This document shows, piece by piece, positions 1-64,000 of a stretch of DNA of 64,000 nt (positions are counted from its first letter, which is position 1; each line of letters begins with the position of its first letter). The DNA lies in NCBI RefSeq assembly GCF_003570885.1, contig NZ_QXJC01000005.1:186001-250000 (forward strand). The letters are read 5' to 3'. Made by a program: the position numbers and the translations under genes. The DNA comes from Simplicispira hankyongi (GTDB lineage Bacteria > Pseudomonadota > Gammaproteobacteria > Burkholderiales > Burkholderiaceae_C). The notes below the pieces were generated by a model. The model ran no database searches. It had not been told where the DNA came from and saw only the letters and a list, made by a program, of their open reading frames with translations.

Positions 1-826
1 GCAGCCACAGCGGCATGGAGAGGGCCGCGCAGAGAAAGTAGGTGGCGAGGAACCAGGGCTCCTGCATCCCAGGGACTTGCAGAACATCCTGCACGAAGAA
101 CAGCACCAGCGTGGCCGGAATGGCGCTGGCGATGCCGCTCACCACAAACACCAGCAGCAGGCGCCGGAAGGCGCGCACGCGCCAGGGCTGCCACAGCGCG
201 GCCCGCGGTTCAGGACCCATGGGGACGGCCGCAGTGGGCTGGGGCGCGCGCGTCCAGGCCAGCCAGCCCAGCAGGAGCAGCGTGCAGAACACCACCAGCG
301 CCGCGCACAAGCCAGCCAGCAATGGCAGAAGCGATGCCAGCACCACGCCCGCCAGCCCCGCCGATTCGCGCCAGGCCATGATGCGTCCGCGCTGCAAGTC
401 GCTTTTTCCGAGACGCGCCCCCCAGGCCTGGTGGCTGATGCCGAGCTGGCTCCAGGCGGCGCTGGTGAGCACCAGTCCGGCGAAGGCCCAGGCGGCCAGC
501 GCGAGCGGCGTGCGCGGCAGCGGGAACCACAGCGCTGCCATGCCCAGCGCGAGCAACAGGGCCGAAAGCGCGCCTGCCGCCAGGCTCCAGCGCGCCGGGC
601 CACTCCCAAGCCGGTCGGCCAGGCGTCCCAGCAGCGGGTCGGTCAACGCATCGAAAGCCCGCGCCGCGAGCAGCACCGCGCCCAGCGTCGCCAGCGGCAT
701 GCCAAATTCGCGCGCGTACAGATTGGGCAGCAGCACGTAGAGCGGCAGCGCGGCGAACGCCAGCGGCAGGGCCAGCAGGCTGTAGCTGGCCAGCTGGCGG
801 CGGCTGAACTCGGCGGAGTGGGACAT
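1..826 (-). CDS. MFS permease, GPH (sugar:cation symporter)-like, partial
   Basis: Inner-membrane transporter of the major facilitator superfamily. The minus-strand reading frame is open from the ATG at 826 to the window edge, so the C-terminus is missing. After a short start (MSHSAEFSRRQLASYSLLA) come repeated hydrophobic segments and a loop with DALTDPLLGRLADR, which resembles the D-x-x-x-DP-x-x-G-x-x-SDR loop of GPH symporters. The start lies two bases after the stop of the chalcone-isomerase-like gene, so it is the last visible gene of the five-gene lipid operon. Similar permeases accompany cyclopropane-synthase/DUF1365 clusters in other proteobacteria. Substrate unknown; a lipid or lipid-precursor cargo is only inference from context. 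Confidence 0.8.
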   Translation of the reverse strand, partial: MSHSAEFSRRQLASYSLLALPLAFAALPLYVLLPNLYAREFGMPLATLGAVLLAARAFDALTDPLLGRLADRLGSGPARWSLAAGALSALLLALGMAALWFPLPRTPLALAAWAFAGLVLTSAAWSQLGISHQAWGARLGKSDLQRGRIMAWRESAGLAGVVLASLLPLLAGLCAALVVFCTLLLLGWLAWTRAPQPTAAVPMGPEPRAALWQPWRVRAFRRLLLVFVVSGIASAIPATLVLFFVQDVLQVPGMQEPWFLATYFLCAALSMPLWL

Positions 827-828
827 GG

Positions 829-1374
829 TCAAGGCGTCGCCAGCAGCGCCGCGCGTAGCGTGGGTTCCGAAGTTTGGGGCGACAGCCAGATGCCAAAGAA
901 GAGGCGGGCAAACAGCGGGTCGTCGATCTGTCCGCGGGGCTGGCCGTTAAAGAGAAAGCGCACGCCCTGGCCTGGTTGGTACAAGCCGACCAGGCGGTCG
1001 CCCGCCGCCACGTCGGGCAGCAGCGCCGCGAGCTGTGCCTGCCAGTGCCCGGTTTGTGCTTCGGTCAGCGCTTGCTGGCGCTGCATTTCTTCGAGGGAGC
1101 GCCCGGCGATCGCACGGGCCGAGAATCCACGGGCGTAGCGCAGTTCCAGCGCCAGGCTCTGGTGGGTCCAGGTGCGCGGGGTGAAGCCGGGCTGCACCCA
1201 CAACTTCGCCTGGTACACCTCCATGCCAAGGAAGCGCAGCGTGCCGCTGCCTGCAAGGTGCGCCCCCGCCAGGGGCGTGTGCGGGGTGCCGCTGGCGAGT
1301 GCTGTCGCCTGAAAAAATAAGAGAAAAAGGCCTCTGGCGCTTATTTGGTAAGCGCTAGCAGCTATGGTTTTCAT
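829..1374 (-). CDS. chalcone isomerase-like secreted protein
   Basis: A 181-residue protein with an N-terminal hydrophobic segment and then a chalcone-isomerase-like domain (GSGTLRFLGMEVYQAKLWV, later LVGLYQPGQGVRF and DPLFARLFFGIWL). Bacterial members are mostly uncharacterised; the fold binds hydrophobic ligands including fatty acids. Its ATG overlaps the TGA of the upstream methyltransferase as ATGA, so it is probably translated by coupling. The first 20 or so codons, including the start and the whole hydrophobic signal segment, lie inside a dispersed palindromic repeat (1311-1380), so the export signal seems to have been supplied by the repeat. Likely periplasmic; role in modifying or carrying lipid is inferred from the operon. 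Confidence 0.8.
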   Translation of the reverse strand: MKTIAASAYQISARGLFLLFFQATALASGTPHTPLAGAHLAGSGTLRFLGMEVYQAKLWVQPGFTPRTWTHQSLALELRYARGFSARAIAGRSLEEMQRQQALTEAQTGHWQAQLAALLPDVAAGDRLVGLYQPGQGVRFLFNGQPRGQIDDPLFARLFFGIWLSPQTSEPTLRAALLATP

Positions 1375-1380
1375 AGTTTT
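1311..1380. repeat. dispersed palindromic repeat copy 1 (in the start of a gene)
   Basis: Contains the arms GGCGCTTATT and AAGCGCTAGCAGCTAT that recur at 11202, 13956, 23973, 28306 and 54629. It overlaps the end of the methyltransferase gene and the first codons of the chalcone-isomerase-like gene. Confidence 0.8.
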
Positions 1381-2600
1381 CTCTTGTGCAGGGTGTACTG
1401 CACCACGTCGATGTCGCCCATGGCAAACGCGGCTTCGCAGTAGGCCAGGTAGAACTCCCAGATGTGCAGGAAGCGCTGGTCAAAGCCCTGGCGCAGGATC
1501 TGCGCGCGCTCGGCAATGAAGCGCTCGCGCCAGCGCTTGAGCGTCTCGGCGTAATCAAAGCCAAAGGCCAGTTCCTCGGTCACGGTGAGACCGGCCGCCT
1601 CGGCTTCGCGGCGGAACTCGCGCGGACAGGGCAGGCAGCCGCCGGGGAAGATGTACTGCTGGATGAAATCGGTCGAGCCGATGTAGCGCTCGAACAAGCG
1701 GTCGTCGATGACGATGCTCTGGATGCAGGCGCGCCCGCCGGGTTTGAGCAGGCGCGCGACGGCCTGGAAGTAGGTGGGCCAGTACTCGCGCCCTACGGCT
1801 TCCACCATCTCGATGGAGCAGATGGCGTCGAACGGTGCATCGGCTATGTCGCGGTAGTCCTGCAGGCGCAAATCGCGCTGCGCAGCGGGCACGCCGAGCC
1901 GCTCGAGCCGCGCATTGGCAAAGGCCAGCTGCTCGGTCGAGAGCGTGACGCCGGTAATGCTGGCGCCAAACTCGGTCGCCGCCATTTCGGCGAGAGCCCC
2001 CCAGCCGCAGCCAATCTCCAGCACCCGCTCGCCCGGCTGCACGCGCGTTTCAAGCAGGGCGCGGCGTACCTTGGCCTGCTGAGCGGCGTGCAAATCCTGC
2101 GTAGCCTCGGGGCCGGAGAACAGCGCCGACGAGTAATTCATCGTCTCGTCGAGCCAGAGCTGGTAGAAGGCGTTGCCCAGGTCGTAGTGGGCGTGGATGT
2201 TCTTCTTGCTGCCGGCGCGCGTGTTGCGGTGCAGCAAATGGCGCAGGCGCGAGACCAAGCGCCCGGCCCAGTTGCCGTAGACCACGCTTTCCACGGCATG
2301 CCGGTTGGCGATCAGGAGCTTGAGCAGGTCGGTCAGATGCGGCGTGCTCCAGTCGCCTGCGATGTAGCTCTCGGCAAAGCCAATGTCGCCCGAGCGCAGT
2401 GCCGCGCCGCAGACCTTCCAGTTGTGGAGCACGATGGCGCCATGCGGCGCACCGCCGGGGCCGAAATGGCGCAGGGCGCCGTCCGGCAGTTGCAGCGTCA
2501 GGCTGCCGTGCTGCAGGCGTGCCAGCAGGCGCAGCACGGTGCGCGCTGCGGCGGGAATGCCGGGCGGCAGGGCGAGGGGGTTGGCGGTGGTGGTGTTCAT
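1371..2600 (-). CDS. cyclopropane-fatty-acyl-phospholipid synthase family methyltransferase
   Basis: SAM-dependent enzyme of the CFA synthase family, 409 residues, expected to add a one-carbon unit to unsaturated acyl chains of membrane phospholipids. Visible motifs are NIHAHYDLGNAFY, the SAM-binding VLEIGCGWGAL, SIEMVEAVG and QYIFPGGCLP. The EAVG motif replaces the EHVG of the classic E. coli enzyme, as in relatives clustered with DUF1365 and amine oxidases, some of which make methylated or furan fatty acids. I chose the ATG at 2600 because GGAGA lies just upstream and it overlaps the DUF1365 stop as ATGA; a longer frame starts upstream. The exact product (cyclopropane or methylated chain) cannot be read from sequence. 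Confidence 0.92.
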   Translation of the reverse strand: MNTTTANPLALPPGIPAAARTVLRLLARLQHGSLTLQLPDGALRHFGPGGAPHGAIVLHNWKVCGAALRSGDIGFAESYIAGDWSTPHLTDLLKLLIANRHAVESVVYGNWAGRLVSRLRHLLHRNTRAGSKKNIHAHYDLGNAFYQLWLDETMNYSSALFSGPEATQDLHAAQQAKVRRALLETRVQPGERVLEIGCGWGALAEMAATEFGASITGVTLSTEQLAFANARLERLGVPAAQRDLRLQDYRDIADAPFDAICSIEMVEAVGREYWPTYFQAVARLLKPGGRACIQSIVIDDRLFERYIGSTDFIQQYIFPGGCLPCPREFRREAEAAGLTVTEELAFGFDYAETLKRWRERFIAERAQILRQGFDQRFLHIWEFYLAYCEAAFAMGDIDVVQYTLHKRKL

Positions 2601-3466
2601 GGCTGTCTCCTCGCTTCCCGGTGCTGGGGGTATTGCTGGTGGCTGATGGGCGTCGGCGGCGGCGCTGGTTTGCTGCGAAAGCCCACGCGCAGGGTCCACA
2701 GGCGCAGCGCCTGCCAGTGGATGCGGGCGATGACGGCGAGCGTCATCACCGGGTAGCGCCAGAGCGCACGGCGCAGCGCCGCGCGGGTGGCCGGTTCGAG
2801 CGCCCCGCTGACGCTGGTCTCGATGAGAGCGCCGGCCGTGTCGTCGTGGTCAATGCGCGCCACGGTACGCAGCACGCCGTCGTTTTGGCTGAACAGAAAG
2901 CGGAAGCGGTAGCGGCCGGAGACGTCGCAAAACGGCGAGACGTGGAACACCTTTTCCGCCCGCAGCTCCTTGCCCCAGGCGGGTTCGTCGAGCAAATAGC
3001 AGTGGCGCTCGCCGAAGGTGTTGTTCACCTCGACGACGATGGCCCGCAGGCTGCCGTCGGCGCGCTCGCAGTACCAGAAACTCACCGGCTTGAAGGTGTA
3101 GCCCAGCACGCGGGGGTAGCAGTGCAGCCAGACTTCGCCGCTGGCGTCGTCGATTCCCTCCGCGTGCAGCAACGCGTCCAGCCAGGCGAGCGCGCCGCCC
3201 GACGCGGCGGGGCGGCCATCGCCGTGGTCCACATCGTGAAAGCTGATCGCGCCGCGCCGGTTCACCGCCAGTGCTCCCGCATCGGCGCCCCGGGCCAGCG
3301 CGCGCATTGGCAGCAGCAGAAAAAATGTCGCGTAACGGAAGCGGTTCTGCCTGGGCCGCAGGCGCGTGTGGCGCACCTGGCCAAAGCCGATGAGCGGCCG
3401 TGCCGGGGCGCAGGCCGCGCCGGGGCTGGAAAACTCCCGCGGTGCCGCCGCGCTGGGGGTGGTCAT
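2597..3466 (-). CDS. DUF1365 family protein
   Basis: A 289-residue member of DUF1365 (COG3496), recognised by RHTRLRPRQNRFRYATFFLLLP near the N-terminus, YPRVLGYTFKPVSFWYCE in the middle and VVEVNNTFGERHCYLL. No biochemical function is firmly assigned; the family is nearly always found between an FAD amine oxidase (COG2907) and a cyclopropane-synthase homologue, exactly as here. Both ends overlap neighbours by four bases (ATGA), which implies tightly linked translation and probably stoichiometric production. An arginine- and proline-rich tail follows the conserved domain. A role in the same fatty-acid modification pathway is inference from this conserved linkage. Confidence 0.9.
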   Translation of the reverse strand: MTTPSAAAPREFSSPGAACAPARPLIGFGQVRHTRLRPRQNRFRYATFFLLLPMRALARGADAGALAVNRRGAISFHDVDHGDGRPAASGGALAWLDALLHAEGIDDASGEVWLHCYPRVLGYTFKPVSFWYCERADGSLRAIVVEVNNTFGERHCYLLDEPAWGKELRAEKVFHVSPFCDVSGRYRFRFLFSQNDGVLRTVARIDHDDTAGALIETSVSGALEPATRAALRRALWRYPVMTLAVIARIHWQALRLWTLRVGFRSKPAPPPTPISHQQYPQHREARRQP

Positions 3467-4767
3467 GCGGCCTCCGCCAGTGTGCCGGGCAGACTGGCGC
3501 GCACGCCCTCTGCCGCCGCCAGGCCGGATTTCAGTCCGTCCTCATGGAAACCATAGCCTGCCCAGGCGCCGGCAAACCAGGTGTGCTGCCGGCCTTGCAG
3601 GTTGTCCAACTGGCGCTGTGCGCGGATCGCTGCCGCGTCGAACACCGGGTGGTCGTACGCGTATTCGCCCAGCACCTGCTCGGGCGCGATGGTGCCGACC
3701 GGGTTGAGCGAGACGACCACCTGCTGGGCGAACGGCAGGGGCTGCAGGCGGTTGATCAGGTAGTGCAGGCAGACGCGCGCCGATTCCAGCCGGACCTGGG
3801 GCGCGCGTTCGTAGTTCCAGGCTGCCCAGGCAGCGCGGCGCTGCGGCAGCACGCGGGTGTCGGTGTGCAGCACGGCGCGGTTGGCCTGGTAGCGAATGGC
3901 GCCGAGCAAGGCGCGCTCCTGCGCGCTGGGTTGGGCGAGCAGCGCCAGTGCCTGGTCGCTGTGCGTCGCCAGCACCAGTCGGTCAAAGTGCTCCGTGCCG
4001 TGGTCGGTGGCGATGCGCACGCCGGCAGCGTCGCGTTCGATGCGGCGCACGGGGGTGTTACAGCGCGCATCGGACAGGCCCTGGACGATCTTCTGCACGT
4101 AGTTGCGGGAACCCCCGGCTACGGTGAACCACTGCGGCCGGCCGGTGATTTGCAACAAGCCGTGGTTGTGGCAGAAGCGGATCATGGTCGCCACGGGGAA
4201 CTTGAGCATCTGGTCTGTCGGGCAGCTCCAGATGCAGCCCAGCATGGGCAGCAGATACCAGTCCCGGAACGCCTTGCCCAAGCGGTTCTCGGCGAGAAAC
4301 TCGCCCAATGGCTGCGCCAGCGCACGCTCCTGGTTCGCCTCGGCGAGCCGGGTGCACACCCGGTTGAAGCGCAGCAGATCGGCCAGCATGCCGAGAAAGC
4401 GAGGGCTGGCCAGGTTCCGGCGCTGGGCGAAGACGCTGGCGAGGCTGCTGCCGCTCCATTCCAGGGGATTGGCGCCATGCACGCGCGGCACCTGGACCGA
4501 GAACGACATGTCGGAGGGCGCGGTGACCACCCCCAGCTCGGCAAACAGCGCCAGCAGGGTGGGATAGGTGCGCTCGTTGAGCACCAGAAAGCCGGTGTCC
4601 ACGCCATGCGTCACCAGGCCGCCTTCGCCTGGCAGCGTGACGTTGGCGGTGTGCGCGTGGCCCCCGAAATGATCGCCCGCTTCGAACAGCGTGGTGGCGA
4701 CATGGGGCGCCAGGCGGTGCGCGGCCGCGAGGCCGGCGATCCCGGCGCCAACGATGGCGATTCTCAT
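3463..4767 (-). CDS. FAD-dependent amine oxidase family protein (COG2907)
   Basis: A 434-residue flavoprotein. It begins MRIAIVGAGIAGLAAA, the GxGxxG dinucleotide-binding motif at residues 7-12, followed by the acidic-end and GG doublet FEAGDHFGGHAHT. Further in are YLLPMLGCIWS and, near the C-terminus, WFAGAWAGYGFHEDGLKSG, which closes the FAD site. It resembles carotenoid-desaturase/amine-oxidase folds but belongs to the group linked to DUF1365 and CFA-type methyltransferases, where oxidation of a modified acyl chain is a plausible reaction. It is the first gene of the overlapping operon; the 241-base gap upstream, with an inverted repeat, should hold its promoter if it is not read through from the peroxidase gene. 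Confidence 0.9.
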   Translation of the reverse strand: MRIAIVGAGIAGLAAAHRLAPHVATTLFEAGDHFGGHAHTANVTLPGEGGLVTHGVDTGFLVLNERTYPTLLALFAELGVVTAPSDMSFSVQVPRVHGANPLEWSGSSLASVFAQRRNLASPRFLGMLADLLRFNRVCTRLAEANQERALAQPLGEFLAENRLGKAFRDWYLLPMLGCIWSCPTDQMLKFPVATMIRFCHNHGLLQITGRPQWFTVAGGSRNYVQKIVQGLSDARCNTPVRRIERDAAGVRIATDHGTEHFDRLVLATHSDQALALLAQPSAQERALLGAIRYQANRAVLHTDTRVLPQRRAAWAAWNYERAPQVRLESARVCLHYLINRLQPLPFAQQVVVSLNPVGTIAPEQVLGEYAYDHPVFDAAAIRAQRQLDNLQGRQHTWFAGAWAGYGFHEDGLKSGLAAAEGVRASLPGTLAEAA

Positions 4768-4809
4768 GCCGGCCTCCGCTCAGGAGACCCAGCCATGAAG
4801 AAGAAAAAA

Positions 4810-4902
4810 GTTGCGAAGCGTCCCGACGCGAAGAAGAGAGGGAGGGAGGAGAAGCGCCTCGGGATTTCAATCGACCCACGGGGAGCCGAAAGGCTTCGCA
4901 AC
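4810..4902. repeat. inverted repeat upstream of the amine-oxidase gene
   Basis: GTTGCGAAGC at 4810-4819 and its exact complement GCTTCGCAAC at 4893-4902, 73 bases apart, in the 241-base gap before the FAD amine-oxidase start. It could loop DNA or RNA or mark paired regulator sites. Nothing else was recognised in 4768-5008. Confidence 0.5.
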
Positions 4903-5008
4903 ACTAAGAAAACACTGCGCACAATGCACCAGCGTTCTGCATGGAGTGTGTGCCTTGCGGGGAAGTTCCGCAAATTTTTCTGGCAAAGACAACAAATTGT
5001 GCCTGCCG

Positions 5009-5632
5009 TCATGGCGCACTCCGGGGCATGGGGGTGGCCAGCTGCCGCTCCAGCGAACGCACCAGGCGGGCATTGTCCGGGCCCGTCATGCTGGCAAAGG
5101 CGTCCACCACGCGGCCGTCCCGGCCGATCAGGTACTTGTAGAAATTCCAGCGGGGTGGCTGACCGCTCTGCGCGGCCAATTCGCGGTAGAACGGCGAGGC
5201 CTGCGCACCCGCCACGCTGCTCTTGGCAAACATGGGAAATTTCACGCCGTAGGTGTTTTCGCAGAAGTCGGCGATCTGCCGGTTGTCGCCGCTCTCCTGG
5301 GCAAAGTCGTTGGAGGGAAAACCCAGCACCACCAGGCCCCGGTCCCGGTAGCGCGCGTACAGCGCTTCCAGCCCGGCGTACTGCCCGGTGAAGCCGCAGT
5401 AACTGGCCGTGTTCACCACCAGCAGCACCTTGCCCGCGTACTGGCAAAGCGCTTGAGGTTTTTCGTCCTGCAAACGGTTGAAGCTGTGCCGCAGCAGCGG
5501 CGGGCAGGAAGCCGGTGTCTCAGTAGCCGCGACCGCTTGGCTGGGCGCTGGCGTCGCGGCAGGGCTGGACACGCCGGCAAGCAGGCCGAGGGCGAAAGCC
5601 GCAGCACTTCGGGGAAAGGGAAAAAATTTCAT
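5009..5632 (-). CDS. glutathione peroxidase-like protein, exported
   Basis: A 207-residue thiol peroxidase of the glutathione peroxidase family with an N-terminal signal peptide (MKFFPFPRSAAAFALGLLAG), so it should act in the periplasm on hydrogen or lipid peroxides. The active-site block VNTASYCGFTGQY has the peroxidatic cysteine; LGFPSNDFAQE and WNFYKYLIGRDG follow. The usual glutamine of the catalytic tetrad (FPCNQF in most members) is aspartate here (FPSNDF), while the tryptophan-asparagine pair is kept. It starts at 5632, immediately after two direct repeats that may bind the divergent regulator. It is co-oriented with the lipid operon but separated by 241 bases. Confidence 0.88.
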   Translation of the reverse strand: MKFFPFPRSAAAFALGLLAGVSSPAATPAPSQAVAATETPASCPPLLRHSFNRLQDEKPQALCQYAGKVLLVVNTASYCGFTGQYAGLEALYARYRDRGLVVLGFPSNDFAQESGDNRQIADFCENTYGVKFPMFAKSSVAGAQASPFYRELAAQSGQPPRWNFYKYLIGRDGRVVDAFASMTGPDNARLVRSLERQLATPMPRSAP

Positions 5633-5686
5633 TTGTCTAATCTATTTGTCTAAGACATATGTAGAATTTAACCATATTTTGTCCAA
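5632..5686. promoter_or_regulatory. candidate CarH-like operator and divergent promoter region
   Basis: TTTGTCTAA occurs twice, at 5632-5640 and 5645-5653, with a third one-mismatch copy (TTTGTCCAA) at 5678-5686; the second copy is part of the palindrome TGTCTAAGACA (5647-5657). On the minus strand TTGGAC and TACATA, 17 bases apart, make a plausible sigma-70 promoter for the peroxidase gene, so a protein on these repeats would block it. MerR/CarH proteins are known to bind short direct repeats or palindromes in such gaps; binding here is inferred. Confidence 0.5.
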
Positions 5687-5768
5687 CTCTGCTGGCCCTC
5701 CGCCATGTCCAATACGCGGGTGGTGCAGCACTGGATTCGCCGATGTCTGCGCGCCAACCTGTTGTCCC

Positions 5769-6752
5769 GTGAACCCTCCACCCTTGTCCTGTCCAGAGAT
5801 TCCCGCCGCCTATTCCATTGCAGCGGTGGAGCGCGAGAGCGGCCTGTCCAAAGACACCTTGCGCATGTGGGAGCGGCGCTACGGTTTCCCGGCGCCCTTG
5901 CGCGATGCACAGGGTGAGCGCCTCTACCCGGCGGCGCAGGTCGAGCGCCTGCGGCAGTTGCGGCGTCTGATCCATGCCGGGCACCGGCCGGGCAAGGTGG
6001 TGGCGTTGGGGGCGGACGAACTGGCAGTCCTGCTGGCCTCTGCCGCCGTCCGGACTCCCGCGCCGGCATCGCGTACCGGCCGCAGCGCGCGCGCTTTGCC
6101 CGCCGTGGCGGCCCAGGGTGTGCTGGTGGCGCAATGCCTGGATCTGATCGCTGCGCACGACGTGGCGGCGCTGCGTGAGCAGCTCACGCGCGCCGTGCTG
6201 ACACTGGGGCTTCAGGGCTGCGTACTGCAGCTCGTCGCCCCTTTGACGCGCGAGGTCGGCCTGGCCTGGCTGCAGGGGCGCTTTCAGGTGTTCGAGGAGC
6301 ACCTCTATACCGAGTGCGTGACGGGTGTCCTGCGCGGCGCCATTGCCAGCGTTCCCGCGACGGCAGCAGCAGGAACGCCGAGGGTGCTGTTGACAACCTT
6401 CACCCAGGAACAGCATGGCCTGGGGCTGCTGATGCTTGAGGCGGTGCTGGCGCTCCAGGGCTGCTTGTGCCTGTCGCTGGGAACGCAGACCCCGCATGTG
6501 GACATCGTTCGCGCCGCACAGGCGTTTCGCGCGGACATCGTGGCGCTGAGTTTCAGTGGCGTCCTGGCGCCCGCCCAGGTACGCACAGGCTTGCGCGAGC
6601 TGCGCGCGCAGTTGCCTATGCCGGCTCGGCTGTGGGCGGGCGGGCAGGGTGCAGGCGTGATACCCGACGAGGCGGCCGGAGTGGACTTGGTGCGCGAGCT
6701 GGAAGCAGTTGCACAGGCACTGGCAGACTGGCGGGTCGCCAACACCCGGTGA
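5769..6752 (+). CDS. MerR-type regulator with B12-binding domain, CarH/LitR-like photoreceptor
   Basis: A 327-residue transcription factor. Residues 14-80 form a MerR helix-turn-helix (AYSIAAVERESGLSKDTLRMW, then ERRYGFP). Residues 115-190 are the helical B12-binding domain and 204-327 the Rossmann-like cobalamin-binding domain. W167, E177 and H178 make the Wx9EH motif, and E214-H216-G219 the ExHxxG motif, both diagnostic of CarH/LitR proteins that bind adenosylcobalamin and release DNA in light. The start is a GTG at 5769 without a clear ribosome site; no in-frame ATG lies close to the HTH. It is divergent from the peroxidase/lipid genes, its likely targets. Light control is inferred from motifs and context. 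Confidence 0.85.
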   Translation: MNPPPLSCPEIPAAYSIAAVERESGLSKDTLRMWERRYGFPAPLRDAQGERLYPAAQVERLRQLRRLIHAGHRPGKVVALGADELAVLLASAAVRTPAPASRTGRSARALPAVAAQGVLVAQCLDLIAAHDVAALREQLTRAVLTLGLQGCVLQLVAPLTREVGLAWLQGRFQVFEEHLYTECVTGVLRGAIASVPATAAAGTPRVLLTTFTQEQHGLGLLMLEAVLALQGCLCLSLGTQTPHVDIVRAAQAFRADIVALSFSGVLAPAQVRTGLRELRAQLPMPARLWAGGQGAGVIPDEAAGVDLVRELEAVAQALADWRVANTR

Positions 6753-6764
6753 CGGGGCCCGCGG

Positions 6765-7967
6765 TTACACCATGGCGGCGAGGCGGTCGATGGGCAGCCG
6801 CATGCGCAGTTCCTGCTGGCTGACCACGCCGGTGATGCGCCAATTTTCCTGCGCCGTATCGCGCCGAATCAGCTCGCCGGTGGGCATGCCGCTGCGGCTG
6901 CGCACCACCGCCACGCGCGGCGTGGTGGGCGTGGCGCCGCGTTTGAGCACCACGCCGATTTCCTGACTCGCCAGCTTCACCAATGCGCCGGGTGGGTAGA
7001 TTCCCAGGGTGTTGAGCATGGCGGCGCCGGCCTCGTCGACCTGGCGATTTTCATCGTAGTAACAAGCCTTGATGGCAGCGGTGACGGTCATGGGCGTACG
7101 CCCGGCACGCGGTGCCAGCCGGGCAGCAAAAATATCGCTGCGTTGCACCAGGCGGGCGATTTGCCCAGCTTCGCTGCGCCCGGCGAGCGGCCCGGGCGCG
7201 CGGTCGTGGTGTTGGCGCACGGCGTCCAGCCATAGGGGGTCCGAGACGCCAAGTGCCGCGAGCAGCGTGGCCGACCGCTCCGCATGGTCCTGGATCTGGG
7301 CGATCTGGGCAGCGGAGAGGGGCCCGTTTTGCTGGGCCAGCCGGTCTTGCAGCTCGGTCATCGAAATGTTCATGGAGAGCGCCACGCGACCGGCACGTTC
7401 GACCTGCTCGCTGCTCCAGCGCAGGCCGTCGCGCGCGACGAGCATGCACACGCTGGCCACCAGCAGCACATGCGTGGCGCTGTAGATGCGCGTCTCATCG
7501 CTGGAGCGCTGGATCAGCGCCAGCAGGGTGGCGTCCGGCGCTTGCAGGCAGGCGCGTGCGACTTCGCCTTGCAAAGCCAGAAAGCGCGCGCTGAAATCCG
7601 CCGCATTGGGGCTGCCGAGCAGTTGCGTGGTGGACCACTGCAGCTCGGGCCAATCCACTGGTCCCTGGCGCGCACGGGCGGTGTTGGCATGGGCCGAGCC
7701 GTCGATCTTCATCGCCGCGATTTCGCCCAGCGACGTGTCCGATATCAGCATTTGCTGCAATTGGCCGAGGTAGGCGCGGTAGCTCTCGCCGGATTCCTCG
7801 ATGTCCACGCACAACTGCACGCCGCGCTCAAGCAGCAGGTCCACCTCGTCCTGTTTGCGCAGCACATAGCCCTTATTGGCCAGCAGGGTGCCGTCGGCAC
7901 CCCTGAGCGCAAAGGGCAGGGGTTGGCCGAGTGCAAGCGAGTCGGGGTTGAGGGCGACAAGGTTCAT
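6765..7967 (-). CDS. degenerate HD-GYP-type protein
   Basis: A 400-residue soluble protein with an N-terminal region like those before HD-GYP domains (LRGADGTLLANKGYVL) and a central region whose spacing fits HD-GYP c-di-GMP phosphodiesterases: THVLLVASV, then LSMNISMTELQD where an active enzyme has its HDIGK, then DHAERSATLL and RQHHDRAPG where HHE...GYP is expected. The metal-binding HD pair and the GYP motif are therefore missing, so it is unlikely to hydrolyse c-di-GMP; sensing or scaffolding is possible. It converges on the regulator gene (12 bases between stops) and lies 76 bases after the efflux pump gene on the same strand. Confidence 0.72.
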   Translation of the reverse strand: MNLVALNPDSLALGQPLPFALRGADGTLLANKGYVLRKQDEVDLLLERGVQLCVDIEESGESYRAYLGQLQQMLISDTSLGEIAAMKIDGSAHANTARARQGPVDWPELQWSTTQLLGSPNAADFSARFLALQGEVARACLQAPDATLLALIQRSSDETRIYSATHVLLVASVCMLVARDGLRWSSEQVERAGRVALSMNISMTELQDRLAQQNGPLSAAQIAQIQDHAERSATLLAALGVSDPLWLDAVRQHHDRAPGPLAGRSEAGQIARLVQRSDIFAARLAPRAGRTPMTVTAAIKACYYDENRQVDEAGAAMLNTLGIYPPGALVKLASQEIGVVLKRGATPTTPRVAVVRSRSGMPTGELIRRDTAQENWRITGVVSQQELRMRLPIDRLAAMV

Positions 7968-8043
7968 GGTGCAGCGTCACATTATGAAACCTCCACCTGC
8001 CGCTCAGGCACGCAATAGCGCCTGTGCTTGCAGGCAATTTGCT

Positions 8044-11000
8044 CTATTGGTCGGCAGGCGCCTGGCGCACGCGCAACCCCGGGGAGGGATCGGGCTGTTT
8101 TGGCCGGCTGCGCGGTAGCTGGCGGCGCAGCCACTGCCCCAGATCGTCGATGTAGGTGAACACGGCCGGCACCACCAGCAAGCTGAGCACGGTCGATGTC
8201 AGCAGCCCGCCAATCACCGCCACCGCCATGGGCGAGCGAAAGCTCATGTCGGCGCTGCCCAGCGCCAGCGCGATGGGTAGCATGCCGGCGCCCATGGCCA
8301 GCGTCGTCATGATGATGGGGCGGGCGCGCTTGTGGCAGGCGTCGAGCAGGGCGTCGATGCGGCTCATGCCCAGGGCGGCCGGCCGGCCGTCGCTTCCGTC
8401 GTGCCCGCGCCGCGCCACGATGGCGTATTCCACCAGCAGGATGGAGTTTTTGGTGGCAATGCCCATGAGCATCACCAGCCCGATCAAAGACGGCATGGAA
8501 AAGCTCTTGCCCGCAATCAAGAGGCCGACGAAGGCGCCGCCGAGCGACAGCGGCAGGGCCATCAGAATGGTCACGGGCTGTAGCAAATTCTTGAACAGCA
8601 GCACCAGCACGATGTAGATGCACACCACGCCGGTGAGCATGGCCAGGCCGAAGCTGGCAAACAGCTCGCCCATCATCTCGGCGTCGCCCACGTCGATCAG
8701 GCGCACGCTGCCGGGCAGGTTGCGCACCGCGGGCAGGTTTTTGACCGCGTCGGTCACTTCGCCCAGGCCCCGGGACCCCAGTTCGATCTCGAAGTTGACG
8801 TTGCGCGCGCGGTCGTAGCGGCTGATCACCGCCGGGCCGCCAGCGACCTCCAGCATGGCGACTTCGGCCAGGCGCACCGGGCCATTGGCGCCGGGCACCG
8901 CCAGGCGCTCCAGCACCGACAGGTCTTCGCGCGCCGTGTCGTTCAGCCGCACCACGATGGGAATCTGGCGCTGCGCCAGGTTGAGCTTGGGCAGGTACTG
9001 GTCGTAATCGCCCACGGTGGCCACGCGCAGCGTCTCGGCAATGGCGCTGCTGGTGACACCCAGGTCGGCGGCGCGGGCAAAGTCGGGGTGCACGGCGATT
9101 TCGGGGCGCACCAGGCTGGCGTTGGAGCTTACCCCGCCGATGCCGGGGATGGTGCGTATGCCCTGCTCCACCGAGCGCGCGGCGCTGGCCAGCGCCTGGG
9201 GGTCTTCGCTGGCGAGCGCCAGCACGTACTTGTCGTTCGAGCCGCCCAGACCGATTTTTACGCGCACGCCAGGCAGGTCAGCGAGCGCCGCGCGCAGGCG
9301 CTGCTCGATCTCCTGCTTGAGCGGGCGCTCGCCACGCGGCGCCAGGCGCAGCGTCAGCGTGGCCTTGCGCGGGTCGCCGGCACCGCCGCCGCCGGCAAAG
9401 GGGTCGGTTCCTGCCGAACCGCCACCGATCGTGGTGTAAATGCTTTGTACATGGCCCACGCGTTGCACGCGCTCGGCCGCCTGCGCCACGGCGGCGCGGG
9501 TGTCGGCGAGCCTGCTGCCGGGCGGCAGCTCAAGGTTGACCTGCGTCTGGGCGTTGTCGTCCGCGGGAATAAAGCCGGACGGCAGCAGCGGGATCAGCGC
9601 GAGGGAGCCGACAAAGAACACCAGCGCCCCCGCGATCGTCAGCACGCGGTGCCGGAGGCACCAGGACGACGCACGCATGTAGGTGGCCAGCCAGCGCGGC
9701 TCGCGCTGCTGTGCGGCGACTGGCTTCATCAGGTAGGCGGCCATCATGGGCGTGAGCAAGCGGGCCACGACCAGCGAGGCAAACACCGCCAGCGCCGCCG
9801 TCCAGCCAAATTGCTTGAAAAAGCGCCCGGCGATGCCGCTCATGAAGGCCGTGGGCAGGAACACCGCAATCAGCGAGAAAGTGGTGGCGATGACGGCCAG
9901 GCCAATCTCGTCGGCGGCTTCCATGGCGGCTTCGTAAGGGCTTTTGCCCATGCGCAAATGGCGCACGATGTTTTCCACCTCGACGATGGCGTCGTCCACC
10001 AGGATGCCCACCACCAGCGAGAGCGCCAGCAGCGTGATGATGTTGATCGAAAACCCCAGCAGGTGCATGCCGATGAATGCCGGGATGACCGACAGCGGCA
10101 GCGCTACGGCAGAGACGATGGTGGCGCGCCAGTTGCGCAGGAACAGCCACACCACCACCACGGCGAGGAGGGCGCCTTCGTACAGCAGGTGCATCGAGCT
10201 GTCGTACTCGTCGCTGGCGATCTGCACGAAATCCACGGTGCGGGTGAGCTGCAGGTCGGGCCGCTCGGCGAGCAACTGGTCGAGCGCGCGCTGCACGCCG
10301 GCGCCCACCTCCACCTCGCTCGCGCCCCGGCTGCGCGAGACCTCGAAGCCGATGACCTGTTGGCCATCGAGCAGCGCGGCAGTGCGCTGCTCGGCCACGG
10401 TGTCGCGGATGGTGGCGACCTGGTCGAGGCGGATATGGCGGCCGTCGCCCAGCGGAATGTCCAGCGCGGCAAGTTCACCCGCCGTCTGCACCGTGGCCAG
10501 CGTGCGCACGGGTTGTTCGGCGCCGCCCAGGTCGGCGCGGCCGCCAGCGCTTTCAATCTGAACCTGGCGCAACTGGTGCGACACCTCGGCCGCTGTGGCG
10601 CCCAGAGCCTGGAGCTTGAGCGGGTCGAGCGCCACGCGCACCTCGCGCGCCACGCCGCCCACGCGGTTCACCGCGCCGACCCCCGGCACGGCAAGCAGGC
10701 GCCGCGTGAGCGTGTCGTCCACGAACCACGACAGCGCCTCGTCGTCCATGCGCTTGGAGGCAATGGCGAACGCCAGAATCGGCTGGGCCGAGAGTTCGAG
10801 CTTGGCGACGATGGGGTCGCGCAGGTCGGCTGGCAGGTCGGTGCGCACGCGCGAGACCGCCGAGCGCACGTCGTCCACCGCCTCCTGCACCGGCTTTTCC
10901 AACTGGTATTCGGCGGCGATGGTCGCCACGCCATCGGTCAGCGTGGTGGTGATGTGCTTGAGCCCTTGCGTGGTGGCAATGGCGTTCTCGATCTTGCGCG

Positions 11001-11190
11001 CCACGTCCGATTCGAGCTGGCCCGGCGCGGCCCCCGGCAGCACGGCCGTGACCACGACCACCGGCAGGTCCATGTCGGGGAAGTTCTGCACCTTCATGGC
11101 GCGGAACGACAGCAGACCCGCCAGGGTCAGCAGCACGAACAGCATGACCGCAGGAATCGGGTTGCGGATGGACCAGGCAGACAGGTTCAT
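8044..11190 (-). CDS. efflux RND transporter permease (HAE1 family)
   Basis: A 1048-residue inner-membrane, proton-driven drug or solvent pump. The start MNLSAWSIRNPIPAVML, the first periplasmic loop VQNFPDMDLPVVVVT, the TM4 segment LALSLVVGILVDDAIVEVENI with the proton-relay aspartates, and the C-terminal GIATKNSILLVEYA block are all standard for the family, as is the length. The C-terminal tail after the last helix is basic and proline-rich. It is the third gene of an OMF-MFP-RND operon, 11 bases after the adaptor. Substrates cannot be deduced, and no dedicated regulator gene is adjacent. Confidence 0.95.
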   Translation of the reverse strand: MNLSAWSIRNPIPAVMLFVLLTLAGLLSFRAMKVQNFPDMDLPVVVVTAVLPGAAPGQLESDVARKIENAIATTQGLKHITTTLTDGVATIAAEYQLEKPVQEAVDDVRSAVSRVRTDLPADLRDPIVAKLELSAQPILAFAIASKRMDDEALSWFVDDTLTRRLLAVPGVGAVNRVGGVAREVRVALDPLKLQALGATAAEVSHQLRQVQIESAGGRADLGGAEQPVRTLATVQTAGELAALDIPLGDGRHIRLDQVATIRDTVAEQRTAALLDGQQVIGFEVSRSRGASEVEVGAGVQRALDQLLAERPDLQLTRTVDFVQIASDEYDSSMHLLYEGALLAVVVVWLFLRNWRATIVSAVALPLSVIPAFIGMHLLGFSINIITLLALSLVVGILVDDAIVEVENIVRHLRMGKSPYEAAMEAADEIGLAVIATTFSLIAVFLPTAFMSGIAGRFFKQFGWTAALAVFASLVVARLLTPMMAAYLMKPVAAQQREPRWLATYMRASSWCLRHRVLTIAGALVFFVGSLALIPLLPSGFIPADDNAQTQVNLELPPGSRLADTRAAVAQAAERVQRVGHVQSIYTTIGGGSAGTDPFAGGGGAGDPRKATLTLRLAPRGERPLKQEIEQRLRAALADLPGVRVKIGLGGSNDKYVLALASEDPQALASAARSVEQGIRTIPGIGGVSSNASLVRPEIAVHPDFARAADLGVTSSAIAETLRVATVGDYDQYLPKLNLAQRQIPIVVRLNDTAREDLSVLERLAVPGANGPVRLAEVAMLEVAGGPAVISRYDRARNVNFEIELGSRGLGEVTDAVKNLPAVRNLPGSVRLIDVGDAEMMGELFASFGLAMLTGVVCIYIVLVLLFKNLLQPVTILMALPLSLGGAFVGLLIAGKSFSMPSLIGLVMLMGIATKNSILLVEYAIVARRGHDGSDGRPAALGMSRIDALLDACHKRARPIIMTTLAMGAGMLPIALALGSADMSFRSPMAVAVIGGLLTSTVLSLLVVPAVFTYIDDLGQWLRRQLPRSRPKQPDPSPGLRVRQAPADQ

Positions 11191-11201
11191 GCGGATGCTC
11201 C

Positions 11202-11262
11202 TTATTTGCTAGCTTCTTGCGCAGGTGCAATAAGCGCTGGAGGCTTGTTTTGATCTAAATTT
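11202..11262. repeat. dispersed palindromic repeat copy 2 (C-terminus of MFP gene)
   Basis: Diverged copy containing TTGCTAGC, then CAATAAGCGCTGGAGGCTTGTTTTGATC. It includes the stop codon and the last codons of the adaptor gene. Confidence 0.65.
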
Positions 11263-12371
11263 TCGGTGGTGCGCACCAGATCGCCATCGTTCAGGAACGC
11301 GCCGCCGCGCACCACGATGCGCGCGCTCGCCTCCAGGCCCGAGACGATCTCGATGCGCTCGCCCACGCGCTGGCCGGTCTGCACCCGGCGCATGACCACG
11401 CGGTGGTCGTCGCCCACCTCAAACACCTGGCTGAAGCCGTCGCGCACCACCACGGCCGATTGCGGCACGCTCAGCGCCTGGCGCGCGCCCAGCACAAACT
11501 CGCCCTGGGCAAACATGCCGGCGCGGATGTCCGCGTGCGCCGGCAGGTCCACATAGACCAGGGCGTTGCGGGTCTTGGGGTCCACCGTGGGCGCGAGCAT
11601 GCGCACGCGGCCCGTCACCTGCGTGCCGGCGGTGGTCGTCACGCGGACCTCATCGCCTGCGTGCAGGCGCGGCAAATCGCTGGCGCTGACTTCGGCGCGC
11701 CATTCGAGCCGGCCCTTGCGCACCATGCGAAACAGCTCGGTGCCGGCGCCCACCACCGCGCCCACGGTGGCGCTGCGCGATGAAATCACGCCACTGTCGG
11801 GCGCCAGCACGCGGGTGTACTGCAGGCGCAGTTGCTGCGCGTGCAGCATCGCTTGCGCGGCCTCCACGCGCGCCTGCGCGGTTTGCGAGGCGGTGGCGTA
11901 CTGGCCGATCTGCTGCTGGCTGAGCGCGCCTGAGGCAATCAGCGTCTGCGCCCGCTCGGCATTGGCAGCGGCTTCGGCTGCGTTGGCCTTGGCTTCGAGC
12001 AGGCTGGCGCGCGCCTGCGCTACGTCGGCCTGCACGGTGTCGGCGGCAAACACGGCCAGCACCTGGCCGGCGCGCACCTGGTCGCCGACGTTGGCGCGCA
12101 CCTCCGTCAAGCGCAGGCCATTGCTTTCGGCGCCAATGCTGGCCTCCTGCCAGGCGGCGACATTGCCGTTGGCCGGCAGGCGCAGGGCAATGGACGAGCG
12201 CGTGGCCTGCGTGGTCGTCACGGCAAGCGCTGGGCGTGGTGCGCTGGCCGGCGCGTCCTTCGCCTCGCTGGCGGCCCGCGAGGCGTGGGGCGCAAACAGT
12301 GCGCCCAGGGCCGCCAGCAGGCACAGCGTGGTGATGGTGGCAATCGAAAGGGTCAGTTTCCTGGGCTGCAT
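11202..12371 (-). CDS. efflux RND periplasmic adaptor (MFP) subunit
   Basis: A 389-residue membrane-fusion protein linking the pump to the outer-membrane channel. It has an N-terminal signal/anchor (ATITTLCLLAALGALF), a lipoyl half (ANGNVAAWQEASIGAE), a coiled-coil hairpin around VQADVAQARASLLEAKANA, and beta-barrel sequence (GRVRMLAPTVDPKTRNALVYV). The last 18 or so codons, starting near LDQNKPPALIAPAQEASK, are read from a copy of the dispersed palindromic repeat, so the natural C-terminus seems to have been replaced or extended. It starts 57 bases after the channel gene and ends 11 bases before the pump gene. Confidence 0.93.
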   Translation of the reverse strand: MQPRKLTLSIATITTLCLLAALGALFAPHASRAASEAKDAPASAPRPALAVTTTQATRSSIALRLPANGNVAAWQEASIGAESNGLRLTEVRANVGDQVRAGQVLAVFAADTVQADVAQARASLLEAKANAAEAAANAERAQTLIASGALSQQQIGQYATASQTAQARVEAAQAMLHAQQLRLQYTRVLAPDSGVISSRSATVGAVVGAGTELFRMVRKGRLEWRAEVSASDLPRLHAGDEVRVTTTAGTQVTGRVRMLAPTVDPKTRNALVYVDLPAHADIRAGMFAQGEFVLGARQALSVPQSAVVVRDGFSQVFEVGDDHRVVMRRVQTGQRVGERIEIVSGLEASARIVVRGGAFLNDGDLVRTTENLDQNKPPALIAPAQEASK

Positions 12372-12428
12372 GGAAGGTCCATTCCTGCGGTCAAATGAAG
12401 AGAGGCTGTGGGGTTGTTGGGCTGGGGT

Positions 12429-13889
12429 TCAGCTGGCGCTGGCGGTATGAGGCGTGGACGTGGACGTGGGCGTTGTGGCCCCGCCGGCATCCCAGCCGCC
12501 ACCGACGGCGCGGTAGAGCGCGATCCAGGCGGCCATGCGCTCCTGCTGCAGGGCCACCAGCGCGGTATCCGCGGCGAGTGCGGTGCGGCGCGCGTCTTCC
12601 AGCTCGACCAGGCTGGCCAAGCCCGCGCGCCAACGCGCCTCGGTCGCCTCGAACGAGCGCTGGTAGCCGGCAGCCGCCTGCTGTGCGTCGGTGCTGCGCG
12701 TCTCGGTGCTATCGAGTTGAACCAGCGCCTGCTCCACCTCGCTCACTGCCTTGCGCACCTGGGCCCGGTAGAGCACCACGGCCGCGTCGTAGCGCGCCAC
12801 GGCGGCGTCGACCTGCGCAGCGCGGCGGCCGGCGTCGAAGATCGGCAGGCTCAGGGCCAGCGGCCCCAGGGACCAGGTGTTGCTGCTGATGCTGGTGCCG
12901 CCCGTGTGCAGCCAGCCACGGCCGATGGAGCCGCTCAAGCTCAGGCGTGGGTAGCGATCGGCTTGCGCGCCCCCCACCTCGGCGCTGGCCGCGGCGACTT
13001 CGCGCTCGGCGGCATACACGTCGGGGCGCTGCGCCAGCGCCTGCGCGGGAACGGTGGCGATGGCAAACAGCGCCTGCGGCGTGTGCGGCGGCGGTGCGGC
13101 GGCCAGCCGTTCGCGCAGCGCCGCCTCGTCCAGGCCGGTGAGCGCCACCAGGGTTTTCAGGTTGATCTCGCACTCCATGCGCTGGCGCTCGGTGCGTACC
13201 TTGGCATCGGAAGCGCTGGCGCTGGCCAGGGCTGCCGTGGCCGGCGCCGTGAAGCCGGCCTTTTCGCTCGCCAGCGCCAGGCGCGCCGTCTCGCCGCGCG
13301 AGCGTGCGTCGGACGCCGCCACGGCCAGTTGCTGCACGCAGCTGCGCCAGCCGCTGACCTGCAGCGCCACCTCGGCCGCCACCGACACGCGCGCTTCGTG
13401 CCACTGGGCGCCGGCGCCGGCCAGGCGCTCGCGCGCCGCGTCGCTGGCGGCGGTGTTGCCGCCAAACAGGTCGATCTCCCAGCCCGCCTGTACGCCCGCC
13501 TGTGCGGTGCTGGCCAAGGCCTCCACCTGCTCATTGAAACCGCGGCTCGCACTGGCCTGCCCATCGAGCGAGGGCAGCAATGCCGCCCGGGCGGCGGCCT
13601 GTGCGGCGCGCGCCTGCACCAGATGCGCGCGGGCCTGTGCGAGATCGGGGCTGGCCGCTTGTGCAGCCGCGATCAGCTCGACCAGCAGCGGGTCGCCCTG
13701 GTGCTCCCACCAGTGCTCCAGGTCGGCCAGCTGACCGTGGTGCGGCAGGGGTGCTTGCCAGGCCGTGGGCACGGGCGCGGTCACCTGGGCGGCGGGGCGC
13801 TGCACGGCGCAGGCGACGAGCGCCAGCGGCAAGGACAGCGCCAGGGCGCTGCGCAGGGTGCGCGCCCGGCAAAAATGCAAGACATTCAT
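12429..13889 (-). CDS. outer-membrane efflux lipoprotein, NodT/OprM family
   Basis: A 486-residue TolC-like channel. The N-terminus is a lipoprotein signal ending in LVAC with the acylated cysteine at residue 27. Two repeated OEP halves follow; typical pieces are WWEHQGDPLLVELIAAAQAA, GWEIDLFGG, ADRYPRLSLSGSIGRGW and GPLALSLPIFDAGRR. It is the first gene of the efflux operon, whereas most such operons place the channel last. The long gap upstream (13890-14037) holds a repeat copy and presumably the promoter. Confidence 0.93.
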   Translation of the reverse strand: MNVLHFCRARTLRSALALSLPLALVACAVQRPAAQVTAPVPTAWQAPLPHHGQLADLEHWWEHQGDPLLVELIAAAQAASPDLAQARAHLVQARAAQAAARAALLPSLDGQASASRGFNEQVEALASTAQAGVQAGWEIDLFGGNTAASDAARERLAGAGAQWHEARVSVAAEVALQVSGWRSCVQQLAVAASDARSRGETARLALASEKAGFTAPATAALASASASDAKVRTERQRMECEINLKTLVALTGLDEAALRERLAAAPPPHTPQALFAIATVPAQALAQRPDVYAAEREVAAASAEVGGAQADRYPRLSLSGSIGRGWLHTGGTSISSNTWSLGPLALSLPIFDAGRRAAQVDAAVARYDAAVVLYRAQVRKAVSEVEQALVQLDSTETRSTDAQQAAAGYQRSFEATEARWRAGLASLVELEDARRTALAADTALVALQQERMAAWIALYRAVGGGWDAGGATTPTSTSTPHTASAS

Positions 13890-13955
13890 ACAAACGAACG
13901 GGGTTGGGCGGGGCGCTGGGGGCCGAACAGGTGCAGGCGCCAGCCCAAGGGGCTA

Positions 13956-14022
13956 GGTTTTTAGCAAAATTGGCCGCTAGCGCTTATCCATAAAGCGCTT
14001 GCAGCTATTATTTTTGTAGTTA
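13956..14022. repeat. dispersed palindromic repeat copy 3
   Basis: Intergenic copy with GCTAGCGCTTATCC and AAGCGCTTGCAGCTATTA arms, between the efflux operon start and the glnE stop. The arms can form a stem-loop. Confidence 0.8.
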
Positions 14023-14037
14023 TTTGGGTGCGGCCCG

Positions 14038-16782
14038 TCATGCCGAGAATACCGCAGCCCACAGCGCCAGGACGGCCTCGCGTTCGGCTTGCACGATCTC
14101 TGGCGGCACGCGGGTGGGCTCTTCGTTCAAGCGCGCGCGGTGCTGTATCTGGCGCAGGCGCCGGTAGGCGGCGCCGGCTGCTGCCCCCACGCCTGCTGGC
14201 AGCAGGCCGGCGTCTTCCGCGATCTGCAGCAAAGCGATATTGCCTTTGTTTTCCACCAGAGCGTGGTGTGTGCGTGATTGCGACAGCACCAGAAACTGCA
14301 TCGCGAACTCCGCGTCCACCATGCCGCCCTGGCTGTGCTTCACATCAAAGCTGCCCGCCGGCACCGGGTGGGCGGCGCGCACGCGTTCGCGCATGGTGGT
14401 GATTTCCTGTGCCAGCGCGGCCGGGTCGCGTTCGGCGGTAACCACGGCGGTGCGCACCGCGTCAAAGCGGCGTTCCAGCTCGGGGCTGCCAAGCACGAAG
14501 CGCGCCCGCGTCATGGCCTGGTGCTCCCAGGTCCAGGCGGTGTTGCTGCCACGCCGCTCCTGGTAGTTGGCAAAGGCTTCGAAACTCGTGACGAGCAGGC
14601 CTGAGTTGCCGTTGGGGCGCAGGGCGGTGTCGATTTCGAACAAATCGCCCTCGCCGGTCTTCACGGTGAGCCAGTTGATGAGCTTGCGCACGAAGGCGGC
14701 GTAGATTTCGGGGGCGTTCTCGTCGTCGTCGTCAAAAACGAACACGATGTCCAGGTCGCTGCCGTAGCCCAGCTCTTTGCCGCCGAGCTTGCCGTAGCCA
14801 ATGATGCCGAACTGCGGCACTTCGCGGTGGCGGCCGCGCAGCCGCTCCCAGCACCAGCGCGCGGTCAGGCGCAGCGCGCTGTCGGCCAGGGCGCTCAGGT
14901 CGTCGGCCACCTGCTCGACGGTGATGCGGCCTTCCAGGTCGCGCGCCAGGGTGCGGAAGGTTTCCGCGTGGTGGGCGCGGCGCAGCAGGTCGAGCAAGGC
15001 TTCGTCGTCGTCTTCCTGGGTCGATTGCAGCGAGTGGCGGCGCAGCTCCAAATCGCGTTCAAAGTCGGCCGCCACGAAGCGCTCGGCCAGCATCTCGGTG
15101 CCGGCCAGCTCGTCGATCACGCCGGGGTGCTGCTGCAGGTAGCGTGCCGGCCAACGGGCGGCGCCCAGCAGGTGCAGCAACTGCTCGTGCACCGCCGGGC
15201 GTTCCAGCAACAGCGCCAGGTAGCTCTCGCGGCGCAACAGCGTTTCAAGCCAGTCGACGAGGCGAACGGCGGCTTCCTCGCTGACGCGGCCCTCGGTGAC
15301 CCACTGGGCGGTGCGCTGCACCAGGCGCAGCAGGCGCACGCGGGCCTCGTGGCGCAGAGCGGTCACGCGCGGGTTGCTGCGCCATTCCGCGACGCGCTCT
15401 TGGAGCTGCCCGGGGAGCGCCTCGATCAGGCCTTCCAGGTCGGGGGCGCTGGCCATGGCCTCGCCGGCTGCGTTGCGCGGCGTGCAGCGCTTGCCGTTGC
15501 AACCGCGCTCCTCACCGCCGAGCAGCTTGTCGAACTCCTCTGCCACGAGCTCGCGGTGCGCGTCCAGTTCGTGCAGGAAAGCGCAGCAGTTGGCACTTCC
15601 CAAGGTGTCGGCAATCCAGGCCAGGTCGTCGTCGCGCGTCGGCAGGATGTGCGTTTGCAGGTCGTCCAGGTACTGGATGCGGTGCTCTACCCGGCGCAGG
15701 AAGACATAGGCACGCGCCAGCGCCTCGGCCGTCTCTGGCGGCATCAGCCCGGCCTGGGCGATGCGCGGCAACGCGTCCAGCGTGGGGCGCCGGCGCAGTT
15801 CGGGGAACTGGCCGCCGCGCACCACCTGCAGCAACTGCACGGTAAATTCAATCTCGCGTATGCCGCCGCGCGAGAGCTTGACGTCGTTGGCCCGCTCCGG
15901 GTGGCCGGCGCTGCGCCGCGCCGCGTGCTCGCGAATCTGGCGGTGCAGGGCGCGCAGTGCATCGAACACGCTGTAGTCCAGGTAGCGGCGGAACACGAAG
16001 GGCAGCACCACGCCGCGCAGCGCCTGCACGCCCTCGCCGGTGATGCTCGCGCGCGGCGCCACCACGCGGCTCTTGAGCCAGGCAAAGCGCTCCCATTCGC
16101 GCCCCTGCACCTGCAGGTACTCCTCCAGTGCCGCGAGCGATACGGCAGCCGGGCCCGAATTGCCGTTGGGCCGCAGGGCCAGGTCGACACGGAACACGCA
16201 GCCGTGCTCGGTGACTTCGCCCACCAGGGCGTAGATCATCTTCACCGCGTGGGCGAAGTATTCGTGGTGCGAGATGCGGCCGCGCCCCTCGGCGGTGCCC
16301 GCGGTCTCGCCGTCGCAGGCGTAGACATAGATCAGGTCGATGTCGCTCGACACATTGAGCTCGCGCGCTCCGAGCTTGCCCATGCCGATCACCCACAGAT
16401 CGACAAAGGCACCGCCTTCCCCTTGCGGGGCGCCGTGGCGGCTGTCGAGCTCGGCGCGGGCGTGCCGGCAGGCTTCGTCCAGGGCCAGCTCGGCGAGATC
16501 GGTCATGGCGTGCGTGACGTCGGCCAGATTCGCCTGTCCGGCGCAGTCGAGCCGCATGGTGCGTTCGAGCACGATCTGGCGCAGGATGCGCAGCGCCACC
16601 GGCAGCGCGTGGCCCTGGGCGCGCAGCGCTGCCAGGGCGGTTTCCATGGCCTCCCGCACCGGCATACCCGTTGGCAGCAGCGCCATTTCAGCCGCATAGC
16701 GGCGGTGCAAGCGCTGGAAAAACCGGGAATGGGCGGCCGGTTCGGTCGTGGCGGCGGCGCGGGCGGGCAGTTCTATGGGCAT
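14038..16782 (-). CDS. glnE: bifunctional glutamine synthetase adenylyltransferase/adenylyl-removing enzyme
   Basis: A 914-residue enzyme that attaches AMP to, and removes it from, glutamine synthetase in response to PII and glutamine, thereby setting nitrogen assimilation. Two nucleotidyltransferase domains are visible, each with the G-[GS]-x9-D-x-D signature: VIGMGKLGARELNVSSDIDLIYV in the N-terminal half (adenylyl-removing) and IGYGKLGGKELGYGSDLDIVFV in the C-terminal half (transferase), each followed by ALRPNGNSG. Length is close to the usual 940. It is divergent from yhdP with a 98-base gap that should hold both promoters. The ATG at 16782 is the first in frame; the N-terminus is somewhat variable in the family. 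Confidence 0.97.
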   Translation of the reverse strand: MPIELPARAAATTEPAAHSRFFQRLHRRYAAEMALLPTGMPVREAMETALAALRAQGHALPVALRILRQIVLERTMRLDCAGQANLADVTHAMTDLAELALDEACRHARAELDSRHGAPQGEGGAFVDLWVIGMGKLGARELNVSSDIDLIYVYACDGETAGTAEGRGRISHHEYFAHAVKMIYALVGEVTEHGCVFRVDLALRPNGNSGPAAVSLAALEEYLQVQGREWERFAWLKSRVVAPRASITGEGVQALRGVVLPFVFRRYLDYSVFDALRALHRQIREHAARRSAGHPERANDVKLSRGGIREIEFTVQLLQVVRGGQFPELRRRPTLDALPRIAQAGLMPPETAEALARAYVFLRRVEHRIQYLDDLQTHILPTRDDDLAWIADTLGSANCCAFLHELDAHRELVAEEFDKLLGGEERGCNGKRCTPRNAAGEAMASAPDLEGLIEALPGQLQERVAEWRSNPRVTALRHEARVRLLRLVQRTAQWVTEGRVSEEAAVRLVDWLETLLRRESYLALLLERPAVHEQLLHLLGAARWPARYLQQHPGVIDELAGTEMLAERFVAADFERDLELRRHSLQSTQEDDDEALLDLLRRAHHAETFRTLARDLEGRITVEQVADDLSALADSALRLTARWCWERLRGRHREVPQFGIIGYGKLGGKELGYGSDLDIVFVFDDDDENAPEIYAAFVRKLINWLTVKTGEGDLFEIDTALRPNGNSGLLVTSFEAFANYQERRGSNTAWTWEHQAMTRARFVLGSPELERRFDAVRTAVVTAERDPAALAQEITTMRERVRAAHPVPAGSFDVKHSQGGMVDAEFAMQFLVLSQSRTHHALVENKGNIALLQIAEDAGLLPAGVGAAAGAAYRRLRQIQHRARLNEEPTRVPPEIVQAEREAVLALWAAVFSA

Positions 16783-16880
16783 GGCCTGTGCGGCACCTCT
16801 GGTGCTGCGGATGGGACTCGGGTTCTAGGACCCCTGGGCGCCCTCAGCGGGTCATAATTCTTGTCAGCTCCCGCCAAAAC

Positions 16881-19800
16881 ATGACAGAACCTGTTGCCCA
16901 CCCCACACGCCTCCTGAAACTGGTGGCGCTGTTCGCGCGGTGGTCACTGGGTCTGCTGCTGGCGTTCAGTTTGCTGCTGGCGGTCGCCTGGGGCGTACTT
17001 CACGGCTGGATTGTGCCGCGTATCGGGCAATACCGTGCGTTCATCGAGGCGCGCGCCGAGCAGGCCCTGGGCGTGCCCGTGCGGCTGGGCTCGATCAGCG
17101 CGCGGACCGAGGGCGTCATTCCCACGTTGGAGTTGGGTGATCTGGCCTTGCTCGATGCCCAGGGCCGCGAGGCGCTGCACCTCAAGCAGGTCGTGGTCGC
17201 CCTCTCTCCCCGCTCGCTGTTGAGCCTGGAGTTCGAACAACTTTTCATTCAAGGCCCAGACCTGGACGTGCGGCGCACGCCGGATGGGCATATCTGGGTG
17301 GCGGGCTTGGACCTCAGCGCAGCAGGCGAGGGCAGCGGGGCGGCGGACTGGCTTTTTTCCCAGCCCGAGGTGGTGGTGCGCGGCGGGCGGGTGCGCTGGA
17401 CCGACGAACTGCGCGGTGCGCCGCCGCTCTCGCTGGACAACGTGGAGGTGTTGCTGCGCAATGGCAATTGGCGCCACGCCGCACGGATCGATGCCACGCC
17501 GCCGGCTGGCTTTGGCGAGCGTTTCACGCTGATGGCGCGCATGCGCGAGCCGCTGCTGTCGGTGCACAGCGGGCGCTGGCAACAGTGGAGCGGGCAGGTG
17601 TATGCCTCTTTTCCGCAAGTGGACGTGTCGCAGCTTGGGCGCCATGTGGATTTGGGTCAGGTCGCGCTCACGCAGGGAGCCGGGGCCCTGCGCGCCTGGC
17701 TGGACGTGGAGCATGGTCAGGCCAGGGGCGGCGCAGCGGATGTCGCCATTGCACAGCTCGATTTGCGCCTCGCCCCGGAGCTCGAGCCCTTGGTCCTGCA
17801 CGGCGTTCAGGGCCGCGTGGGCGGCCAGCGCGATGCAGCAGGCTTTCAAATCTTCACGCAAGGCCTGCGCTTTGCCAGCGAGGACGGGAACTGGCCTGGC
17901 GGCAACCTGCGTCTGTCTTACCAGCAGGCGCAGCGTGGGGCCGTGGCACGCGGGCAGTTCGACGCCGACCAGCTCGATCTTGCGGCGCTCGCGCGCATTG
18001 CCGAGCGGCTGCCGTTTTCCAAGGAGGTGCATGCCCAGCTCCACCGCTACGCACCCAGCGGCCTGGTGGAACGCATTGCCGCGCGCTGGCAGGGGGCGCT
18101 TGAAGCGCCGCAGAGCTACGAGGCGCGCGGGCGCGTCAGCGCGCTGGCCCTGGCCGCTACGCCCGCGGCAGGCGAGGCGCTGGCGCCGGGCGAGCAGGCC
18201 CCGCCGGGGGTGCGCGGACTGGACGTGGATTTCGACCTGACGCAGCTAGGCGGCAAGGCGGCGCTGCAAATGACTGGCGGCGCCCTGGTGCTGCCGAACG
18301 TGTTCGAGGACGCCACGCTCCCGCTGGACGAACTGCATGCCGATGTGACCTGGAAGCTGGCCGGTGAGCGCATCTCGGTCGAAGTGCCACGGGCGCAGTT
18401 TGCCAATGCCGACGCCGCCGGCGAAGCGCGTGCCAGCTGGCACACCAGCGACCCGGCCAAGTCGTCTTCCAAGGCACGCTTTCCTGGCGTGCTCGACCTG
18501 CGTGGGCAGTTGACCCGCGCCGACGGTACGCGCGTGCACCGCTACCTGCCGCTCTCGGTCCCTGCCGAGGCACGCCACTATGTGCGCGACGCCGTGCAGA
18601 CCGGACGCGCCAGCAGCGTCACGTTCCGGGTGCGGGGAGATCTGCACGACATGCCATTCACCGACCCGCGCCAGGGGGATTTCCGCATTGCAGCGCGTGT
18701 CAACGGCGTGACCTATGCCTATGTGCCGCCGCAGTTGCAAGCGGCAGGCGAGGCCCCCTGGCCGGCGCTGGTGAAACTCTCGGGCGAGTTGATTTTCGAG
18801 CGCGCAGGCATGCAGGTGAAGGGCGCGGTCGGAAGCTTTGCTGGTCTGCCAGGTGTCGAGGCACGCAATGTCGAGGCCAGCATTCCCGACTTCTCGCACA
18901 GCGTGGTGGGCGTGGCGGCGGACGCGCGCGGCCCCCTGGCGCAATTGTTGGGCTTTGTCGCGGCATCGCCCCTGGCACACATGACAGGCGGTGCGCTGGC
19001 GCAGGCCAGTGGCACGGGCAGCGGTCAGTTGCACCTGCGCCTGCATCTGCCGATCAGTGAACTGCAAGCCTCCAAAGTGCAGGGCAACCTGCAGCTGGCC
19101 GGCAACGACGTGCGCATCACGCCCGATACGCCGCTGCTGGCACGCGCGCGCGGCAGCGTCCAGTTCACGGAAAGCGGCTTCTCGCTCTCGGGCGTGCAGG
19201 CGCAGGCGCTGGGCGGCGAGGTGCGTATCGAGGGCGGCATGCGGGGGGCGCCGGAGGGCGCCGGTGTGCAATTGCGTGCCCAGGGAACGGCCAGCGCCCT
19301 GGGTCTGCAACAGGCCAGCGAACTGGGGCTGCTTTCGGCGCTGGCGCGCCACGCCACGGGGAGTGCGCCGTATACGCTGGCGCTCACCGTGCGCCGTGGG
19401 ATGCCGGAAGTGCTGCTGACCACGGGCCTGCAGGGGATGGCGCTTGACCTGCCCGCGCCGCTCGCCAAATCGGCCGACAGCAGCTTGTCCGTGCGCTTTG
19501 AGAACCAGTTGACCGCGGCCTCGCTGGCCCTCCCTGCAGAGGCGACTGCTCTGCAGGACAGGCTGAGCGTGGAAGTAGGCTCGCTGGCCGCGCTGACCTA
19601 TCTGCGCCAGTTGGGCAACGCTGCACCCGAGGTGCTGCGCGGCAGCATTGCGTTGGGGGTGCCGGATGTCCAACTGCGCACTCTGCCCGAGAAAGGCGTC
19701 GAGGCGAACCTGCGCTTTGGTGACCTGGACCTGGACGCCTGGCAGGCCGCGCTGGCCGCTCCGATGGATGGCACGAAGGCCGTTGGCGCACCCAGCGCGA

Positions 19801-21044
19801 CTTCCGCCGTTCCAGGCGCATTGCAGCGCTACCTGCCCGACATTTTCGCTCTGCAGGCGGGCAGCCTGCGCCTGGACGGCCGCACCTTGCACAGTCTGGT
19901 GGTGGGCGGCTCGCATGAGGGGGCGGTGTGGCGCGCCAACCTCGACGCGCAGGAACTGGCCGGCTACCTCGAATACCGCCAGGCGGCGAGCGGCAACCAG
20001 GGCGCGGGCGGGCTTTTTGCGCGGCTCTCGCGCCTTTCCGTGCCGGAGAGCGCGGCCACGCAGATCGACGCCCTGCTCGACGAGCAGCCCGCCAGCCTGC
20101 CGGCGCTCGACATCGTCGCCGAGGCCTTCGAGCTGCGCGGGCGCAAGCTCGGGCGCCTTGAAATCGATGCCCGCAACCGCGGCGGCGAAGATGCGCAGCG
20201 CGAATGGCGGCTGGCCAAGTTCAACCTCTCCAACCCCGATGCGGTGTTCACCGCCAGCGGCAACTGGACGCAGGTACAGGCCGCAGGCGTGCACACGGGT
20301 CCGCAGCCAGGAAAGGCCGACGCCGCCGCGCCGCAGCGGCGCACCGTGCTCGGCTTTGCGCTGGATATCCGCGACGCCGGCGCACTGCTGGGGCGCTTTG
20401 GCATGCAGGACGTGGTGCGCCGCGGGCGCGGGCGTATGGAGGGGCAGATCGCCTGGCTGGGCGCCCCCATCAGCCCCGATTACCGATCCATGACGGGGCA
20501 GGTCCATCTTGACGTCGGTACGGGGCAGTTCCTCAAGGCCGAGCCAGGTCTGGCCAAGCTGCTGGGCGTGCTCAGCCTGCAATCGCTTCCGCGCCGTTTC
20601 GCGCTCGACTTTCGGGATATCTTCAGCCAGGGGTTTGCCTTTGATTTCGTGCGCGGCGACGTGCGCATCGCACGCGGTGTCGCCACGACCAACAACCTGC
20701 AGATGAAGGGCGTCAACGCCGCAGTGCTCATGGAAGGCAGCGCCGACATCGAGCACGAGACGCAGGACCTGCACGTGGTGGTCGTGCCGGAAATCAATGC
20801 GCTGACCGCCTCGCTCGTGGCCACCGCCATCAACCCTGTGGTGGGCCTGGGCAGCTTTCTTGCGCAGGTGTTTCTGCGCGGACCCTTGATCGCGGCCGCT
20901 ACACAGGAGTTTTCCGTGCACGGAACCTGGAGCGACCCGGAAGTAACGAAACTCCCCAGGCGGCTTCTGCAGGCGCCGCCGGAGCCTGCGCCCGCACCCA
21001 CTCCGTCTGCGGCTGCTGCCGAAGCGTTGGAGGAAAAACCATGA
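16881..21044 (+). CDS. yhdP: YhdP family AsmA-like envelope protein
   Basis: A 1387-residue inner-membrane-anchored protein of the AsmA-like group that, with TamB and YdbH in E. coli, carries phospholipids to the outer membrane. It has one N-terminal membrane helix (WSLGLLLAFSLLLAVAWGVL) and then a very long beta-rich periplasmic region, typical of bridge-like lipid transporters. The C-terminus has LGVLSLQSLPRRFALDFRDIF and a last segment (NPVVGLGSFLAQVFLRGPL) that are highly conserved in the family. I start it at the ATG at 16881, directly before the helix; there is no strong ribosome site. Its stop overlaps the start of the nitrilase-family gene as ATGA. Confidence 0.93.
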   Translation: MTEPVAHPTRLLKLVALFARWSLGLLLAFSLLLAVAWGVLHGWIVPRIGQYRAFIEARAEQALGVPVRLGSISARTEGVIPTLELGDLALLDAQGREALHLKQVVVALSPRSLLSLEFEQLFIQGPDLDVRRTPDGHIWVAGLDLSAAGEGSGAADWLFSQPEVVVRGGRVRWTDELRGAPPLSLDNVEVLLRNGNWRHAARIDATPPAGFGERFTLMARMREPLLSVHSGRWQQWSGQVYASFPQVDVSQLGRHVDLGQVALTQGAGALRAWLDVEHGQARGGAADVAIAQLDLRLAPELEPLVLHGVQGRVGGQRDAAGFQIFTQGLRFASEDGNWPGGNLRLSYQQAQRGAVARGQFDADQLDLAALARIAERLPFSKEVHAQLHRYAPSGLVERIAARWQGALEAPQSYEARGRVSALALAATPAAGEALAPGEQAPPGVRGLDVDFDLTQLGGKAALQMTGGALVLPNVFEDATLPLDELHADVTWKLAGERISVEVPRAQFANADAAGEARASWHTSDPAKSSSKARFPGVLDLRGQLTRADGTRVHRYLPLSVPAEARHYVRDAVQTGRASSVTFRVRGDLHDMPFTDPRQGDFRIAARVNGVTYAYVPPQLQAAGEAPWPALVKLSGELIFERAGMQVKGAVGSFAGLPGVEARNVEASIPDFSHSVVGVAADARGPLAQLLGFVAASPLAHMTGGALAQASGTGSGQLHLRLHLPISELQASKVQGNLQLAGNDVRITPDTPLLARARGSVQFTESGFSLSGVQAQALGGEVRIEGGMRGAPEGAGVQLRAQGTASALGLQQASELGLLSALARHATGSAPYTLALTVRRGMPEVLLTTGLQGMALDLPAPLAKSADSSLSVRFENQLTAASLALPAEATALQDRLSVEVGSLAALTYLRQLGNAAPEVLRGSIALGVPDVQLRTLPEKGVEANLRFGDLDLDAWQAALAAPMDGTKAVGAPSATSAVPGALQRYLPDIFALQAGSLRLDGRTLHSLVVGGSHEGAVWRANLDAQELAGYLEYRQAASGNQGAGGLFARLSRLSVPESAATQIDALLDEQPASLPALDIVAEAFELRGRKLGRLEIDARNRGGEDAQREWRLAKFNLSNPDAVFTASGNWTQVQAAGVHTGPQPGKADAAAPQRRTVLGFALDIRDAGALLGRFGMQDVVRRGRGRMEGQIAWLGAPISPDYRSMTGQVHLDVGTGQFLKAEPGLAKLLGVLSLQSLPRRFALDFRDIFSQGFAFDFVRGDVRIARGVATTNNLQMKGVNAAVLMEGSADIEHETQDLHVVVVPEINALTASLVATAINPVVGLGSFLAQVFLRGPLIAAATQEFSVHGTWSDPEVTKLPRRLLQAPPEPAPAPTPSAAAAEALEEKP

Positions 21045-21856
21045 AAATCGCTGCCCTGCAAATGGTGTCTGGGCCGCGCGTGCCGGACAACCTCGCCACT
21101 GCCCGCGCTCTGCTGGAGCGCGCTGCTGCGGGCGGCGCCGAACTGGCGGTGCTGCCCGAGTATTTTTCGGCCATGGGGCTGCGCGAGCGCGACAAGCTTG
21201 GCCATGCAGAGCAGCTGGGCGACGGCCCGGTACAAGCGTTTCTGGCGCGTGCCGCGCAGGAACTTGGCCTGTGGATTGTCGGCGGCACGCTGCCGCTCGC
21301 CTGCAGCGACCCAGAGCGCGTGCGCAACAGTTCGCTGGCGTTTTCGCCCCAAGGCGAGTGCGTGGCGCGCTACGACAAGGTGCACTTGTTCCGGCTGGCG
21401 CACGGCGACGAACAAATCGACGAGAGCCGAACCATAGAGCCGGGTGGCGCGCCAGTGCAGCTGCATCTCACCGACCGCAGTGGCCGGGATTGGTGCGTCG
21501 GCCTGTCCATCTGCTACGACCTGCGCTTTCCTGAGTTCTACCGGTTCCACGCGCAAGCAGGTGCTGATCTGCTCGTGGTGCCGGCTGCGTTCACGTGGAC
21601 CACTGGCAGCGCCCATTGGGAGGTGCTGCTGCGCGCCCGCGCGATTGAAAACCAGGCCTTTGTATTGGCCGCGGCGCAAGGCGGCCGGCACGAGAATGGC
21701 CGCCGCACCTGGGGCCAGAGCCTGGTGGCCGACCCCTGGGGCAAGGTGCTGGAGGCACTGCCGGATGGGGCCGGCATGGTCCTGGCGGACGCCGACCCGG
21801 CGCGGCTGGACGAGGTGCGGCGCCAGTTGCCGGCGCTTTCGCACCGGGTTTTTTAG
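21041..21856 (+). CDS. carbon-nitrogen hydrolase (nitrilase superfamily, Nit-like amidase)
   Basis: A 271-residue amidase with the Glu-Lys-Cys triad at E40 (AVLPEYF), K113 (RYDKVHLF) and C158 (GLSICYDLRFPE). These contexts match the Nit1/Nit2 group, which includes omega-amidase and deaminated-glutathione amidase, so repair of a metabolite by-product is likely, but the substrate cannot be fixed from sequence. It is coupled to yhdP by an ATGA overlap. Its stop overlaps the convergent OmpA-lipoprotein stop by four bases. Confidence 0.9.
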   Translation: MKIAALQMVSGPRVPDNLATARALLERAAAGGAELAVLPEYFSAMGLRERDKLGHAEQLGDGPVQAFLARAAQELGLWIVGGTLPLACSDPERVRNSSLAFSPQGECVARYDKVHLFRLAHGDEQIDESRTIEPGGAPVQLHLTDRSGRDWCVGLSICYDLRFPEFYRFHAQAGADLLVVPAAFTWTTGSAHWEVLLRARAIENQAFVLAAAQGGRHENGRRTWGQSLVADPWGKVLEALPDGAGMVLADADPARLDEVRRQLPALSHRVF

Positions 21857-22500
21857 CCTCTGCCGGGCTCGCCAACGTAAATTTCGACGCGGCGGTTCTG
21901 TGCCCGGCCTTGTGCCGTATCGTTGCTGGCCACCGGCTGGTGCGAGCCATGGCCTTCGATGCGGATGCGCGCCGGGTCCACACCGCGCGCGGCCAGGTAG
22001 CTGCGCGTGCTGGCGGCGCGGTCCACCGACAGCGGGTCGTTCACGGCGTCGCTGCCTGTGCTGTCGGTGTGGCCGACGATGCGCACCTCGGTGTGTGGGT
22101 TGTCGCGCAGGCCCTGGGCGAACTGGTCCAGCAGCGGGCGGAAGGCACCGCGAATGTTGCTGCTGTTCGTGTCGAAGGAAATATCGCTCGGAATCTCCAG
22201 GCGCAGCTGGTTGTCGGCCGTCTGCGTCACGCCGACGCCGGTGCCGCGGGTCGCCTGCTCCATGCTGCGGCGCTGGTTTTCCATGTTGCGTGACCAGATA
22301 TAGGTGCCCAGCGCTCCAACGCCCGCGCCCAGCACGGCGCCGGTGCCAGCGCTGCCGCCGGTGGCTGAGCCAATGACTGCGCCGGCGAGCGCGCCGACGC
22401 CTGCGCCGGTGGCCGTGCGGCGCTGGGTGTCGTCCATATTGGCGCAGCCGGTGATGAGGAGCGCGGTGGCGGCGGCGGCGAGGATTCGGGAATGGTGCAT
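21853..22500 (-). CDS. OmpA-family peptidoglycan-binding lipoprotein
   Basis: A 215-residue outer-membrane lipoprotein. The signal ends in LITGC; next is a glycine-rich segment with a GAGVGALAGAVIGSATGG glycine-zipper, and from about residue 100 an OmpA C-terminal domain (ISFDTNSSNIRG, VRIVGHTDSTGSD, then NDPLSVDRAASTRSYL and GHGSHQPVASN), whose aspartate and arginine bind diaminopimelate in the cell wall. The start at 22500 has AAGGAG seven bases upstream; longer in-frame starts are not needed. It anchors the outer membrane to peptidoglycan. The next divergent genes include the wall hydrolase mltA. Confidence 0.92.
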   Translation of the reverse strand: MHHSRILAAAATALLITGCANMDDTQRRTATGAGVGALAGAVIGSATGGSAGTGAVLGAGVGALGTYIWSRNMENQRRSMEQATRGTGVGVTQTADNQLRLEIPSDISFDTNSSNIRGAFRPLLDQFAQGLRDNPHTEVRIVGHTDSTGSDAVNDPLSVDRAASTRSYLAARGVDPARIRIEGHGSHQPVASNDTAQGRAQNRRVEIYVGEPGRG

Positions 22501-22635
22501 GTCAGAACTCCTTGGCAAATACAGGAAAAGGCCCACCCCCGCGTGGGCAGCAGGCTGGCTTTTCATTGTTTTCCAAGGCGCCTGGCGCCGCAGCGGCGTC
22601 AGCGGCCGTGTCGCTGTAGGACGCGGGCGACGGTG

Positions 22636-22815
22636 TCAGGCGGCGGGCGGTGGGGGTTCCGAGGGCGGCGGCGCCTTGGCGGTTGCTTTCTCGTCGCTGT
22701 CTTCCTTGTGCTGCCGCGGCGGTTCGCCGCGCGGCCGCCCCGAAAACATCGTCCACCAGACAATGAGCAGCAGCGCCACCATGGCGCCGAACGCCTCAAG
22801 CAAAATAACTCCCAT
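22636..22815 (-). CDS. small single-helix membrane protein
   Basis: A 59-residue protein with one hydrophobic helix at residues 2-24 (GVILLEAFGAMVALLLIVWW) and a charged, then proline- and alanine-rich tail. AGGAG lies ten bases before the ATG. I do not recognise a family. Its start codon shares the four-base sequence CATG with the mltA start on the other strand, so the two genes have overlapping, divergent starts and each leader is antisense to the other gene. The order here (OmpA lipoprotein, small protein, mltA) suggests an envelope role, which is only inference. Confidence 0.6.
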   Translation of the reverse strand: MGVILLEAFGAMVALLLIVWWTMFSGRPRGEPPRQHKEDSDEKATAKAPPPSEPPPPAA

Positions 22816-23968
22816 GAATGTCACACTCCTGCGCCGTGCGCTCCTGGCCCTGATTGTAGGAAGCCTGGCGGCTTGCGCCAGTCGGCCCGCCCCAGAGCCC
22901 ACGCCCGCCGGGCCACCGATCGCCGAAGTGGCGCCCCTTCCCGGAGAGCCGGCCGCCTTGCCGGCGCCGCTTGCCCAGCCGCGCAGCCACTGGGTGCCGG
23001 TGCATTGGGGCGCGCTGCCCGGCTTCTCGGACGATGCCCTGTACGAAGCCTGGAACGCCTGGATCAAAAGCTGCGAGCGCCCCGCGCCGGTATTCGCCCC
23101 GCTGTGCAGCGAGGTGCGCCAGCTCAGTATTGCCAGCCCCGAAGAGCAGCGTGCCTGGATGGTCGCGCGCCTGCAGCCCTACCGGGTCGAAGCGCCGGGT
23201 GGTGGGGGCGAGGGCCTGCTGACCGGGTATTTCGAGCCCGAATACGACGCCGCCCGTGTGCCCGGCAATGGCTTCTCGGTGCCGCTGTATGCGCCGCCGG
23301 CAGACTTGGGGCGTCGCCGTCCCTGGTATTCGCGCCAGGAAATCGACACCCTTCCCCAGGCCCAGGCGGCGCTGGCCGGCCGCGCCATCGCCTGGCTGCG
23401 CGATCCGATCGAGGCCATGGTGCTGCACATTCAGGGCTCAGGCCGGCTCAATCTGTTGGAGCCCGACGGCACCCGCCATCTGGTGCGCGTCGCCTACGCT
23501 GGTACCAACGATCTGCCGTACCGCAGCATCGGCCGCTGGCTGCTCGATCAGGGCCTGGTGCGCGACGCCACCTGGCCGGGCATCCGCGCCTGGATGGCGC
23601 AGAACCCGCAGCGGGTGAACGAGCTGCTCTGGGCCAACCCGCGCTACGTGTTCTTCCGCGAAGAGCCCATGGACGCGCTCGACGCCGCCTTCGGCCCACG
23701 CGGCGCCCAGGGCGTGCCGCTGACGCCGGGGCGCTCGATTGCGGTGGACAAGGCGAGCATCCCCTACGGCACACCGGTATGGCTGGCCTCGCCCGGGCCG
23801 CTCGTGCCGCTCTCGCGCCTGGTGCTGGCGCAAGATACGGGCAGTGCCATCGTCGGCGCGGTGCGGGCCGACTTCTTCTTGGGCTGGGGCGCGCAGGCAG
23901 GGGATACGGCGGGTCGCCTCAAGCAGCCGCTGCGCCTGTGGGCGCTGTGGCCGAGGCAGAGAAATTAA
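22814..23968 (+). CDS. mltA: membrane-bound lytic murein transglycosylase A
   Basis: A 384-residue outer-membrane lipoprotein that cleaves glycan strands of peptidoglycan with formation of 1,6-anhydro ends. The lipoprotein signal is MNVTLLRRALLALIVGSLAAC. The MltA domain covers about 100-300 (GLLTGYFEPEYDAARV, AWLRDPIEAMVLHIQGSGRL, RYVFFREE), and the C-terminal 3D domain has VLAQDTGSAIVGAVRADFFLGWG, with the catalytic and structural aspartates. The start is the ATG at 22814, which overlaps the divergent small gene's start; the ribosome site is poor. Length is near the family norm. Confidence 0.93.
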   Translation: MNVTLLRRALLALIVGSLAACASRPAPEPTPAGPPIAEVAPLPGEPAALPAPLAQPRSHWVPVHWGALPGFSDDALYEAWNAWIKSCERPAPVFAPLCSEVRQLSIASPEEQRAWMVARLQPYRVEAPGGGGEGLLTGYFEPEYDAARVPGNGFSVPLYAPPADLGRRRPWYSRQEIDTLPQAQAALAGRAIAWLRDPIEAMVLHIQGSGRLNLLEPDGTRHLVRVAYAGTNDLPYRSIGRWLLDQGLVRDATWPGIRAWMAQNPQRVNELLWANPRYVFFREEPMDALDAAFGPRGAQGVPLTPGRSIAVDKASIPYGTPVWLASPGPLVPLSRLVLAQDTGSAIVGAVRADFFLGWGAQAGDTAGRLKQPLRLWALWPRQRN

Positions 23969-23972
23969 GAGT

Positions 23973-24030
23973 CAAATTGGCCTCCAGCGCTTTGTGCATA
24001 AGCGCTGGCAGCTATCAATACAGTAGTTTT
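23973..24030. repeat. dispersed palindromic repeat copy 4
   Basis: Starts five bases after the mltA stop: CAAATTGGCCTCCAGCGCTTT, then GCATAAGCGCTGGCAGCTATCA. It sits between mltA and the convergent Lrp-family gene and may act as a terminator-like hairpin. Confidence 0.8.
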
Positions 24031-24069
24031 TGTTGATGTGGCGTGCTGCGGGTTCCGATTTTTGCCAGA

Positions 24070-24552
24070 CTACCGCCCGCCGCCCAGGTGCGACAGCGGC
24101 AGGGCGCCACCCGCCTTCACCTCGCCCAGCGAAAAGCTGGTGTGCATGTCTTTCACGTTCGGCAGGTGCAGCAGCACGTCTCGCGCGAATTGCGAAAAGC
24201 TGTCCAGATCGCGTGCCACCACCTGCAGCTCGAAAGTGCCGGTGCCGCTGATGTAGTGGCAGGACACCACTTCGGGAATCTGGCGGATGGCCTCTTCCAT
24301 GGCGCGTGTGACGCCGCCGGTGTTGCGGTCGGCGTCCAGCCGCACAAAGGCCAGCACGCCCAGGCCGATCTTGCGCCGGTCGATTTCGGCACGGTAGCCC
24401 AGGATGAAGCCGGCCTGCTCCAGCGCGCGCACCCGCCGCCAGCAGGGCGCGGCGGAGAGCCCCACGCGCTGCGCCAGTTCCGCATTCGTCAGGCGCGCGT
24501 CCTGCTGCAGCTCGCCCAGGATGGCGACATCGAATTTGTCTAAAGCTTCCAC
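24070..24552 (-). CDS. Lrp/AsnC family transcriptional regulator
   Basis: A regulator of about 160 residues with an N-terminal winged helix (LDKFDVAILGELQQDARLTN, AELAQRVGLSAAPCWRRVRAL) and a C-terminal RAM ligand-binding domain (LAFVRLDADRN...CHYISGTGTFELQVVARD). I chose the GTG at 24552, which has AGGG upstream and matches the usual short lead before LDxxD; an ATG at 24588 would add 12 residues. It is divergent from the indolepyruvate oxidoreductase gene (about 190-base gap), so it probably senses an aromatic or branched amino acid and controls that gene. Confidence 0.92.
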   Translation of the reverse strand: MEALDKFDVAILGELQQDARLTNAELAQRVGLSAAPCWRRVRALEQAGFILGYRAEIDRRKIGLGVLAFVRLDADRNTGGVTRAMEEAIRQIPEVVSCHYISGTGTFELQVVARDLDSFSQFARDVLLHLPNVKDMHTSFSLGEVKAGGALPLSHLGGGR

Positions 24553-24740
24553 AAAGCGCCCTGCAAGAGAAAGAACCTTGCTGAACATAGCGCATTTACG
24601 GCATCAAACGCAAACACCTATCGTCAGCGCCAATCTACACTTGTCGCCACAATGGGTGCGTGGCTTTATCTGGCTGTGCCCGCTGCGAACCTTCTCGCGC
24701 CACCAGCAGCGAACCCACGAAATTACTGGAGACCAACCCC

Positions 24741-27700
24741 ATGAATGCGCCCCTGCCCGAGCACATCCGCAAAGCCCTCGAAACGGTCAGTCTGGAAGAC
24801 AAATACACCCTCGGCCACGGCCGCGCCATGATGAGCGGCGTGCAGGCCCTGGTGCGCCTGCCCATGCTGCAGCGCCAGCGCGATGCGGCCGTGGGGTTGA
24901 ACACCGCCGGCTTCATCAGCGGCTACCGCGGCAGTCCGTTGGGCACTTACGACCAGGCGCTGTGGGCGGCCAAAAAGCATTTGGCCGAAAACCATATCGT
25001 CTTCCAGCCAGGGGTGAACGAAGAACTTGGCGCCACGGCGGTGTGGGGCACGCAGCAGCTCGATCTGTACCCGCAGAGCAAAAAATACGACGGCGTCTTC
25101 GGCATCTGGTACGGCAAAGGCCCGGGCGTGGACCGCTGTTCCGACGTGTTCAAGCACGCCAACATGGCTGGCACGGCCCGGCACGGCGGCGTGATCGCCA
25201 TTGCCGGCGACGACCACATCAGCAAGAGCAGCACGGCGCCGCACCAGAGCGACCATATCTTCAAAGCCTGCGGCACGCCGGTGTTCTTCCCGAGCAATGT
25301 GCAGGACATCCTGGACATGGGCCTGCACGCCTTTGCCATGAGCCGCTTTTCCGGCGTGTGGTCCGGCATGAAGACGATTCAGGAGGTGGTGGAGTCGTCT
25401 AGCAGCGTCTCGGTCGACCCCGACCGCGTGAAGATCGTGCTGCCCGAAGACTTCGTGATGCCGCCCGGCGGCCTGCACATCCGCTGGCCCGACGCGCCGC
25501 TGGAGCAGGAAGCGCGCCTGATGGACTACAAGTGGTACGCGGCGCTGGCCTATGTGCGTGCCAACAAGCTCAACTACAACGTCATCGAAGGCCAGAACGA
25601 CCGCTTCGGCATCATCGCCAGCGGCAAGGCCTACAACGACACGCGCCAGGCGCTGGTCGACCTGGGGCTGGACGATGCCACCTGCCGCCAGCTCGGCATC
25701 CGTGTGCACAAGGTCAACGTGGTTTGGCCGCTGGAGGCCACCATCACGCGCGACTTCGCCAAGGGGCTGCAAGAAATCCTGGTGATCGAGGAAAAGCGCC
25801 AGGTCATCGAGTACCAGATCAAGGAAGAGCTCTACAACTGGCGCCCCGACGTGCGCCCCACGGTACTGGGCAAGTTCGACGAGGCCGAGGGCGAGAACGG
25901 GCAGGGCGGTGAATGGTCCATGCCCAACCCCAGCCAGAACTGGCTGCTGCGCGCCAAGGCCGACCTGACGCCGGCCATCATCGCCAAGGCGATTGCCAAG
26001 CGCCTCAAAAAACTCGGCGTACCCGAAGATGTGGTGGCCCGCATGGACAGCCGCCTGGCCATCGTGGAAGCACGTGAGCGTGCCTTGGCGGCCCCCAAAG
26101 CCGACACCGGCGACCGCGCCCCGTGGTTCTGCAGCGGCTGCCCGCACAACACCAGCACCCGCGTGCCCGAGGGCTCGCGCGCCGTGGCCGGCATCGGCTG
26201 CCACTACATGACGGTGTGGATGGACCGTTCCACCAGCACCTTCACGCAGATGGGCGGCGAGGGCGTCACCTGGGTGGGCCAGGCGCCGTTCACCAAGGAC
26301 GCGCATGTGTTTGCCAACCTGGGCGACGGCACGTACTTTCACAGCGGGCTGCTGGCGATCCGCCAATCCATTGCCGCCGGCGTGAACGTCACCTACAAGA
26401 TTCTCTACAACGACGCGGTTGCCATGACGGGCGGCCAGCAGATCGGCGAGCGGCCCGAGGGCCACTCGGTGCTGCAGATCATGAACAGCGTGAAGTCCGA
26501 AGGCGCGGTCAAGATCGTTATCGTCACCGACGAGCCCCAAAAGTACGACGGTGCACCGCTGGCAGCCGGTGTCACGGTGCACCACCGCGATGAATTGGAC
26601 CGCATCCAGCGCGAGCTGCGCGAGATCAAGGGCTGCACGGTGCTGATCTACGACCAGACCTGCGCCACCGAAAAGCGCCGGCGCAGGAAACGCGGCCTGA
26701 TGCCGCAGGCGACGAAGACCGTGGTCATCAACGAGCTGGTGTGCGAGGGCTGTGGCGACTGCTCGGTCCAATCCAACTGCCTGTCGGTGGAACCGGTCGA
26801 GACCGAGTTTGGCCGCAAGCGCAGGATCAACCAGAGCACCTGCAACAAGGACTACTCCTGCGTCAACGGCTTCTGCCCGAGTTTTGTCACCATCGAGGGC
26901 GGTTCGCTCAAGAAGCCGAAGAAGCAGGCCAAGGCCGGTGCGGCCGCACTGCCCCCGGTGCCCGAGCCGGTGCTGCCGAATGCGGAGCAGCCTTGGGGCA
27001 TCGTGGTGGGCGGCGTCGGTGGCACGGGCGTCATCACCATCGGCTCGCTGCTGGGCATGGCAGCGCACCTCGACGGCAAGGGCGTGGTCACGCAGGATGC
27101 CGGTGGCCTGGCGCAAAAGGGCGGCGCCACCTGGAGCCATGTGCAGATCGCCAACCGGCAGGACAGCATCCACACCACCAAGGTCGACATTGCCAAGGCC
27201 GATCTGGTCATTGGTTGCGACGCCATCGTGGCGGCGAACCCGGCCAGCCTGGCCGTGATGCAGCCCGGCCGCACCTTTGTTGCGCTCAACACGCACAGCA
27301 CGCCCACGGCCGCCTTCGTCACCAACCCGCAGTGGCAATTTCCGGGCATGGCGTGCGAGAGCGCCATCGCGGCGGCGGTCGGCAGCGAGTTGGTGGGCAC
27401 CTTCGACGCCGAGCGCGTTGCCACGCAGATGCTGGGCGACAGCATCTACACCAACCCGCTGATGCTGGGCTACGCCTGGCAGAAGGGCCGGGTGCCGCTC
27501 TCGCACGCGGCGCTGATGCGCGCCATGGAGCTCAACGGCGTGCAGGTGGCCAACAACCAGGCCGCGTTCGAGTGGGGCCGGCGCTGTGCGCACGACCTGG
27601 CAGCGGTGCAAGCGCTGTTGGCTCCGGCGCAGGTGATTGAATTCGTCAAGAAACCCACGCTGGCGAGCGTGGTGGCGCGGCGCGTGGAGTTCCTCACGGC

Positions 27701-28304
27701 CTACCAGAACGCAGCCTATGCGGGCGACTACCAGGCCTTCGTCGCCAAGGTTCAAGCAGCAGAGGAAAAGCTGGGCGGCACGCGCCTTGCGGAAGCCGTG
27801 GCGCGCTATTTGTTCAAGCTCATGGCCTACAAAGACGAGTACGAAGTCGCGCGCCTGCATACCGACCGCAGCTTCACCGACAAAATCGCCGGTATGTTCG
27901 AGGGCGACTACAAGGTGGTGCACCACCTGGCACCGCCTTTGCTGGCCAAACGCAATGACAAGGGCGAACTCGTCAAGCAAAGCTATGGCCCGTGGATGCG
28001 CAAGGCCTTTGGCGTGCTGGCCCGGTTCAAGGGCCTGCGCGGCAGCGTGCTCGACCCGTTTGGCTACAGCCAGGAGCGCCAGACCGAGCGCGCGCTGATT
28101 GGCGAGTACCGTGCCTGCATCGATGAGCTGCTGGCCAAGCTCAGCGGCGAGAATCTGGCGCTGGCCGTGGAAATCGCCAGTATTCCAGAGGACATTCGCG
28201 GCTACGGCCACGTGAAAGACCGCCATCTGAGCGCCGCGCGTGCCAAGTGGAGCGCGCTGATGGCGCGCTGGCGCACGCCAGGGGCCGAACAGAAGCTCGC
28301 GTGA
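24741..28304 (+). CDS. indolepyruvate:ferredoxin oxidoreductase family protein, fused alpha-beta-gamma
   Basis: A 1187-residue fused 2-oxoacid oxidoreductase that decarboxylates aryl- or related 2-keto acids to acyl-CoA and reduces ferredoxin in amino-acid breakdown. The N-terminal half carries thiamine-diphosphate domains (GFISGYRGSPLGTYDQAL; later CSGCPHNTSTRVPEGSRA and NLGDGTYFHSG). A 4Fe-4S segment has CEGCGDCSVQSNC, and the gamma-like domain begins VGGVGGTGVITIGSLLGMAA. The C-terminal 180 residues match the domain that usually ends the fused type. GGAG lies eight bases before the ATG at 24741. The adjacent divergent Lrp gene is the likely regulator. Confidence 0.94.
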   Translation: MNAPLPEHIRKALETVSLEDKYTLGHGRAMMSGVQALVRLPMLQRQRDAAVGLNTAGFISGYRGSPLGTYDQALWAAKKHLAENHIVFQPGVNEELGATAVWGTQQLDLYPQSKKYDGVFGIWYGKGPGVDRCSDVFKHANMAGTARHGGVIAIAGDDHISKSSTAPHQSDHIFKACGTPVFFPSNVQDILDMGLHAFAMSRFSGVWSGMKTIQEVVESSSSVSVDPDRVKIVLPEDFVMPPGGLHIRWPDAPLEQEARLMDYKWYAALAYVRANKLNYNVIEGQNDRFGIIASGKAYNDTRQALVDLGLDDATCRQLGIRVHKVNVVWPLEATITRDFAKGLQEILVIEEKRQVIEYQIKEELYNWRPDVRPTVLGKFDEAEGENGQGGEWSMPNPSQNWLLRAKADLTPAIIAKAIAKRLKKLGVPEDVVARMDSRLAIVEARERALAAPKADTGDRAPWFCSGCPHNTSTRVPEGSRAVAGIGCHYMTVWMDRSTSTFTQMGGEGVTWVGQAPFTKDAHVFANLGDGTYFHSGLLAIRQSIAAGVNVTYKILYNDAVAMTGGQQIGERPEGHSVLQIMNSVKSEGAVKIVIVTDEPQKYDGAPLAAGVTVHHRDELDRIQRELREIKGCTVLIYDQTCATEKRRRRKRGLMPQATKTVVINELVCEGCGDCSVQSNCLSVEPVETEFGRKRRINQSTCNKDYSCVNGFCPSFVTIEGGSLKKPKKQAKAGAAALPPVPEPVLPNAEQPWGIVVGGVGGTGVITIGSLLGMAAHLDGKGVVTQDAGGLAQKGGATWSHVQIANRQDSIHTTKVDIAKADLVIGCDAIVAANPASLAVMQPGRTFVALNTHSTPTAAFVTNPQWQFPGMACESAIAAAVGSELVGTFDAERVATQMLGDSIYTNPLMLGYAWQKGRVPLSHAALMRAMELNGVQVANNQAAFEWGRRCAHDLAAVQALLAPAQVIEFVKKPTLASVVARRVEFLTAYQNAAYAGDYQAFVAKVQAAEEKLGGTRLAEAVARYLFKLMAYKDEYEVARLHTDRSFTDKIAGMFEGDYKVVHHLAPPLLAKRNDKGELVKQSYGPWMRKAFGVLARFKGLRGSVLDPFGYSQERQTERALIGEYRACIDELLAKLSGENLALAVEIASIPEDIRGYGHVKDRHLSAARAKWSALMARWRTPGAEQKLA

Positions 28305-28305
28305 G

Positions 28306-28371
28306 AAAATCCTATATTGATAGCTAATAGCGCATGCTGCATAAGCGCTAGAGGCTGTTTTCTATTAAAAA
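28306..28371. repeat. dispersed palindromic repeat copy 5
   Basis: Begins two bases after the oxidoreductase stop: TATTGATAGCTAATAGCGC, then CATAAGCGCTAGAGGCTGTTT. Opposite orientation to copies 3 and 4. Confidence 0.8.
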
Positions 28372-28528
28372 GAATCCGCAGAGGTTCGCTCAAAGCGGGC
28401 CGTAAACCGCACGCTGCCCCCGCCCAAAGCGGGCCGCATACAATGGCGCGCTTGCGGTTTAGCCGCCTTTCTTGCGCCCGCAGCTTCAGTGCAGCGTGTC
28501 TGCCATCCGTTTTCCTTGGAGTTTTCCT

Positions 28529-28861
28529 GTGTTCATTTCTTCTGCCTTTGCCCAGACCGCGCCGGCCGCCGCCGCCGGTGGCGACATGATGTCCACGCTC
28601 ACCGGCATGCTGCCGCTGGTGCTGATGTTCATCGTGCTGTACTTCGTGATGATCCGCCCCCAGATGAAGCGCCAGAAGGAGCACCGCGCCATGGTGGAAG
28701 CCGTCGCCAAGGGCGACGAAGTGGTGATCGGCGGCGGTATGCTGGGCCGCATCACGCGCCTGTCCGAGCAGTACCTGCATGTGGAGATCGCCAGCGGCGT
28801 CGAGGTGCAAGTTCAGCGCGCTTCACTGGTGCAAGTGCTGCCCAAGGGAACGCTGAAGTAA
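28529..28861 (+). CDS. yajC: preprotein translocase subunit YajC
   Basis: A 110-residue single-span protein that joins SecD and SecF in the accessory complex of the Sec translocon. It has a short N-terminus (MFISSAFAQTAPAAA), a hydrophobic helix (TGMLPLVLMFIVLYFVMI) and then the signature RPQMKRQKEHRAMVEAVAKGD. The start is a GTG at 28529, with GGAG eight bases before it; the first upstream ATG would give an unlikely extension. It is followed by secD after 94 bases that contain a strong hairpin with a T-run. Confidence 0.95.
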   Translation: MFISSAFAQTAPAAAAGGDMMSTLTGMLPLVLMFIVLYFVMIRPQMKRQKEHRAMVEAVAKGDEVVIGGGMLGRITRLSEQYLHVEIASGVEVQVQRASLVQVLPKGTLK

Positions 28862-28898
28862 TTTTGGTCTCTCACTGGCGCGCACAGCCAGTGCGAGC

Positions 28899-28931
28899 GG
28901 CGCGACGCAGCTGCGTCGCGCCTTTTCTTTT
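28899..28931 (+). terminator. terminator-like hairpin between yajC and secD
   Basis: GGCGCGACGCAG (28899-28910) is followed directly by its complement CTGCGTCGCGCC (28911-28922) and then TTTTCTTTTG. A second small hairpin (CACTGG...CCAGTG) lies at 28873-28893. It would partly terminate or attenuate yajC transcripts before secD. Confidence 0.65.
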
Positions 28932-28955
28932 GTTTCCGCGTAGGGACGCCCGAAC

Positions 28956-30845
28956 ATGAACCGTTTTCCGATCTGGAAATACGCCATCCTGGTGGTGGCC
29001 CTGCTGGTAGGCGTGATCTACACCCTGCCGAACTTTTTTGGTGAAGCCCCTGCGGTGCAGGTGTCGTCTGCCAAGTCAACCATCAAGGTCGATGCGGCGG
29101 TCGAAGAGCGGGTGCGCGAAGCGATCAAGGCAGCCGGTGTCACCACCGATCTGCTGCAGCTCGAAGGCGCGTCGGTGCGGGCGCGCTTCGATACACCGGA
29201 CAACCAGCTCAAGGCCAAGGACGCCATTGAGAAAGCCCTGATTCCCGATCCGCAGGACCCGGCGTACATCGTCGCGCTGAACCTGGTGTCGCGCTCGCCC
29301 GCCTGGCTCTCGGCGATCCATGCTGCGCCCATGTACCTGGGCCTGGACCTTCGCGGCGGCGTGCACTTCATGCTGCAAGTGGACATGCAGGCTGCGCTGA
29401 CCAAGAAGGCCGAGTCCTATGCAGGCGATCTGCGCACCACCATGCGCGACAAGAACATCCGCCACGGCGGTATCGCGCGCGAAGGCCAGAACATTGAGAT
29501 TCACCTGCGCGACGAAGCCACGCTGACGGCGGCGCGCAACCTCATTGCCGACCAGTTCCCGGATTTGCAGACCTCGGTCAGCCAGGATGCCGATGGTGGA
29601 CAGCTGCTGCGCGCCAGCATCAAGCCCGAGGCGACGCGCCGCGTGCAGGAGCAGGCACTCAAGCAGAACATCACCACGCTGCACAACCGCATCAACGAGC
29701 TGGGCGTGGCCGAGCCGGTGATCCAGCAGCAGGGTCTTGACCGCATCGTCGTGCAACTGCCCGGCGTGCAGGACACTGCCAAGGCCAAGGACATTCTGGG
29801 CCGCACGGCCACGCTGGAAGTGCGCATGGTGGACGAAGGCACCGAGGCGCGTGCCGCCGAAATCGGCCGCGGTGTGGTGCCGTTTGGCGATGAGAAATAC
29901 CTGGACCGCAACGCCCAGGCGGTGATCGTCAAAAAGCAAGTGGTGCTGACCGGCGAAAATCTGACCGACGCCCAGCCGGGGTTCGACGGCCAGACGCAGG
30001 AGCCCACCGTCAACCTGACGCTGGACGCCAAGGGCTCGCGCATCTTCAAGGACATCACGCGCGAGAACGTCGGCAAGCGCATGGCCATCGTGCTGTTTGA
30101 AAAGGGCAAGGGCGAGGTCGTGACGGCGCCCGTCATCCGCTCGGAAATCGGCGGCGGCCGGGTGCAGATATCGGGTCGCATGACCACCATGGAAGCCAAC
30201 GACACGGCGTTGCTGCTGCGTGCCGGTTCGCTGGCCGCGCCCATGGAAATCATTGAAGAATTCACCATTGGCCCGAGCCTGGGCGCTGACAACATTGCAC
30301 GCGGGATCCACAGCGTGGTCTGGGGCATGCTGGCCATCGTGGTGTTCATGTGCTTTTATTACATGCTGTTCGGCGTGTTTTCCAGCATTGCGCTCTCGGT
30401 CAACATCCTCATGCTGCTGGCCGTGCTGTCCATGTTGCAGGCGACGCTCACGCTGCCCGGCATTGCCGCCATGGCGCTGGCGCTGGGCGTGGCGATTGAT
30501 TCGAACGTACTGATCAACGAGCGCATCCGCGAAGAATTGCGCGAAGGTGCGTCACCGCAGATGGCGATCCACACCGGCTACGAGCGCGCCTGGGCCACCA
30601 TCCTCGACTCCAACGTGACGACGCTGATTGCCGGCTTGGCGCTGCTCGCCTTCGGCTCCGGCCCGGTGCGCGGCTTTGCCGTGGTGCACGTGCTCGGGAT
30701 TCTGACCAGCATGTTCTCTGCGGTGTTTTTCTCGCGCGGCCTGGTGAACCTGTGGTACGGCGGCAAGAAGCGGCTCAAAAGCCTGTCGATCGGTCAGATC
30801 TGGAAGCCAGAGGCGAGCGGAACTTCCGTTGCTTCAGTGAAATAA
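28956..30845 (+). CDS. secD: protein translocase subunit SecD
   Basis: A 629-residue inner-membrane protein that uses the proton gradient to pull exported proteins out of the SecYEG channel. There is an N-terminal helix (WKYAILVVALLVGVIYTLPN), a large periplasmic P1 region with GLDLRGGVHFMLQVDM, and five C-terminal helices with MALALGVAIDSNVLINERIREE, the conserved proton-path segment. Length is typical. It lies between yajC and secF; the 90-base spacer to secF has its own small ORF and hairpins. Confidence 0.97.
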   Translation: MNRFPIWKYAILVVALLVGVIYTLPNFFGEAPAVQVSSAKSTIKVDAAVEERVREAIKAAGVTTDLLQLEGASVRARFDTPDNQLKAKDAIEKALIPDPQDPAYIVALNLVSRSPAWLSAIHAAPMYLGLDLRGGVHFMLQVDMQAALTKKAESYAGDLRTTMRDKNIRHGGIAREGQNIEIHLRDEATLTAARNLIADQFPDLQTSVSQDADGGQLLRASIKPEATRRVQEQALKQNITTLHNRINELGVAEPVIQQQGLDRIVVQLPGVQDTAKAKDILGRTATLEVRMVDEGTEARAAEIGRGVVPFGDEKYLDRNAQAVIVKKQVVLTGENLTDAQPGFDGQTQEPTVNLTLDAKGSRIFKDITRENVGKRMAIVLFEKGKGEVVTAPVIRSEIGGGRVQISGRMTTMEANDTALLLRAGSLAAPMEIIEEFTIGPSLGADNIARGIHSVVWGMLAIVVFMCFYYMLFGVFSSIALSVNILMLLAVLSMLQATLTLPGIAAMALALGVAIDSNVLINERIREELREGASPQMAIHTGYERAWATILDSNVTTLIAGLALLAFGSGPVRGFAVVHVLGILTSMFSAVFFSRGLVNLWYGGKKRLKSLSIGQIWKPEASGTSVASVK

Positions 30846-30846
30846 G

Positions 30847-30895
30847 GGAACTGTCATGGAATTTTTAGTTCCAGCGTCACATGCGCTCAGCGCAT
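30847..30895 (+). promoter_or_regulatory. two RNA hairpins in the secD-secF spacer
   Basis: GGAACT (30847-30852) pairs with AGTTCC (30867-30872) and places the start codon of the spacer ORF in the loop; ATGCGC (30881-30886) pairs with GCGCAT (30890-30895) over a three-base loop. Together they suggest structured mRNA that could tune secF translation. Confidence 0.5.
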
Positions 30896-30930
30896 ATGAG
30901 CCTTCTCTGAAAACTCCAATTAAGGAATAG
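30856..30930 (+). CDS. possible 24-codon leader ORF before secF
   Basis: An ATG preceded at six bases by AAGGGA opens a frame of 24 codons that starts MEFLVPASHALS and stops with TAG at 30928-30930, five bases before the secF ATG. The stop overlaps the AAGGAA that serves as the secF ribosome site, a layout that favours reinitiation or coupling. The first codons resemble the start of secF itself (MEFFRIKK), so it could be a relic of a duplicated start. No signal or membrane segment. Unproven as a translated gene. Confidence 0.35.
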   Translation: MEFLVPASHALSAYEPSLKTPIKE

Positions 30931-30935
30931 AAATC

Positions 30936-31886
30936 ATGGAGTTTTTCCGCATCAAGAAAGACATCCCTTTCATGAAGCACGCGTTGATTTTCAACGCGAT
31001 CTCCTTCATCACTTTTGCTCTGGCGGTGTTCTTCCTGTTCTCGCGTGGCCTGCACCTGTCGGTGGAGTTCACCGGCGGCACGGTCATGGAGGTGGCCTAC
31101 AGCCAGCCCGCCGATCTGGCGACGGTGCGCAAGGCCGTGTCCGATCTGGGCTACCAGGACGTCCAGGTGCAGAACTTTGGCACCGCGCGCGACGTGATGA
31201 TTCGCCTGCCGGTGCAAAAAGGCGTGACCTCTGCGCAGCAAAGTGAGCGTGTGATTACGGCCCTCAAGGCGGCTGATCCGCAGGTGACGCTGCGCCGCAA
31301 CGAGTTCGTCGGCCCGCAGGTGGGCGACGAACTGGTCAAAGGCGGCTTGATGGCGCTGGGCATGGTGGTGCTGGGCATCGTCATTTACCTGGCGTTCCGT
31401 TTCGAATGGAAATTTGGCGTGGCGGGCATCATCGCCAACCTGCACGACGTCGTCATCATTCTTGGCTTCTTTGCCTTCTTCCAGTGGGAGTTCTCGCTCT
31501 CGGTGCTGGCGGCGGTGCTGGCCGTGCTGGGCTATTCGGTGAACGAGTCGGTGGTGATTTTCGACCGGATCCGTGAGGCTTTCCGGCGTTTTCGCAAGAT
31601 GAATACGCACGAGGTGATCGACCACGCAATCACCAGCACCATGAGCCGCACCATCATCACCCACGCTTCGACCGAAGCGATGGTGCTCTCGATGTTCTTC
31701 TTTGGCGGCCCTAGCCTGCACTACTTTGCCCTGGCGCTCACCATCGGCATCCTGTTTGGTATCTATTCCTCCGTTTTTGTGGCGGCCGCCATCGCCATGT
31801 GGCTGGGTGTCAAGCGCGAAGATCTCATGAAGTCGACGCGCAGCGAAACCGACCCCAACGACCCGAACGCCGGCGCAGTGGTCTGA
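30936..31886 (+). CDS. secF: protein translocase subunit SecF
   Basis: A 316-residue six-span membrane partner of SecD. Visible are the first helix after MEFFRIKKDIPFMKHALIF, the SVEFTGGTVMEV motif, the FEWKFGVAGIIANLHDVVIILGFF helices and LGYSVNESVVIFDRIREAFR. AAGGAA sits just upstream of the ATG. The full yajC-secD-secF set is present and co-oriented, and the family usually forms one operon. Confidence 0.97.
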   Translation: MEFFRIKKDIPFMKHALIFNAISFITFALAVFFLFSRGLHLSVEFTGGTVMEVAYSQPADLATVRKAVSDLGYQDVQVQNFGTARDVMIRLPVQKGVTSAQQSERVITALKAADPQVTLRRNEFVGPQVGDELVKGGLMALGMVVLGIVIYLAFRFEWKFGVAGIIANLHDVVIILGFFAFFQWEFSLSVLAAVLAVLGYSVNESVVIFDRIREAFRRFRKMNTHEVIDHAITSTMSRTIITHASTEAMVLSMFFFGGPSLHYFALALTIGILFGIYSSVFVAAAIAMWLGVKREDLMKSTRSETDPNDPNAGAVV

Positions 31887-32002
31887 AAACACCATGGCCC
31901 GCCGGCGGGCTCCAAGATCGTGAACACGTTCTAAGGAATTTTTGGTGTGGGTGCCGGGCCCCCTACCAACGCGGCACCGGACTTCCGTACTAATATCCGG
32001 CT

Positions 32003-34357
32003 ATGCAGACGCCACGGGCTCCGGCCGCTTCTTCCCGCAGACTCGCGCGCATGGCGCGAGAGCGCTGGGGCGATGTTCTCACCAGTGGCGCTCCGGGGTT
32101 GGACAAGGCAGCGGCAGATTTTTTCGCTGCATTGATGGACCAGGTGGGCACCCAGCGCGAGCGCCAGGCACGGCGCGATGCCTGGCAGGGGTACCAGGAC
32201 AAGCGCAAGGATTGGCTGCTGGAATTGGCGCTGGTATTGCGTGCCCCGCAGGAGGCACCCATTGCAGCGACGCCCCCTGCGCCGCGCGCAGCCTTCACCG
32301 TCGACAGCGGCCTGGAACTGGTGGGCGACGATGTGGTGGAGAACAAGATCATCGCATCGCGCATCGCGCTGACGGTGATGGAAGAGGTAGCGACCGAATT
32401 CGACGCCTTGCGCCTGCGCATGCGCTCGCTTGAGCAAACGGAACTGGCTCCTACGGACATGCTGCGCCCTGAGGCCGTCAGCCTGAAACTGGTGGAAGCC
32501 TGGCTCAAGGTGGGTTTGTCGCGCGACGACCTGCAAATGGCGGTCGAGCCGCTGCAAAGGGCCATGTCTGCACTCCTGCAGTCGGGTTACCAGGCCTGCA
32601 ACAAGCTCCTGGCTGACCAGGGCGTGCAGGCGCAACAGGAAATGCGGGTGCGTATGGCTGCGCGCCCAAGCGGTTCAGGCGCTTCGAGTTACGGCGACTC
32701 TGGCAGTTCGGGCGGAGGCTTGGCCTCGCAAGCGCTGCAGCAATCGCGCCAATCGTTGCAGTCGAGCCGTTCCGGCATCCCACACTCCGGTCCCTCGGCG
32801 TATCCCCATTCCGGTGGCTACTCTGGCGCGCCCATGGGTGGGTTTGATGTTGCGGCCACGCCGCTGCTGCGTGCCAGGCAAAGGGCGCAGGGCGTCATGG
32901 TGCAGTTGCGGCGCCTGTTGGCGCCAGCCATGGGCGGGGTCGACTTGTCCCAGGCGCCGCCGGCCTCCGTCGCGCTGGCGCACGCGCTGGCGGCCCACCG
33001 CGTGCAGGCTGACGTCTACTACAGCACCATGGGCGCCGTCGTGGAGGATTACAGCCCTGCAGCGGTCGTTCAATTGGCTGGCGCGGTGCGGGAGCGCTCG
33101 GCAGAATTCAAGAAAAAGGCCGAAACCGATAGCGAAAAAGCCATCATCGAAGTGGTGGCACTGATGTTCCAAAGCATTCTGTCCGAAGACCGTATTCCGT
33201 CTGCAATCCGCGTCTGGTTCGCACGCCTGCAGGTGCCGGTGCTGCGGGTTGCTCTGGCCGAGCCCGAATTCTTCAGCAACACCGATCACCCGGCGCGCAA
33301 GTTGATTGACCGCATGGGCGCGGTGGCGCTTGGCTTTGATTCCGCATCGATCACCGGCAGTGCGCTAGAGGCCGAGGTCCGGCGCGTCGTGCAGGTGATC
33401 GAGCAGTATCCCGAAACCGGTCGCCGTGTGTTCCAGCTCGTGCACGATGAGTTTGAGAAGTTTCTGGCCAAGCATCTCACTGAAAAACAGAGAACCAACC
33501 AACTCGTCAGTGTGGCGCAGCAGGTGGAGCAGCGGGAAACCCTGGCCATCCAATACACCATTGAGCTGCGCACCATGCTCAGCGACATGCCAGTGCGTGA
33601 TGAAGTGCGCGAGTTTCTGTTCAAGACCTGGGCGGAAGTCCTGGCGTTGTCCGCTGTGCGCCATGGCGCACAGCACGCCGAAACCGCGTCGTTCAAGCGC
33701 ACTGCCGCAGACCTGGTCTGGGCCTCCAGCGCCAAGCCCAATCGCGGCGAGCGCGCGCAGGTCATTGCGGCGCTGCCGGATATCCTCCATCGATTGCGCG
33801 AAGGGCTTGCGCTGGTGGGCGTGGCTGGCGAAGCACAAGATGCGCAAATCAAAGTGCTGACCGATACGCTGGCTGAAGCTTTTCTGTCCAAGACCGCCGC
33901 CATTCCGCTCGAGCTCATCGAAGCGATGGCGCGGCGACTGGCCAATGTTGAAGAGTTCCTTGGCGATGCTGTGCTGGGAGAACTTCCGCTCGATGCCGAG
34001 CACATTGAGTTGATGACGGGGATAGACGCCAGCGCCATTCACGTGATTGCCGACAATGGCGCCCCCGTAGACGAAGCGATGGTGGCCTGGGCCCAGGAAC
34101 TGGTGCCAGGCGATTGGTTCACCCTTGACCACAGTGGGGCCAGCGCCCAGGTGCAATATGCTTGGCACAGCCGGCACAAGCAGTTGCATTTGTTCGTATC
34201 GACCGACAGCATCAGCTACCTGATCCAGCTGCACCGGCTGGGTGCATACCTGCAGTCAGGGTTGCTGGTAGCCCGGGATGAAGAAGGTTTGACCGTGCGC
34301 GCCACACGCGATGCACTCGCCAAACTGGATGCAAACCCGGAACGTTTGCTGGAGTAA
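32003..34357 (+). CDS. DUF1631 family protein
   Basis: A 784-residue, mostly helical, soluble protein of the DUF1631 family, typical of beta- and gammaproteobacteria. The N-terminal third includes LELALVLRAP and TVMEEVATEFDALRLRM; a serine- and glycine-rich linker follows at about 215-275; the C-terminal region ends in a small beta domain (VPGDWFTLDHSGASAQVQYAW), which resembles PilZ-like barrels. No enzymatic motif was seen. It stands alone between secF and the convergent dprA. Function unknown to me; a regulatory role is possible. Confidence 0.85.
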   Translation: MQTPRAPAASSRRLARMARERWGDVLTSGAPGLDKAAADFFAALMDQVGTQRERQARRDAWQGYQDKRKDWLLELALVLRAPQEAPIAATPPAPRAAFTVDSGLELVGDDVVENKIIASRIALTVMEEVATEFDALRLRMRSLEQTELAPTDMLRPEAVSLKLVEAWLKVGLSRDDLQMAVEPLQRAMSALLQSGYQACNKLLADQGVQAQQEMRVRMAARPSGSGASSYGDSGSSGGGLASQALQQSRQSLQSSRSGIPHSGPSAYPHSGGYSGAPMGGFDVAATPLLRARQRAQGVMVQLRRLLAPAMGGVDLSQAPPASVALAHALAAHRVQADVYYSTMGAVVEDYSPAAVVQLAGAVRERSAEFKKKAETDSEKAIIEVVALMFQSILSEDRIPSAIRVWFARLQVPVLRVALAEPEFFSNTDHPARKLIDRMGAVALGFDSASITGSALEAEVRRVVQVIEQYPETGRRVFQLVHDEFEKFLAKHLTEKQRTNQLVSVAQQVEQRETLAIQYTIELRTMLSDMPVRDEVREFLFKTWAEVLALSAVRHGAQHAETASFKRTAADLVWASSAKPNRGERAQVIAALPDILHRLREGLALVGVAGEAQDAQIKVLTDTLAEAFLSKTAAIPLELIEAMARRLANVEEFLGDAVLGELPLDAEHIELMTGIDASAIHVIADNGAPVDEAMVAWAQELVPGDWFTLDHSGASAQVQYAWHSRHKQLHLFVSTDSISYLIQLHRLGAYLQSGLLVARDEEGLTVRATRDALAKLDANPERLLE

Positions 34358-34388
34358 TTCCACGCCCAAATCAAACGACTAGTTTGTC

Positions 34389-34408
34389 GGCTTCGCTTCG
34401 CCGAAGCC
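34389..34408. repeat. small hairpin between convergent genes
   Basis: GGCTTCG and CGAAGCC with a six-base loop, in the gap between the DUF1631 and dprA stops. No T-run follows, so terminator function is doubtful. Confidence 0.4.
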
Positions 34409-34478
34409 TGTACTGCCTGAATTTCGCTCTCGCGTAGTCGACTGATTGAGAAATGGAATCATTCTGGCCGTGCGGGCG

Positions 34479-35654
34479 TCAGGCCCGTACCAGCCTCTGG
34501 AAAAGGCCGCCAGGCAGGCGCGCGAGTTCCCCCGCCAGTTCGAGTTCCAGCAGTTGCACCTGAAGGCTTGCTGTATCCATTCCGGTACGTGCCTGCAGTG
34601 CATCGAGACCGACCGGATCAAACCCCAGGGCTTCTATCAGGGCGCCTTCAGCCAGCTCCGGCGCTGGCGCGGTTGAGCCAGATGCTGCGCCTTTGCCGAG
34701 GGGAAATTCCTCCAGTACGTCGGCCACGGTTTCCACGAGTTTGGCGCCCTCTTTGATGAGGGCATGGCAGCCCCGTGATTGCACGGCGTGGATGGAGCCC
34801 GGAATCGCAAATACTTCGCGGCCCTGTTCCACTGCCATACGGGCCGTGATGAGCGAGCCCGAAGCGGGGGCAGCCTCCACCACCAGGACGCCGTGCGAGA
34901 GCCCGGAAATGATGCGGTTGCGGCGCGGAAAATTGGCCGCCACTGGGGGTGTTCCCAAAGGGTATTCGCTGATCAGCAAGCCCTGGGCTGCAATGCGCCG
35001 CGCAAGCTCCAGGTGGCGCGAAGGGTAGACGCGGTCGAGCCCCGTGCCGACGACAGCCACTGTGGCAGGGCTGTCCGATTCAACACCTGCCTCCAATGCC
35101 CCCTCGTGCGCCGCGGCATCGATGCCCAAAGCCAAGCCGGAGACAATGCTCAGGCCCCCTTGTCGCAAAGCGTGCGCAAATTGCTGTGCCGTCTCGCGGC
35201 CTTGGGGGGTCGGGTTGCGACTGCCGACGATGGCCAGGCTGGTTTCGCGCTGCATGCGGGAGACCCGTGCGTGCAAGAAGCGCTCCGCACCCATCAGGTA
35301 CAGCATCAAAGGCGGGTCTTCAATTTCCAGCAGGGCCGATGGGTACAAAGGATGGCCCAGCGGCGCAAGGGCACGCCACACACCGGATTCCCCCGAGGCG
35401 GAGAGCCAGTTCCAGGTGCTGTCCAGCAGAGCCGTATGCCGTTCGGGGACCTGGAGCAGCGCTGTCGCTTTGGCTGGCGTGACGCACTGCAGCCAAGCTG
35501 CCTGGCTTTGCGAGAAGATTGCTTGGGGGCTGCCAAAGGCCGCCAAGAGGCGGCGTGCTGCTGCATTGCCCAGGCCATGCGAGTGGCCAAGGCGCAGCCA
35601 GGCGGAGAGCTCATCGCGGGGCATCGCCGCTGGCGGCGTAGGCAGCGCCGCCAT
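34479..35654 (-). CDS. dprA: DNA-processing protein DprA
   Basis: A 391-residue protein that binds incoming single-stranded DNA in natural transformation and loads RecA. The N-terminal part is a SAM-like domain (ELSAWLRLGHSHGLGNAAARRLL); the central Rossmann-like core has AIVGSRNPTPQG, SGLALGIDAAAHEGAL, GTGLDRVYPSRH, FPRRNRIISGLS and AAPASGSLITARMAVEQGREVFAIPGS; a C-terminal winged helix follows. It begins four bases after the LysM gene, with which it forms an operon, opposite def/fmt, an order common in Burkholderiales. Confidence 0.95.
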   Translation of the reverse strand: MAALPTPPAAMPRDELSAWLRLGHSHGLGNAAARRLLAAFGSPQAIFSQSQAAWLQCVTPAKATALLQVPERHTALLDSTWNWLSASGESGVWRALAPLGHPLYPSALLEIEDPPLMLYLMGAERFLHARVSRMQRETSLAIVGSRNPTPQGRETAQQFAHALRQGGLSIVSGLALGIDAAAHEGALEAGVESDSPATVAVVGTGLDRVYPSRHLELARRIAAQGLLISEYPLGTPPVAANFPRRNRIISGLSHGVLVVEAAPASGSLITARMAVEQGREVFAIPGSIHAVQSRGCHALIKEGAKLVETVADVLEEFPLGKGAASGSTAPAPELAEGALIEALGFDPVGLDALQARTGMDTASLQVQLLELELAGELARLPGGLFQRLVRA

Positions 35655-35658
35655 TGCC

Positions 35659-36885
35659 TCAACGTGGATTGATCAGGAGGTCACCCACGCGCACGGTGTT
35701 GTGCACATCGAGAATGAGGGCATAGGACACGCGGTCAAACGTACGGAACACCATGGCCATGCCATTTTTTTCGTGGGGCAGTCTGATCGTGGCCTTGGCT
35801 TCGTCTGTGGTGTCCTTCATGCGCTGGCCAGCCGTCAGTAGTTGCAGCACATGGCCGCTCTCAATGCCATCCTGCCGACCGACGTTGATGGCCACGACCT
35901 GGTTTTGGGCTGCATTGACCACGGACGATGCACCATAGATGGATACCACGCGTGCGTTGACTTCTTGCTCCGGTGCGTGGGGCACGTAGCTCATGAAGCC
36001 GCGCGTCGCCGCAGGCAGTAGGCGGTCGCCCGCGCGCACTTCTTCGCGAGTGCTGAGGATATCCACCGTTGCCGGAACGTAGTCGGACGTGACACCGCCT
36101 TTGCCATTTGGCGTGTCTTCGATGGATTCACCACGAACCAGCTCAGCTTTGCCCACGAATTGGGCTTCATAGCCCAGAATTTCACCTGTTGCAGGGTCCT
36201 TCAGCGCCACAGCATTGCGGTAAATGCCGAAGTAGCGGGGTTCGCCAGGTGCAATTTCGAGTGGTTTGACCATGTCGCCGCGGGCATAGGCACGGTCGCC
36301 AGCAGCCATCAGCACGCGCTCGTCCACCGTGGCGACGATGCGCGGCGCTTGCTCCAGCGTATTGGCCTCCACGACCTGAGGCTCGACGAGGAAGGGCTCT
36401 ATCAGGTTGGGCTGCAAGGTGGGCAAGGCGCTGTCGGCGAGGCTCTCGGTGCGCGTACGGGGAGAAATACGTACTTCCTCGGGCTGGCCAGGAAGGCCCG
36501 AACGCAGGCGCGCAAACCCACCGGTCTTATCCAGATACAGCGTCTGGCCGGGGAAAATCAGGTGGGGGTTGGCAATGCTCTGCAGATTCATACCCCAGAG
36601 TTCGGGCCAGCGCCAAGGCTTGCGCAGGTACATGCCAGAGATAGCCCAAAGGGTGTCGCCGCGCTTGACCACGTAGACATCGGGAGCATTGGGTGCCAGG
36701 TCGGCAACTGGCACCCCCTGCTTGGCAACCTGCTGAGCCGTTGCGCGCTGGACTGGTGTGACAGGATAATTCTGTGCCCACGCGGCAGGCGGCGCGCCAA
36801 GTGCAGCCACAAGCAGCGCCACAGCGCCACCGGCGGTGCGAAGAATGCCCTGGCGTGCGGCGTGCTTAGTCGTGTTTCCTTGCAT
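35659..36885 (-). CDS. LysM-domain exported protein
   Basis: A 408-residue exported protein. A signal peptide (residues about 10-37, ending AAWAQ) is followed by one LysM domain at about 70-120 (YVVKRGDTLWAISGMYL...WGMNLQSIANPHLIFPGQTLYL), which should bind peptidoglycan glycan chains, and a long unassigned C-terminal region. I used the ATG at 36885, close after AGGGA. Immediately upstream of dprA. Precise role unknown; cell-wall binding is the supported part. Confidence 0.88.
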   Translation of the reverse strand: MQGNTTKHAARQGILRTAGGAVALLVAALGAPPAAWAQNYPVTPVQRATAQQVAKQGVPVADLAPNAPDVYVVKRGDTLWAISGMYLRKPWRWPELWGMNLQSIANPHLIFPGQTLYLDKTGGFARLRSGLPGQPEEVRISPRTRTESLADSALPTLQPNLIEPFLVEPQVVEANTLEQAPRIVATVDERVLMAAGDRAYARGDMVKPLEIAPGEPRYFGIYRNAVALKDPATGEILGYEAQFVGKAELVRGESIEDTPNGKGGVTSDYVPATVDILSTREEVRAGDRLLPAATRGFMSYVPHAPEQEVNARVVSIYGASSVVNAAQNQVVAINVGRQDGIESGHVLQLLTAGQRMKDTTDEAKATIRLPHEKNGMAMVFRTFDRVSYALILDVHNTVRVGDLLINPR

Positions 36886-37066
36886 GGTTCCCTGCCCCCT
36901 CGCTGGTGCCGTCGCCTCCCCAGAACGTTGGAAAAGCGCAGCCAAAGACGTTACAAATCAACTGAGATTCTCTGCTCAAGCCCTTGATTGGGCAATGATT
37001 ATTGGACCAGCAGGCTGCGTGCGAAGGAAAAAGTAGCGAAAATAGCGACATCCTTCCGTATTGACC

Positions 37067-37576
37067 ATGGCGATTCTTCCTATTCTCTGTTATCCCGATC
37101 CGCGTCTTCACACCGTAGCCAAGCCGGTGGTTGCCGTGGACGAACGCGTGCGCCAACTGACCCAGGATATGCTGGATACCATGTACGAAGCGCACGGTAT
37201 CGGCTTGGCGGCGACACAGGTCGATGTGCATGAACGGATTGTCGTTATCGACGTGTCAGAAGAGCGTAACCGCCCGCTGATTCTCATCAACCCCGAGATT
37301 CTGTGGGCCAGCGACGAAAGGCTGGTGGGAGACGAGGGGTGTCTCTCGGTGCCCGGTATTTACGATGGTGTGGAGCGTTCTGTACGGGTCCATGTGCGCG
37401 CGATGGATGCGCAAGGCAAGGAAGCAATAATCGAGGCAGAAGAATTGCTGGCCGTGTGCATTCAGCACGAAATGGACCATTTGCTCGGCAAGGTATTTGT
37501 GGAATATTTATCTCCTCTGAAACGCAATCGCATTCGCTCGAAAATGCTCAAGCGCCAGCGCGAGGAGCTCCTGTGA
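37067..37576 (+). CDS. def: peptide deformylase
   Basis: A 169-residue metalloenzyme that removes the formyl group from nascent proteins. All three motifs are present: [18 protein letters not shown] and [11 protein letters not shown], giving the Cys-His-His metal site and the catalytic glutamate. I start it at the ATG at 37067; a TTG two codons earlier is possible. It opens the def-lipoprotein-fmt run and is divergent from the LysM/dprA operon over 181 bases. Confidence 0.97.
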
Positions 37577-38070
37577 GTGCGCTTCGCACGTTGCGAACCT
37601 GGGGCGCTGCTTGTGCGCTGGCCGCCCTGCTCGCAGCCTGCGCTTCGGTCGGCACGCTGGCGCCCGGCGCCACGCGCGAACAGGTGCACAGCCGCTGGGG
37701 AGAACCGCGTGCGAGCTATGCACTGCCTGACGGCCAGCGTCTGTTCTACCGCCGCAAACCGGGCGAGCTCCAGCGGCTTGATTTTGATGCCGCCGGGCGC
37801 CTGACCGCCATGGAGCAGGTTTTCACCGCCGCGCGCTTTCGTGCTCTGGCGCAAGGGCATTGGGACGCCGCCGAGGTGCAGCGCAGCTTCGGCCCGCCGG
37901 AGCGCCGTGTGGCTGCAGGCGAGAATCAGGAAGAGGGTGGTTCCGTCTGGGTCTATTCTTGGCTTGACTTCGGCACGTGGCGGCTCGCTCGGGTCCGCAT
38001 GAACGGTGCGGGGGCCGTGCAAGGCGTGGAATTTACAGACGACCCTCTGGCCGACGATCGCTACCGCTAA
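37573..38070 (+). CDS. BamE/SmpA-like lipoprotein
   Basis: A 165-residue lipoprotein with signal ending in LLAAC. The start is a GTG that overlaps the def stop as GTGA, with GGAG six bases upstream. After the cysteine, [17 protein letters not shown] has the helical start of BamE-like domains, followed by [24 protein letters not shown]. It is expected in the outer membrane facing the periplasm. The family is not precisely assigned; it sits between def and fmt. Confidence 0.8.
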
Positions 38071-38138
38071 CGGCGCGTCCAGCCCTTTTGCGTCGGCGCG
38101 CTCTGCCAGGCGCGCTTGCTGCTTTCCATCTGTTGCCC

Positions 38139-39125
38139 ATGAATGTCATTTTTGCTGGTACGCCGGAATTTGCCCGCCAGGCGCTGGACGCCATTTTGGT
38201 GGCCGGTTTTTCCGTACCTCTGGTGCTGACGCAGCCCGACCGGCCTGCGGGGCGCGGCCTCAAGCTTGCGCCTTCGCCCGTCAAGCAACTGGCGCAGACA
38301 CGGGGCGTGGCGGTGGCGCAGCCGCGGGGGCTGCGTCTTGATGGGCGCTTTGCTGAAGATGCGGCGCAGGCGCGCGCGGCCATCGAGGCCAGTCAGCCTG
38401 ACGTGCTGGTGGTAGCGGCCTATGGCTTGATACTGCCGCAGTGGGTGCTTGATGCGCCCCGCCATGGCTGTATCAACATTCATGCCAGTCTGCTGCCGCG
38501 CTGGCGCGGCGCCGCGCCCATTCACCGCGCCATCGAAGCCGGCGACCCGGAGACTGGCGTCACGCTGATGCAGATGGATGCGGGGCTCGATACCGGCGAC
38601 ATGCTCGCGTGCCGGCGTGTCGCGATTGCGCCGGACGACACCACGGCAAGCCTGCACGACCGCCTGGCTGCGCTGGGCGCTCAGATGGTCGTCGAGGCGC
38701 TGAAACAGCTGGCGCACGGGCCGCTGGCACGCACGCCGCAGCCGTCAGAGGGCGTGAGCTATGCGCGCAAGATCAGCAAGGCCGAGGCGCGGATCGACTG
38801 GAGCCAGCCGGCCGTCGTGATTGCGCGGCGTGTGCGTGCCCTGCTTCCCGCACCGGGCGCCTTCACGCAGATCGGGGACGATGCTATCAAAGTGCTAGAT
38901 TGTGAAATTGATAGCAATAACATCAATCAGGAAAATCGCTACGGCCATATTTTGTCTGTAAATGACGCCGGCGTGACGGTTGCTTGTGGCGAAGGCTCCT
39001 TGCGCTTGACGCGCCTGCAGCGCGCGGGCGGGCGGGCGCTGGCAGCGCGGGATTTTGTGCGTGGCCATGCGCTGCAGCCGGGCATGCAGTTCACCAGTGC
39101 GGAACCGAATGGGGCCGCGCCTTGA
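38139..39125 (+). CDS. fmt: methionyl-tRNA formyltransferase
   Basis: A 328-residue enzyme that formylates initiator Met-tRNA. The N-terminal formyltransferase domain shows [30 protein letters not shown], the catalytic [17 protein letters not shown] and LDTGDML; the C-terminal domain holds [17 protein letters not shown] local AT-rich segment (codons around 248-266: [20 protein letters not shown]) lies in the C-terminal domain and contains the inverted repeat GCTATCAA / TTGATAGC. It pairs functionally with def in the same cluster; its TGA overlaps the azlC start. Confidence 0.96.
38883..38915. repeat. inverted repeat in an AT-rich island inside fmt
   Basis: GCTATCAA (38883-38890) and TTGATAGC (38908-38915), with the outer bases matching the ends of the dispersed repeat. 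The surrounding 55 bases are clearly richer in A+T than the rest of the gene, but the reading frame is kept. Confidence 0.45.
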
Positions 39126-39880
39126 GCTTGTCGCGGCTGGCGGCACAGCTGCGCCAACCGGCGTTTCGCGATGGCGTAGTGGATTTGATTGGGCCGGCCG
39201 TGGGCGTCGGTGCCTGGGGACTTGTGACGGGCGTGGCCATGGTCAAGAGCGGCATGAGCGTGTGGCTGGCGCTGCTGATGTCGCTCGTTGTCTATGCCGG
39301 AAGCGCCCAGCTCTCGGTCATCCCTTTGCTGGCGGTCGGTGCGCCTTTGTGGGTCGTGTGGCTCACGGCGACTTGCGTCAACCTGCGTTTCGTGATCTTC
39401 AGCACCTTGTGGCGCGGCTACTTTCAGGCGCAGCCCTTGGTTCAACGCCTGGCCATTGGTTACTTCAGCGGCGATGTGATCTTCGTCGCCTTCATGAAGC
39501 GCTTTCCACGCGTGGAGCCGGCGCCTGAGCAACTGCCGTATTTCTGGGGTGCTGCCTCGCTCAACTGGCTGGCCTGGCAAATTCCGTCGGTGGCAGGCAT
39601 CTTGCTGGCAAATGCGATACCGCTCTCGTGGGGGCTCGGCTTTGCTGGTGTGTTGGCCATCCTGGGCGTGCTGCTCTCACTGCTGGTAGACCGTGCAACC
39701 GGGGTGGCGACCGCCGTGGCCGCTGCCGCTGCCGTGGCTGCCTGGGCACTACCGCTCAAGCTCAATATCTTGGTCGCGGTCGTTGCTGCCGTGGCGGCCG
39801 GTCTCGCCATGGAATCGGGCGAACGCCATGCACGCCAGAATGCCTTGCGCCGCCGTGCTGCCGGGGAGCAGAAGCGATGA
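39122..39880 (+). CDS. azlC: AzlC family branched-chain amino-acid exporter subunit
   Basis: A 252-residue membrane protein, the large subunit of an AzlCD-type exporter. Conserved pieces include [33 protein letters not shown] and [18 protein letters not shown]. The most likely start is a TTG at 39122 overlapping the fmt stop (TTGA); another TTG lies six bases later. It is coupled to azlD by an ATGA overlap. The likely cargo is branched-chain amino acids; not proven here. Confidence 0.9.
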
Positions 39881-40212
39881 GCGCCGAAAATTTGTATGGA
39901 CTCGCCGCCATCGCCGGCTTGGCCCTCGTCACCCTCATCGCGCGCACGTTCTTCATGCTGCCCGAGCGCGAGCTTCCCATGCCCGACTGGCTCAAGCGCG
40001 GTCTCAAGTACGCTCCGCTGGCGGCACTCACCGCGGTGATTGCCCCCGAGGTATTGATGACGCAGGGCGCGCTGGTCAACACCCTGCAGGATGCCCGCCT
40101 GCCGGCAGTGCTGTGCGCCTGTGCGTACTACTTCTGGCGCCGCGGCATCCTCGGCACCATCGTGGCCGGCATGGCGGTGTATTTGCCGCTGCATATCGGC
40201 TGGGGCTGGTAG
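39877..40212 (+). CDS. azlD: AzlD family exporter small subunit
   Basis: A 111-residue protein with three to four hydrophobic segments (GLAAIAGLALVTLIARTFF, LTAVIAPEVLM, GTIVAGMAVYLPLHIGWGW), the usual length and pattern of AzlD, which pairs with AzlC in amino-acid efflux. It overlaps the azlC stop by four bases. Confidence 0.9.
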   Translation: MSAENLYGLAAIAGLALVTLIARTFFMLPERELPMPDWLKRGLKYAPLAALTAVIAPEVLMTQGALVNTLQDARLPAVLCACAYYFWRRGILGTIVAGMAVYLPLHIGWGW

Positions 40213-40328
40213 CGCCGGAAGCATTGCCGGGCGACTGGGTCAGCGAGGCCTGTCAAAGCGGGTGCCTAAAATGTGGCGACTTCCCAGCCATTCTCCAACG
40301 CCGTTTTCGGCCTTGAACAGACACCACC

Positions 40329-41525
40329 ATGCACATTCTTCGTTTTTCCGACCTTTGCGCACAAGGCCAGGTCGCCGGCAAGCGCGTCTTCATTCGTGCC
40401 GACCTCAATGTGCCGCTGGATGCGAGTGGCCACATCACCGAAGACACCCGCATTCGCGCCTCGGTGCCCTGCATTCGCATGGCCCTCGAAGCGGGCGCGG
40501 CTGTGATGGTCACCAGCCACCTGGGGCGGCCCGTGGAAGGGCAATTCAAGCCAGAGGACTCGCTAGCTCCCGTGGCACGGCGACTGTCGGAACTGCTCGG
40601 CCGTGCAGTGCCGCTGCGCGCGGATTGGGTCGGCGGCGTGGCGGTGCAGCCCGGTGAGCTGGTCTTGCTGGAAAACTGCCGCGTCAACCCTGGGGAGAAG
40701 AAAAACGACGAGACACTGGCACGCGCTATCGCGGCACTGTGCGATATTTTCGTGAACGATGCTTTTGGCACCGCGCACCGTGCAGAGGCCACCACCTACG
40801 GAGTCGCTCAGTACGCGCCTACCGCCTGTGCGGGGCCGTTGCTGGCAGCAGAAATCGACGCATTGACCAAGGCCCTGGCGCATCCAGCACGCCCCTTGGC
40901 AGCTATCGTCGCCGGGTCCAAGGTGTCCACCAAACTCACGATTTTGAAAAGCTTGGCGGGCAAAGTGGATCAGTTGATCGTGGGGGGTGGCATTGCCAAT
41001 ACTTTCATGCTGGCTGCCGGCTTGCCTATTGGCAAGAGCTTGGCGGAGCCAGGCCTGGTAGACGAAGCACGCGCCGTGATGGCCGCCATGAAGGCAAGAG
41101 GAGCCGAGGTGCCCATTCCAACCGACGTGGTGACTGCCAAATCGTTCTCGGCCGAGGCTCCTGCAGCCACCAAGCGCGCTGAAGATGTGCAGGAAGATGA
41201 CCTGATTCTCGATATTGGCCCTGAAACTGCCAACCACCTTGCGAGCCAGCTGCATCAGGCGGGCACCATTGTGTGGAACGGCCCCGTGGGTGTATTCGAA
41301 TTTCCCGCGTTTGAAAATGGCACGCGCGTACTCGCCCAGGCCATTGCCGATTCCAAGGCTTTCAGCATTGCCGGTGGTGGCGACACCTTGGCCGCCATTG
41401 CCAAATACGGCATTGAAGACCGCGTGGGCTATATCTCGACTGGAGGAGGCGCCTTTTTGGAGGTGCTGGAGGGGCGTACGCTACCGGCATTCGAGATTCT
41501 GGAAAAGCGGGCTGCAGAAAAATAA
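40329..41525 (+). CDS. pgk: phosphoglycerate kinase
   Basis: A 398-residue glycolytic enzyme making ATP from 1,3-bisphosphoglycerate. Motifs are [70 protein letters not shown] and [10 protein letters not shown]. The 116-base gap upstream has TAAAAT near 40266 as a possible promoter -10. The fba and pyk genes are in the same window, but not adjacent. Confidence 0.97.
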
Positions 41526-41548
41526 CGCACCGCCGTGAAAGACTGTGA

Positions 41549-41606
41549 CAAAAACAACAAGGGGTGTGTAGTTCAGCGCTCTTAGCGCATCTTTTTCTTG
41601 TTTTTG
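41549..41606 (+). terminator. possible pgk terminator
   Basis: CAAAAACAA (41549-41557) can pair with TTGTTTTTG (41598-41606), with a smaller GCGC/GCGC stem inside followed by CTTTTTCTTGTTTTTG. Weak but well placed after pgk. Confidence 0.45.
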
Positions 41607-41693
41607 TTGAGCCGCGCGCCCAGAATTATTTTGATCCGGGTTGTGGGTGCCAGTTGGCCCGTTGCCCCCGCTTTCATTCGTTAGGAGGGAATC

Positions 41694-42386
41694 ATGGTGT
41701 TTTCAAAGGCAATCAGTGCCGCCTTGTTGGCTGGCGCTGTAGCGAGCATGATGGGCTGCGCGACCAAGTCGCCCATTCCGCTTGCGGAGAATTTCGATCT
41801 CACCGTGCAACCCAAGGTGCGTTCGGCGGGCCACTGGGACTTGGTGTCCCGCGATGTGGTTTCCCAGACTCTTGCGACGCTTGATAAGTCGGGTATCCCG
41901 GCCGGAACCCAAGTTCACGTGGGCTTGCCCCCCAATCCAAGCCAGTTTGATTTGGCGTTTCGCGATTTCCTGATCACGAAATTCGTGCAGAGCGGTGCAA
42001 ATGTGCAACAAGCACCTGGGCACGGTCTTGAGGTGAGCTACCACGCTCAGGTGGTGCGCCACAACAGCGACAGGCCGCATTTCATTCCTGGTGAATTCAC
42101 CATGATTACCGCCGGTGTGATGGCCGCTTATGGTTTGCGCCATGAATACATTGATACGCAGCTTGCGGCCGGACTCGGCCTGGCGGCTTTGGCCGACTAC
42201 GGTGCAAGTGTCAATACAGGCGGCCCTACCAATACCGAGATGGTACTCACCACCACCGTGATGCGCGGCGGGCAATACGTAGCACGCAAGACCGACGTGT
42301 ACTATCTTGAGAATGTAGACGCACCGCTGTTCATGCGGTCGCCGCCTCCCTACCAGAGCGTGAACATGAAGGTGGTGTCGCAATGA
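41694..42386 (+). CDS. lipoprotein of unknown function, paired with a FlgO-like gene
   Basis: A 230-residue lipoprotein (signal ending in MMGC at about residue 22) with a strong AGGAGG ribosome site upstream. The mature part is mixed alpha/beta: VSQTLATLDKSGIPAG, then FRDFLITKFVQSGANV and TNTEMVLTTTVMRGGQYVARKTDVYYLE. I do not recognise a named family. It overlaps the following FlgO-like gene by four bases (ATGA), so the two probably act together at the outer membrane. Confidence 0.8.
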   Translation: MVFSKAISAALLAGAVASMMGCATKSPIPLAENFDLTVQPKVRSAGHWDLVSRDVVSQTLATLDKSGIPAGTQVHVGLPPNPSQFDLAFRDFLITKFVQSGANVQQAPGHGLEVSYHAQVVRHNSDRPHFIPGEFTMITAGVMAAYGLRHEYIDTQLAAGLGLAALADYGASVNTGGPTNTEMVLTTTVMRGGQYVARKTDVYYLENVDAPLFMRSPPPYQSVNMKVVSQ

Positions 42387-42937
42387 AATCCTATGCCCTG
42401 TTGACTCTGTGCGCCGGCGCCTTGCTGGCCGGCTGTGCCAACAACGCCGCCCCATTGCGTGTTGAACCTACTTACCAGGAGGCGGCCAGCAGCCAGTTTT
42501 TGCTGAGCAGTGCCGATGCCATTGCCAAGTTGACGGCTGGCTTTGATATGCCGGCTGTGAGCGGCGGTCCAGTACTCGTGGCGACAATTGTCAATGTCAA
42601 TGATCTCAGTCGCTCTGCTCCGCTGGGGCGCACGCTCTCCGAGCAGTACGCCTCGTCGATGGCTGACAAGGGCTTCAATGTCAAGGAAGTGAAGCTGCGT
42701 GGCGATGTATTTGTGAAGGAAGGTGCGGGTGAATTGCTGCTTTCCCGTGAAATCAAGGACATTGCGCGCAGCCACAACGCAGCTCTCGTGCTCGTGGGCA
42801 CTTATTCGGCAGCAGCGAACTTCACTTATGTGAGTCTCAAGCTTGTGCGTACCGAGGACAGCCGTATTGTGCGTGGCTATGACTATGCGCTGCCCAACGA
42901 TAGGGATGTGCAGCGACTGCTTCAGGCCGCACGGTAG
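42383..42937 (+). CDS. FlgO-family outer-membrane lipoprotein
   Basis: A 184-residue lipoprotein with signal ending in LLAGC and a FlgO-type domain: VATIVNVNDLSRSAPLGRTLSEQYASSM, then LLLSREIKDIARSHNAALVLVGTYSAA. FlgO proteins were first described in Vibrio flagella, but many members occur without flagellar genes, as here. Coupled by ATGA to the previous gene and followed by a clear terminator (42954-42986). Confidence 0.85.
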   Translation: MKSYALLTLCAGALLAGCANNAAPLRVEPTYQEAASSQFLLSSADAIAKLTAGFDMPAVSGGPVLVATIVNVNDLSRSAPLGRTLSEQYASSMADKGFNVKEVKLRGDVFVKEGAGELLLSREIKDIARSHNAALVLVGTYSAAANFTYVSLKLVRTEDSRIVRGYDYALPNDRDVQRLLQAAR

Positions 42938-42953
42938 GCTGGTACGTCGTTTC

Positions 42954-42986
42954 AAAATGGGCTCCTTCGGGAGCCCATTTTGTTTT
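42954..42986 (+). terminator. intrinsic terminator after the FlgO-like gene
   Basis: AAAATGGGCTCC (42954-42965), the tetraloop TTCG and GGAGCCCATTTT (42970-42981), followed by GTTTT. A perfect 12-bp stem with T-rich tail, ending the lipoprotein pair. Confidence 0.92.
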
Positions 42987-43086
42987 AGCGGGAATGTCGC
43001 TCGCTTACCGTCCGGAAGGGCTTTCGATGTAACCGAATTAGTGAGAAAATTGAAACTCAATTACATATCTACCCAGAGAGATTCAT

Positions 43087-44523
43087 ATGCCCTTGCGCCG
43101 CGCCACCAAAATCGTAGCCACCCTCGGCCCCGCATCGGGCGAGTTGGCCATGTTGGAGAAGATGGTGCTGGCAGGCGTGAATGTGGTTCGACTGAACTTC
43201 AGCCACGGGCAGGCGCAAGACCATATTGAGCGCGCCCGCCTTGTGCGCGAGGCGGCCAAACGTGCCGGGCGCGAGGTGGCCATCATGGCGGATCTGCAGG
43301 GTCCGAAGATACGGGTTGGCAAATTTTCCGAAGGGCGCGTCATGCTGGAGGAGGGGGCGCCCTTTGTGCTCGATGCGTCGCGTACCGAGCCCGGAGATCA
43401 GGCCGGGGTAGGTCTTGACTACAAAGAATTGCCACGGGACACCCGACCGGGCGACGTGCTGTTGCTTAACGACGGCCTGATCGTCCTCGTGGTCGATGCG
43501 GTGCGGGGTGAAGCCGTACATACCACCGTGCGAGTGGGCGGGGAGCTGTCCAACAACAAGGGCATTAACAAGCAAGGCGGGGGGTTGACTGCGCCAGCGC
43601 TGACGGCCAAGGACATGGAGGATATCCGTACGGCGATGAGCTTTCAGGCCGATTACGTGGCCGTCAGTTTTCCAAAGAATGCGACGGATATGGAAATGGC
43701 GCGCCAGTTATGCAACGTGGCAGCGGCGCAGTACCGGCACAAGCCTGGCTTGATAGCGAAGATAGAGCGCGCCGAGGCGATTCCGCGACTGGAAGAGATC
43801 CTGCGGGTGAGCGACGGCATCATGGTGGCACGCGGTGATCTCGCGGTGGAAGTGGGCAATGCAGTGGTACCGGCCTTGCAGAAAAAAATGATTCGCATGG
43901 CACGCGACATGGACAAACTCGTCATCACCGCGACGCAGATGATGGAGAGCATGATCACCAACGCTTCGCCTACGCGCGCTGAAGTGAGCGATGTGGCCAA
44001 CGCCGTACTCGATGGAACCGATGCGGTCATGCTCAGCGCAGAAACCGCAGCGGGGCGCTACCCGCTCGAGACGGTGCAAGAAATGGCCAAAATTTGCGCA
44101 GCTGCAGAATCTGCAGAGGATGTGCAGCTCGACGCAGACTTCAGTGGGCGGACCTTTGGCGCCATCGACCACTCGATCGCCATGGGCGCACTCTTCACGG
44201 CCCACCACCTGGGTGCAAAAGCCATCGTCGCCATGACCGAGAGCGGCTCAACGGCACTGTGGATGAGTCGCCACCGCATCCACATTCCTATCTACGCACT
44301 CACGCCCAAGGTTGCCACCCAAAGGCGGATGGCGCTGTACCGCAATGTCCGGCCGATTTTGATGGATACCAGTGCCGACCGCGACACGGCGCTCGAGCAA
44401 GCCGAGCGCCATCTGAAGGACCGGGGCATTGTCAGTTCAGGCGACGTCTATGCCATCACTTGTGGTGAACCCATGGGGGCGCCCGGTGGGACCAATATGC
44501 TGAAGATTTGCCGCGCTACCTGA
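43087..44523 (+). CDS. pyk: pyruvate kinase
   Basis: A 478-residue glycolytic enzyme that makes pyruvate and ATP from phosphoenolpyruvate. Motifs include KIVATLGPASGELAMLEKM, NVVRLNFSHG, ADLQGPKIRVG, KPGLIAKIERAEAI and the active-site block DGIMVARGDLAVEVG, then ATQMMESMI and VMLSAETAAGRYPLE. C-terminal allosteric-like domain complete (GSTALWMSRHRI...GTNMLKI). A weak GAGAGA precedes the ATG. The gene ends 65 bases from the convergent PAP2 gene. Confidence 0.97.
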   Translation: MPLRRATKIVATLGPASGELAMLEKMVLAGVNVVRLNFSHGQAQDHIERARLVREAAKRAGREVAIMADLQGPKIRVGKFSEGRVMLEEGAPFVLDASRTEPGDQAGVGLDYKELPRDTRPGDVLLLNDGLIVLVVDAVRGEAVHTTVRVGGELSNNKGINKQGGGLTAPALTAKDMEDIRTAMSFQADYVAVSFPKNATDMEMARQLCNVAAAQYRHKPGLIAKIERAEAIPRLEEILRVSDGIMVARGDLAVEVGNAVVPALQKKMIRMARDMDKLVITATQMMESMITNASPTRAEVSDVANAVLDGTDAVMLSAETAAGRYPLETVQEMAKICAAAESAEDVQLDADFSGRTFGAIDHSIAMGALFTAHHLGAKAIVAMTESGSTALWMSRHRIHIPIYALTPKVATQRRMALYRNVRPILMDTSADRDTALEQAERHLKDRGIVSSGDVYAITCGEPMGAPGGTNMLKICRAT

Positions 44524-44588
44524 ATCGGGACGGGACCAGATTCGTATTCGCGAAGATGGCGTGAAAAGGCGCTGGATCGAGCCAGAGT

Positions 44589-45332
44589 TCAGCTACCAGA
44601 TCGCACTGCAGGAATGTCGGGCACGCTGTGTGTGGGACGCAGGTGCATGACCACGTCAACCGCCCAGGCACAAATCCAGCACAACCAACCAGTCCAAAGC
44701 GTATGGCTTTGGAAATGCGCGCCGCGCATCTGCTGGGCGAAGCCCAAGACCGTGCCTGCGCACAGTGCGCAAGCGAGCCAGACGCGTGCGGCGCGCGGCT
44801 GGCTCCTGCGCAATGCGAAGTAGCCGCCGACGAATGCGAAACCCGCTGATGCGTGCCCTCCTGGAAAGCACTTCCCGGCGCCGCCGTCAGCCAAGCCCCA
44901 CGTCCAGTGCGAGACATACCGTGCGACGCCACCGAATTCGTTGAGGTCCCAGGGGCAACTGGTGGCGCTGGCGTACCTGATGCTCGTCACCAAGGCCACC
45001 GCCGCCAAGGTGGTGATCGCCAGTTGCAGGCGCTCAGGGCGGCTCGTCGTGCGCAGCACCCAGAAGGGCCACCAAATGGCGAATACCAGTACCAACACGA
45101 GGGCCCAAGCCAGACGTCGTGCGTCCTCGTGCATGACCTGCACCAGGAACCAGTTGCTACGCAAGGGGAATCCCTGGCTACCGCCAAATACATGTGCAAG
45201 CGCCCGATCCATGCCGGACGCATCCCACAAAATCAGCGCAGTAAGCGAGACGATTGTCCATAGAAGAAGGTGCCAAAAATTCTTCTGCGCAGATGATTCT
45301 GGGTGTGCTGAAGGGTCGAAGTGAACAGGCAT
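44589..45332 (-). CDS. PAP2-family membrane phosphatase
   Basis: A 247-residue multi-span protein of the type 2 phosphatidic acid phosphatase family. Motifs visible are SCPWDLNEFGGVARYVS, CFPGGHASAGFAF (histidine acid/base) and MRGAHFQSHTLWTG (nucleophile histidine). Membrane helices flank each motif. Such enzymes dephosphorylate lipids, undecaprenyl or lipid A phosphates at the outer face of the inner membrane. It is divergent from the two-component genes, so an envelope-stress or lipid-A connection is plausible but inferred. Confidence 0.88.
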   Translation of the reverse strand: MPVHFDPSAHPESSAQKNFWHLLLWTIVSLTALILWDASGMDRALAHVFGGSQGFPLRSNWFLVQVMHEDARRLAWALVLVLVFAIWWPFWVLRTTSRPERLQLAITTLAAVALVTSIRYASATSCPWDLNEFGGVARYVSHWTWGLADGGAGKCFPGGHASAGFAFVGGYFALRRSQPRAARVWLACALCAGTVLGFAQQMRGAHFQSHTLWTGWLCWICAWAVDVVMHLRPTHSVPDIPAVRSGS

Positions 45333-45431
45333 GCTGTGCTTTAAGCGGAATGACTTGAGCGCGAATGAAGCGAATCGTGCAATCTACCAAAGAGACAGTT
45401 CATGCGGGCCAACTCCTGCAAAAATGCCATC

Positions 45432-46130
45432 ATGCGGATATTGGTAGTCGAAGACGATGCGGGCATCGCCAATGGACTTGTTGTGAACCTCAGCAAGCGT
45501 GGATATGCCGTGGACCTGTGCTCCAGCGTGGCTGGTGCCTGGGGCGCCCTGTGCAGCGAGCGTTTTGCTGCCGTCGTGCTTGATCTCGGTTTGGTGGATG
45601 GAGATGGTGAAGAGCTGCTCCAGCGTTTGCGCGCGAGTCCCGTTCTGGATGACCGCATCGGGCAGCTGCCGGACCCTGCCACGCCAGTGCTGATCATGAC
45701 GGCACGCGACGGGGTGGAGCAGCGCATTGCCGGGCTCGACAAAGGGGCGGACGATTACCTCGTCAAACCCTTTGATGTGAATGAACTTGGTGCACGCTTG
45801 CGTGCGCTGCTGCGCCGTTCGGTGGGCCGTGCGCAGCCGCTGGTGGAGCATGGGGACATTTCCTTGGACCCGGCAACCCGTACCGTTCTTCGTGCCGGTC
45901 AGCAAGTCGATGTGTCGCCGCGCGAATTTGCCATCCTGCTCGTATTGCTGGAAGCGCGTGGTCACGTGCTGTCGCGCGCGCAACTGGAGGAGCGCCTCTA
46001 CAGTTGGAACACCGCCATCGAGAGCAATGCCATTGAAGTCCATATTCACCATTTGCGCCGCAAGTTGGGCAATGGGCTGATCCAGACCATGCGCGGTGTG
46101 GGCTACTTTGTCCCCAGGAGTGCAGATTGA
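45432..46130 (+). CDS. OmpR/PmrA-type response regulator
   Basis: A 232-residue regulator. The receiver begins MRILVVEDDAGIANGL, has the phosphoacceptor aspartate D51 (VVLDLGLVDGDGE), TARDG and the conserved lysine in DYLVKPFDVNEL. The C-terminal winged helix has VSPREFAILLVLLEARGHVLS and NAIEVHIHHLRRKLG. The start at ATG 45432 begins the receiver exactly; an ATG ten codons earlier is possible. It overlaps the sensor kinase gene (TTGA). The divergent PAP2 gene is a likely target. Confidence 0.92.
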   Translation: MRILVVEDDAGIANGLVVNLSKRGYAVDLCSSVAGAWGALCSERFAAVVLDLGLVDGDGEELLQRLRASPVLDDRIGQLPDPATPVLIMTARDGVEQRIAGLDKGADDYLVKPFDVNELGARLRALLRRSVGRAQPLVEHGDISLDPATRTVLRAGQQVDVSPREFAILLVLLEARGHVLSRAQLEERLYSWNTAIESNAIEVHIHHLRRKLGNGLIQTMRGVGYFVPRSAD

Positions 46131-47491
46131 AGTTCCCTCTCGCCTGGCGAGAGGCCTCGTTGATGCGCCAACTGCTGCTGTGGTCCTTGGGCGCGCTGGT
46201 AGTCGTATGGGGATGCTTCGTATTCCTTGCGTACCGAACGGGAATAGAAGAGGCCGATGAGCTGACCGATGGGCATCTGGCCAGCGTCGCGGTACTTTTG
46301 CTAGGCATTCAGGACTTGCCGTCATTGAGGCAGGTACCAGAAGTCCTGCGGCTGCGCCAGGAGCGACTCAAAAACCACGATTATCAGCAATCGTTCAGTG
46401 TGCTTGTGTGGGATGCGCAGGGCAAACTGCGCTGGCGCAGCGGCGCTGCGCCAGTGATCGTCTTTGATCCCGGTGAAGGCTACGCAACACTGCTGGCGGG
46501 CGATGAGCAGCAAGCTTGGCGAACCTTCTCGCAGTGGAACCAAGAACACACGCAAAAAATCGCGGTCATGCTCTTGTTGGAGAAGCGCGATGCGCTTGCC
46601 CAGGATATCGCGGGCCAGATGATGGAGCCTGGACTGTGGTTGCTGCCCGTCGTGGCCCTTGCGTTGGGCCTTGCCATTTCGCGGGGGCTGCTGCCCCTCG
46701 TTGAACTCTCCGACGAGGTGGCGGCGCTGGACGTACAGAGTGCGAACAGCCTGGTGGCGCGCCATCCGGTGCGGGAATTTGATTCCGTAGTGGCCTCGAT
46801 CAACACATTGCTTGAGCGCCAGCAGCAAGCCTTGCTGCGCGAACGGCGGCTTGCAAGCGAGATAGCGCATGAGCTGCGTACGCCACTCACGTCTATCGTT
46901 CTGCAAGTACAAGCGCTGGAGGCAGACCCCAGGTTTCAAGCACAGGGCGACGTATTGGCGCGTATTCGATTGGACACCCTGCGTGCCGGTCACGTGTTGA
47001 CGCAGCTCCTGGCCTTGGCACGGTCAAGCCGAGGTGGTGCGGGAGGCGCGCCGGAGCTTGTAGACATCACCCAGCTCGTGCGCCTCGTCGCTGCGCAATA
47101 CGCCCAATCTGCCTGGAAACGACGTGACTCCATCGAAGTGCAAGCTCCGATGTCCGTACGCGTAGTCGGTCAGCCGATGCTGCTGGACATCGCCCTACGC
47201 AATTTGGTCGAAAATGCATTGCGCCATACGCCAAAAGGAACGCGCATCAGCATCCAGTGCGGAGCCGTTGGCGAAGGAGGGGCAGCATGGCTGCAGGTGT
47301 GCGACGATGGGCGGCGCGCCAATGCGGATGCCGACCCTCCACCTGCCGACAGCCTTCACCTGGGGCACGAAATTGTCGGGCGAGTGGCTGCTGCACATGG
47401 GGCGGTTTTTTCGGCTGCTCCTGCGCCTACCCCCTACACCACCTGCTACCGGATCGATTTCCCTGCCAACGCTTGCCAAGGGCTTGGCTAA
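46127..47491 (+). CDS. sensor histidine kinase with degenerate ATP-binding motifs
   Basis: A 454-residue membrane kinase. It starts at a TTG overlapping the regulator stop, with AGGAG seven bases upstream. Two helices (about 14-34 and 165-185) bracket a periplasmic sensor of about 130 residues. The phosphoacceptor block is EIAHELRTPLTSI and the N-box NLVENALRH. The G1 box is DDGRR instead of DxGxG, and the G2 region reads LHLGHEIVGRVAAAHG instead of GxGLGLxI, so ATP binding may be altered. Paired with the PmrA-like regulator. Confidence 0.88.
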   Translation: MKFPLAWREASLMRQLLLWSLGALVVVWGCFVFLAYRTGIEEADELTDGHLASVAVLLLGIQDLPSLRQVPEVLRLRQERLKNHDYQQSFSVLVWDAQGKLRWRSGAAPVIVFDPGEGYATLLAGDEQQAWRTFSQWNQEHTQKIAVMLLLEKRDALAQDIAGQMMEPGLWLLPVVALALGLAISRGLLPLVELSDEVAALDVQSANSLVARHPVREFDSVVASINTLLERQQQALLRERRLASEIAHELRTPLTSIVLQVQALEADPRFQAQGDVLARIRLDTLRAGHVLTQLLALARSSRGGAGGAPELVDITQLVRLVAAQYAQSAWKRRDSIEVQAPMSVRVVGQPMLLDIALRNLVENALRHTPKGTRISIQCGAVGEGGAAWLQVCDDGRRANADADPPPADSLHLGHEIVGRVAAAHGAVFSAAPAPTPYTTCYRIDFPANACQGLG

Positions 47492-47560
47492 AATGCAGAG
47501 TTACCAAGCGGTTACATGTCGTGTGCCGCGTCCTACTACTTTCACCGGATACACAAGATC

Positions 47561-48625
47561 ATGCCTCTCGTCTCGATGCGACAGCTCCTGGACCACGCCG
47601 CCGAATGTGGCTACGGCATTCCCGCTTTCAACGTCAACAATCTTGAACAGGTGCAGGCTGTCATGGCAGCCGCTGATGAAACGGGTGCGCCGGTGATTCT
47701 TCAGGCCAGTGCCGGTGCGCGCAAATATGCCGGGGAAGCCTTTGTCAAGCACCTGATCCAGGCTGCGTGCGAAGCCTACCCCCACATTCCGCTGGTCATG
47801 CACCAAGACCATGGCACATCGCCCGCCATTTGCCAGGGTGCGCTCACTCTGGGATTTGGCTCGGTGATGATGGACGGCTCGCTGATGGAGGATGGCAAGA
47901 CGCCGTCGTCCTTCGACTACAACGTGGACGTGACACGCAAGGTCGTCGCCATGGCCCATAAGGTAGGTGCCACGGTTGAAGGAGAGCTGGGTTGTCTGGG
48001 TTCGCTGGAAACTGGAGAGGCGGGTGAGGAAGACGGCGTGGGAGCGGTAGGCAAACTCGACCACAGCCAGATGCTCACCGACCCTGAGGAAGCGGCCCAA
48101 TTTGTCAAAGCGACCCAGCTCGACGCGCTGGCCATTGCCATTGGCACCAGCCACGGCGCCTACAAGTTCACGCGCAAGCCCACGGGCGACATTCTGGCCA
48201 TCAGCCGTGTCCAGGCGATCAATGCCCGCATTCCCAACACCCACTTGGTGATGCACGGGAGTTCCAGCGTCCCGCAAGACTTGCTTGCCATCATCAACCA
48301 GTACGGTGGCAAGATGAAGGAGACCTATGGCGTGCCGGTTGAGGAGATCCAGAAGGCCATCCAGTTCGGGGTGCGCAAGATCAACATCGACACAGACATT
48401 CGCCTGGCCATGACGGGCGCGGTACGCAAGTTTCTGGCAGAGAACCCGGAAAAATTCGACGCCCGTGAATGGCTCAAGCCTGCGCGCGAGGCGGCCAAGG
48501 CCATCTGCAAACAGCGCTATATCGAGTTTGGTTGCGAAGGCCAGGGCGGCAAGATCAAGGGCGTGTCGCTGAGCGTGATGGCGCAGCGGTACGCCGCAGG
48601 CGACTTGGCCCAAGTCGTGAACTGA
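47561..48625 (+). CDS. fba: class II fructose-1,6-bisphosphate aldolase
   Basis: A 354-residue zinc enzyme that splits fructose 1,6-bisphosphate. It has [18 protein letters not shown], the metal-site [41 protein letters not shown] and [11 protein letters not shown] followed by [19 protein letters not shown] start it at the ATG at 47561, which begins the conserved [13 protein letters not shown]; an upstream extension is not conserved. A terminator hairpin lies after the stop. Confidence 0.96.
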
Positions 48626-48653
48626 AAGTCCAGCATCCCATCCCGTGCAAACC

Positions 48654-48678
48654 GGCAGCCTCGTGCTGCCAGTTTTGT
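48654..48678 (+). terminator. intrinsic terminator after fba
   Basis: GGCAGC (48654-48659), loop CTCGT, GCTGCC (48665-48670), then AGTTTTGT. Confidence 0.75.
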
Positions 48679-48785
48679 ATTGAGGCACTTCTCGACAGAA
48701 ACGTATCCGATGGGCGATAGAAGCCGAATATTCTTAATGTAAGCTCGCGGTCAGTTAACCCGTGCGGGCTGGGGTACTGAGCGGA

Positions 48786-48860
48786 GCCTCCTGGCTAGGC
48801 GCTATCGCGCATGCAAGCCTCCGGGGTGCCGGTGCAACGATTTTGAAACTCGGAGGAGGC
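48786..48860 (+). promoter_or_regulatory. pntA leader with potential anti-ribosome-site segments
   Basis: The ribosome site GGAGGAGGC (48852-48860) is unusually strong. GCCTCC appears twice upstream, at 48786-48791 and 48817-48822, and each could pair with GGAGGC at 48855-48860. The 240-base leader from fba to pntA holds no other gene; a metabolite- or structure-based control is conceivable but no known riboswitch was recognised. Confidence 0.4.
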
Positions 48861-48865
48861 GATTC

Positions 48866-50467
48866 ATGCAAACAAGCCCAACACCAGCGGTGCAGTGCAT
48901 CGGCGTGCCCAGGGAAACCTTCCACGGCGAAAAGCGTGTGGCCACCGTGCCGGACGCGGTGGAAAAACTCGTCAAACTCGGTTTCAAGGTCGCTGTTGAG
49001 TCTGGCGCTGGCGATGCAGCCCATTGCAGCGATGACACTTACCGCGCCGCAGGCGCAGAGGTGTTGCCAAGTGCCGCCGCGCTGTGGGCTGCTTCGGATA
49101 TTGTGCTCAAGGTCCGTCCGCCAAGCAGTGACGAAGTCGCGCTGATGCGCGAAGGCGGCACGCTCATCGGGTTTATCTGGCCTGCGCAGAACCCGGAATT
49201 GGTGCAGCAGCTCACGGCCAGGAAAGCCACGGTACTGGCCATTGACTGCCTGCCGCGGACCTTGAGCCGCGCACAGAAGATGGACGCGCTGACCTCTACC
49301 GCCGGTGTGAGCGGTTACCGCGCCGTCATTGAAGCGGCCAACGCCTTCGGCCGCTATTTCAACGGCCAGATCACGGCAGCGGGCAAGGTGCCTCCGGCCA
49401 AAGTGTTCATTGCCGGTGCGGGCGTCGCGGGCCTGGCAGCCATTGGCACGGCAGCCAGCCTGGGCGCCATCGTGCGCGCCAACGATACACGCGCCGAGGT
49501 GGCCGACCAGGTCAAGTCGCTGGGTGGCGAGTTCATCAAAGTCGACTATGAGGAAGATGGTGCCGGCGGGGGTGGTTACGCCAAGGTGATGAGCGAGGGT
49601 TTTCAGGCCGCGCAGCGCCAGATGTATGCCACACAGGCGAAGGACGCTGACATCATCATCACCACGGCGCTGATCCCCGGCAAGCCGGCGCCCAAGCTCA
49701 TCACCGCCGAGATGGTGCAGTCAATGAAGCCCGGCAGCGTGATCGTGGACATGGCTGCCGAGCAGGGCGGCAACTGCGAGCTGACCGTCCCGGGTGAAGC
49801 CGTGGAGCGCCACGGCGTGACCATCATTGGCTACACCGACCTGCCCTCGCGCCTGGCCAAGCAATCGTCCACGCTGTATGCCAACAACCTGTTGCGCCTG
49901 GTCGAAGAATTGTGCAAGGCCAAGGATGGCGTGGCCGTGGTCAACATGGAAGACGATGCGATCCGTGGCCTTACCGTCACCAAGGACGGCGCCATCACCT
50001 GGCCGGCACCGCCACTCAAGGCGGCGCCGGCTCCCGCGCCCAAGCCAGCGGCTGTGCCCGTGGCCGAGAAGAAGGGCGGCCACGGTCATGGCGGCCCCGT
50101 GCCTGCCAAGAATCTGGCCATCATCTTTGCCGTGGCCGCGCTGGCGTTCTGGTTCATCGGAGCCTATGCGCCTGCCGCTTTCCTGGGGCACCTGACGGTG
50201 TTCGTGCTCGCCTGCTTTATTGGCTACATGGTGGTGTGGAACGTGACGCCTGCGCTGCATACGCCGCTGATGAGCGTGACCAACGCCATTTCCAGCATCA
50301 TCGCCATCGGTGCGCTGGTGCAGATCGCACCGCCGGAAGCGGCCGTCAATGGGCGCCCGGGTGGGTTGATCCTCTGGCTGGCTTTTGCCGCCCTCGTGCT
50401 CACGTCCGTCAATATGTTCGGCGGCTTTGCCGTGACGCGCCGCATGCTTGCCATGTTCCGCAAATAA
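48866..50467 (+). CDS. pntA: NAD(P) transhydrogenase subunit alpha
   Basis: A 533-residue subunit of the proton-pumping transhydrogenase that makes NADPH from NADH. The N-terminal NAD domain shows [18 protein letters not shown], the GxGxxG in [30 protein letters not shown] and [14 protein letters not shown]; a proline/alanine linker at about 380-410 leads to the C-terminal membrane helices ([18 protein letters not shown] onwards). It is the long, E. coli-type alpha subunit, so no separate PntAB small subunit is expected. Followed by pntB after 38 bases. Confidence 0.97.
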
Positions 50468-50505
50468 GAACACGACACCACTAGAACAAGCTAGGAAAGA
50501 CGCAC

Positions 50506-51918
50506 ATGTCCCAAAGTCTCGTCACGGTGGCGTATATCGGCGCCGCCATTCTCTTCATCCTGAGCCTGGGGGGGTTATCCCATCCGGAAAGCTCGCGGCG
50601 CGGGAATCTGTTAGGCATGGTCGGCATGGCATTGGCCGTGTTGGCCACGGTGTTCGGCCCGCGCGTGGGTAGCGCGGGCATCGCCTGGATCGTCGGGGCG
50701 CTGGTCGTCGGCGGCAGCATTGGCCTGTATGCGGCCAAGGTTGTGAAGATGACGCAAATGCCCGAGCTGATCGCACTCATGCACAGCCTGGTGGGTCTGG
50801 CGGCCTGCATTGTGGGCTTTGCCAGCTACGTGGATACCTCGCTTCAGTTGCAAGGTACGGAAAAAACCATCCACGAGGTGGAGATCTACATCGGCATCCT
50901 GATTGGCGCGATCACCTTCTCGGGTTCGCTGATTGCCTTCGGCAAGCTCAACGGCAAGATCGGTGGCAAGCCACTTCTATTGCCCGCGCGCCATTGGCTC
51001 AACCTGGTTGCGCTGCTGTTGGTGATCTGGTTTGGCAAGCAATTCTTGGTTGCGCACGACGTGCAGGCCGGCATGCTGCCGCTGATCGTGATGGCCGCCA
51101 TTGCCTTGCTGCTTGGCGTCCACATGGTCATGGCCATTGGCGGTGCCGATATGCCGGTGGTGGTGTCCATGCTCAACAGCTACTCGGGCTGGGCCGCTGC
51201 GGCCACGGGCTTCATGCTGGGCAATGACCTGCTGATCGTGACCGGTGCGCTGGTGGGGTCCTCGGGCGCCATCCTGTCCTACATCATGTGCAATGCGATG
51301 AACCGCAACTTCATCAGCGTGATCGCGGGCGGCTTCGGCTCAGGCGGCGGCAAGCCTGCCAAGAAGGGCGAGGTTGCCGAGCCCCAGGGTGAAGTGGTGC
51401 CCGTCAGTTCCGCCGAGACCGCCGAGCTGTTGCGCGATGCCAAGAGCGTCATCATCGTGCCCGGCTATGGCATGGCGGTGGCCCAAGCGCAGCACACGGT
51501 GTACGAAATTACGCAAACCCTGCGCGAGCGAGGTGTCAATGTGCGCTTCGGCATCCACCCGGTCGCCGGTCGCATGCCCGGCCACATGAACGTGCTGCTG
51601 GCCGAGGCGAAGGTGCCCTACGACATCGTGATGGAAATGGATGAGATCAACGAGGACTTCCCCGACACCGATGTGGCCATGGTGATCGGTGCCAACGACA
51701 TCGTGAACCCGAGCGCGCTGGATGACCCGTCCAGCCCGATTGCCGGAATGCCAGTGCTTCAAGTATGGAAGGCCAAGACCTCGATCGTGATGAAGCGCTC
51801 CATGGCCTCGGGCTATGCGGGAGTGGACAACCCACTCTTCTACAAGGACAACAACCGCATGCTGTTTGGTGACGCCAAGAAGATGCTCGACGAGGTGCTG
51901 GTGGCGCTCAAGAGCTGA
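50506..51918 (+). CDS. pntB: NAD(P) transhydrogenase subunit beta
   Basis: A 470-residue subunit with about eight N-terminal helices and a C-terminal NADP-binding domain. Typical pieces are [59 protein letters not shown] and [16 protein letters not shown]. Together with PntA it forms the membrane proton channel. A long perfect inverted repeat follows the stop. Confidence 0.97.
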
Positions 51919-51935
51919 CGAGGCAGAAAAAAGTA

Positions 51936-51965
51936 TGACCGTGCCAAATAATTTTGGCACGGTCA
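51936..51965. repeat. perfect 13-bp inverted repeat between pntB and the acyl-CoA ligase
   Basis: TGACCGTGCCAAA (51936-51948), loop TAAT, TTTGGCACGGTCA (51953-51965). On the plus strand no T-run follows it, while on the minus strand a T-run does, so it may be a minus-direction terminator or a protein-binding palindrome ahead of the ligase gene. Confidence 0.8.
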
Positions 51966-51999
51966 AAACTACGCGAAAGTAGACCAGGAGATTTTGGAG

Positions 52000-53679
52000 A
52001 TGACCGAGCGCATTTGGCTGAAAAGTTACCCGACGGGCGTGCCCGCCGACATCGATCCCGGGCAGTATCCGTCCCTTGTTGCGCTGATGGAAGAGGCCTT
52101 CCGCACGCATGCGCTCAAGACCGCGTACAGCTTCATGGGCAAGGACATCACCTATGCCCAGGCCGATTCGCTGAGCAGCGCCTTTGCCGCTTATCTGCAG
52201 AGTCTTGGCTTGGTCAAGGGCGACCGGGTCGCCTTGATGATGCCCAATGTGCCGCAGTACCCGGTGGCGGTGGCAGCGGTGCTGCGCGCTGGCTACGTGG
52301 TGGTGAACGTGAACCCCATGTACACGCCGCGCGAGCTTGAGCACCAGTTGCGCGACTCGGGTGCCAAGGCGATGGTGATTCTGGAAAATTTCGCCACCAC
52401 CTTGCAGGCTTGCCTGGCCGATACACCGATCAAGCACATCGTTGTTTGCAGCATGGGCGATCAACTTGGGCTGCTCAAGGGGGCGTTGGTCAACTACGTG
52501 GTGCGCAACGTCAAGAAGATGGTGCCTCCCTGGAACCTGCCGGGCGCGGTGCGGTTCAACGAGGCCGTGGCGCGCGGCACGCGTGGCGTACTCAAGCAGC
52601 CTGAGATCAGGCCAGACGACATTGCACTGCTGCAGTACACCGGCGGAACCACGGGTGTGAGCAAGGGCGCCGTGCTGCTGCACCGCAACGTGATTGCCAA
52701 CGTGTTGCAGTCCGAAGCCTGGAACTCCCCGGTCATGAAACTGGTGCCTGAGGGCGAGCAGCCCACCAGCATTTGCGCGCTGCCGCTGTACCACATCTTC
52801 GCCTTCACGGTGAACATGATGCTCAGCATGCGCACCGGTGGGAAAACCATTCTGATTCCCAATCCGCGCGATTTGTCGGCGGTGCTCAAGGAACTGTCCA
52901 AGCAGCGTTTTCACAGCTTTCCTGCGGTCAACACGCTGTTCAACGGCCTGGCGAACCACCCGGATTTCAGTACTGTCGACTGGAGTCACCTCAAGGTGTC
53001 CGTGGGTGGCGGCATGGCCGTGCAGGGCGCGGTGGCCAAGCTCTGGCTTGATAAAACGGGCTGTCCGATTTGCGAAGGCTACGGTCTCTCTGAAACCAGC
53101 CCCTCTGTCAGCTGCAATCCGGTCACGAACAAGGAATTCACGGGCACGATCGGCGTGCCGCTGCCGAGCACCTACATGAAGCTGCTGGACGACGAAGGGC
53201 AAGCTGTCAGCGCTCTGGGGCAGTCGGGCGAGATTGCCATCAAGGGGCCGCAGGTGATGGCGGGCTACTGGCAACGCCCGGACGAGACGGCCAAGGTCAT
53301 GACCGACGACGGTTACTTCAAGTCTGGCGACATCGGCATCATGGACGAGCGCGGCTACTTCAAAATTGTGGACCGCAAGAAAGATATGGTGTTGGTGAGC
53401 GGCTTCAACGTCTACCCCAATGAGGTGGAAGAGGTGGTGGCCGAGTGCCCAGGCGTGCTGGAGTGCGCGGTCGTCGGGGTACCCGATGAAAAAACCGGGG
53501 AAGCCGTCAAGCTCGTGATCGTCAGGAAGTCTCCAGAACTGACGGAGGCACAGGTGCGCGCGTTCTGCCGCACCAATCTCACGGGCTACAAGCAGCCGCG
53601 CGTGATCGAGTTTCGTGAGGAATTGCCCAAAACACCGGTAGGCAAGATTTTGCGGCGCGAACTGCGCGACAAGAAGTAA
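52000..53679 (+). CDS. long-chain fatty acid-CoA ligase
   Basis: A 559-residue AMP-forming enzyme that activates fatty acids to acyl-CoA. Key motifs are the P-loop LLQYTGGTTGVSKGAVL, the linker ICEGYGLSETSPSVSC, the GYFKSGDIGIMDERGYFKIVDRKKDM block and the C-terminal catalytic lysine in TPVGKILRRELRDKK. Start ATG at 52000 with AGGAG nine bases upstream; a TTG two codons earlier is also possible. FadD-like in length and motif. It is preceded by a perfect palindrome that may control it. Confidence 0.95.
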   Translation: MTERIWLKSYPTGVPADIDPGQYPSLVALMEEAFRTHALKTAYSFMGKDITYAQADSLSSAFAAYLQSLGLVKGDRVALMMPNVPQYPVAVAAVLRAGYVVVNVNPMYTPRELEHQLRDSGAKAMVILENFATTLQACLADTPIKHIVVCSMGDQLGLLKGALVNYVVRNVKKMVPPWNLPGAVRFNEAVARGTRGVLKQPEIRPDDIALLQYTGGTTGVSKGAVLLHRNVIANVLQSEAWNSPVMKLVPEGEQPTSICALPLYHIFAFTVNMMLSMRTGGKTILIPNPRDLSAVLKELSKQRFHSFPAVNTLFNGLANHPDFSTVDWSHLKVSVGGGMAVQGAVAKLWLDKTGCPICEGYGLSETSPSVSCNPVTNKEFTGTIGVPLPSTYMKLLDDEGQAVSALGQSGEIAIKGPQVMAGYWQRPDETAKVMTDDGYFKSGDIGIMDERGYFKIVDRKKDMVLVSGFNVYPNEVEEVVAECPGVLECAVVGVPDEKTGEAVKLVIVRKSPELTEAQVRAFCRTNLTGYKQPRVIEFREELPKTPVGKILRRELRDKK

Positions 53680-53826
53680 TCCGCGCCCCGAGCCATTCCG
53701 GCCCCTGCTGCCCTGGGGCGGGACCCCATGATGCCGCGCTGGCGCACGGCAGCCTGCACCTTCCGAAGGTTCTATGGCGCCGATCTGAGGTAAACAGACG
53801 CGTGCGCAAAGCGCGTAGGCTCTGCA

Positions 53827-53862
53827 CCCTGGCGCTTCGCAAGAGCCCCAGGGTTTTCTTTT
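53827..53862 (+). terminator. intrinsic terminator after the acyl-CoA ligase
   Basis: CCCTGG (53827-53832) and CCAGGG (53848-53853), with an inner CTT/AAG stem, followed by TTTTCTTTT, just before mtnN. Confidence 0.8.
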
Positions 53863-53880
53863 GTCCGATTCTTTCCCAGC

Positions 53881-54639
53881 ATGACCACCGCCATCCTCAG
53901 CGCATTACCCGAAGAACAATCCGGCCTGCTGGCGCGACTGGAGCAGGGCCAGCGCCTGGTGCACGCCGGGCGCGTGTTCTGGCGCGGCAGCCTGCATGGG
54001 CACAGCGTCGTGCTGGCGCTTTCGGGGATTGGCAAGGTGGCGGCGGCGACGACCGCCACCGTGCTGATCGAGCGCTTTCGCGTGGCGCGCATTGTGTTCA
54101 CCGGGGTGGCGGGTGGGGTGGGTGAGGGCGTCGCCGTCGGGGACATTGTGGTGGCGCAGGACTACGTGCAGCACGACATGGACGTCTCGCCTCTGTTCGA
54201 GCGCTGGCGCGTGCCGGGGTACGAGGGGGTTTGCCTTCCGTGTGACCCCACGCTGACCGCTATTCTTTCCGAAGCTGTCAACGTATGCCTGGTAAGCGCT
54301 GGCAGCTATTTCGACCATGAATTCATGGACACGGCCCCACGCCTGCACCTGGGGCTGGTGGCCAGTGGCGACCGCTTCGTCACCTGCTCCGAGGTGGCGC
54401 GCGCACTGCGCGATCCGCTGGTGGCGGCCGGCCACGACGTGTTGGCTGTGGAAATGGAAGGCGCTGCCGTCGCCCAGGTGTGCCTGGACTACCAACTGCC
54501 GTTCGCAGCGGTGCGCACGGTATCGGACCGCGCCGACGCCAGCGCGCATGTCGATTTTCCGGCGTTCATGGAAAAAGTGGCCAGCCGCTACGCCGAGCGC
54601 ATCGTGCAGCAGTTTTTAGAAGAGCTTCAAAAACAATAG
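53881..54639 (+). CDS. mtnN: 5'-methylthioadenosine/S-adenosylhomocysteine nucleosidase
   Basis: A 252-residue hydrolase that splits methylthioadenosine and S-adenosylhomocysteine. It shows SALPEEQSGLLARL (catalytic Glu), IVFTGVAGGVGEGVAVGDIVV, EMEGAAVAQVCLDY and VSDRADASAHVDF (catalytic Asp). It is longer than the usual 230 because of extra residues around 133-147; the DNA there includes AAGCGCTGGCAGCTATT (54294-54310), identical to the arm of the dispersed repeat, so an in-frame repeat insertion is likely. The last codons also run into repeat copy 6. Confidence 0.93.
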   Translation: MTTAILSALPEEQSGLLARLEQGQRLVHAGRVFWRGSLHGHSVVLALSGIGKVAAATTATVLIERFRVARIVFTGVAGGVGEGVAVGDIVVAQDYVQHDMDVSPLFERWRVPGYEGVCLPCDPTLTAILSEAVNVCLVSAGSYFDHEFMDTAPRLHLGLVASGDRFVTCSEVARALRDPLVAAGHDVLAVEMEGAAVAQVCLDYQLPFAAVRTVSDRADASAHVDFPAFMEKVASRYAERIVQQFLEELQKQ

Positions 54640-54690
54640 CTGAACGCGCTTGCCCCATAAGCGCCAAAGCCTGTTTTAACCAGATTTTCC
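54629..54690. repeat. dispersed palindromic repeat copy 6
   Basis: AAAAACAATAGCTGAACGCGC, then CCATAAGCGCCAAAGCCTG. It includes the mtnN stop codon. Confidence 0.75.
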
Positions 54691-54692
54691 AA

Positions 54693-54789
54693 ATGGGCGT
54701 AGCCCCTTCAGCGCCACCGGGGAACCGGCTTTGCCGGGCCACCGGTGGCGGCCCCCTCAGGGGAAGGCGCGCAGCGCCGCAGGGGGAGC
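54693..54789. repeat. GC-rich palindromic intergenic sequence
   Basis: Region of interleaved short inverted repeats (CACCGGGGAACCGGC, GCCACCGGTGGC, CCCCCTCAGGGG) between mtnN and the corA stop. Likely a second class of dispersed palindrome or a bidirectional terminator; no gene fits. Confidence 0.6.
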
Positions 54790-55776
54790 CTATTTCAGCC
54801 AGCCGCGCCTTCTGAAGTACCACATGGGCACCAGGGCGCTGGCCAGCATCAGCACCAGCACATAGGGGTAGCCCAGTGTCCAGTCCAGCTCCGGCATGAA
54901 CTTGAAGTTCATGCCGTAGATACTGGCGATCAAGGTGGGTGGCAGCAGCGCCACGCTGGCCACCGAGAAGATCTTGATGATCTTGTTCTGGTTGATGTTG
55001 ATGAAACCGACGGTGGCGTCCATCAAGAAGTTGATTTTGTCGAACAGAAAGGCGGTGTGGCTGTCGAGCGATTCGATGTCACGCAAAATTTGCCGCGCTT
55101 CCTCGAACTGCTCGGCGTTGAGCATCTTGCTGCGCATCATGAAGCTGACCGCGCGGCGCGTATCCATCACGTTGCGGCGGATGCGGCCGTTCAGGTCTTC
55201 CTGGCGGGCGATGGCGCCCAGCACTTCGCCAGCGCGCTCGTCGGTCACGTCGCCGGACAGCACCTGGGTGCTGACCTCCTTCAAGTCGTCGTAAATGCCT
55301 TCGAGCGTGTCGGCCGAGTATTCGGCGTCGGCGTCAAAGAGCTTGAGCAGCACGTCGCGTGCGTCTTCGATGAGCCCCGGCGCGCGCCGGGCACGCAGGC
55401 GCAGCAGGCGAAACACGGGGATGTCTTCGTCGTGAATCGAGAACAGCACGCCCTTGCTGCGCAGGTCAGGGTTGGTGAGGTTGAGGATGAAGGCGACGCG
55501 CACCGAGCGCGAGTCTTCGTCGTCGTCAATGAGGAAGTCACTGCGGATGTGCAGTTCACCGTTGTCTTCTTCGTAAAAACGCGCCGACTCTTCGATGTCG
55601 GTGTCCATCGCGTCGTGTGGAATCGACAGGCCGTAGTACTGCGTGACCCAGCGCTTTTCGTCTGGCGTGGGGGCGTCCAGGTCCACCCAGATGGGCTGGA
55701 ACCTGGAGAGCTCTTCGAGCGACTCGATTTCTTCCTGAACGAGCCGCCCGTTGGCGAGCGTGAAGATGTTGAGCAT
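54790..55776 (-). CDS. corA: CorA-type magnesium/cobalt transporter
   Basis: A 328-residue transporter with a long N-terminal soluble funnel (MLNIFTLANGRLVQEE, then WVDLDAPTPDEKRWV) and two C-terminal helices. The signature GMN is in ASIYGMNFKFMPEL, after the first helix. It forms pentamers and passes Mg2+ or Co2+ inward. It stands alone, 13 bases shy of a GC-rich repeat. Confidence 0.95.
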   Translation of the reverse strand: MLNIFTLANGRLVQEEIESLEELSRFQPIWVDLDAPTPDEKRWVTQYYGLSIPHDAMDTDIEESARFYEEDNGELHIRSDFLIDDDEDSRSVRVAFILNLTNPDLRSKGVLFSIHDEDIPVFRLLRLRARRAPGLIEDARDVLLKLFDADAEYSADTLEGIYDDLKEVSTQVLSGDVTDERAGEVLGAIARQEDLNGRIRRNVMDTRRAVSFMMRSKMLNAEQFEEARQILRDIESLDSHTAFLFDKINFLMDATVGFININQNKIIKIFSVASVALLPPTLIASIYGMNFKFMPELDWTLGYPYVLVLMLASALVPMWYFRRRGWLK

Positions 55777-55822
55777 GGGCTCACTCCCTGGATACGAGGC
55801 CGGTGGCTGGGGCGGATGGGGC

Positions 55823-55858
55823 GCTTTCAGCCCCGGTGCTGGCCTGGGAGCTGAAAGC
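55823..55858. repeat. short inverted repeat upstream of corA
   Basis: GCTTTCAG (55823-55830) and CTGAAAGC (55851-55858), 20 bases apart, in the 133-base gap between the uracil-glycosylase-like gene and corA. Could be a weak terminator or a control site. Confidence 0.4.
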
Positions 55859-55909
55859 TATCGACTGGGATAGGCTTCCATGGGTCTTGGTAAGAATTAA
55901 GACGCGCGA

Positions 55910-56659
55910 TTATGGCATTGGCGTGGCAACGCCAGGCCCCGCCAGAGCCCTGGCGCGGCACAAATCGGCCCAGGCGGCGCTTTTCGATTCGGGACTGCGC
56001 AGCAGAAAATGGGGGCCAAAGGTGACCACAACGGGCACTCCCGCAATCGCCAGCGCTGCGCCGCGCAACTTGCCCAGAGGCTCGCTGCGCGCCAAGGCGG
56101 CACGCACCGCGCCGCGCCCCATTACCAGGACAACGGAAGGTGCAAAGGCCTCGACATGGTGCGCAATGACCGTGGCTGCGTCGCTCTCACTGCCGTTTGC
56201 GGCGCTGGGGTCCGCCTGGTGCACGCTGCACAGCGCCACACGGGGGTGGTGGTGCAACTGCAGGGCGTGCAGCATGTTGCCCAGCAAGCGCTCGGCGGCT
56301 TGCGCCGCGCCGTCGCCCGCCGCAAACGCTTCTGCGACGACCAACCAACCCGCGCCGAGCGCGGGTGGGGCGAGCGACGGGTCGGCCTCTGGGTAGAGCA
56401 GGCGCGGTGCCTGCACCTGCCAGTGGGTGGTGGCTGTGGCGCCGCGGTCCTGGCTGCGGAGCGGATGCGGCCCGGGCGCCGCGCGCAACGCCCGGGCCGG
56501 CGGCTCCTCGTGCGGTGCAGGTGTGGCCTCGACCGTCGGGTGGGTGGCCGCTGCCGGGTTCGGGCGTGCCATGGCACCTGCCTGCGCGTGGGGTGTGGGC
56601 CAGACGCGCACGCCCATGTCGAGCAGCATGGCGCGTTGGCGGGCGTCCAGTGTCTTCAC
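55910..56659 (-). CDS. degenerate uracil-DNA glycosylase-like protein
   Basis: A 249-residue protein with a GTG start overlapping the rimI stop (GTGA). It has a disordered, proline-rich N-terminus and then a region aligned with family 4/5 uracil-DNA glycosylases: WLVVAEAFAAGDG where an active enzyme has GEAPG, and VTFGPHFLLRSPESKSAAWADL where HHPS-x-LLR is usual. No iron-sulphur cysteines are evident. It is probably not an active glycosylase. Its position after tsaB-rimI recurs in betaproteobacteria. Confidence 0.7.
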   Translation of the reverse strand: MKTLDARQRAMLLDMGVRVWPTPHAQAGAMARPNPAAATHPTVEATPAPHEEPPARALRAAPGPHPLRSQDRGATATTHWQVQAPRLLYPEADPSLAPPALGAGWLVVAEAFAAGDGAAQAAERLLGNMLHALQLHHHPRVALCSVHQADPSAANGSESDAATVIAHHVEAFAPSVVLVMGRGAVRAALARSEPLGKLRGAALAIAGVPVVVTFGPHFLLRSPESKSAAWADLCRARALAGPGVATPMP

Positions 56660-57135
56660 AGTTCCAAGCTCATCACAATGGCATCTTCACGCCCGCCGCT
56701 TGCTGCCGGGTAGTAGCGTGGCCGTTCGCCAACCCGGCGAAAACCATGGCTTTGGTACAAAGCGCGTGCTGGCGCGTTGCTGGCGCGCACTTCCAACCAG
56801 AGCCAGTGGGCGCCCTGGGCGCGCGACCACAGCACCAGCGCGTCGAGCAGCAGGCGTGCCCAACCCTGGCGCTGAAAGGCGGGCGCCACCGTGAGGTTGA
56901 GCAAATGCGTTTCCTCCACACCGCGCATGGCGACGTAGTAACCGAGCAAATGCTCGCCCGCGCACAGGAGCTGCACGGCATAGCCGCTGGCGAGCGAATC
57001 GGTGAAATTGCCACGTGTCCAGGGAAATTCGTAGGCTTGCGCCTCGATTTCCAGCACCTGTTCCAGGCGGCCCAGCGTGAGCGTCTCCAGCCGCACCTCG
57101 GGTCGGCCAGGGGGGTGCGCCAGGATGCTGCTCAT
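56656..57135 (-). CDS. rimI: ribosomal protein S18-alanine N-acetyltransferase
   Basis: A 159-residue GNAT acetyltransferase that acetylates the N-terminus of ribosomal protein S18. It has the start LETLTLGRLEQVLEIEAQAY, the acetyl-CoA motif LLNLTVAPAFQRQGWARLLLDAL and the end RASNAPARALYQSHGFRRVGERPRYY. GGAG lies eight bases before the ATG at 57135. It follows tsaB by 55 bases and overlaps the next gene. Confidence 0.92.
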   Translation of the reverse strand: MSSILAHPPGRPEVRLETLTLGRLEQVLEIEAQAYEFPWTRGNFTDSLASGYAVQLLCAGEHLLGYYVAMRGVEETHLLNLTVAPAFQRQGWARLLLDALVLWSRAQGAHWLWLEVRASNAPARALYQSHGFRRVGERPRYYPAASGGREDAIVMSLEL

Positions 57136-57190
57136 GGGGTGATCTCCGCACTGCGCGTTGCGGATGTTCTTAGGGTGGCCCGGCGCGCGC

Positions 57191-57901
57191 TCATATTTTT
57201 TCCCTCTGTGCGGCGCGCTCGGCGGTGGTTTGCGCCACCTTGTCGCGTACGTACAAGGGCAGCGCTGCGCTGGCAGGCTGTCCCAGGCCGCGTGCCAGCA
57301 ACCGCGGGGCCAGGCGCAGCAAGGCCTGTGCCTGCGGCAAGGCATCCACGTGCCGTGCATGGGGCGCGAGGCGCTGGCCATAGACGTTCAGCGCATTGCC
57401 GGCCACGGTCCAGCCTTCGGGGACCTGCACCGCCTCCGGGGCGCACACGGCAAAGTCGCCGCTGCCATGCCATCCGTGCTCACCAAACTCGTAGCGTGCG
57501 CTGTAGACCTCGTCCATGCGCGCATCGAGCACCGCCACGACCTGCGTGCAGCCGCAGCGCTCGCGTGCATCTTCGGCCACGGCGAGCAAGGTATCGACTG
57601 GCAAGACGGCGACCCCCAGACCGCCGCGTGCGCCGAAGGCAAGCCCCTGTACCACGGAGCACGCCGTGCGCACGCCGGTGAACGAGCCCGGCCCGCGCCC
57701 GAATACCAGCGCATCCAGCGCGTCAAGCGAAAGATCTGCCTGCGCCAGCAGGCTGCGAACCGTGGGAATCAGGTGGGTGGAGGCCTGCGCGCCGCCTGCG
57801 CCGCTGTACGTCCATACGCGCGACGCGTGCTGCACCGCGACGGACAAATGCGCGGTACTTGTGTCCAGGGCGAGCAGGTTCAGGGGCAAAGACAAAGCCA
57901 T
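57191..57901 (-). CDS. tsaB: tRNA threonylcarbamoyladenosine biosynthesis protein TsaB
   Basis: A 236-residue partner of TsaD in making the t6A base of ANN-decoding tRNAs. Motifs are LALDTSTAHLSVAVQ at the N-terminus, ALVFGRGPGSFTGVRTACSVVQGLA, and DARMDEVYSARYE. I start it at ATG 57901 (MALSLPLNLLALDTST). It heads the tsaB-rimI-glycosylase-like operon and is divergent from dacB. The window also holds tsaC, another step of the same pathway. Confidence 0.93.
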   Translation of the reverse strand: MALSLPLNLLALDTSTAHLSVAVQHASRVWTYSGAGGAQASTHLIPTVRSLLAQADLSLDALDALVFGRGPGSFTGVRTACSVVQGLAFGARGGLGVAVLPVDTLLAVAEDARERCGCTQVVAVLDARMDEVYSARYEFGEHGWHGSGDFAVCAPEAVQVPEGWTVAGNALNVYGQRLAPHARHVDALPQAQALLRLAPRLLARGLGQPASAALPLYVRDKVAQTTAERAAQREKI

Positions 57902-57957
57902 GGGCGGATTATCCGTGTGCCGGACGATGCTGGTTGCGCGCATAAACTTGGCGCCCT

Positions 57958-59406
57958 ATGTGCCCACCGCGACTTTCCTCTTGGCGCCATGCCTGCGCCG
58001 TGTTCGCCAGCGTGCTCACGCTGTGGTCTGGGCCGGCTGCGGCACAGCCCCAACAGACCCTGCCGACGGAAGTCGCCGTGGCGCTCGATCGTGCCGGCAT
58101 CCCGCGCGAGGCGGTGGCCGCAGTGGTGGCGCCGGCGGATGGAAATGGCCCTGCGCGCCTGGCATGGCGCATGGACGTGCCTCTGAACCCGGCGTCGGTG
58201 ATGAAGCTCACCACCACCTTTGCCGCGCTTGACCTGCTCGGCCCCGCCTACACCTGGCGCACGCCCGTATTTGTGGACGGGCCCATTCGGGCGGGTACTT
58301 TGCAAGGCAATCTGTACCTGCGCGGCAGTGGCGACCCGACATTGGTCATGGAGCGCCTGTGGCTGCTGTTGCGCCAGGTGCAGGCGCGTGGCATCACCAC
58401 GATTGCGGGCAATATCGTGGTGGATGGATCGGCCTTTGCGCACCAGATGCGCGATCCAGCGGCCTTCGATGGGCAGCCCCTGCGGGCTTACAACGCAGCG
58501 CCCGAGGCTTTTCTGGTGAATTTCAAGTCGGTGGTGCTCGACTGGGCTCCGGATGTGGCGGCTGGTGTGGCTCGCATTCAAGTCTCTCCCCCGCTGGCCG
58601 GTCTTGCCGTGCAAGCCACGGTGCCGCTGGCGCCGGCTGGAACGCCTTGTGGGGATTGGCGCGCGCGCACGCAAATGCAGACCGAGGACGCCGGGCGCTG
58701 GTCGTTCAAGGGCAGCTACCCGGTGTCCTGCGGGGAGCGCAGTTGGGCCATTGCGCCGGCTCAGCCAGAGCTGTTTGCGCCGCGGGCGGTGGCCGGGATG
58801 TGGCTGGCGCTCGGCGGAAAGCTCGGTGGCAAGGCCACCCTGGGCAGCGTGCCGGTGGGGCTCGCTCCGCTTTTCGTCTACGCCTCGCAGCCACTCTTCG
58901 ACGCGGTGCAAAGCGTCAACAAGTTCAGCAACAACGTCATGGCGCAGCAGATTTTCCTGACCCTGGGGCTGGAACAAAGCGGGGTTGGTAGCCCCGAGGC
59001 TGCGCGCAGCGTGCTGCAGGCCTGGTGGCAAAAGCGCATGGGGGGAGCCGCGATGCCGGTTTTCGACAATGGCGCTGGACTGAGTCGTGAGGCGCGCATC
59101 AGCCCCGCGGCGCTGGCACACATGCTGCAGGTCGCCTGGACATCGCCCGTGATGCCGGAACTCATGGCCTCCATGCCCATCGTGGGCATGGACGGTACGC
59201 TGCGCCGCAGCCACAGCAGAGCCGTGGGCAGCGCCCATCTCAAGACCGGGAGTCTGGAGGGCGTACAGGCCATGGCTGGCTATGTGCTGGGCAGCGACGG
59301 GCGTCGCTGGGTGCTGGTGGCGCTGGTGAACCACGATCGCGCAGCAGCGGCGCGGCCGGCGCTGGAGGCCTTGATCGATTGGACAAGCGCGCCGGGGCAT
59401 CCTTGA
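57958..59406 (+). CDS. dacB: D-alanyl-D-alanine carboxypeptidase/endopeptidase (PBP4)
   Basis: A 482-residue periplasmic penicillin-binding protein that trims and cleaves peptidoglycan cross-links. There is a signal peptide ending about residue 30 (AAAQ), the SxxK motif at S80-K83 (NPASVMKL), SxN in KFSNNVMAQQIF and KTG in LKTGSLEGVQAM. The large insertion between the first two motifs is typical for class C PBP4. The gene starts 56 bases from the divergent tsaB. Confidence 0.95.
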   Translation: MCPPRLSSWRHACAVFASVLTLWSGPAAAQPQQTLPTEVAVALDRAGIPREAVAAVVAPADGNGPARLAWRMDVPLNPASVMKLTTTFAALDLLGPAYTWRTPVFVDGPIRAGTLQGNLYLRGSGDPTLVMERLWLLLRQVQARGITTIAGNIVVDGSAFAHQMRDPAAFDGQPLRAYNAAPEAFLVNFKSVVLDWAPDVAAGVARIQVSPPLAGLAVQATVPLAPAGTPCGDWRARTQMQTEDAGRWSFKGSYPVSCGERSWAIAPAQPELFAPRAVAGMWLALGGKLGGKATLGSVPVGLAPLFVYASQPLFDAVQSVNKFSNNVMAQQIFLTLGLEQSGVGSPEAARSVLQAWWQKRMGGAAMPVFDNGAGLSREARISPAALAHMLQVAWTSPVMPELMASMPIVGMDGTLRRSHSRAVGSAHLKTGSLEGVQAMAGYVLGSDGRRWVLVALVNHDRAAAARPALEALIDWTSAPGHP

Positions 59407-59593
59407 TGTCTCGCCGGCTCGCAGAGCCGCAAGGCGGAAAGCGTATTGAAAACTCTCTTTCGCTGCAGCCAAGGCGTTGCAGGCCTTGTGTTCTGAACGT
59501 CCGCATCGACGGCTGGGGGGCTTTTGCCTGTCGGCTATTGGCGTTTACCCGCTGGAGCCTGCTCACAGCTAGCGGTAACATTTGGAATTAAAT

Positions 59594-59607
59594 AGAACGG
59601 TCGTTCT
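59594..59607. promoter_or_regulatory. palindrome resembling a TetR-type operator
   Basis: AGAACG-GT-CGTTCT in the 227-base gap upstream of the GDSL lipoprotein gene, 26 bases before its start, next to a T-run. The form and AT-rich edges resemble operators of TetR-family repressors. No TetR gene is adjacent. Confidence 0.5.
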
Positions 59608-59633
59608 TTTTTTTAATTTCAGGAGTGCGGTGT

Positions 59634-60779
59634 ATGGATTTCCAGCGCAAGACAAGGTGGGCTCTATTGGCGGTGGCTGCAGCAGTGCTGTCGGCCTGCG
59701 GCGGCGGGGGGTCGGATACCACGCCGGTGGCACCGATCACCGGGGTCAAGGTCATGGGGGACAGCTTGGCCGACAGCGGCACTTTCGGATTCAAGTTCAC
59801 GGTTCAGGGAGCGGCTCCTACCGGAGCGGGCTCCACCGCCATCTGGCCTGAGCGCGTCGCCAGTGAATACGGCGTCTCGCTGTGCCCCAAGTACCAATTC
59901 ACTGGGACGGCCTTCAACGCTGCTGCCGGATGCACCAATTACGCCATCGGTGGCGGGCGCATCAACAACTTCACCGCGCCGACTTCACCGGTGTCCATCA
60001 CCACGCAACTGGCCGATGCGGGCGCCGCAGGCTTTGCCGCCGGGGATCTTGCGCTGATAGACGGCGGTGGGAACGATGCAGCCGATCTGGTGGGCGCCTA
60101 TCTATCCGCCTCCAAGGACGGTGGCGCTACCTATAAGGCCCTCTTGACCACGCTGCTGCCAGCTTCCATGGTCGATGCGGCCTTCGCTGGCGGCACGACC
60201 GGGATGGCCCAGGTGGGCGGTGCCTACATGCAGGCACTGGCCGACAAATTCACGGCCGCCATTGCTGCCAACGTTCTGGGCAAGGGCGCGCAGCACATCG
60301 CCATATTGAATGTGCCGGGTATCGACCAAACGCCCCGTCTTCAGCAATTGCTGGGCGGGATCGCTGCCGCGGCTGGGCCGGCCGCCAGCGCCCAGGTTCA
60401 GGGGCTGGTCAAGGCGTGGGTGGAGGCCTTCAACGCCAAGCTCGCCGCCAATTTTGCTGGCAACGACAAAGTCGTGGTTGTCGATTTCTACACCTCGCTC
60501 AATGATCAGGTGGCGCATCCCGAGCAGTTTGGGCTGACCAACGCAAAAGATACGGCTTGCCCCATCACCGGCGTTGGCACCGATGGCCTGCCCACCTACA
60601 CCTTCCCTTCTTGCACGGTTGAAGCGTTGTCCGCCATGCCGCCACCTGCCGGTGCGACGGGTGGCGCGGACTGGTGGAAGACCTACGCGTTTTCCGACAG
60701 TTTTCACCCCACGCCCTACGGACACCAGTTGCTGAGCCAACTGGTCTCGCGCTCCATTGCCCAGGCAGGCTGGCTGTAA
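59634..60779 (+). CDS. GDSL-family esterase lipoprotein
   Basis: A 381-residue lipoprotein (signal ending in LSAC, cysteine 22) with a complete SGNH/GDSL hydrolase set: VMGDSLADSGTFG (Ser44), YAIGGGRINNF, LALIDGGGNDAADL and DSFHPTPYGHQL (Asp/His). Expected to hydrolyse esters at the outer membrane. AGGAG precedes the ATG at 59634 by eight bases. Upstream is a palindrome; 21 bases downstream ompW begins, so the two may be co-transcribed. Confidence 0.9.
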   Translation: MDFQRKTRWALLAVAAAVLSACGGGGSDTTPVAPITGVKVMGDSLADSGTFGFKFTVQGAAPTGAGSTAIWPERVASEYGVSLCPKYQFTGTAFNAAAGCTNYAIGGGRINNFTAPTSPVSITTQLADAGAAGFAAGDLALIDGGGNDAADLVGAYLSASKDGGATYKALLTTLLPASMVDAAFAGGTTGMAQVGGAYMQALADKFTAAIAANVLGKGAQHIAILNVPGIDQTPRLQQLLGGIAAAAGPAASAQVQGLVKAWVEAFNAKLAANFAGNDKVVVVDFYTSLNDQVAHPEQFGLTNAKDTACPITGVGTDGLPTYTFPSCTVEALSAMPPPAGATGGADWWKTYAFSDSFHPTPYGHQLLSQLVSRSIAQAGWL

Positions 60780-60800
60780 TTGTCCAACCGAGGAAACACC

Positions 60801-61478
60801 ATGAAAAACACAAACCAATGGCGTTGGGTGGCCGGTGCACTGCTGCTGGCAGGCGCACCTCTGGCACAGGCACAAAGCGCAGGCAGTTGGCTTGCACGCG
60901 GCGGGGTGACGCAGATTGCCCCGGACGTCAGCAGCGGCAACCTTACGGCGCCCAGCTTTGCCAATACCAAGGTGGACGTGCGCTCGGATACGGAGCTCTC
61001 AGGCGGCATCACCTACATGATGACCGACCATTGGGCCATCGATGTGCCGCTGGCATTGCCCTACAAACACGACACGGTGGGTGCTGGCGCGATTGCCGGC
61101 GTGGGCAAGATCGGCGAGGTCAAGGCCTTGCCGATCACCATCTTCGCGCAGTACCGCTTCCTGGAGCCCCAGGCCAAGATACGCCCGTATGTGGGTCTGG
61201 GCCTGACCTACGCCAAGTTCTACAAGGAGCGCGGGACGGCAGCGCTCAACGGCTTGACGGGCGGTACGCCAGCCAATCCGACGACGCTCAGTGCAGAGTC
61301 CAATTTTGGCCTGACGCCGCAGGTGGGGGTGAGCATTGCGCTCAACGACCGGTGGTTCGTGGACCTGGCGTACTACAAGACGTTTGTGAAAACACGCAAC
61401 ACGCTCTCCACGGGCCAGCATATCGATATCAAGCTCAACCCCAACGTGTACGCGATTGGCATTGGCTACCGATTCTGA
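60801..61478 (+). CDS. ompW: OmpW-family outer-membrane protein
   Basis: A 225-residue eight-stranded barrel protein. It has a signal peptide ending in AQAQ, then SWLARGGVTQIAPDVSSG, ITYMMTDHWAIDVPLALPYKHD and the C-terminal strand IDIKLNPNVYAIGIGYRF, ending in the aromatic residue used for barrel insertion. AGGAAA lies just before the ATG. OmpW proteins pass small hydrophobic molecules; the co-oriented esterase gene could supply such a product, which is inference. Confidence 0.92.
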   Translation: MKNTNQWRWVAGALLLAGAPLAQAQSAGSWLARGGVTQIAPDVSSGNLTAPSFANTKVDVRSDTELSGGITYMMTDHWAIDVPLALPYKHDTVGAGAIAGVGKIGEVKALPITIFAQYRFLEPQAKIRPYVGLGLTYAKFYKERGTAALNGLTGGTPANPTTLSAESNFGLTPQVGVSIALNDRWFVDLAYYKTFVKTRNTLSTGQHIDIKLNPNVYAIGIGYRF

Positions 61479-61493
61479 GTTCTGGCCTATTGC

Positions 61494-61535
61494 CAGCCAA
61501 CAAAAAACCGGCCTCGGCCGGTTTTTTGTTGGCTG
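61494..61535. terminator. bidirectional intrinsic terminator
   Basis: A perfect 20-bp inverted repeat (61494-61513 and 61516-61535) with loop TC, with A- and T-runs inside its arms, so it can end both ompW and the convergent GDSL-like gene. Confidence 0.92.
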
Positions 61536-61547
61536 CATGCCCTGTGA

Positions 61548-62501
61548 CTACCAGCGCGCACGCAAGCGATCGTAGGCGTAATCGCCGAGTTGGCGCTGGG
61601 CGGAAGGCGTAAGGTAGACCGCGTCGGCAAATACATAGAGGCTGGCATTGGCACCCGAGACCAAGGTTGTGGGTGTGCACAGCGCAGAATTCACCTGCCC
61701 GGCGCCGATTCCGATGCCTGCGCCAGGATCCACCGAGGTGCATACGGGGGTGGTGGAGTTCGAGAAGGAATAGGCCGTCGGCGTGGTGTGAAACAGGTTC
61801 ACGTAGTAGGCCGCGTCGATGTACAGGACATGGGCGCCCAGGTCGTTGATGTCAATCAGCAAGCCTTGGTTGAAGGCACTGCTGGCCCGGCTGAGAAGAT
61901 CGACGCGGTCGATGGTCACCGCCCAGGGCGTCACGCTCAGGTCGTAGGGCCCAGACACCAGCACATGCGGTGCGCCTGCATCCACCAGGCGTTTGACCTG
62001 TGCTGCCAGCAGCTTGCCATTGGCGCGGGCGTTGGCTACGAAAGCGTCTTCCGACAGTGTGCCTGCCTGCACGGCGGCCATGTCGACAATCAGGTCGCTG
62101 ATGCCACCGTTGAGCACGACCAGATCGTTCAGGGCAAAGCTCTGTGCGGCCAGAAATTTGTCAATCTGCGCCGTCACCGTCGGGGTGGCCGCGTTGCCGG
62201 CCGCGTCGGGCGTGGCGGCGATGCGGGCATTGCCCTGGGCGTAGCTCAGTCCTCCCGCTGAGACGCTGGTCAAGGATTTGCCGTAGCGGCTGGCCAGTTC
62301 CTGCGTCCAGTTGTTGATGCTGCCGTCGTTGACGGTGTAGCGCGAGCCGGTCTGCCCCAGGTCGCTGTAGGCATCGCCAAACGCGATGAAGCGGTCGGGG
62401 GTGATGGCCGATTCGGTGCTGCTTGAGCCGCAGGCTGCAAGCAGGGCTGCCCCCGCGCAAGCGGCTGCGAGCAGGCTGCGGCGCATCCAGTGTGTTGCCA
62501 T
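61548..62501 (-). CDS. GDSL-like lipoprotein with replaced catalytic residues
   Basis: A 317-residue lipoprotein (signal ending in LLAAC, cysteine 24) with the fold of SGNH/GDSL hydrolases: FIAFGDAYSDLGQTG, LNGGISDLIVDM and VFADAVYLTPSAQRQLG. The nucleophile serine is Ala44 (GDA instead of GDS), the block III asparagine (GGND) is serine or absent (GGISD), and the last block has tyrosine where the catalytic histidine should be. It is therefore probably not an esterase. It converges with ompW. Confidence 0.85.
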   Translation of the reverse strand: MATHWMRRSLLAAACAGAALLAACGSSSTESAITPDRFIAFGDAYSDLGQTGSRYTVNDGSINNWTQELASRYGKSLTSVSAGGLSYAQGNARIAATPDAAGNAATPTVTAQIDKFLAAQSFALNDLVVLNGGISDLIVDMAAVQAGTLSEDAFVANARANGKLLAAQVKRLVDAGAPHVLVSGPYDLSVTPWAVTIDRVDLLSRASSAFNQGLLIDINDLGAHVLYIDAAYYVNLFHTTPTAYSFSNSTTPVCTSVDPGAGIGIGAGQVNSALCTPTTLVSGANASLYVFADAVYLTPSAQRQLGDYAYDRLRARW

Positions 62502-62551
62502 GGTGTGTGTTCTCCAATAGGACGGGCTAGTTTAACGATGTGGCTTGCGGT

Positions 62552-63553
62552 TCAGGCTGCTGCGCGCCGCAGGCGGTCGCGCACGCCTTCCCACTTGGGG
62601 GTGTCGGGCGGCGTTTCGACCCAGATCAGGCGCACTGCCGCGTCGTCGAAGCCGCGCAGCACGGCAAACAGCTGCTGTGCCGTCGCCTCGGCATCGTCGG
62701 GCATGCGGCGCAGCAGCACGCGCGATGAGGCGCTCTTGAGCGGCGTGCGGGCATACACCGCCAGATGCGCAGCTTCGGCGCCCAGCAGGTCCAGGCCGGT
62801 CTGCAGCGCGCGGGCGTCCATCAGCCGCAGCTTGGCTTCTGGGGCGTAATGCGATTCCAGGGTGCCGGAGGCGCGCGGCGCCGGATCGGGCAGATCGTCT
62901 TTCAAGCGCAACTTGCGCTCGCAGACGGCCTCGATTTGTGCGCGGGTAATCGCGCCGGGGCGCAGCAGCACTGGGGCGCCGCGCGTGCAATCGACGATGG
63001 TCGATTCAATGCCCACGGCGCAGGCGCCGCCATCGAGTACCAGCAGCTCGCGGCCCAGTTCGTCCTGCACATGCTGCGCGGTGGTGGGGCTGACGCGGCC
63101 AAAGCGGTTGGCGCTGGGCGCGGCCAGGCCGGCGATGGCGCGCTCGCCTGGAGGGGGTGCGGCGCAGGCGGCCAGCAAGGCCTGGGCCACCGGGTGCGCG
63201 GGGCAGCGCAGACCGATGCTGTCCTGCCCGCCAGCGGCGGCCGCGGCCACCCCTGCGCGGCGCGGCAAAATCAGCGTGAGTGGCCCGGGCCAGAACGCGC
63301 GCACCAGCGCCTGCGCAAAATCCGGCACCTCGCGGGCGAAGTGCTGCAGCGCGTCGGCGCTTGCCACATGCACGATCAAAGGGTGGTCGCTGGGCCGCCC
63401 CTTGGAGGCAAACACCTGCGCCACGGCAGCGTCGCTGTCCGCGTCGGCGGCCAAGCCGTACACGGTTTCGGTGGGCAGGCCCACCAGGGCGCCGCTGCGC
63501 AGGGCACGCGCGGCCTGGGCAATGGAATCGGGCAGATGGCCGTCGAGGATCAT
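62552..63553 (-). CDS. tsaC: L-threonylcarbamoyladenylate synthase, Sua5/TsaC type
   Basis: A 333-residue enzyme that makes the threonylcarbamoyl-AMP used for t6A in tRNA. YrdC domain at 8-200: LVGLPTETVYGLAADADSD, FASKGRPSDHPLIVH, FWPGPLTLIL and IAGLAAPSANRFGRVSPTTA, then ESTIVDCTRGAPVLLRPGAI. A Sua5 domain follows (ASGTLESHYAPEAKL), so it is the long form. It starts at ATG 63553, ten bases after the purK stop, and thus is probably co-transcribed with purK. Confidence 0.94.
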   Translation of the reverse strand: MILDGHLPDSIAQAARALRSGALVGLPTETVYGLAADADSDAAVAQVFASKGRPSDHPLIVHVASADALQHFAREVPDFAQALVRAFWPGPLTLILPRRAGVAAAAAGGQDSIGLRCPAHPVAQALLAACAAPPPGERAIAGLAAPSANRFGRVSPTTAQHVQDELGRELLVLDGGACAVGIESTIVDCTRGAPVLLRPGAITRAQIEAVCERKLRLKDDLPDPAPRASGTLESHYAPEAKLRLMDARALQTGLDLLGAEAAHLAVYARTPLKSASSRVLLRRMPDDAEATAQQLFAVLRGFDDAAVRLIWVETPPDTPKWEGVRDRLRRAAA

Positions 63554-63563
63554 TGCGGCACGC

Positions 63564-64000
63564 TCAGAAGGCCGGTAGACCAAGCAGTGCCGCAGCCTGC
63601 AGCGCGGTGCTGCGCGCTTGCGCCGCACTGGCCGCCGTCACGTTCAGGTGGCCCATCTTGCGGCCGTGGCGCGCTTGCTCTTTGCCATAGAGGTGCAGAT
63701 GCGTGCCCGGTAAGGCGAGTACCTGGGCCCACGGGGGGTCCTGCGGTGCCTCGCCCTGGGCAAACCACAAATCGCCCAGCAGATTGAGCATGATGGCGGC
63801 GCTGTGCTGGCGCGGCGGCGTCAGCGGCAAGCCAGCGAGCGTGCGCACCTGCAGCTCGAACTGCGAAACGTCGCAGGCGTCCACGCTGTAGTGGCCGCTG
63901 TTGTGCGGGCGCGGGGCGATCTCGTTGACCACGAGGCGGCCGCCCTCCAGCACAAAAAATTCGACGCACAGCACGCCCACGTATTCCAACTCGTCAGCTA
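63564..64000 (-). CDS. purK: N5-carboxyaminoimidazole ribonucleotide synthase, partial
   Basis: The C-terminal 145 or so residues of PurK, an ATP-grasp enzyme of purine synthesis. The start lies outside the window. Visible are [33 protein letters not shown] and [15 protein letters not shown], the characteristic ATP-grasp end; [16 protein letters not shown] follows. It precedes tsaC in a likely purK-tsaC operon. Confidence 0.95.

Follow-up and report, generated by a model that had tools for sequence, protein, structure and literature searches.

At one end of a 64,000-nucleotide stretch of Simplicispira hankyongi DNA (the window), the gene of a predicted B12-binding regulator lies back to back with an operon of lipid enzymes. 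This arrangement raises two questions: what the operon makes, and what the regulator senses. A sequence-only reading of the locus had proposed light- and B12-controlled remodelling of membrane lipids.

Genes of the operon and their likely product

ORF and Pfam calls confirmed the ORFs and strands of that reading, with the regulator gene on the forward strand divergent from gpx and an operon on the reverse strand. The first gene of the leftward operon is gpx (5009 to 5632), which encodes a glutathione-peroxidase-like protein (Pfam GSHPx); "secreted," as this protein had been called, refers to a signal-peptide-like N terminus judged by eye. The genes that follow encode a ufaD-like flavin oxidase/desaturase of COG2907 (3463 to 4767; Amino_oxidase Pfam and conserved gene order), a ufaO-like DUF1365 protein (2597 to 3466; 257.6 bits), a ufaM-like SAM methylase (1371 to 2600; CMAS Pfam and active-site signature), a chalcone-isomerase-like protein with a signal-like N terminus (CHI, 829 to 1374; Chalcone_3, 48.6 bits), and an MFS_2-type permease that runs off the window (1 to 826; the full-length protein of 431 residues, from locus L088, scores 163 bits against PF13347). 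The methylase most likely starts at the ATG at 2600 and not at the GTG of a longer ORF reaching 2699. The description of the operon as overlapping held for the ufaD/ufaO, ufaO/ufaM, and ufaM/CHI junctions, all ATGA overlaps, but not for the permease, whose ATG lies 2 nt after the CHI stop. The operon extends past the left edge of the window, where the MFS_2 permease gene is completed and further genes encode a DUF3833 protein (240.7 bits) and a short-chain dehydrogenase. The D-O-M gene order is conserved across the phylum, gpx precedes ufaD in several lineages, whether or not a LitR-type regulator is present, and a CHI gene follows ufaM in most LitR loci with enough DNA.

The product had been left undefined, as perhaps a methylated, cyclopropane, or furan fatty acid. 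It is less open than that, since the COG2907, DUF1365, and CFA-type enzymes match UfaD, UfaO, and UfaM by family and gene order, and the flavin desaturase, DUF1365 protein, and CFA-type methylase of a furan-fatty-acid operon occur here together. Membrane-lipid remodelling was therefore the right reading and can be narrowed to furan fatty acids, which are thought to shield membranes from light damage. The chemistry of UfaD, UfaO, and UfaM, including the identity of UfaO as a DUF1365 protein, is described as demonstrated in PMC7380195. The operon resembles RSP1091-1087 and ufaM of Rhodobacter sphaeroides, where UfaD and UfaO share one operon and furan fatty acids are made with the UfaM methylase (PMC7380195). 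Unlike in S. hankyongi, the sensor there is the ChrR anti-sigma factor; no ChrR gene (TIGR02451) was found in the S. hankyongi genome, and the operon does not fit an RpoE-ChrR regulon.

We judge it highly unlikely that the operon's products are instead cyclopropane or simple methyl-branched fatty acids and that the UfaD- and UfaO-like proteins do something else. Among solved structures, CFA synthases are closest to the methylase, and the equivalents of Glu239 and, by pairwise alignment in the window, Tyr317 are kept. However, where cyclopropane synthases have their third bicarbonate ligand, His266 (PMC11387697), the window UfaM and 119 of 119 other aligned operon copies have Gln; the His is kept in E. 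coli Cfa, in the genome's second homologue (C17:145066), and in 9 of 10 non-operon paralogues. The active-site signature common to the operon homologues is SEAQ, as opposed to CEHH. Because Gln replaces His266, a cyclopropane product appears unlikely, and we rejected identification of UfaM as a cyclopropane fatty acid synthase on the incomplete ligand set (Glu239/His266/Tyr317 in E. coli). Cys139 is less telling, being found in 6 of 10 non-operon paralogues.

The regulator and its cofactor-binding residues

The regulator (5769 to 6752, forward strand; 327 residues from a GTG start at 5769) is a LitR/CarH-type MerR protein with four-helix and Rossmann B12-binding domains. MerR_1 (PF13411), B12-binding_2 (PF02607; 29.9 bits, cut-off 23), and B12-binding (PF02310; 39.3 bits, cut-off 32.1) all scored above their cut-offs. 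The six residues previously assigned to the Wx9EH and ExHxxG motifs (W167, E177, H178, E214, H216, and G219) were borne out by position and are unchanged in alignments of 14 and 44 rows; G291 and G292 are likewise invariant, giving the full pattern of Wx9EH and ExHxxG...GG. S261 is present, with the SxT/V step reading SxS. Searches with phmmer matched TtCarH structures 3whp and 5c8d, and an AlphaFold model built with an alignment (pLDDT 89) had CarH proteins as its top Foldseek matches (E about 1e-17). A single-sequence fold was useless (pLDDT 43). The AdoCbl-binding residues G128, W131, E141, H142, E175, H177, G180, and G199 are kept in all 80 named relatives, and the genome encodes two families of corrinoid adenosyltransferases, the enzymes that make AdoCbl.

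The regulator shares the MerR domain, both B12 domains, and the Wx9EH, ExHxxG, GxxxP, and GG motifs with Thermus thermophilus CarH and class I LitR, but it is only about 30% identical to CarH and is not predicted to act on carotenoid genes. The absence of His132, the upper ligand in CarH, and of one signature glycine sets it apart from CarH orthologues. The His132 position holds Leu in the window and M, A, V, L, I, S, E, T, or G, but never His, in the 80 named relatives. Gln stands in place of G174 in the GxxH signature, a position that varies among relatives; the regulator thus carries three of the four SignatureFinder signatures for light-responsive cobalamin-binding domains (GxxW, EH, GxxH, and GxxxP), with QEQH in place of GxxH. 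The score against the NCBIfam CarH equivalog NF052513 was 113.9 bits, below the cut-off of 400, and we rejected orthology to CarH of the T. thermophilus type. We also rejected class II LitR, given that both B12 domains and the B12 ligands are kept, and class III LitR (Burkholderia), which was compared through its description in PMC9758184 and differs in that the B12-binding domain is present here.

Class II LitR proteins of Pseudomonas putida and P. mendocina (PplR and PmlR) are light-responsive repressors of the same family (PMC9758184). They are described as not binding B12 and as acting with a LOV partner (PMC9758184; for P. putida, PMC8508746). Their reported targets are photolyase, SDR, FAD oxidoreductase, and ufaM genes, with ufaM induced 25- to 33-fold by light in P. 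mendocina (PMC9758184). Control of ufaM by LitR has therefore been published before, but for a class believed unable to bind B12; what is new here is the LitR of predicted AdoCbl type.

By analogy with the short LOV protein of Pseudomonas, our regulator, as a LitR relative, could receive its light signal from a partner photoreceptor, or it could report B12 status or redox, with the operon still making furan fatty acids. The lack of His132 throughout its clade and the variability of G174 favor this possibility, which we nevertheless consider unlikely. Most of the AdoCbl-binding residues that are invariant in the regulator's relatives are missing from the Pseudomonas-type regulators (L101, L103, and L104). 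Moreover, CtMerR (PDB 8jbs), a MerR-family B12 photoreceptor with Arg at position 132, still dissociates from a tetramer into monomers when illuminated (PMC11796333), although its sequence match to the regulator is weak (28.9 bits). In TtCarH, His132 is described as important for tetramer dissociation, in a source that also cites earlier work reporting that H132A disassembles (PMC10442372). As TtCarH H132A and CtMerR disagree, the His132-less clade would be a test of how B12 photoreceptors let go of DNA.

Operator-like site and pairing with ufaD

Upstream of the regulator gene, at 5645 to 5659, lies a palindromic operator-like site, TTTGTCTAAGACATA (consensus TTTGTCYWRGACAAA), that is conserved in relatives. 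Half-site-like sequences occur at 5632 to 5640 (TTTGTCTAA) and near 5681 to 5688 (TTTTGTCC), and many relatives have a second site about 21 or 62 to 63 bp away. Because the consensus had been derived by eye from 26 regions, the first conservation scan of relatives was circular; scans of 53 and 80 loci were more independent, with some named loci seemingly from the same organisms as earlier ones (e.g., L221 and G354). The best score reached at least 13 in 72 of 80 named loci and in none after shuffling. A score of at least 14 was found at none of the 53 ufaD loci without such a LitR, for which at most 2.5 kb of DNA before ufaD was scanned, and less where the locus ended. The palindrome differs from the tandem 11-bp repeats of CarH, whose operators have been called plastic (PMC9304148), and from the TGTACA-N12-TGTACA of class II LitR. 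The exact sequence TTGTCYWRGACA occurs once in the genome, at this site. One-mismatch sites were no commoner than those of a control (49 versus 53), and we rejected a wider LitR regulon on that background. Photolyase was likewise rejected as a co-regulated target, as the genome's only match has no operator in its 10 kb. A photolyase gene follows the regulator gene within 1.3 kb in 4 of the 80 named loci and adjoins it in L100.

Regulator and ufaD were divergent neighbors in 71 of 71 listed genomes with both, at a gap of at most 1,442 bp. Among the 71 named LitR loci with at least 2.2 kb of upstream DNA, 66 had a divergent ufaD and five had none. Culturable relatives that have the pair include Comamonas granuli, Curvibacter delicatus, and Rubrivivax gelatinosus. 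Because the pair is conserved across the family, the arrangement is not due to chance. The operon also often lives without LitR, since about half of the listed UfaD rows of the family (79 of 150) show none among the matches listed, which for LitR cover 150 of 192 genomes. An ECF-sigma/ChrR pair stands in place of LitR at 13 of 39 phylum loci. On sequence grounds, then, this is a regulator with the AdoCbl-holding residues of CarH, an operator-like site upstream of its own gene, and a steady pairing with the ufaD-ufaO-ufaM operon.

In our view, the divergent pair likely works as a light-response module, in which an AdoCbl regulator represses gpx-ufaDOM in the dark and light frees furan-fatty-acid synthesis. 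In the dark, AdoCbl-bound oligomers would occupy the operator, immediately downstream of the leftward promoter, and keep both the operon and the regulator's own gene repressed. Green or blue light would break the Co-C bond and release the oligomer from the operator. UfaM would then methylate 18:1 chains, UfaD desaturate them, and UfaO insert O2; the resulting methylated furan fatty acids, together with the peroxidase, would guard membranes from light-made oxidants. The repressor geometry was judged by eye from weak, genus-conserved hexamers, and a sigma-70 promoter scan at the divergent site in the window gave none above threshold. Control by light and B12, which we infer as the sequence-only reading did, is well supported by the motifs, the predicted CarH fold, the operator-like site, the operon pairing, and the AdoCbl enzymes. 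Such control would connect light sensing through B12 with furan fatty acids, which in Rhodobacter are under ChrR, and would place one biosynthetic operon under different sensors by lineage (ChrR, LOV-LitR, and AdoCbl-LitR).

Promoter-like site and leader RNA upstream of ufaD

Two further candidate elements precede ufaD on the reverse strand; like the operator-like site, they were absent from the earlier reading. An ECF-sigma-type promoter-like site, GAACTT-N17-TCCA, occupies 4942 to 4968 (GGAACTT from 4969), in a pattern shared by relatives. Matches to GAACT[TCG]-N14-18-TC[TCG][AG] lie at most 170 nt upstream of 25 of 46 leader RNAs, where shuffles expect 0.49, for a pattern chosen after the sequences had been seen and with near-duplicates among the 25 (e.g., L160, L161, and L166). 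Fifteen sites share one distance (-56), and 7 of the 25 are at unrelated distances.

The predicted leader RNA itself (4804 to 4912) forms a three-way junction of helices P1, P2, and P3, with a long, pyrimidine- and CUCC-rich loop capping P3 and a U-rich stretch after P1. For its alignment, 148 upstream regions yielded 46 pyrimidine-run candidates, of which 39 were used; near-duplicates (L161, L166, L185, L221, and L240) and false matches (L256 and L259) were left out. Both-side changes were seen in 20 of 23 pairs across the 39 sequences, and 0 of 500 shuffles did as well on each measure. The case for an RNA rests on this covariation, since the folding energy of the 206-nt region from 4765 to 4970 is not unusual (z = -1.5). 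The covariance model found 46 instances, of which 39 were training members, including the window (109.5 bits), and seven were not (L161, L165, L166, L185, L218, L221, and L240). No Rfam family overlapped the leader RNA at E ≤ 5 in window positions 4700 to 5800 or at E ≤ 1 in four other loci. A nucleotide search of the genome produced no convincing second copy (best other E, 2.4), and blastn with one query, the L172 copy, had no match in named plasmids.

Promoter-like site and leader RNA occur both with and without LitR, which would suit a scheme in which light plays no part and an ECF sigma factor and the RNA mainly drive the operon, as may be so in LitR-less relatives. We regard this as quite unlikely, given how tightly LitR, operator, and ufaD are linked. 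Instead, the two elements probably supply a second, light-independent input to ufaD alongside the light-response module. The chances seem to us about even that the leader represents an unlisted cis-regulatory RNA class that tunes furan-fatty-acid synthesis after an ECF-type promoter, with the His132-less B12 photoreceptor adding light control. Two independent layers would then govern membrane photoprotection, and the leader would offer a new handle on regulation of the operon. It could act by attenuation, by Rho or ribosome-site control, or by release as a small RNA. Pairing between the loop and the ribosome site had a mean longest run of 4.9, compared with 3.6 in shuffled sequences (20 of 24 loci with a start found).

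A candidate furan-fatty-acid operon

The sequence-only reading had described a CarH/LitR-type regulator gene (here LitR; 5769-6752, forward strand) divergent from a peroxidase-like gene (here gpx, glutathione-peroxidase-like) and an operon of genes here called ufaD (COG2907), ufaO (DUF1365), ufaM (CFA-type methylase), a chalcone-isomerase-like gene (CHI), and a permease gene. Open reading frame and domain calls recovered the same genes, and the divergent arrangement was confirmed. ATGA overlaps occur at the ufaD/ufaO, ufaO/ufaM, and ufaM/CHI junctions, and the operon continues beyond the window with the remainder of the MFS_2 permease, a DUF3833 protein, and a short-chain dehydrogenase (SDR). 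This layout matches the annotated order in Azoarcus sp. KH32C (FAD oxidoreductase, DUF1365, CFA synthase family, chalcone isomerase, MFS, DUF3833, SDR), where the operon is likewise divergent from a MerR gene. Among 39 ufaD loci from the phylum, at least 36 retained the ufaD-ufaO-ufaM order; the exceptions were L114 and L116, with a UfaM-like match upstream on the opposite strand, and L121, where UfaM and the UfaO match overlap. The palindromic repeat ATAGCTGCTAGCGCTT-N6-TAAGCGC is dispersed over the window in five copies, counting those with as many as three mismatches (0 expected). One copy (1337-1365, reverse strand) lies in the start of CHI, over the part encoding a signal-like N terminus; the others are at 13980, 23987, 28320, and 54636.

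PMC7380195 identifies RSP1091 as UfaD, a flavin fatty-acyl desaturase, and RSP1090 as UfaO, a DUF1365 protein required to put O2 into the furan ring; RPA2571, RPA2570, and RPA2569 of R. palustris, homologs of UfaD, UfaO, and UfaM, are enough for furan acid production. We likened the window operon to the Rhodobacter Ufa proteins by family and gene order. The earlier interpretation, a light- and B12-controlled lipid operon making perhaps a methylated, cyclopropane, or furan fatty acid, was partly supported and can be sharpened to furan fatty acids. Its cyclopropane option fared worse. At the active-site positions of E. coli Cfa (C139, E239, H240, and H266), the window UfaM aligns S, E, A, and Q. 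The E, A, and Q are common to 119 of 119 other aligned operon copies, with Ser, Ala, or Gly in first position. E-H-H is kept by 9 of 10 nonoperon paralogs beside ufa loci (exception, L116), six of them with Cys first, and the second methylase homolog of this genome (C17:145066) has C-E-H-H. According to PMC11387697, Glu239, His266, and Tyr317 contact a bicarbonate thought to deprotonate the intermediate. Because one of these three ligands is lost in the window UfaM, its residues make cyclopropane an unlikely product.

The LitR regulator and its putative operator

Both B12 domains of the regulator exceeded Pfam cutoffs. An AlphaFold model built from 44 aligned sequences (pLDDT, 89.1) found CarH structures of Thermus thermophilus as its best PDB matches (E about 1e-17), with a TM of about 0.5 over the full chain and at least 0.8 of the target for B12-domain structures. 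In TtCarH numbering, G128, W131, E141, H142, E175, H177, G180, and G199 are kept in all 80 LitR loci from named relatives and P203 in 79, while Gly at position 174 occurs in just 13. None of the 80 has His at position 132. TtCarH H132A is described as mostly still tetrameric in light, with a contrary earlier report cited in the same source (PMC10442372), yet CtMerR, which bears Arg at this position, goes from tetramer to monomer (PMC11796333). By analogy, a CtMerR-like light state is therefore expected of the window regulator. The genome encodes BtuR-type and PduO-type adenosyltransferases.

LitR had a match in 192 of 399 family genomes (E ≤ 1e-10) and UfaD in 314 (E ≤ 1e-60). Among the matches listed (150 for each), all 71 genomes with both genes carried them divergently and less than 1.5 kb apart; another 79 with a listed ufaD had no listed LitR. 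Divergent ufaD was likewise present in 66 of the 71 named loci (80 in total) that have at least 2.2 kb upstream. Orphan LitR genes were seen in Eleftheria terrae and on a plasmid of Comamonas endophytica (L082, 2872-7412). The latter, of the same type, is flanked by chemotaxis genes, with a BLUF photoreceptor gene nearby; it has its operator, and the 13.9-kb locus holds no ufa genes.

The putative palindromic operator TTTGTCYWRGACAAA, near 5645-5659 in the window, scored at least 13 in 72 of 80 named loci versus 0 of 80 shuffles. Of 59 ufaD loci scanned, all six adjoining a LitR of this type reached 13. None of the 53 lacking such a neighbor reached 14; two reached 13, their sites lying within gpx or next to it.

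Our literature search, covering titles, abstract starts, and term counts of nonsubscription papers, found none that appeared to connect furan fatty acids with CarH or with LitR of the B12 type. In PMC9758184 and PMC8508746, where LitR appears together with UfaM, the system discussed is that of class II in Pseudomonas. We take the module to be a new version of known parts.

Other regulators beside ufaD

An ECF sigma factor and ChrR pair lies near ufaD in 13 of the 39 phylum loci, three of which (L106, L108, and L112) belong to the window's own family; a profile search of the Simplicispira hankyongi genome gave no ChrR match. Other loci carry either a TetR gene or LitR of the Pseudomonas type. 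In L101, L103, and L104, regulators of this Pseudomonas type lack most of the B12 residues, which fits the description of class II LitR as unable to bind B12 (PMC9758184). In L093, L095, and L098, a TetR gene occupies the divergent position, a possible further regulator swap. Photolyase matched in 11 of the 39 loci. A photolyase gene adjoins a regulator of the window's type in L100, L188, L192, L207, and L213 and lies about 5 kb from it in L208.

A leader RNA upstream of ufaD

The least expected piece of the module is a 109-nt leader RNA between gpx and ufaD (4804-4912, reverse strand, as ufaD). It had no Rfam 15 match, and nothing fitting emerged from titles or abstract starts of nonsubscription papers. 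Alignment of 39 copies gave three helices arranged as a three-way junction, and for 20 of 23 pairs one or more sequences had both partners changed. Both-side-changed cells numbered 147 versus 44 in shuffles, and none of 500 shuffles equaled the observed covariation on any measure. Pairing fell from 94.6% to at most 47% when partners were slid one column. G-U cells exceeded A-C cells (100 versus 12), suggesting that the RNA is read from the same strand as ufaD.

Searching 166 sources with a covariance model gave 46 copies at E ≤ 1.5e-22: one in the window, 25 among a set of 85, and 20 among a set of 80; a further match in L083 (E = 0.81) was left out of the count. Each copy directly precedes ufaD, apart from that in L218, where ufaD would fall past the locus end. 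Copies occur with LitR and without it (L160 to L166, whose genomes are absent from the 192 with a LitR match). Eight of the 39 phylum loci come from the window's own family, and three of these (L089, L091, and L092) have the leader; the 31 loci outside the family have none. Where LitR and ufaD are at least 300 bp apart, 19 of 51 named loci carry it; where they are closer together, 0 of 18 do.

An ECF-sigma-type promoter-like sequence, GGAACTT-N17-TCCA (4942-4969, reverse strand), closely precedes the leader. The pattern GAACT[TCG]-N14-18-TC[TCG][AG] occurs within 170 nt upstream of 25 of the 46 leaders (0.49 expected), 15 times at one identical distance, and we take it to resemble RpoE-type (envelope stress) promoters. 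The leader may act by attenuation, Rho control, ribosome-site control, or as a released small RNA. Its loop, CUUCUCCUCCCUCCCUCUCUUCUUC, is anti-ribosome-site-like and presumably also resembles a Rho entry site; it may also be compared with the CUCC loops of the Rhodobacter CcsR small RNAs.
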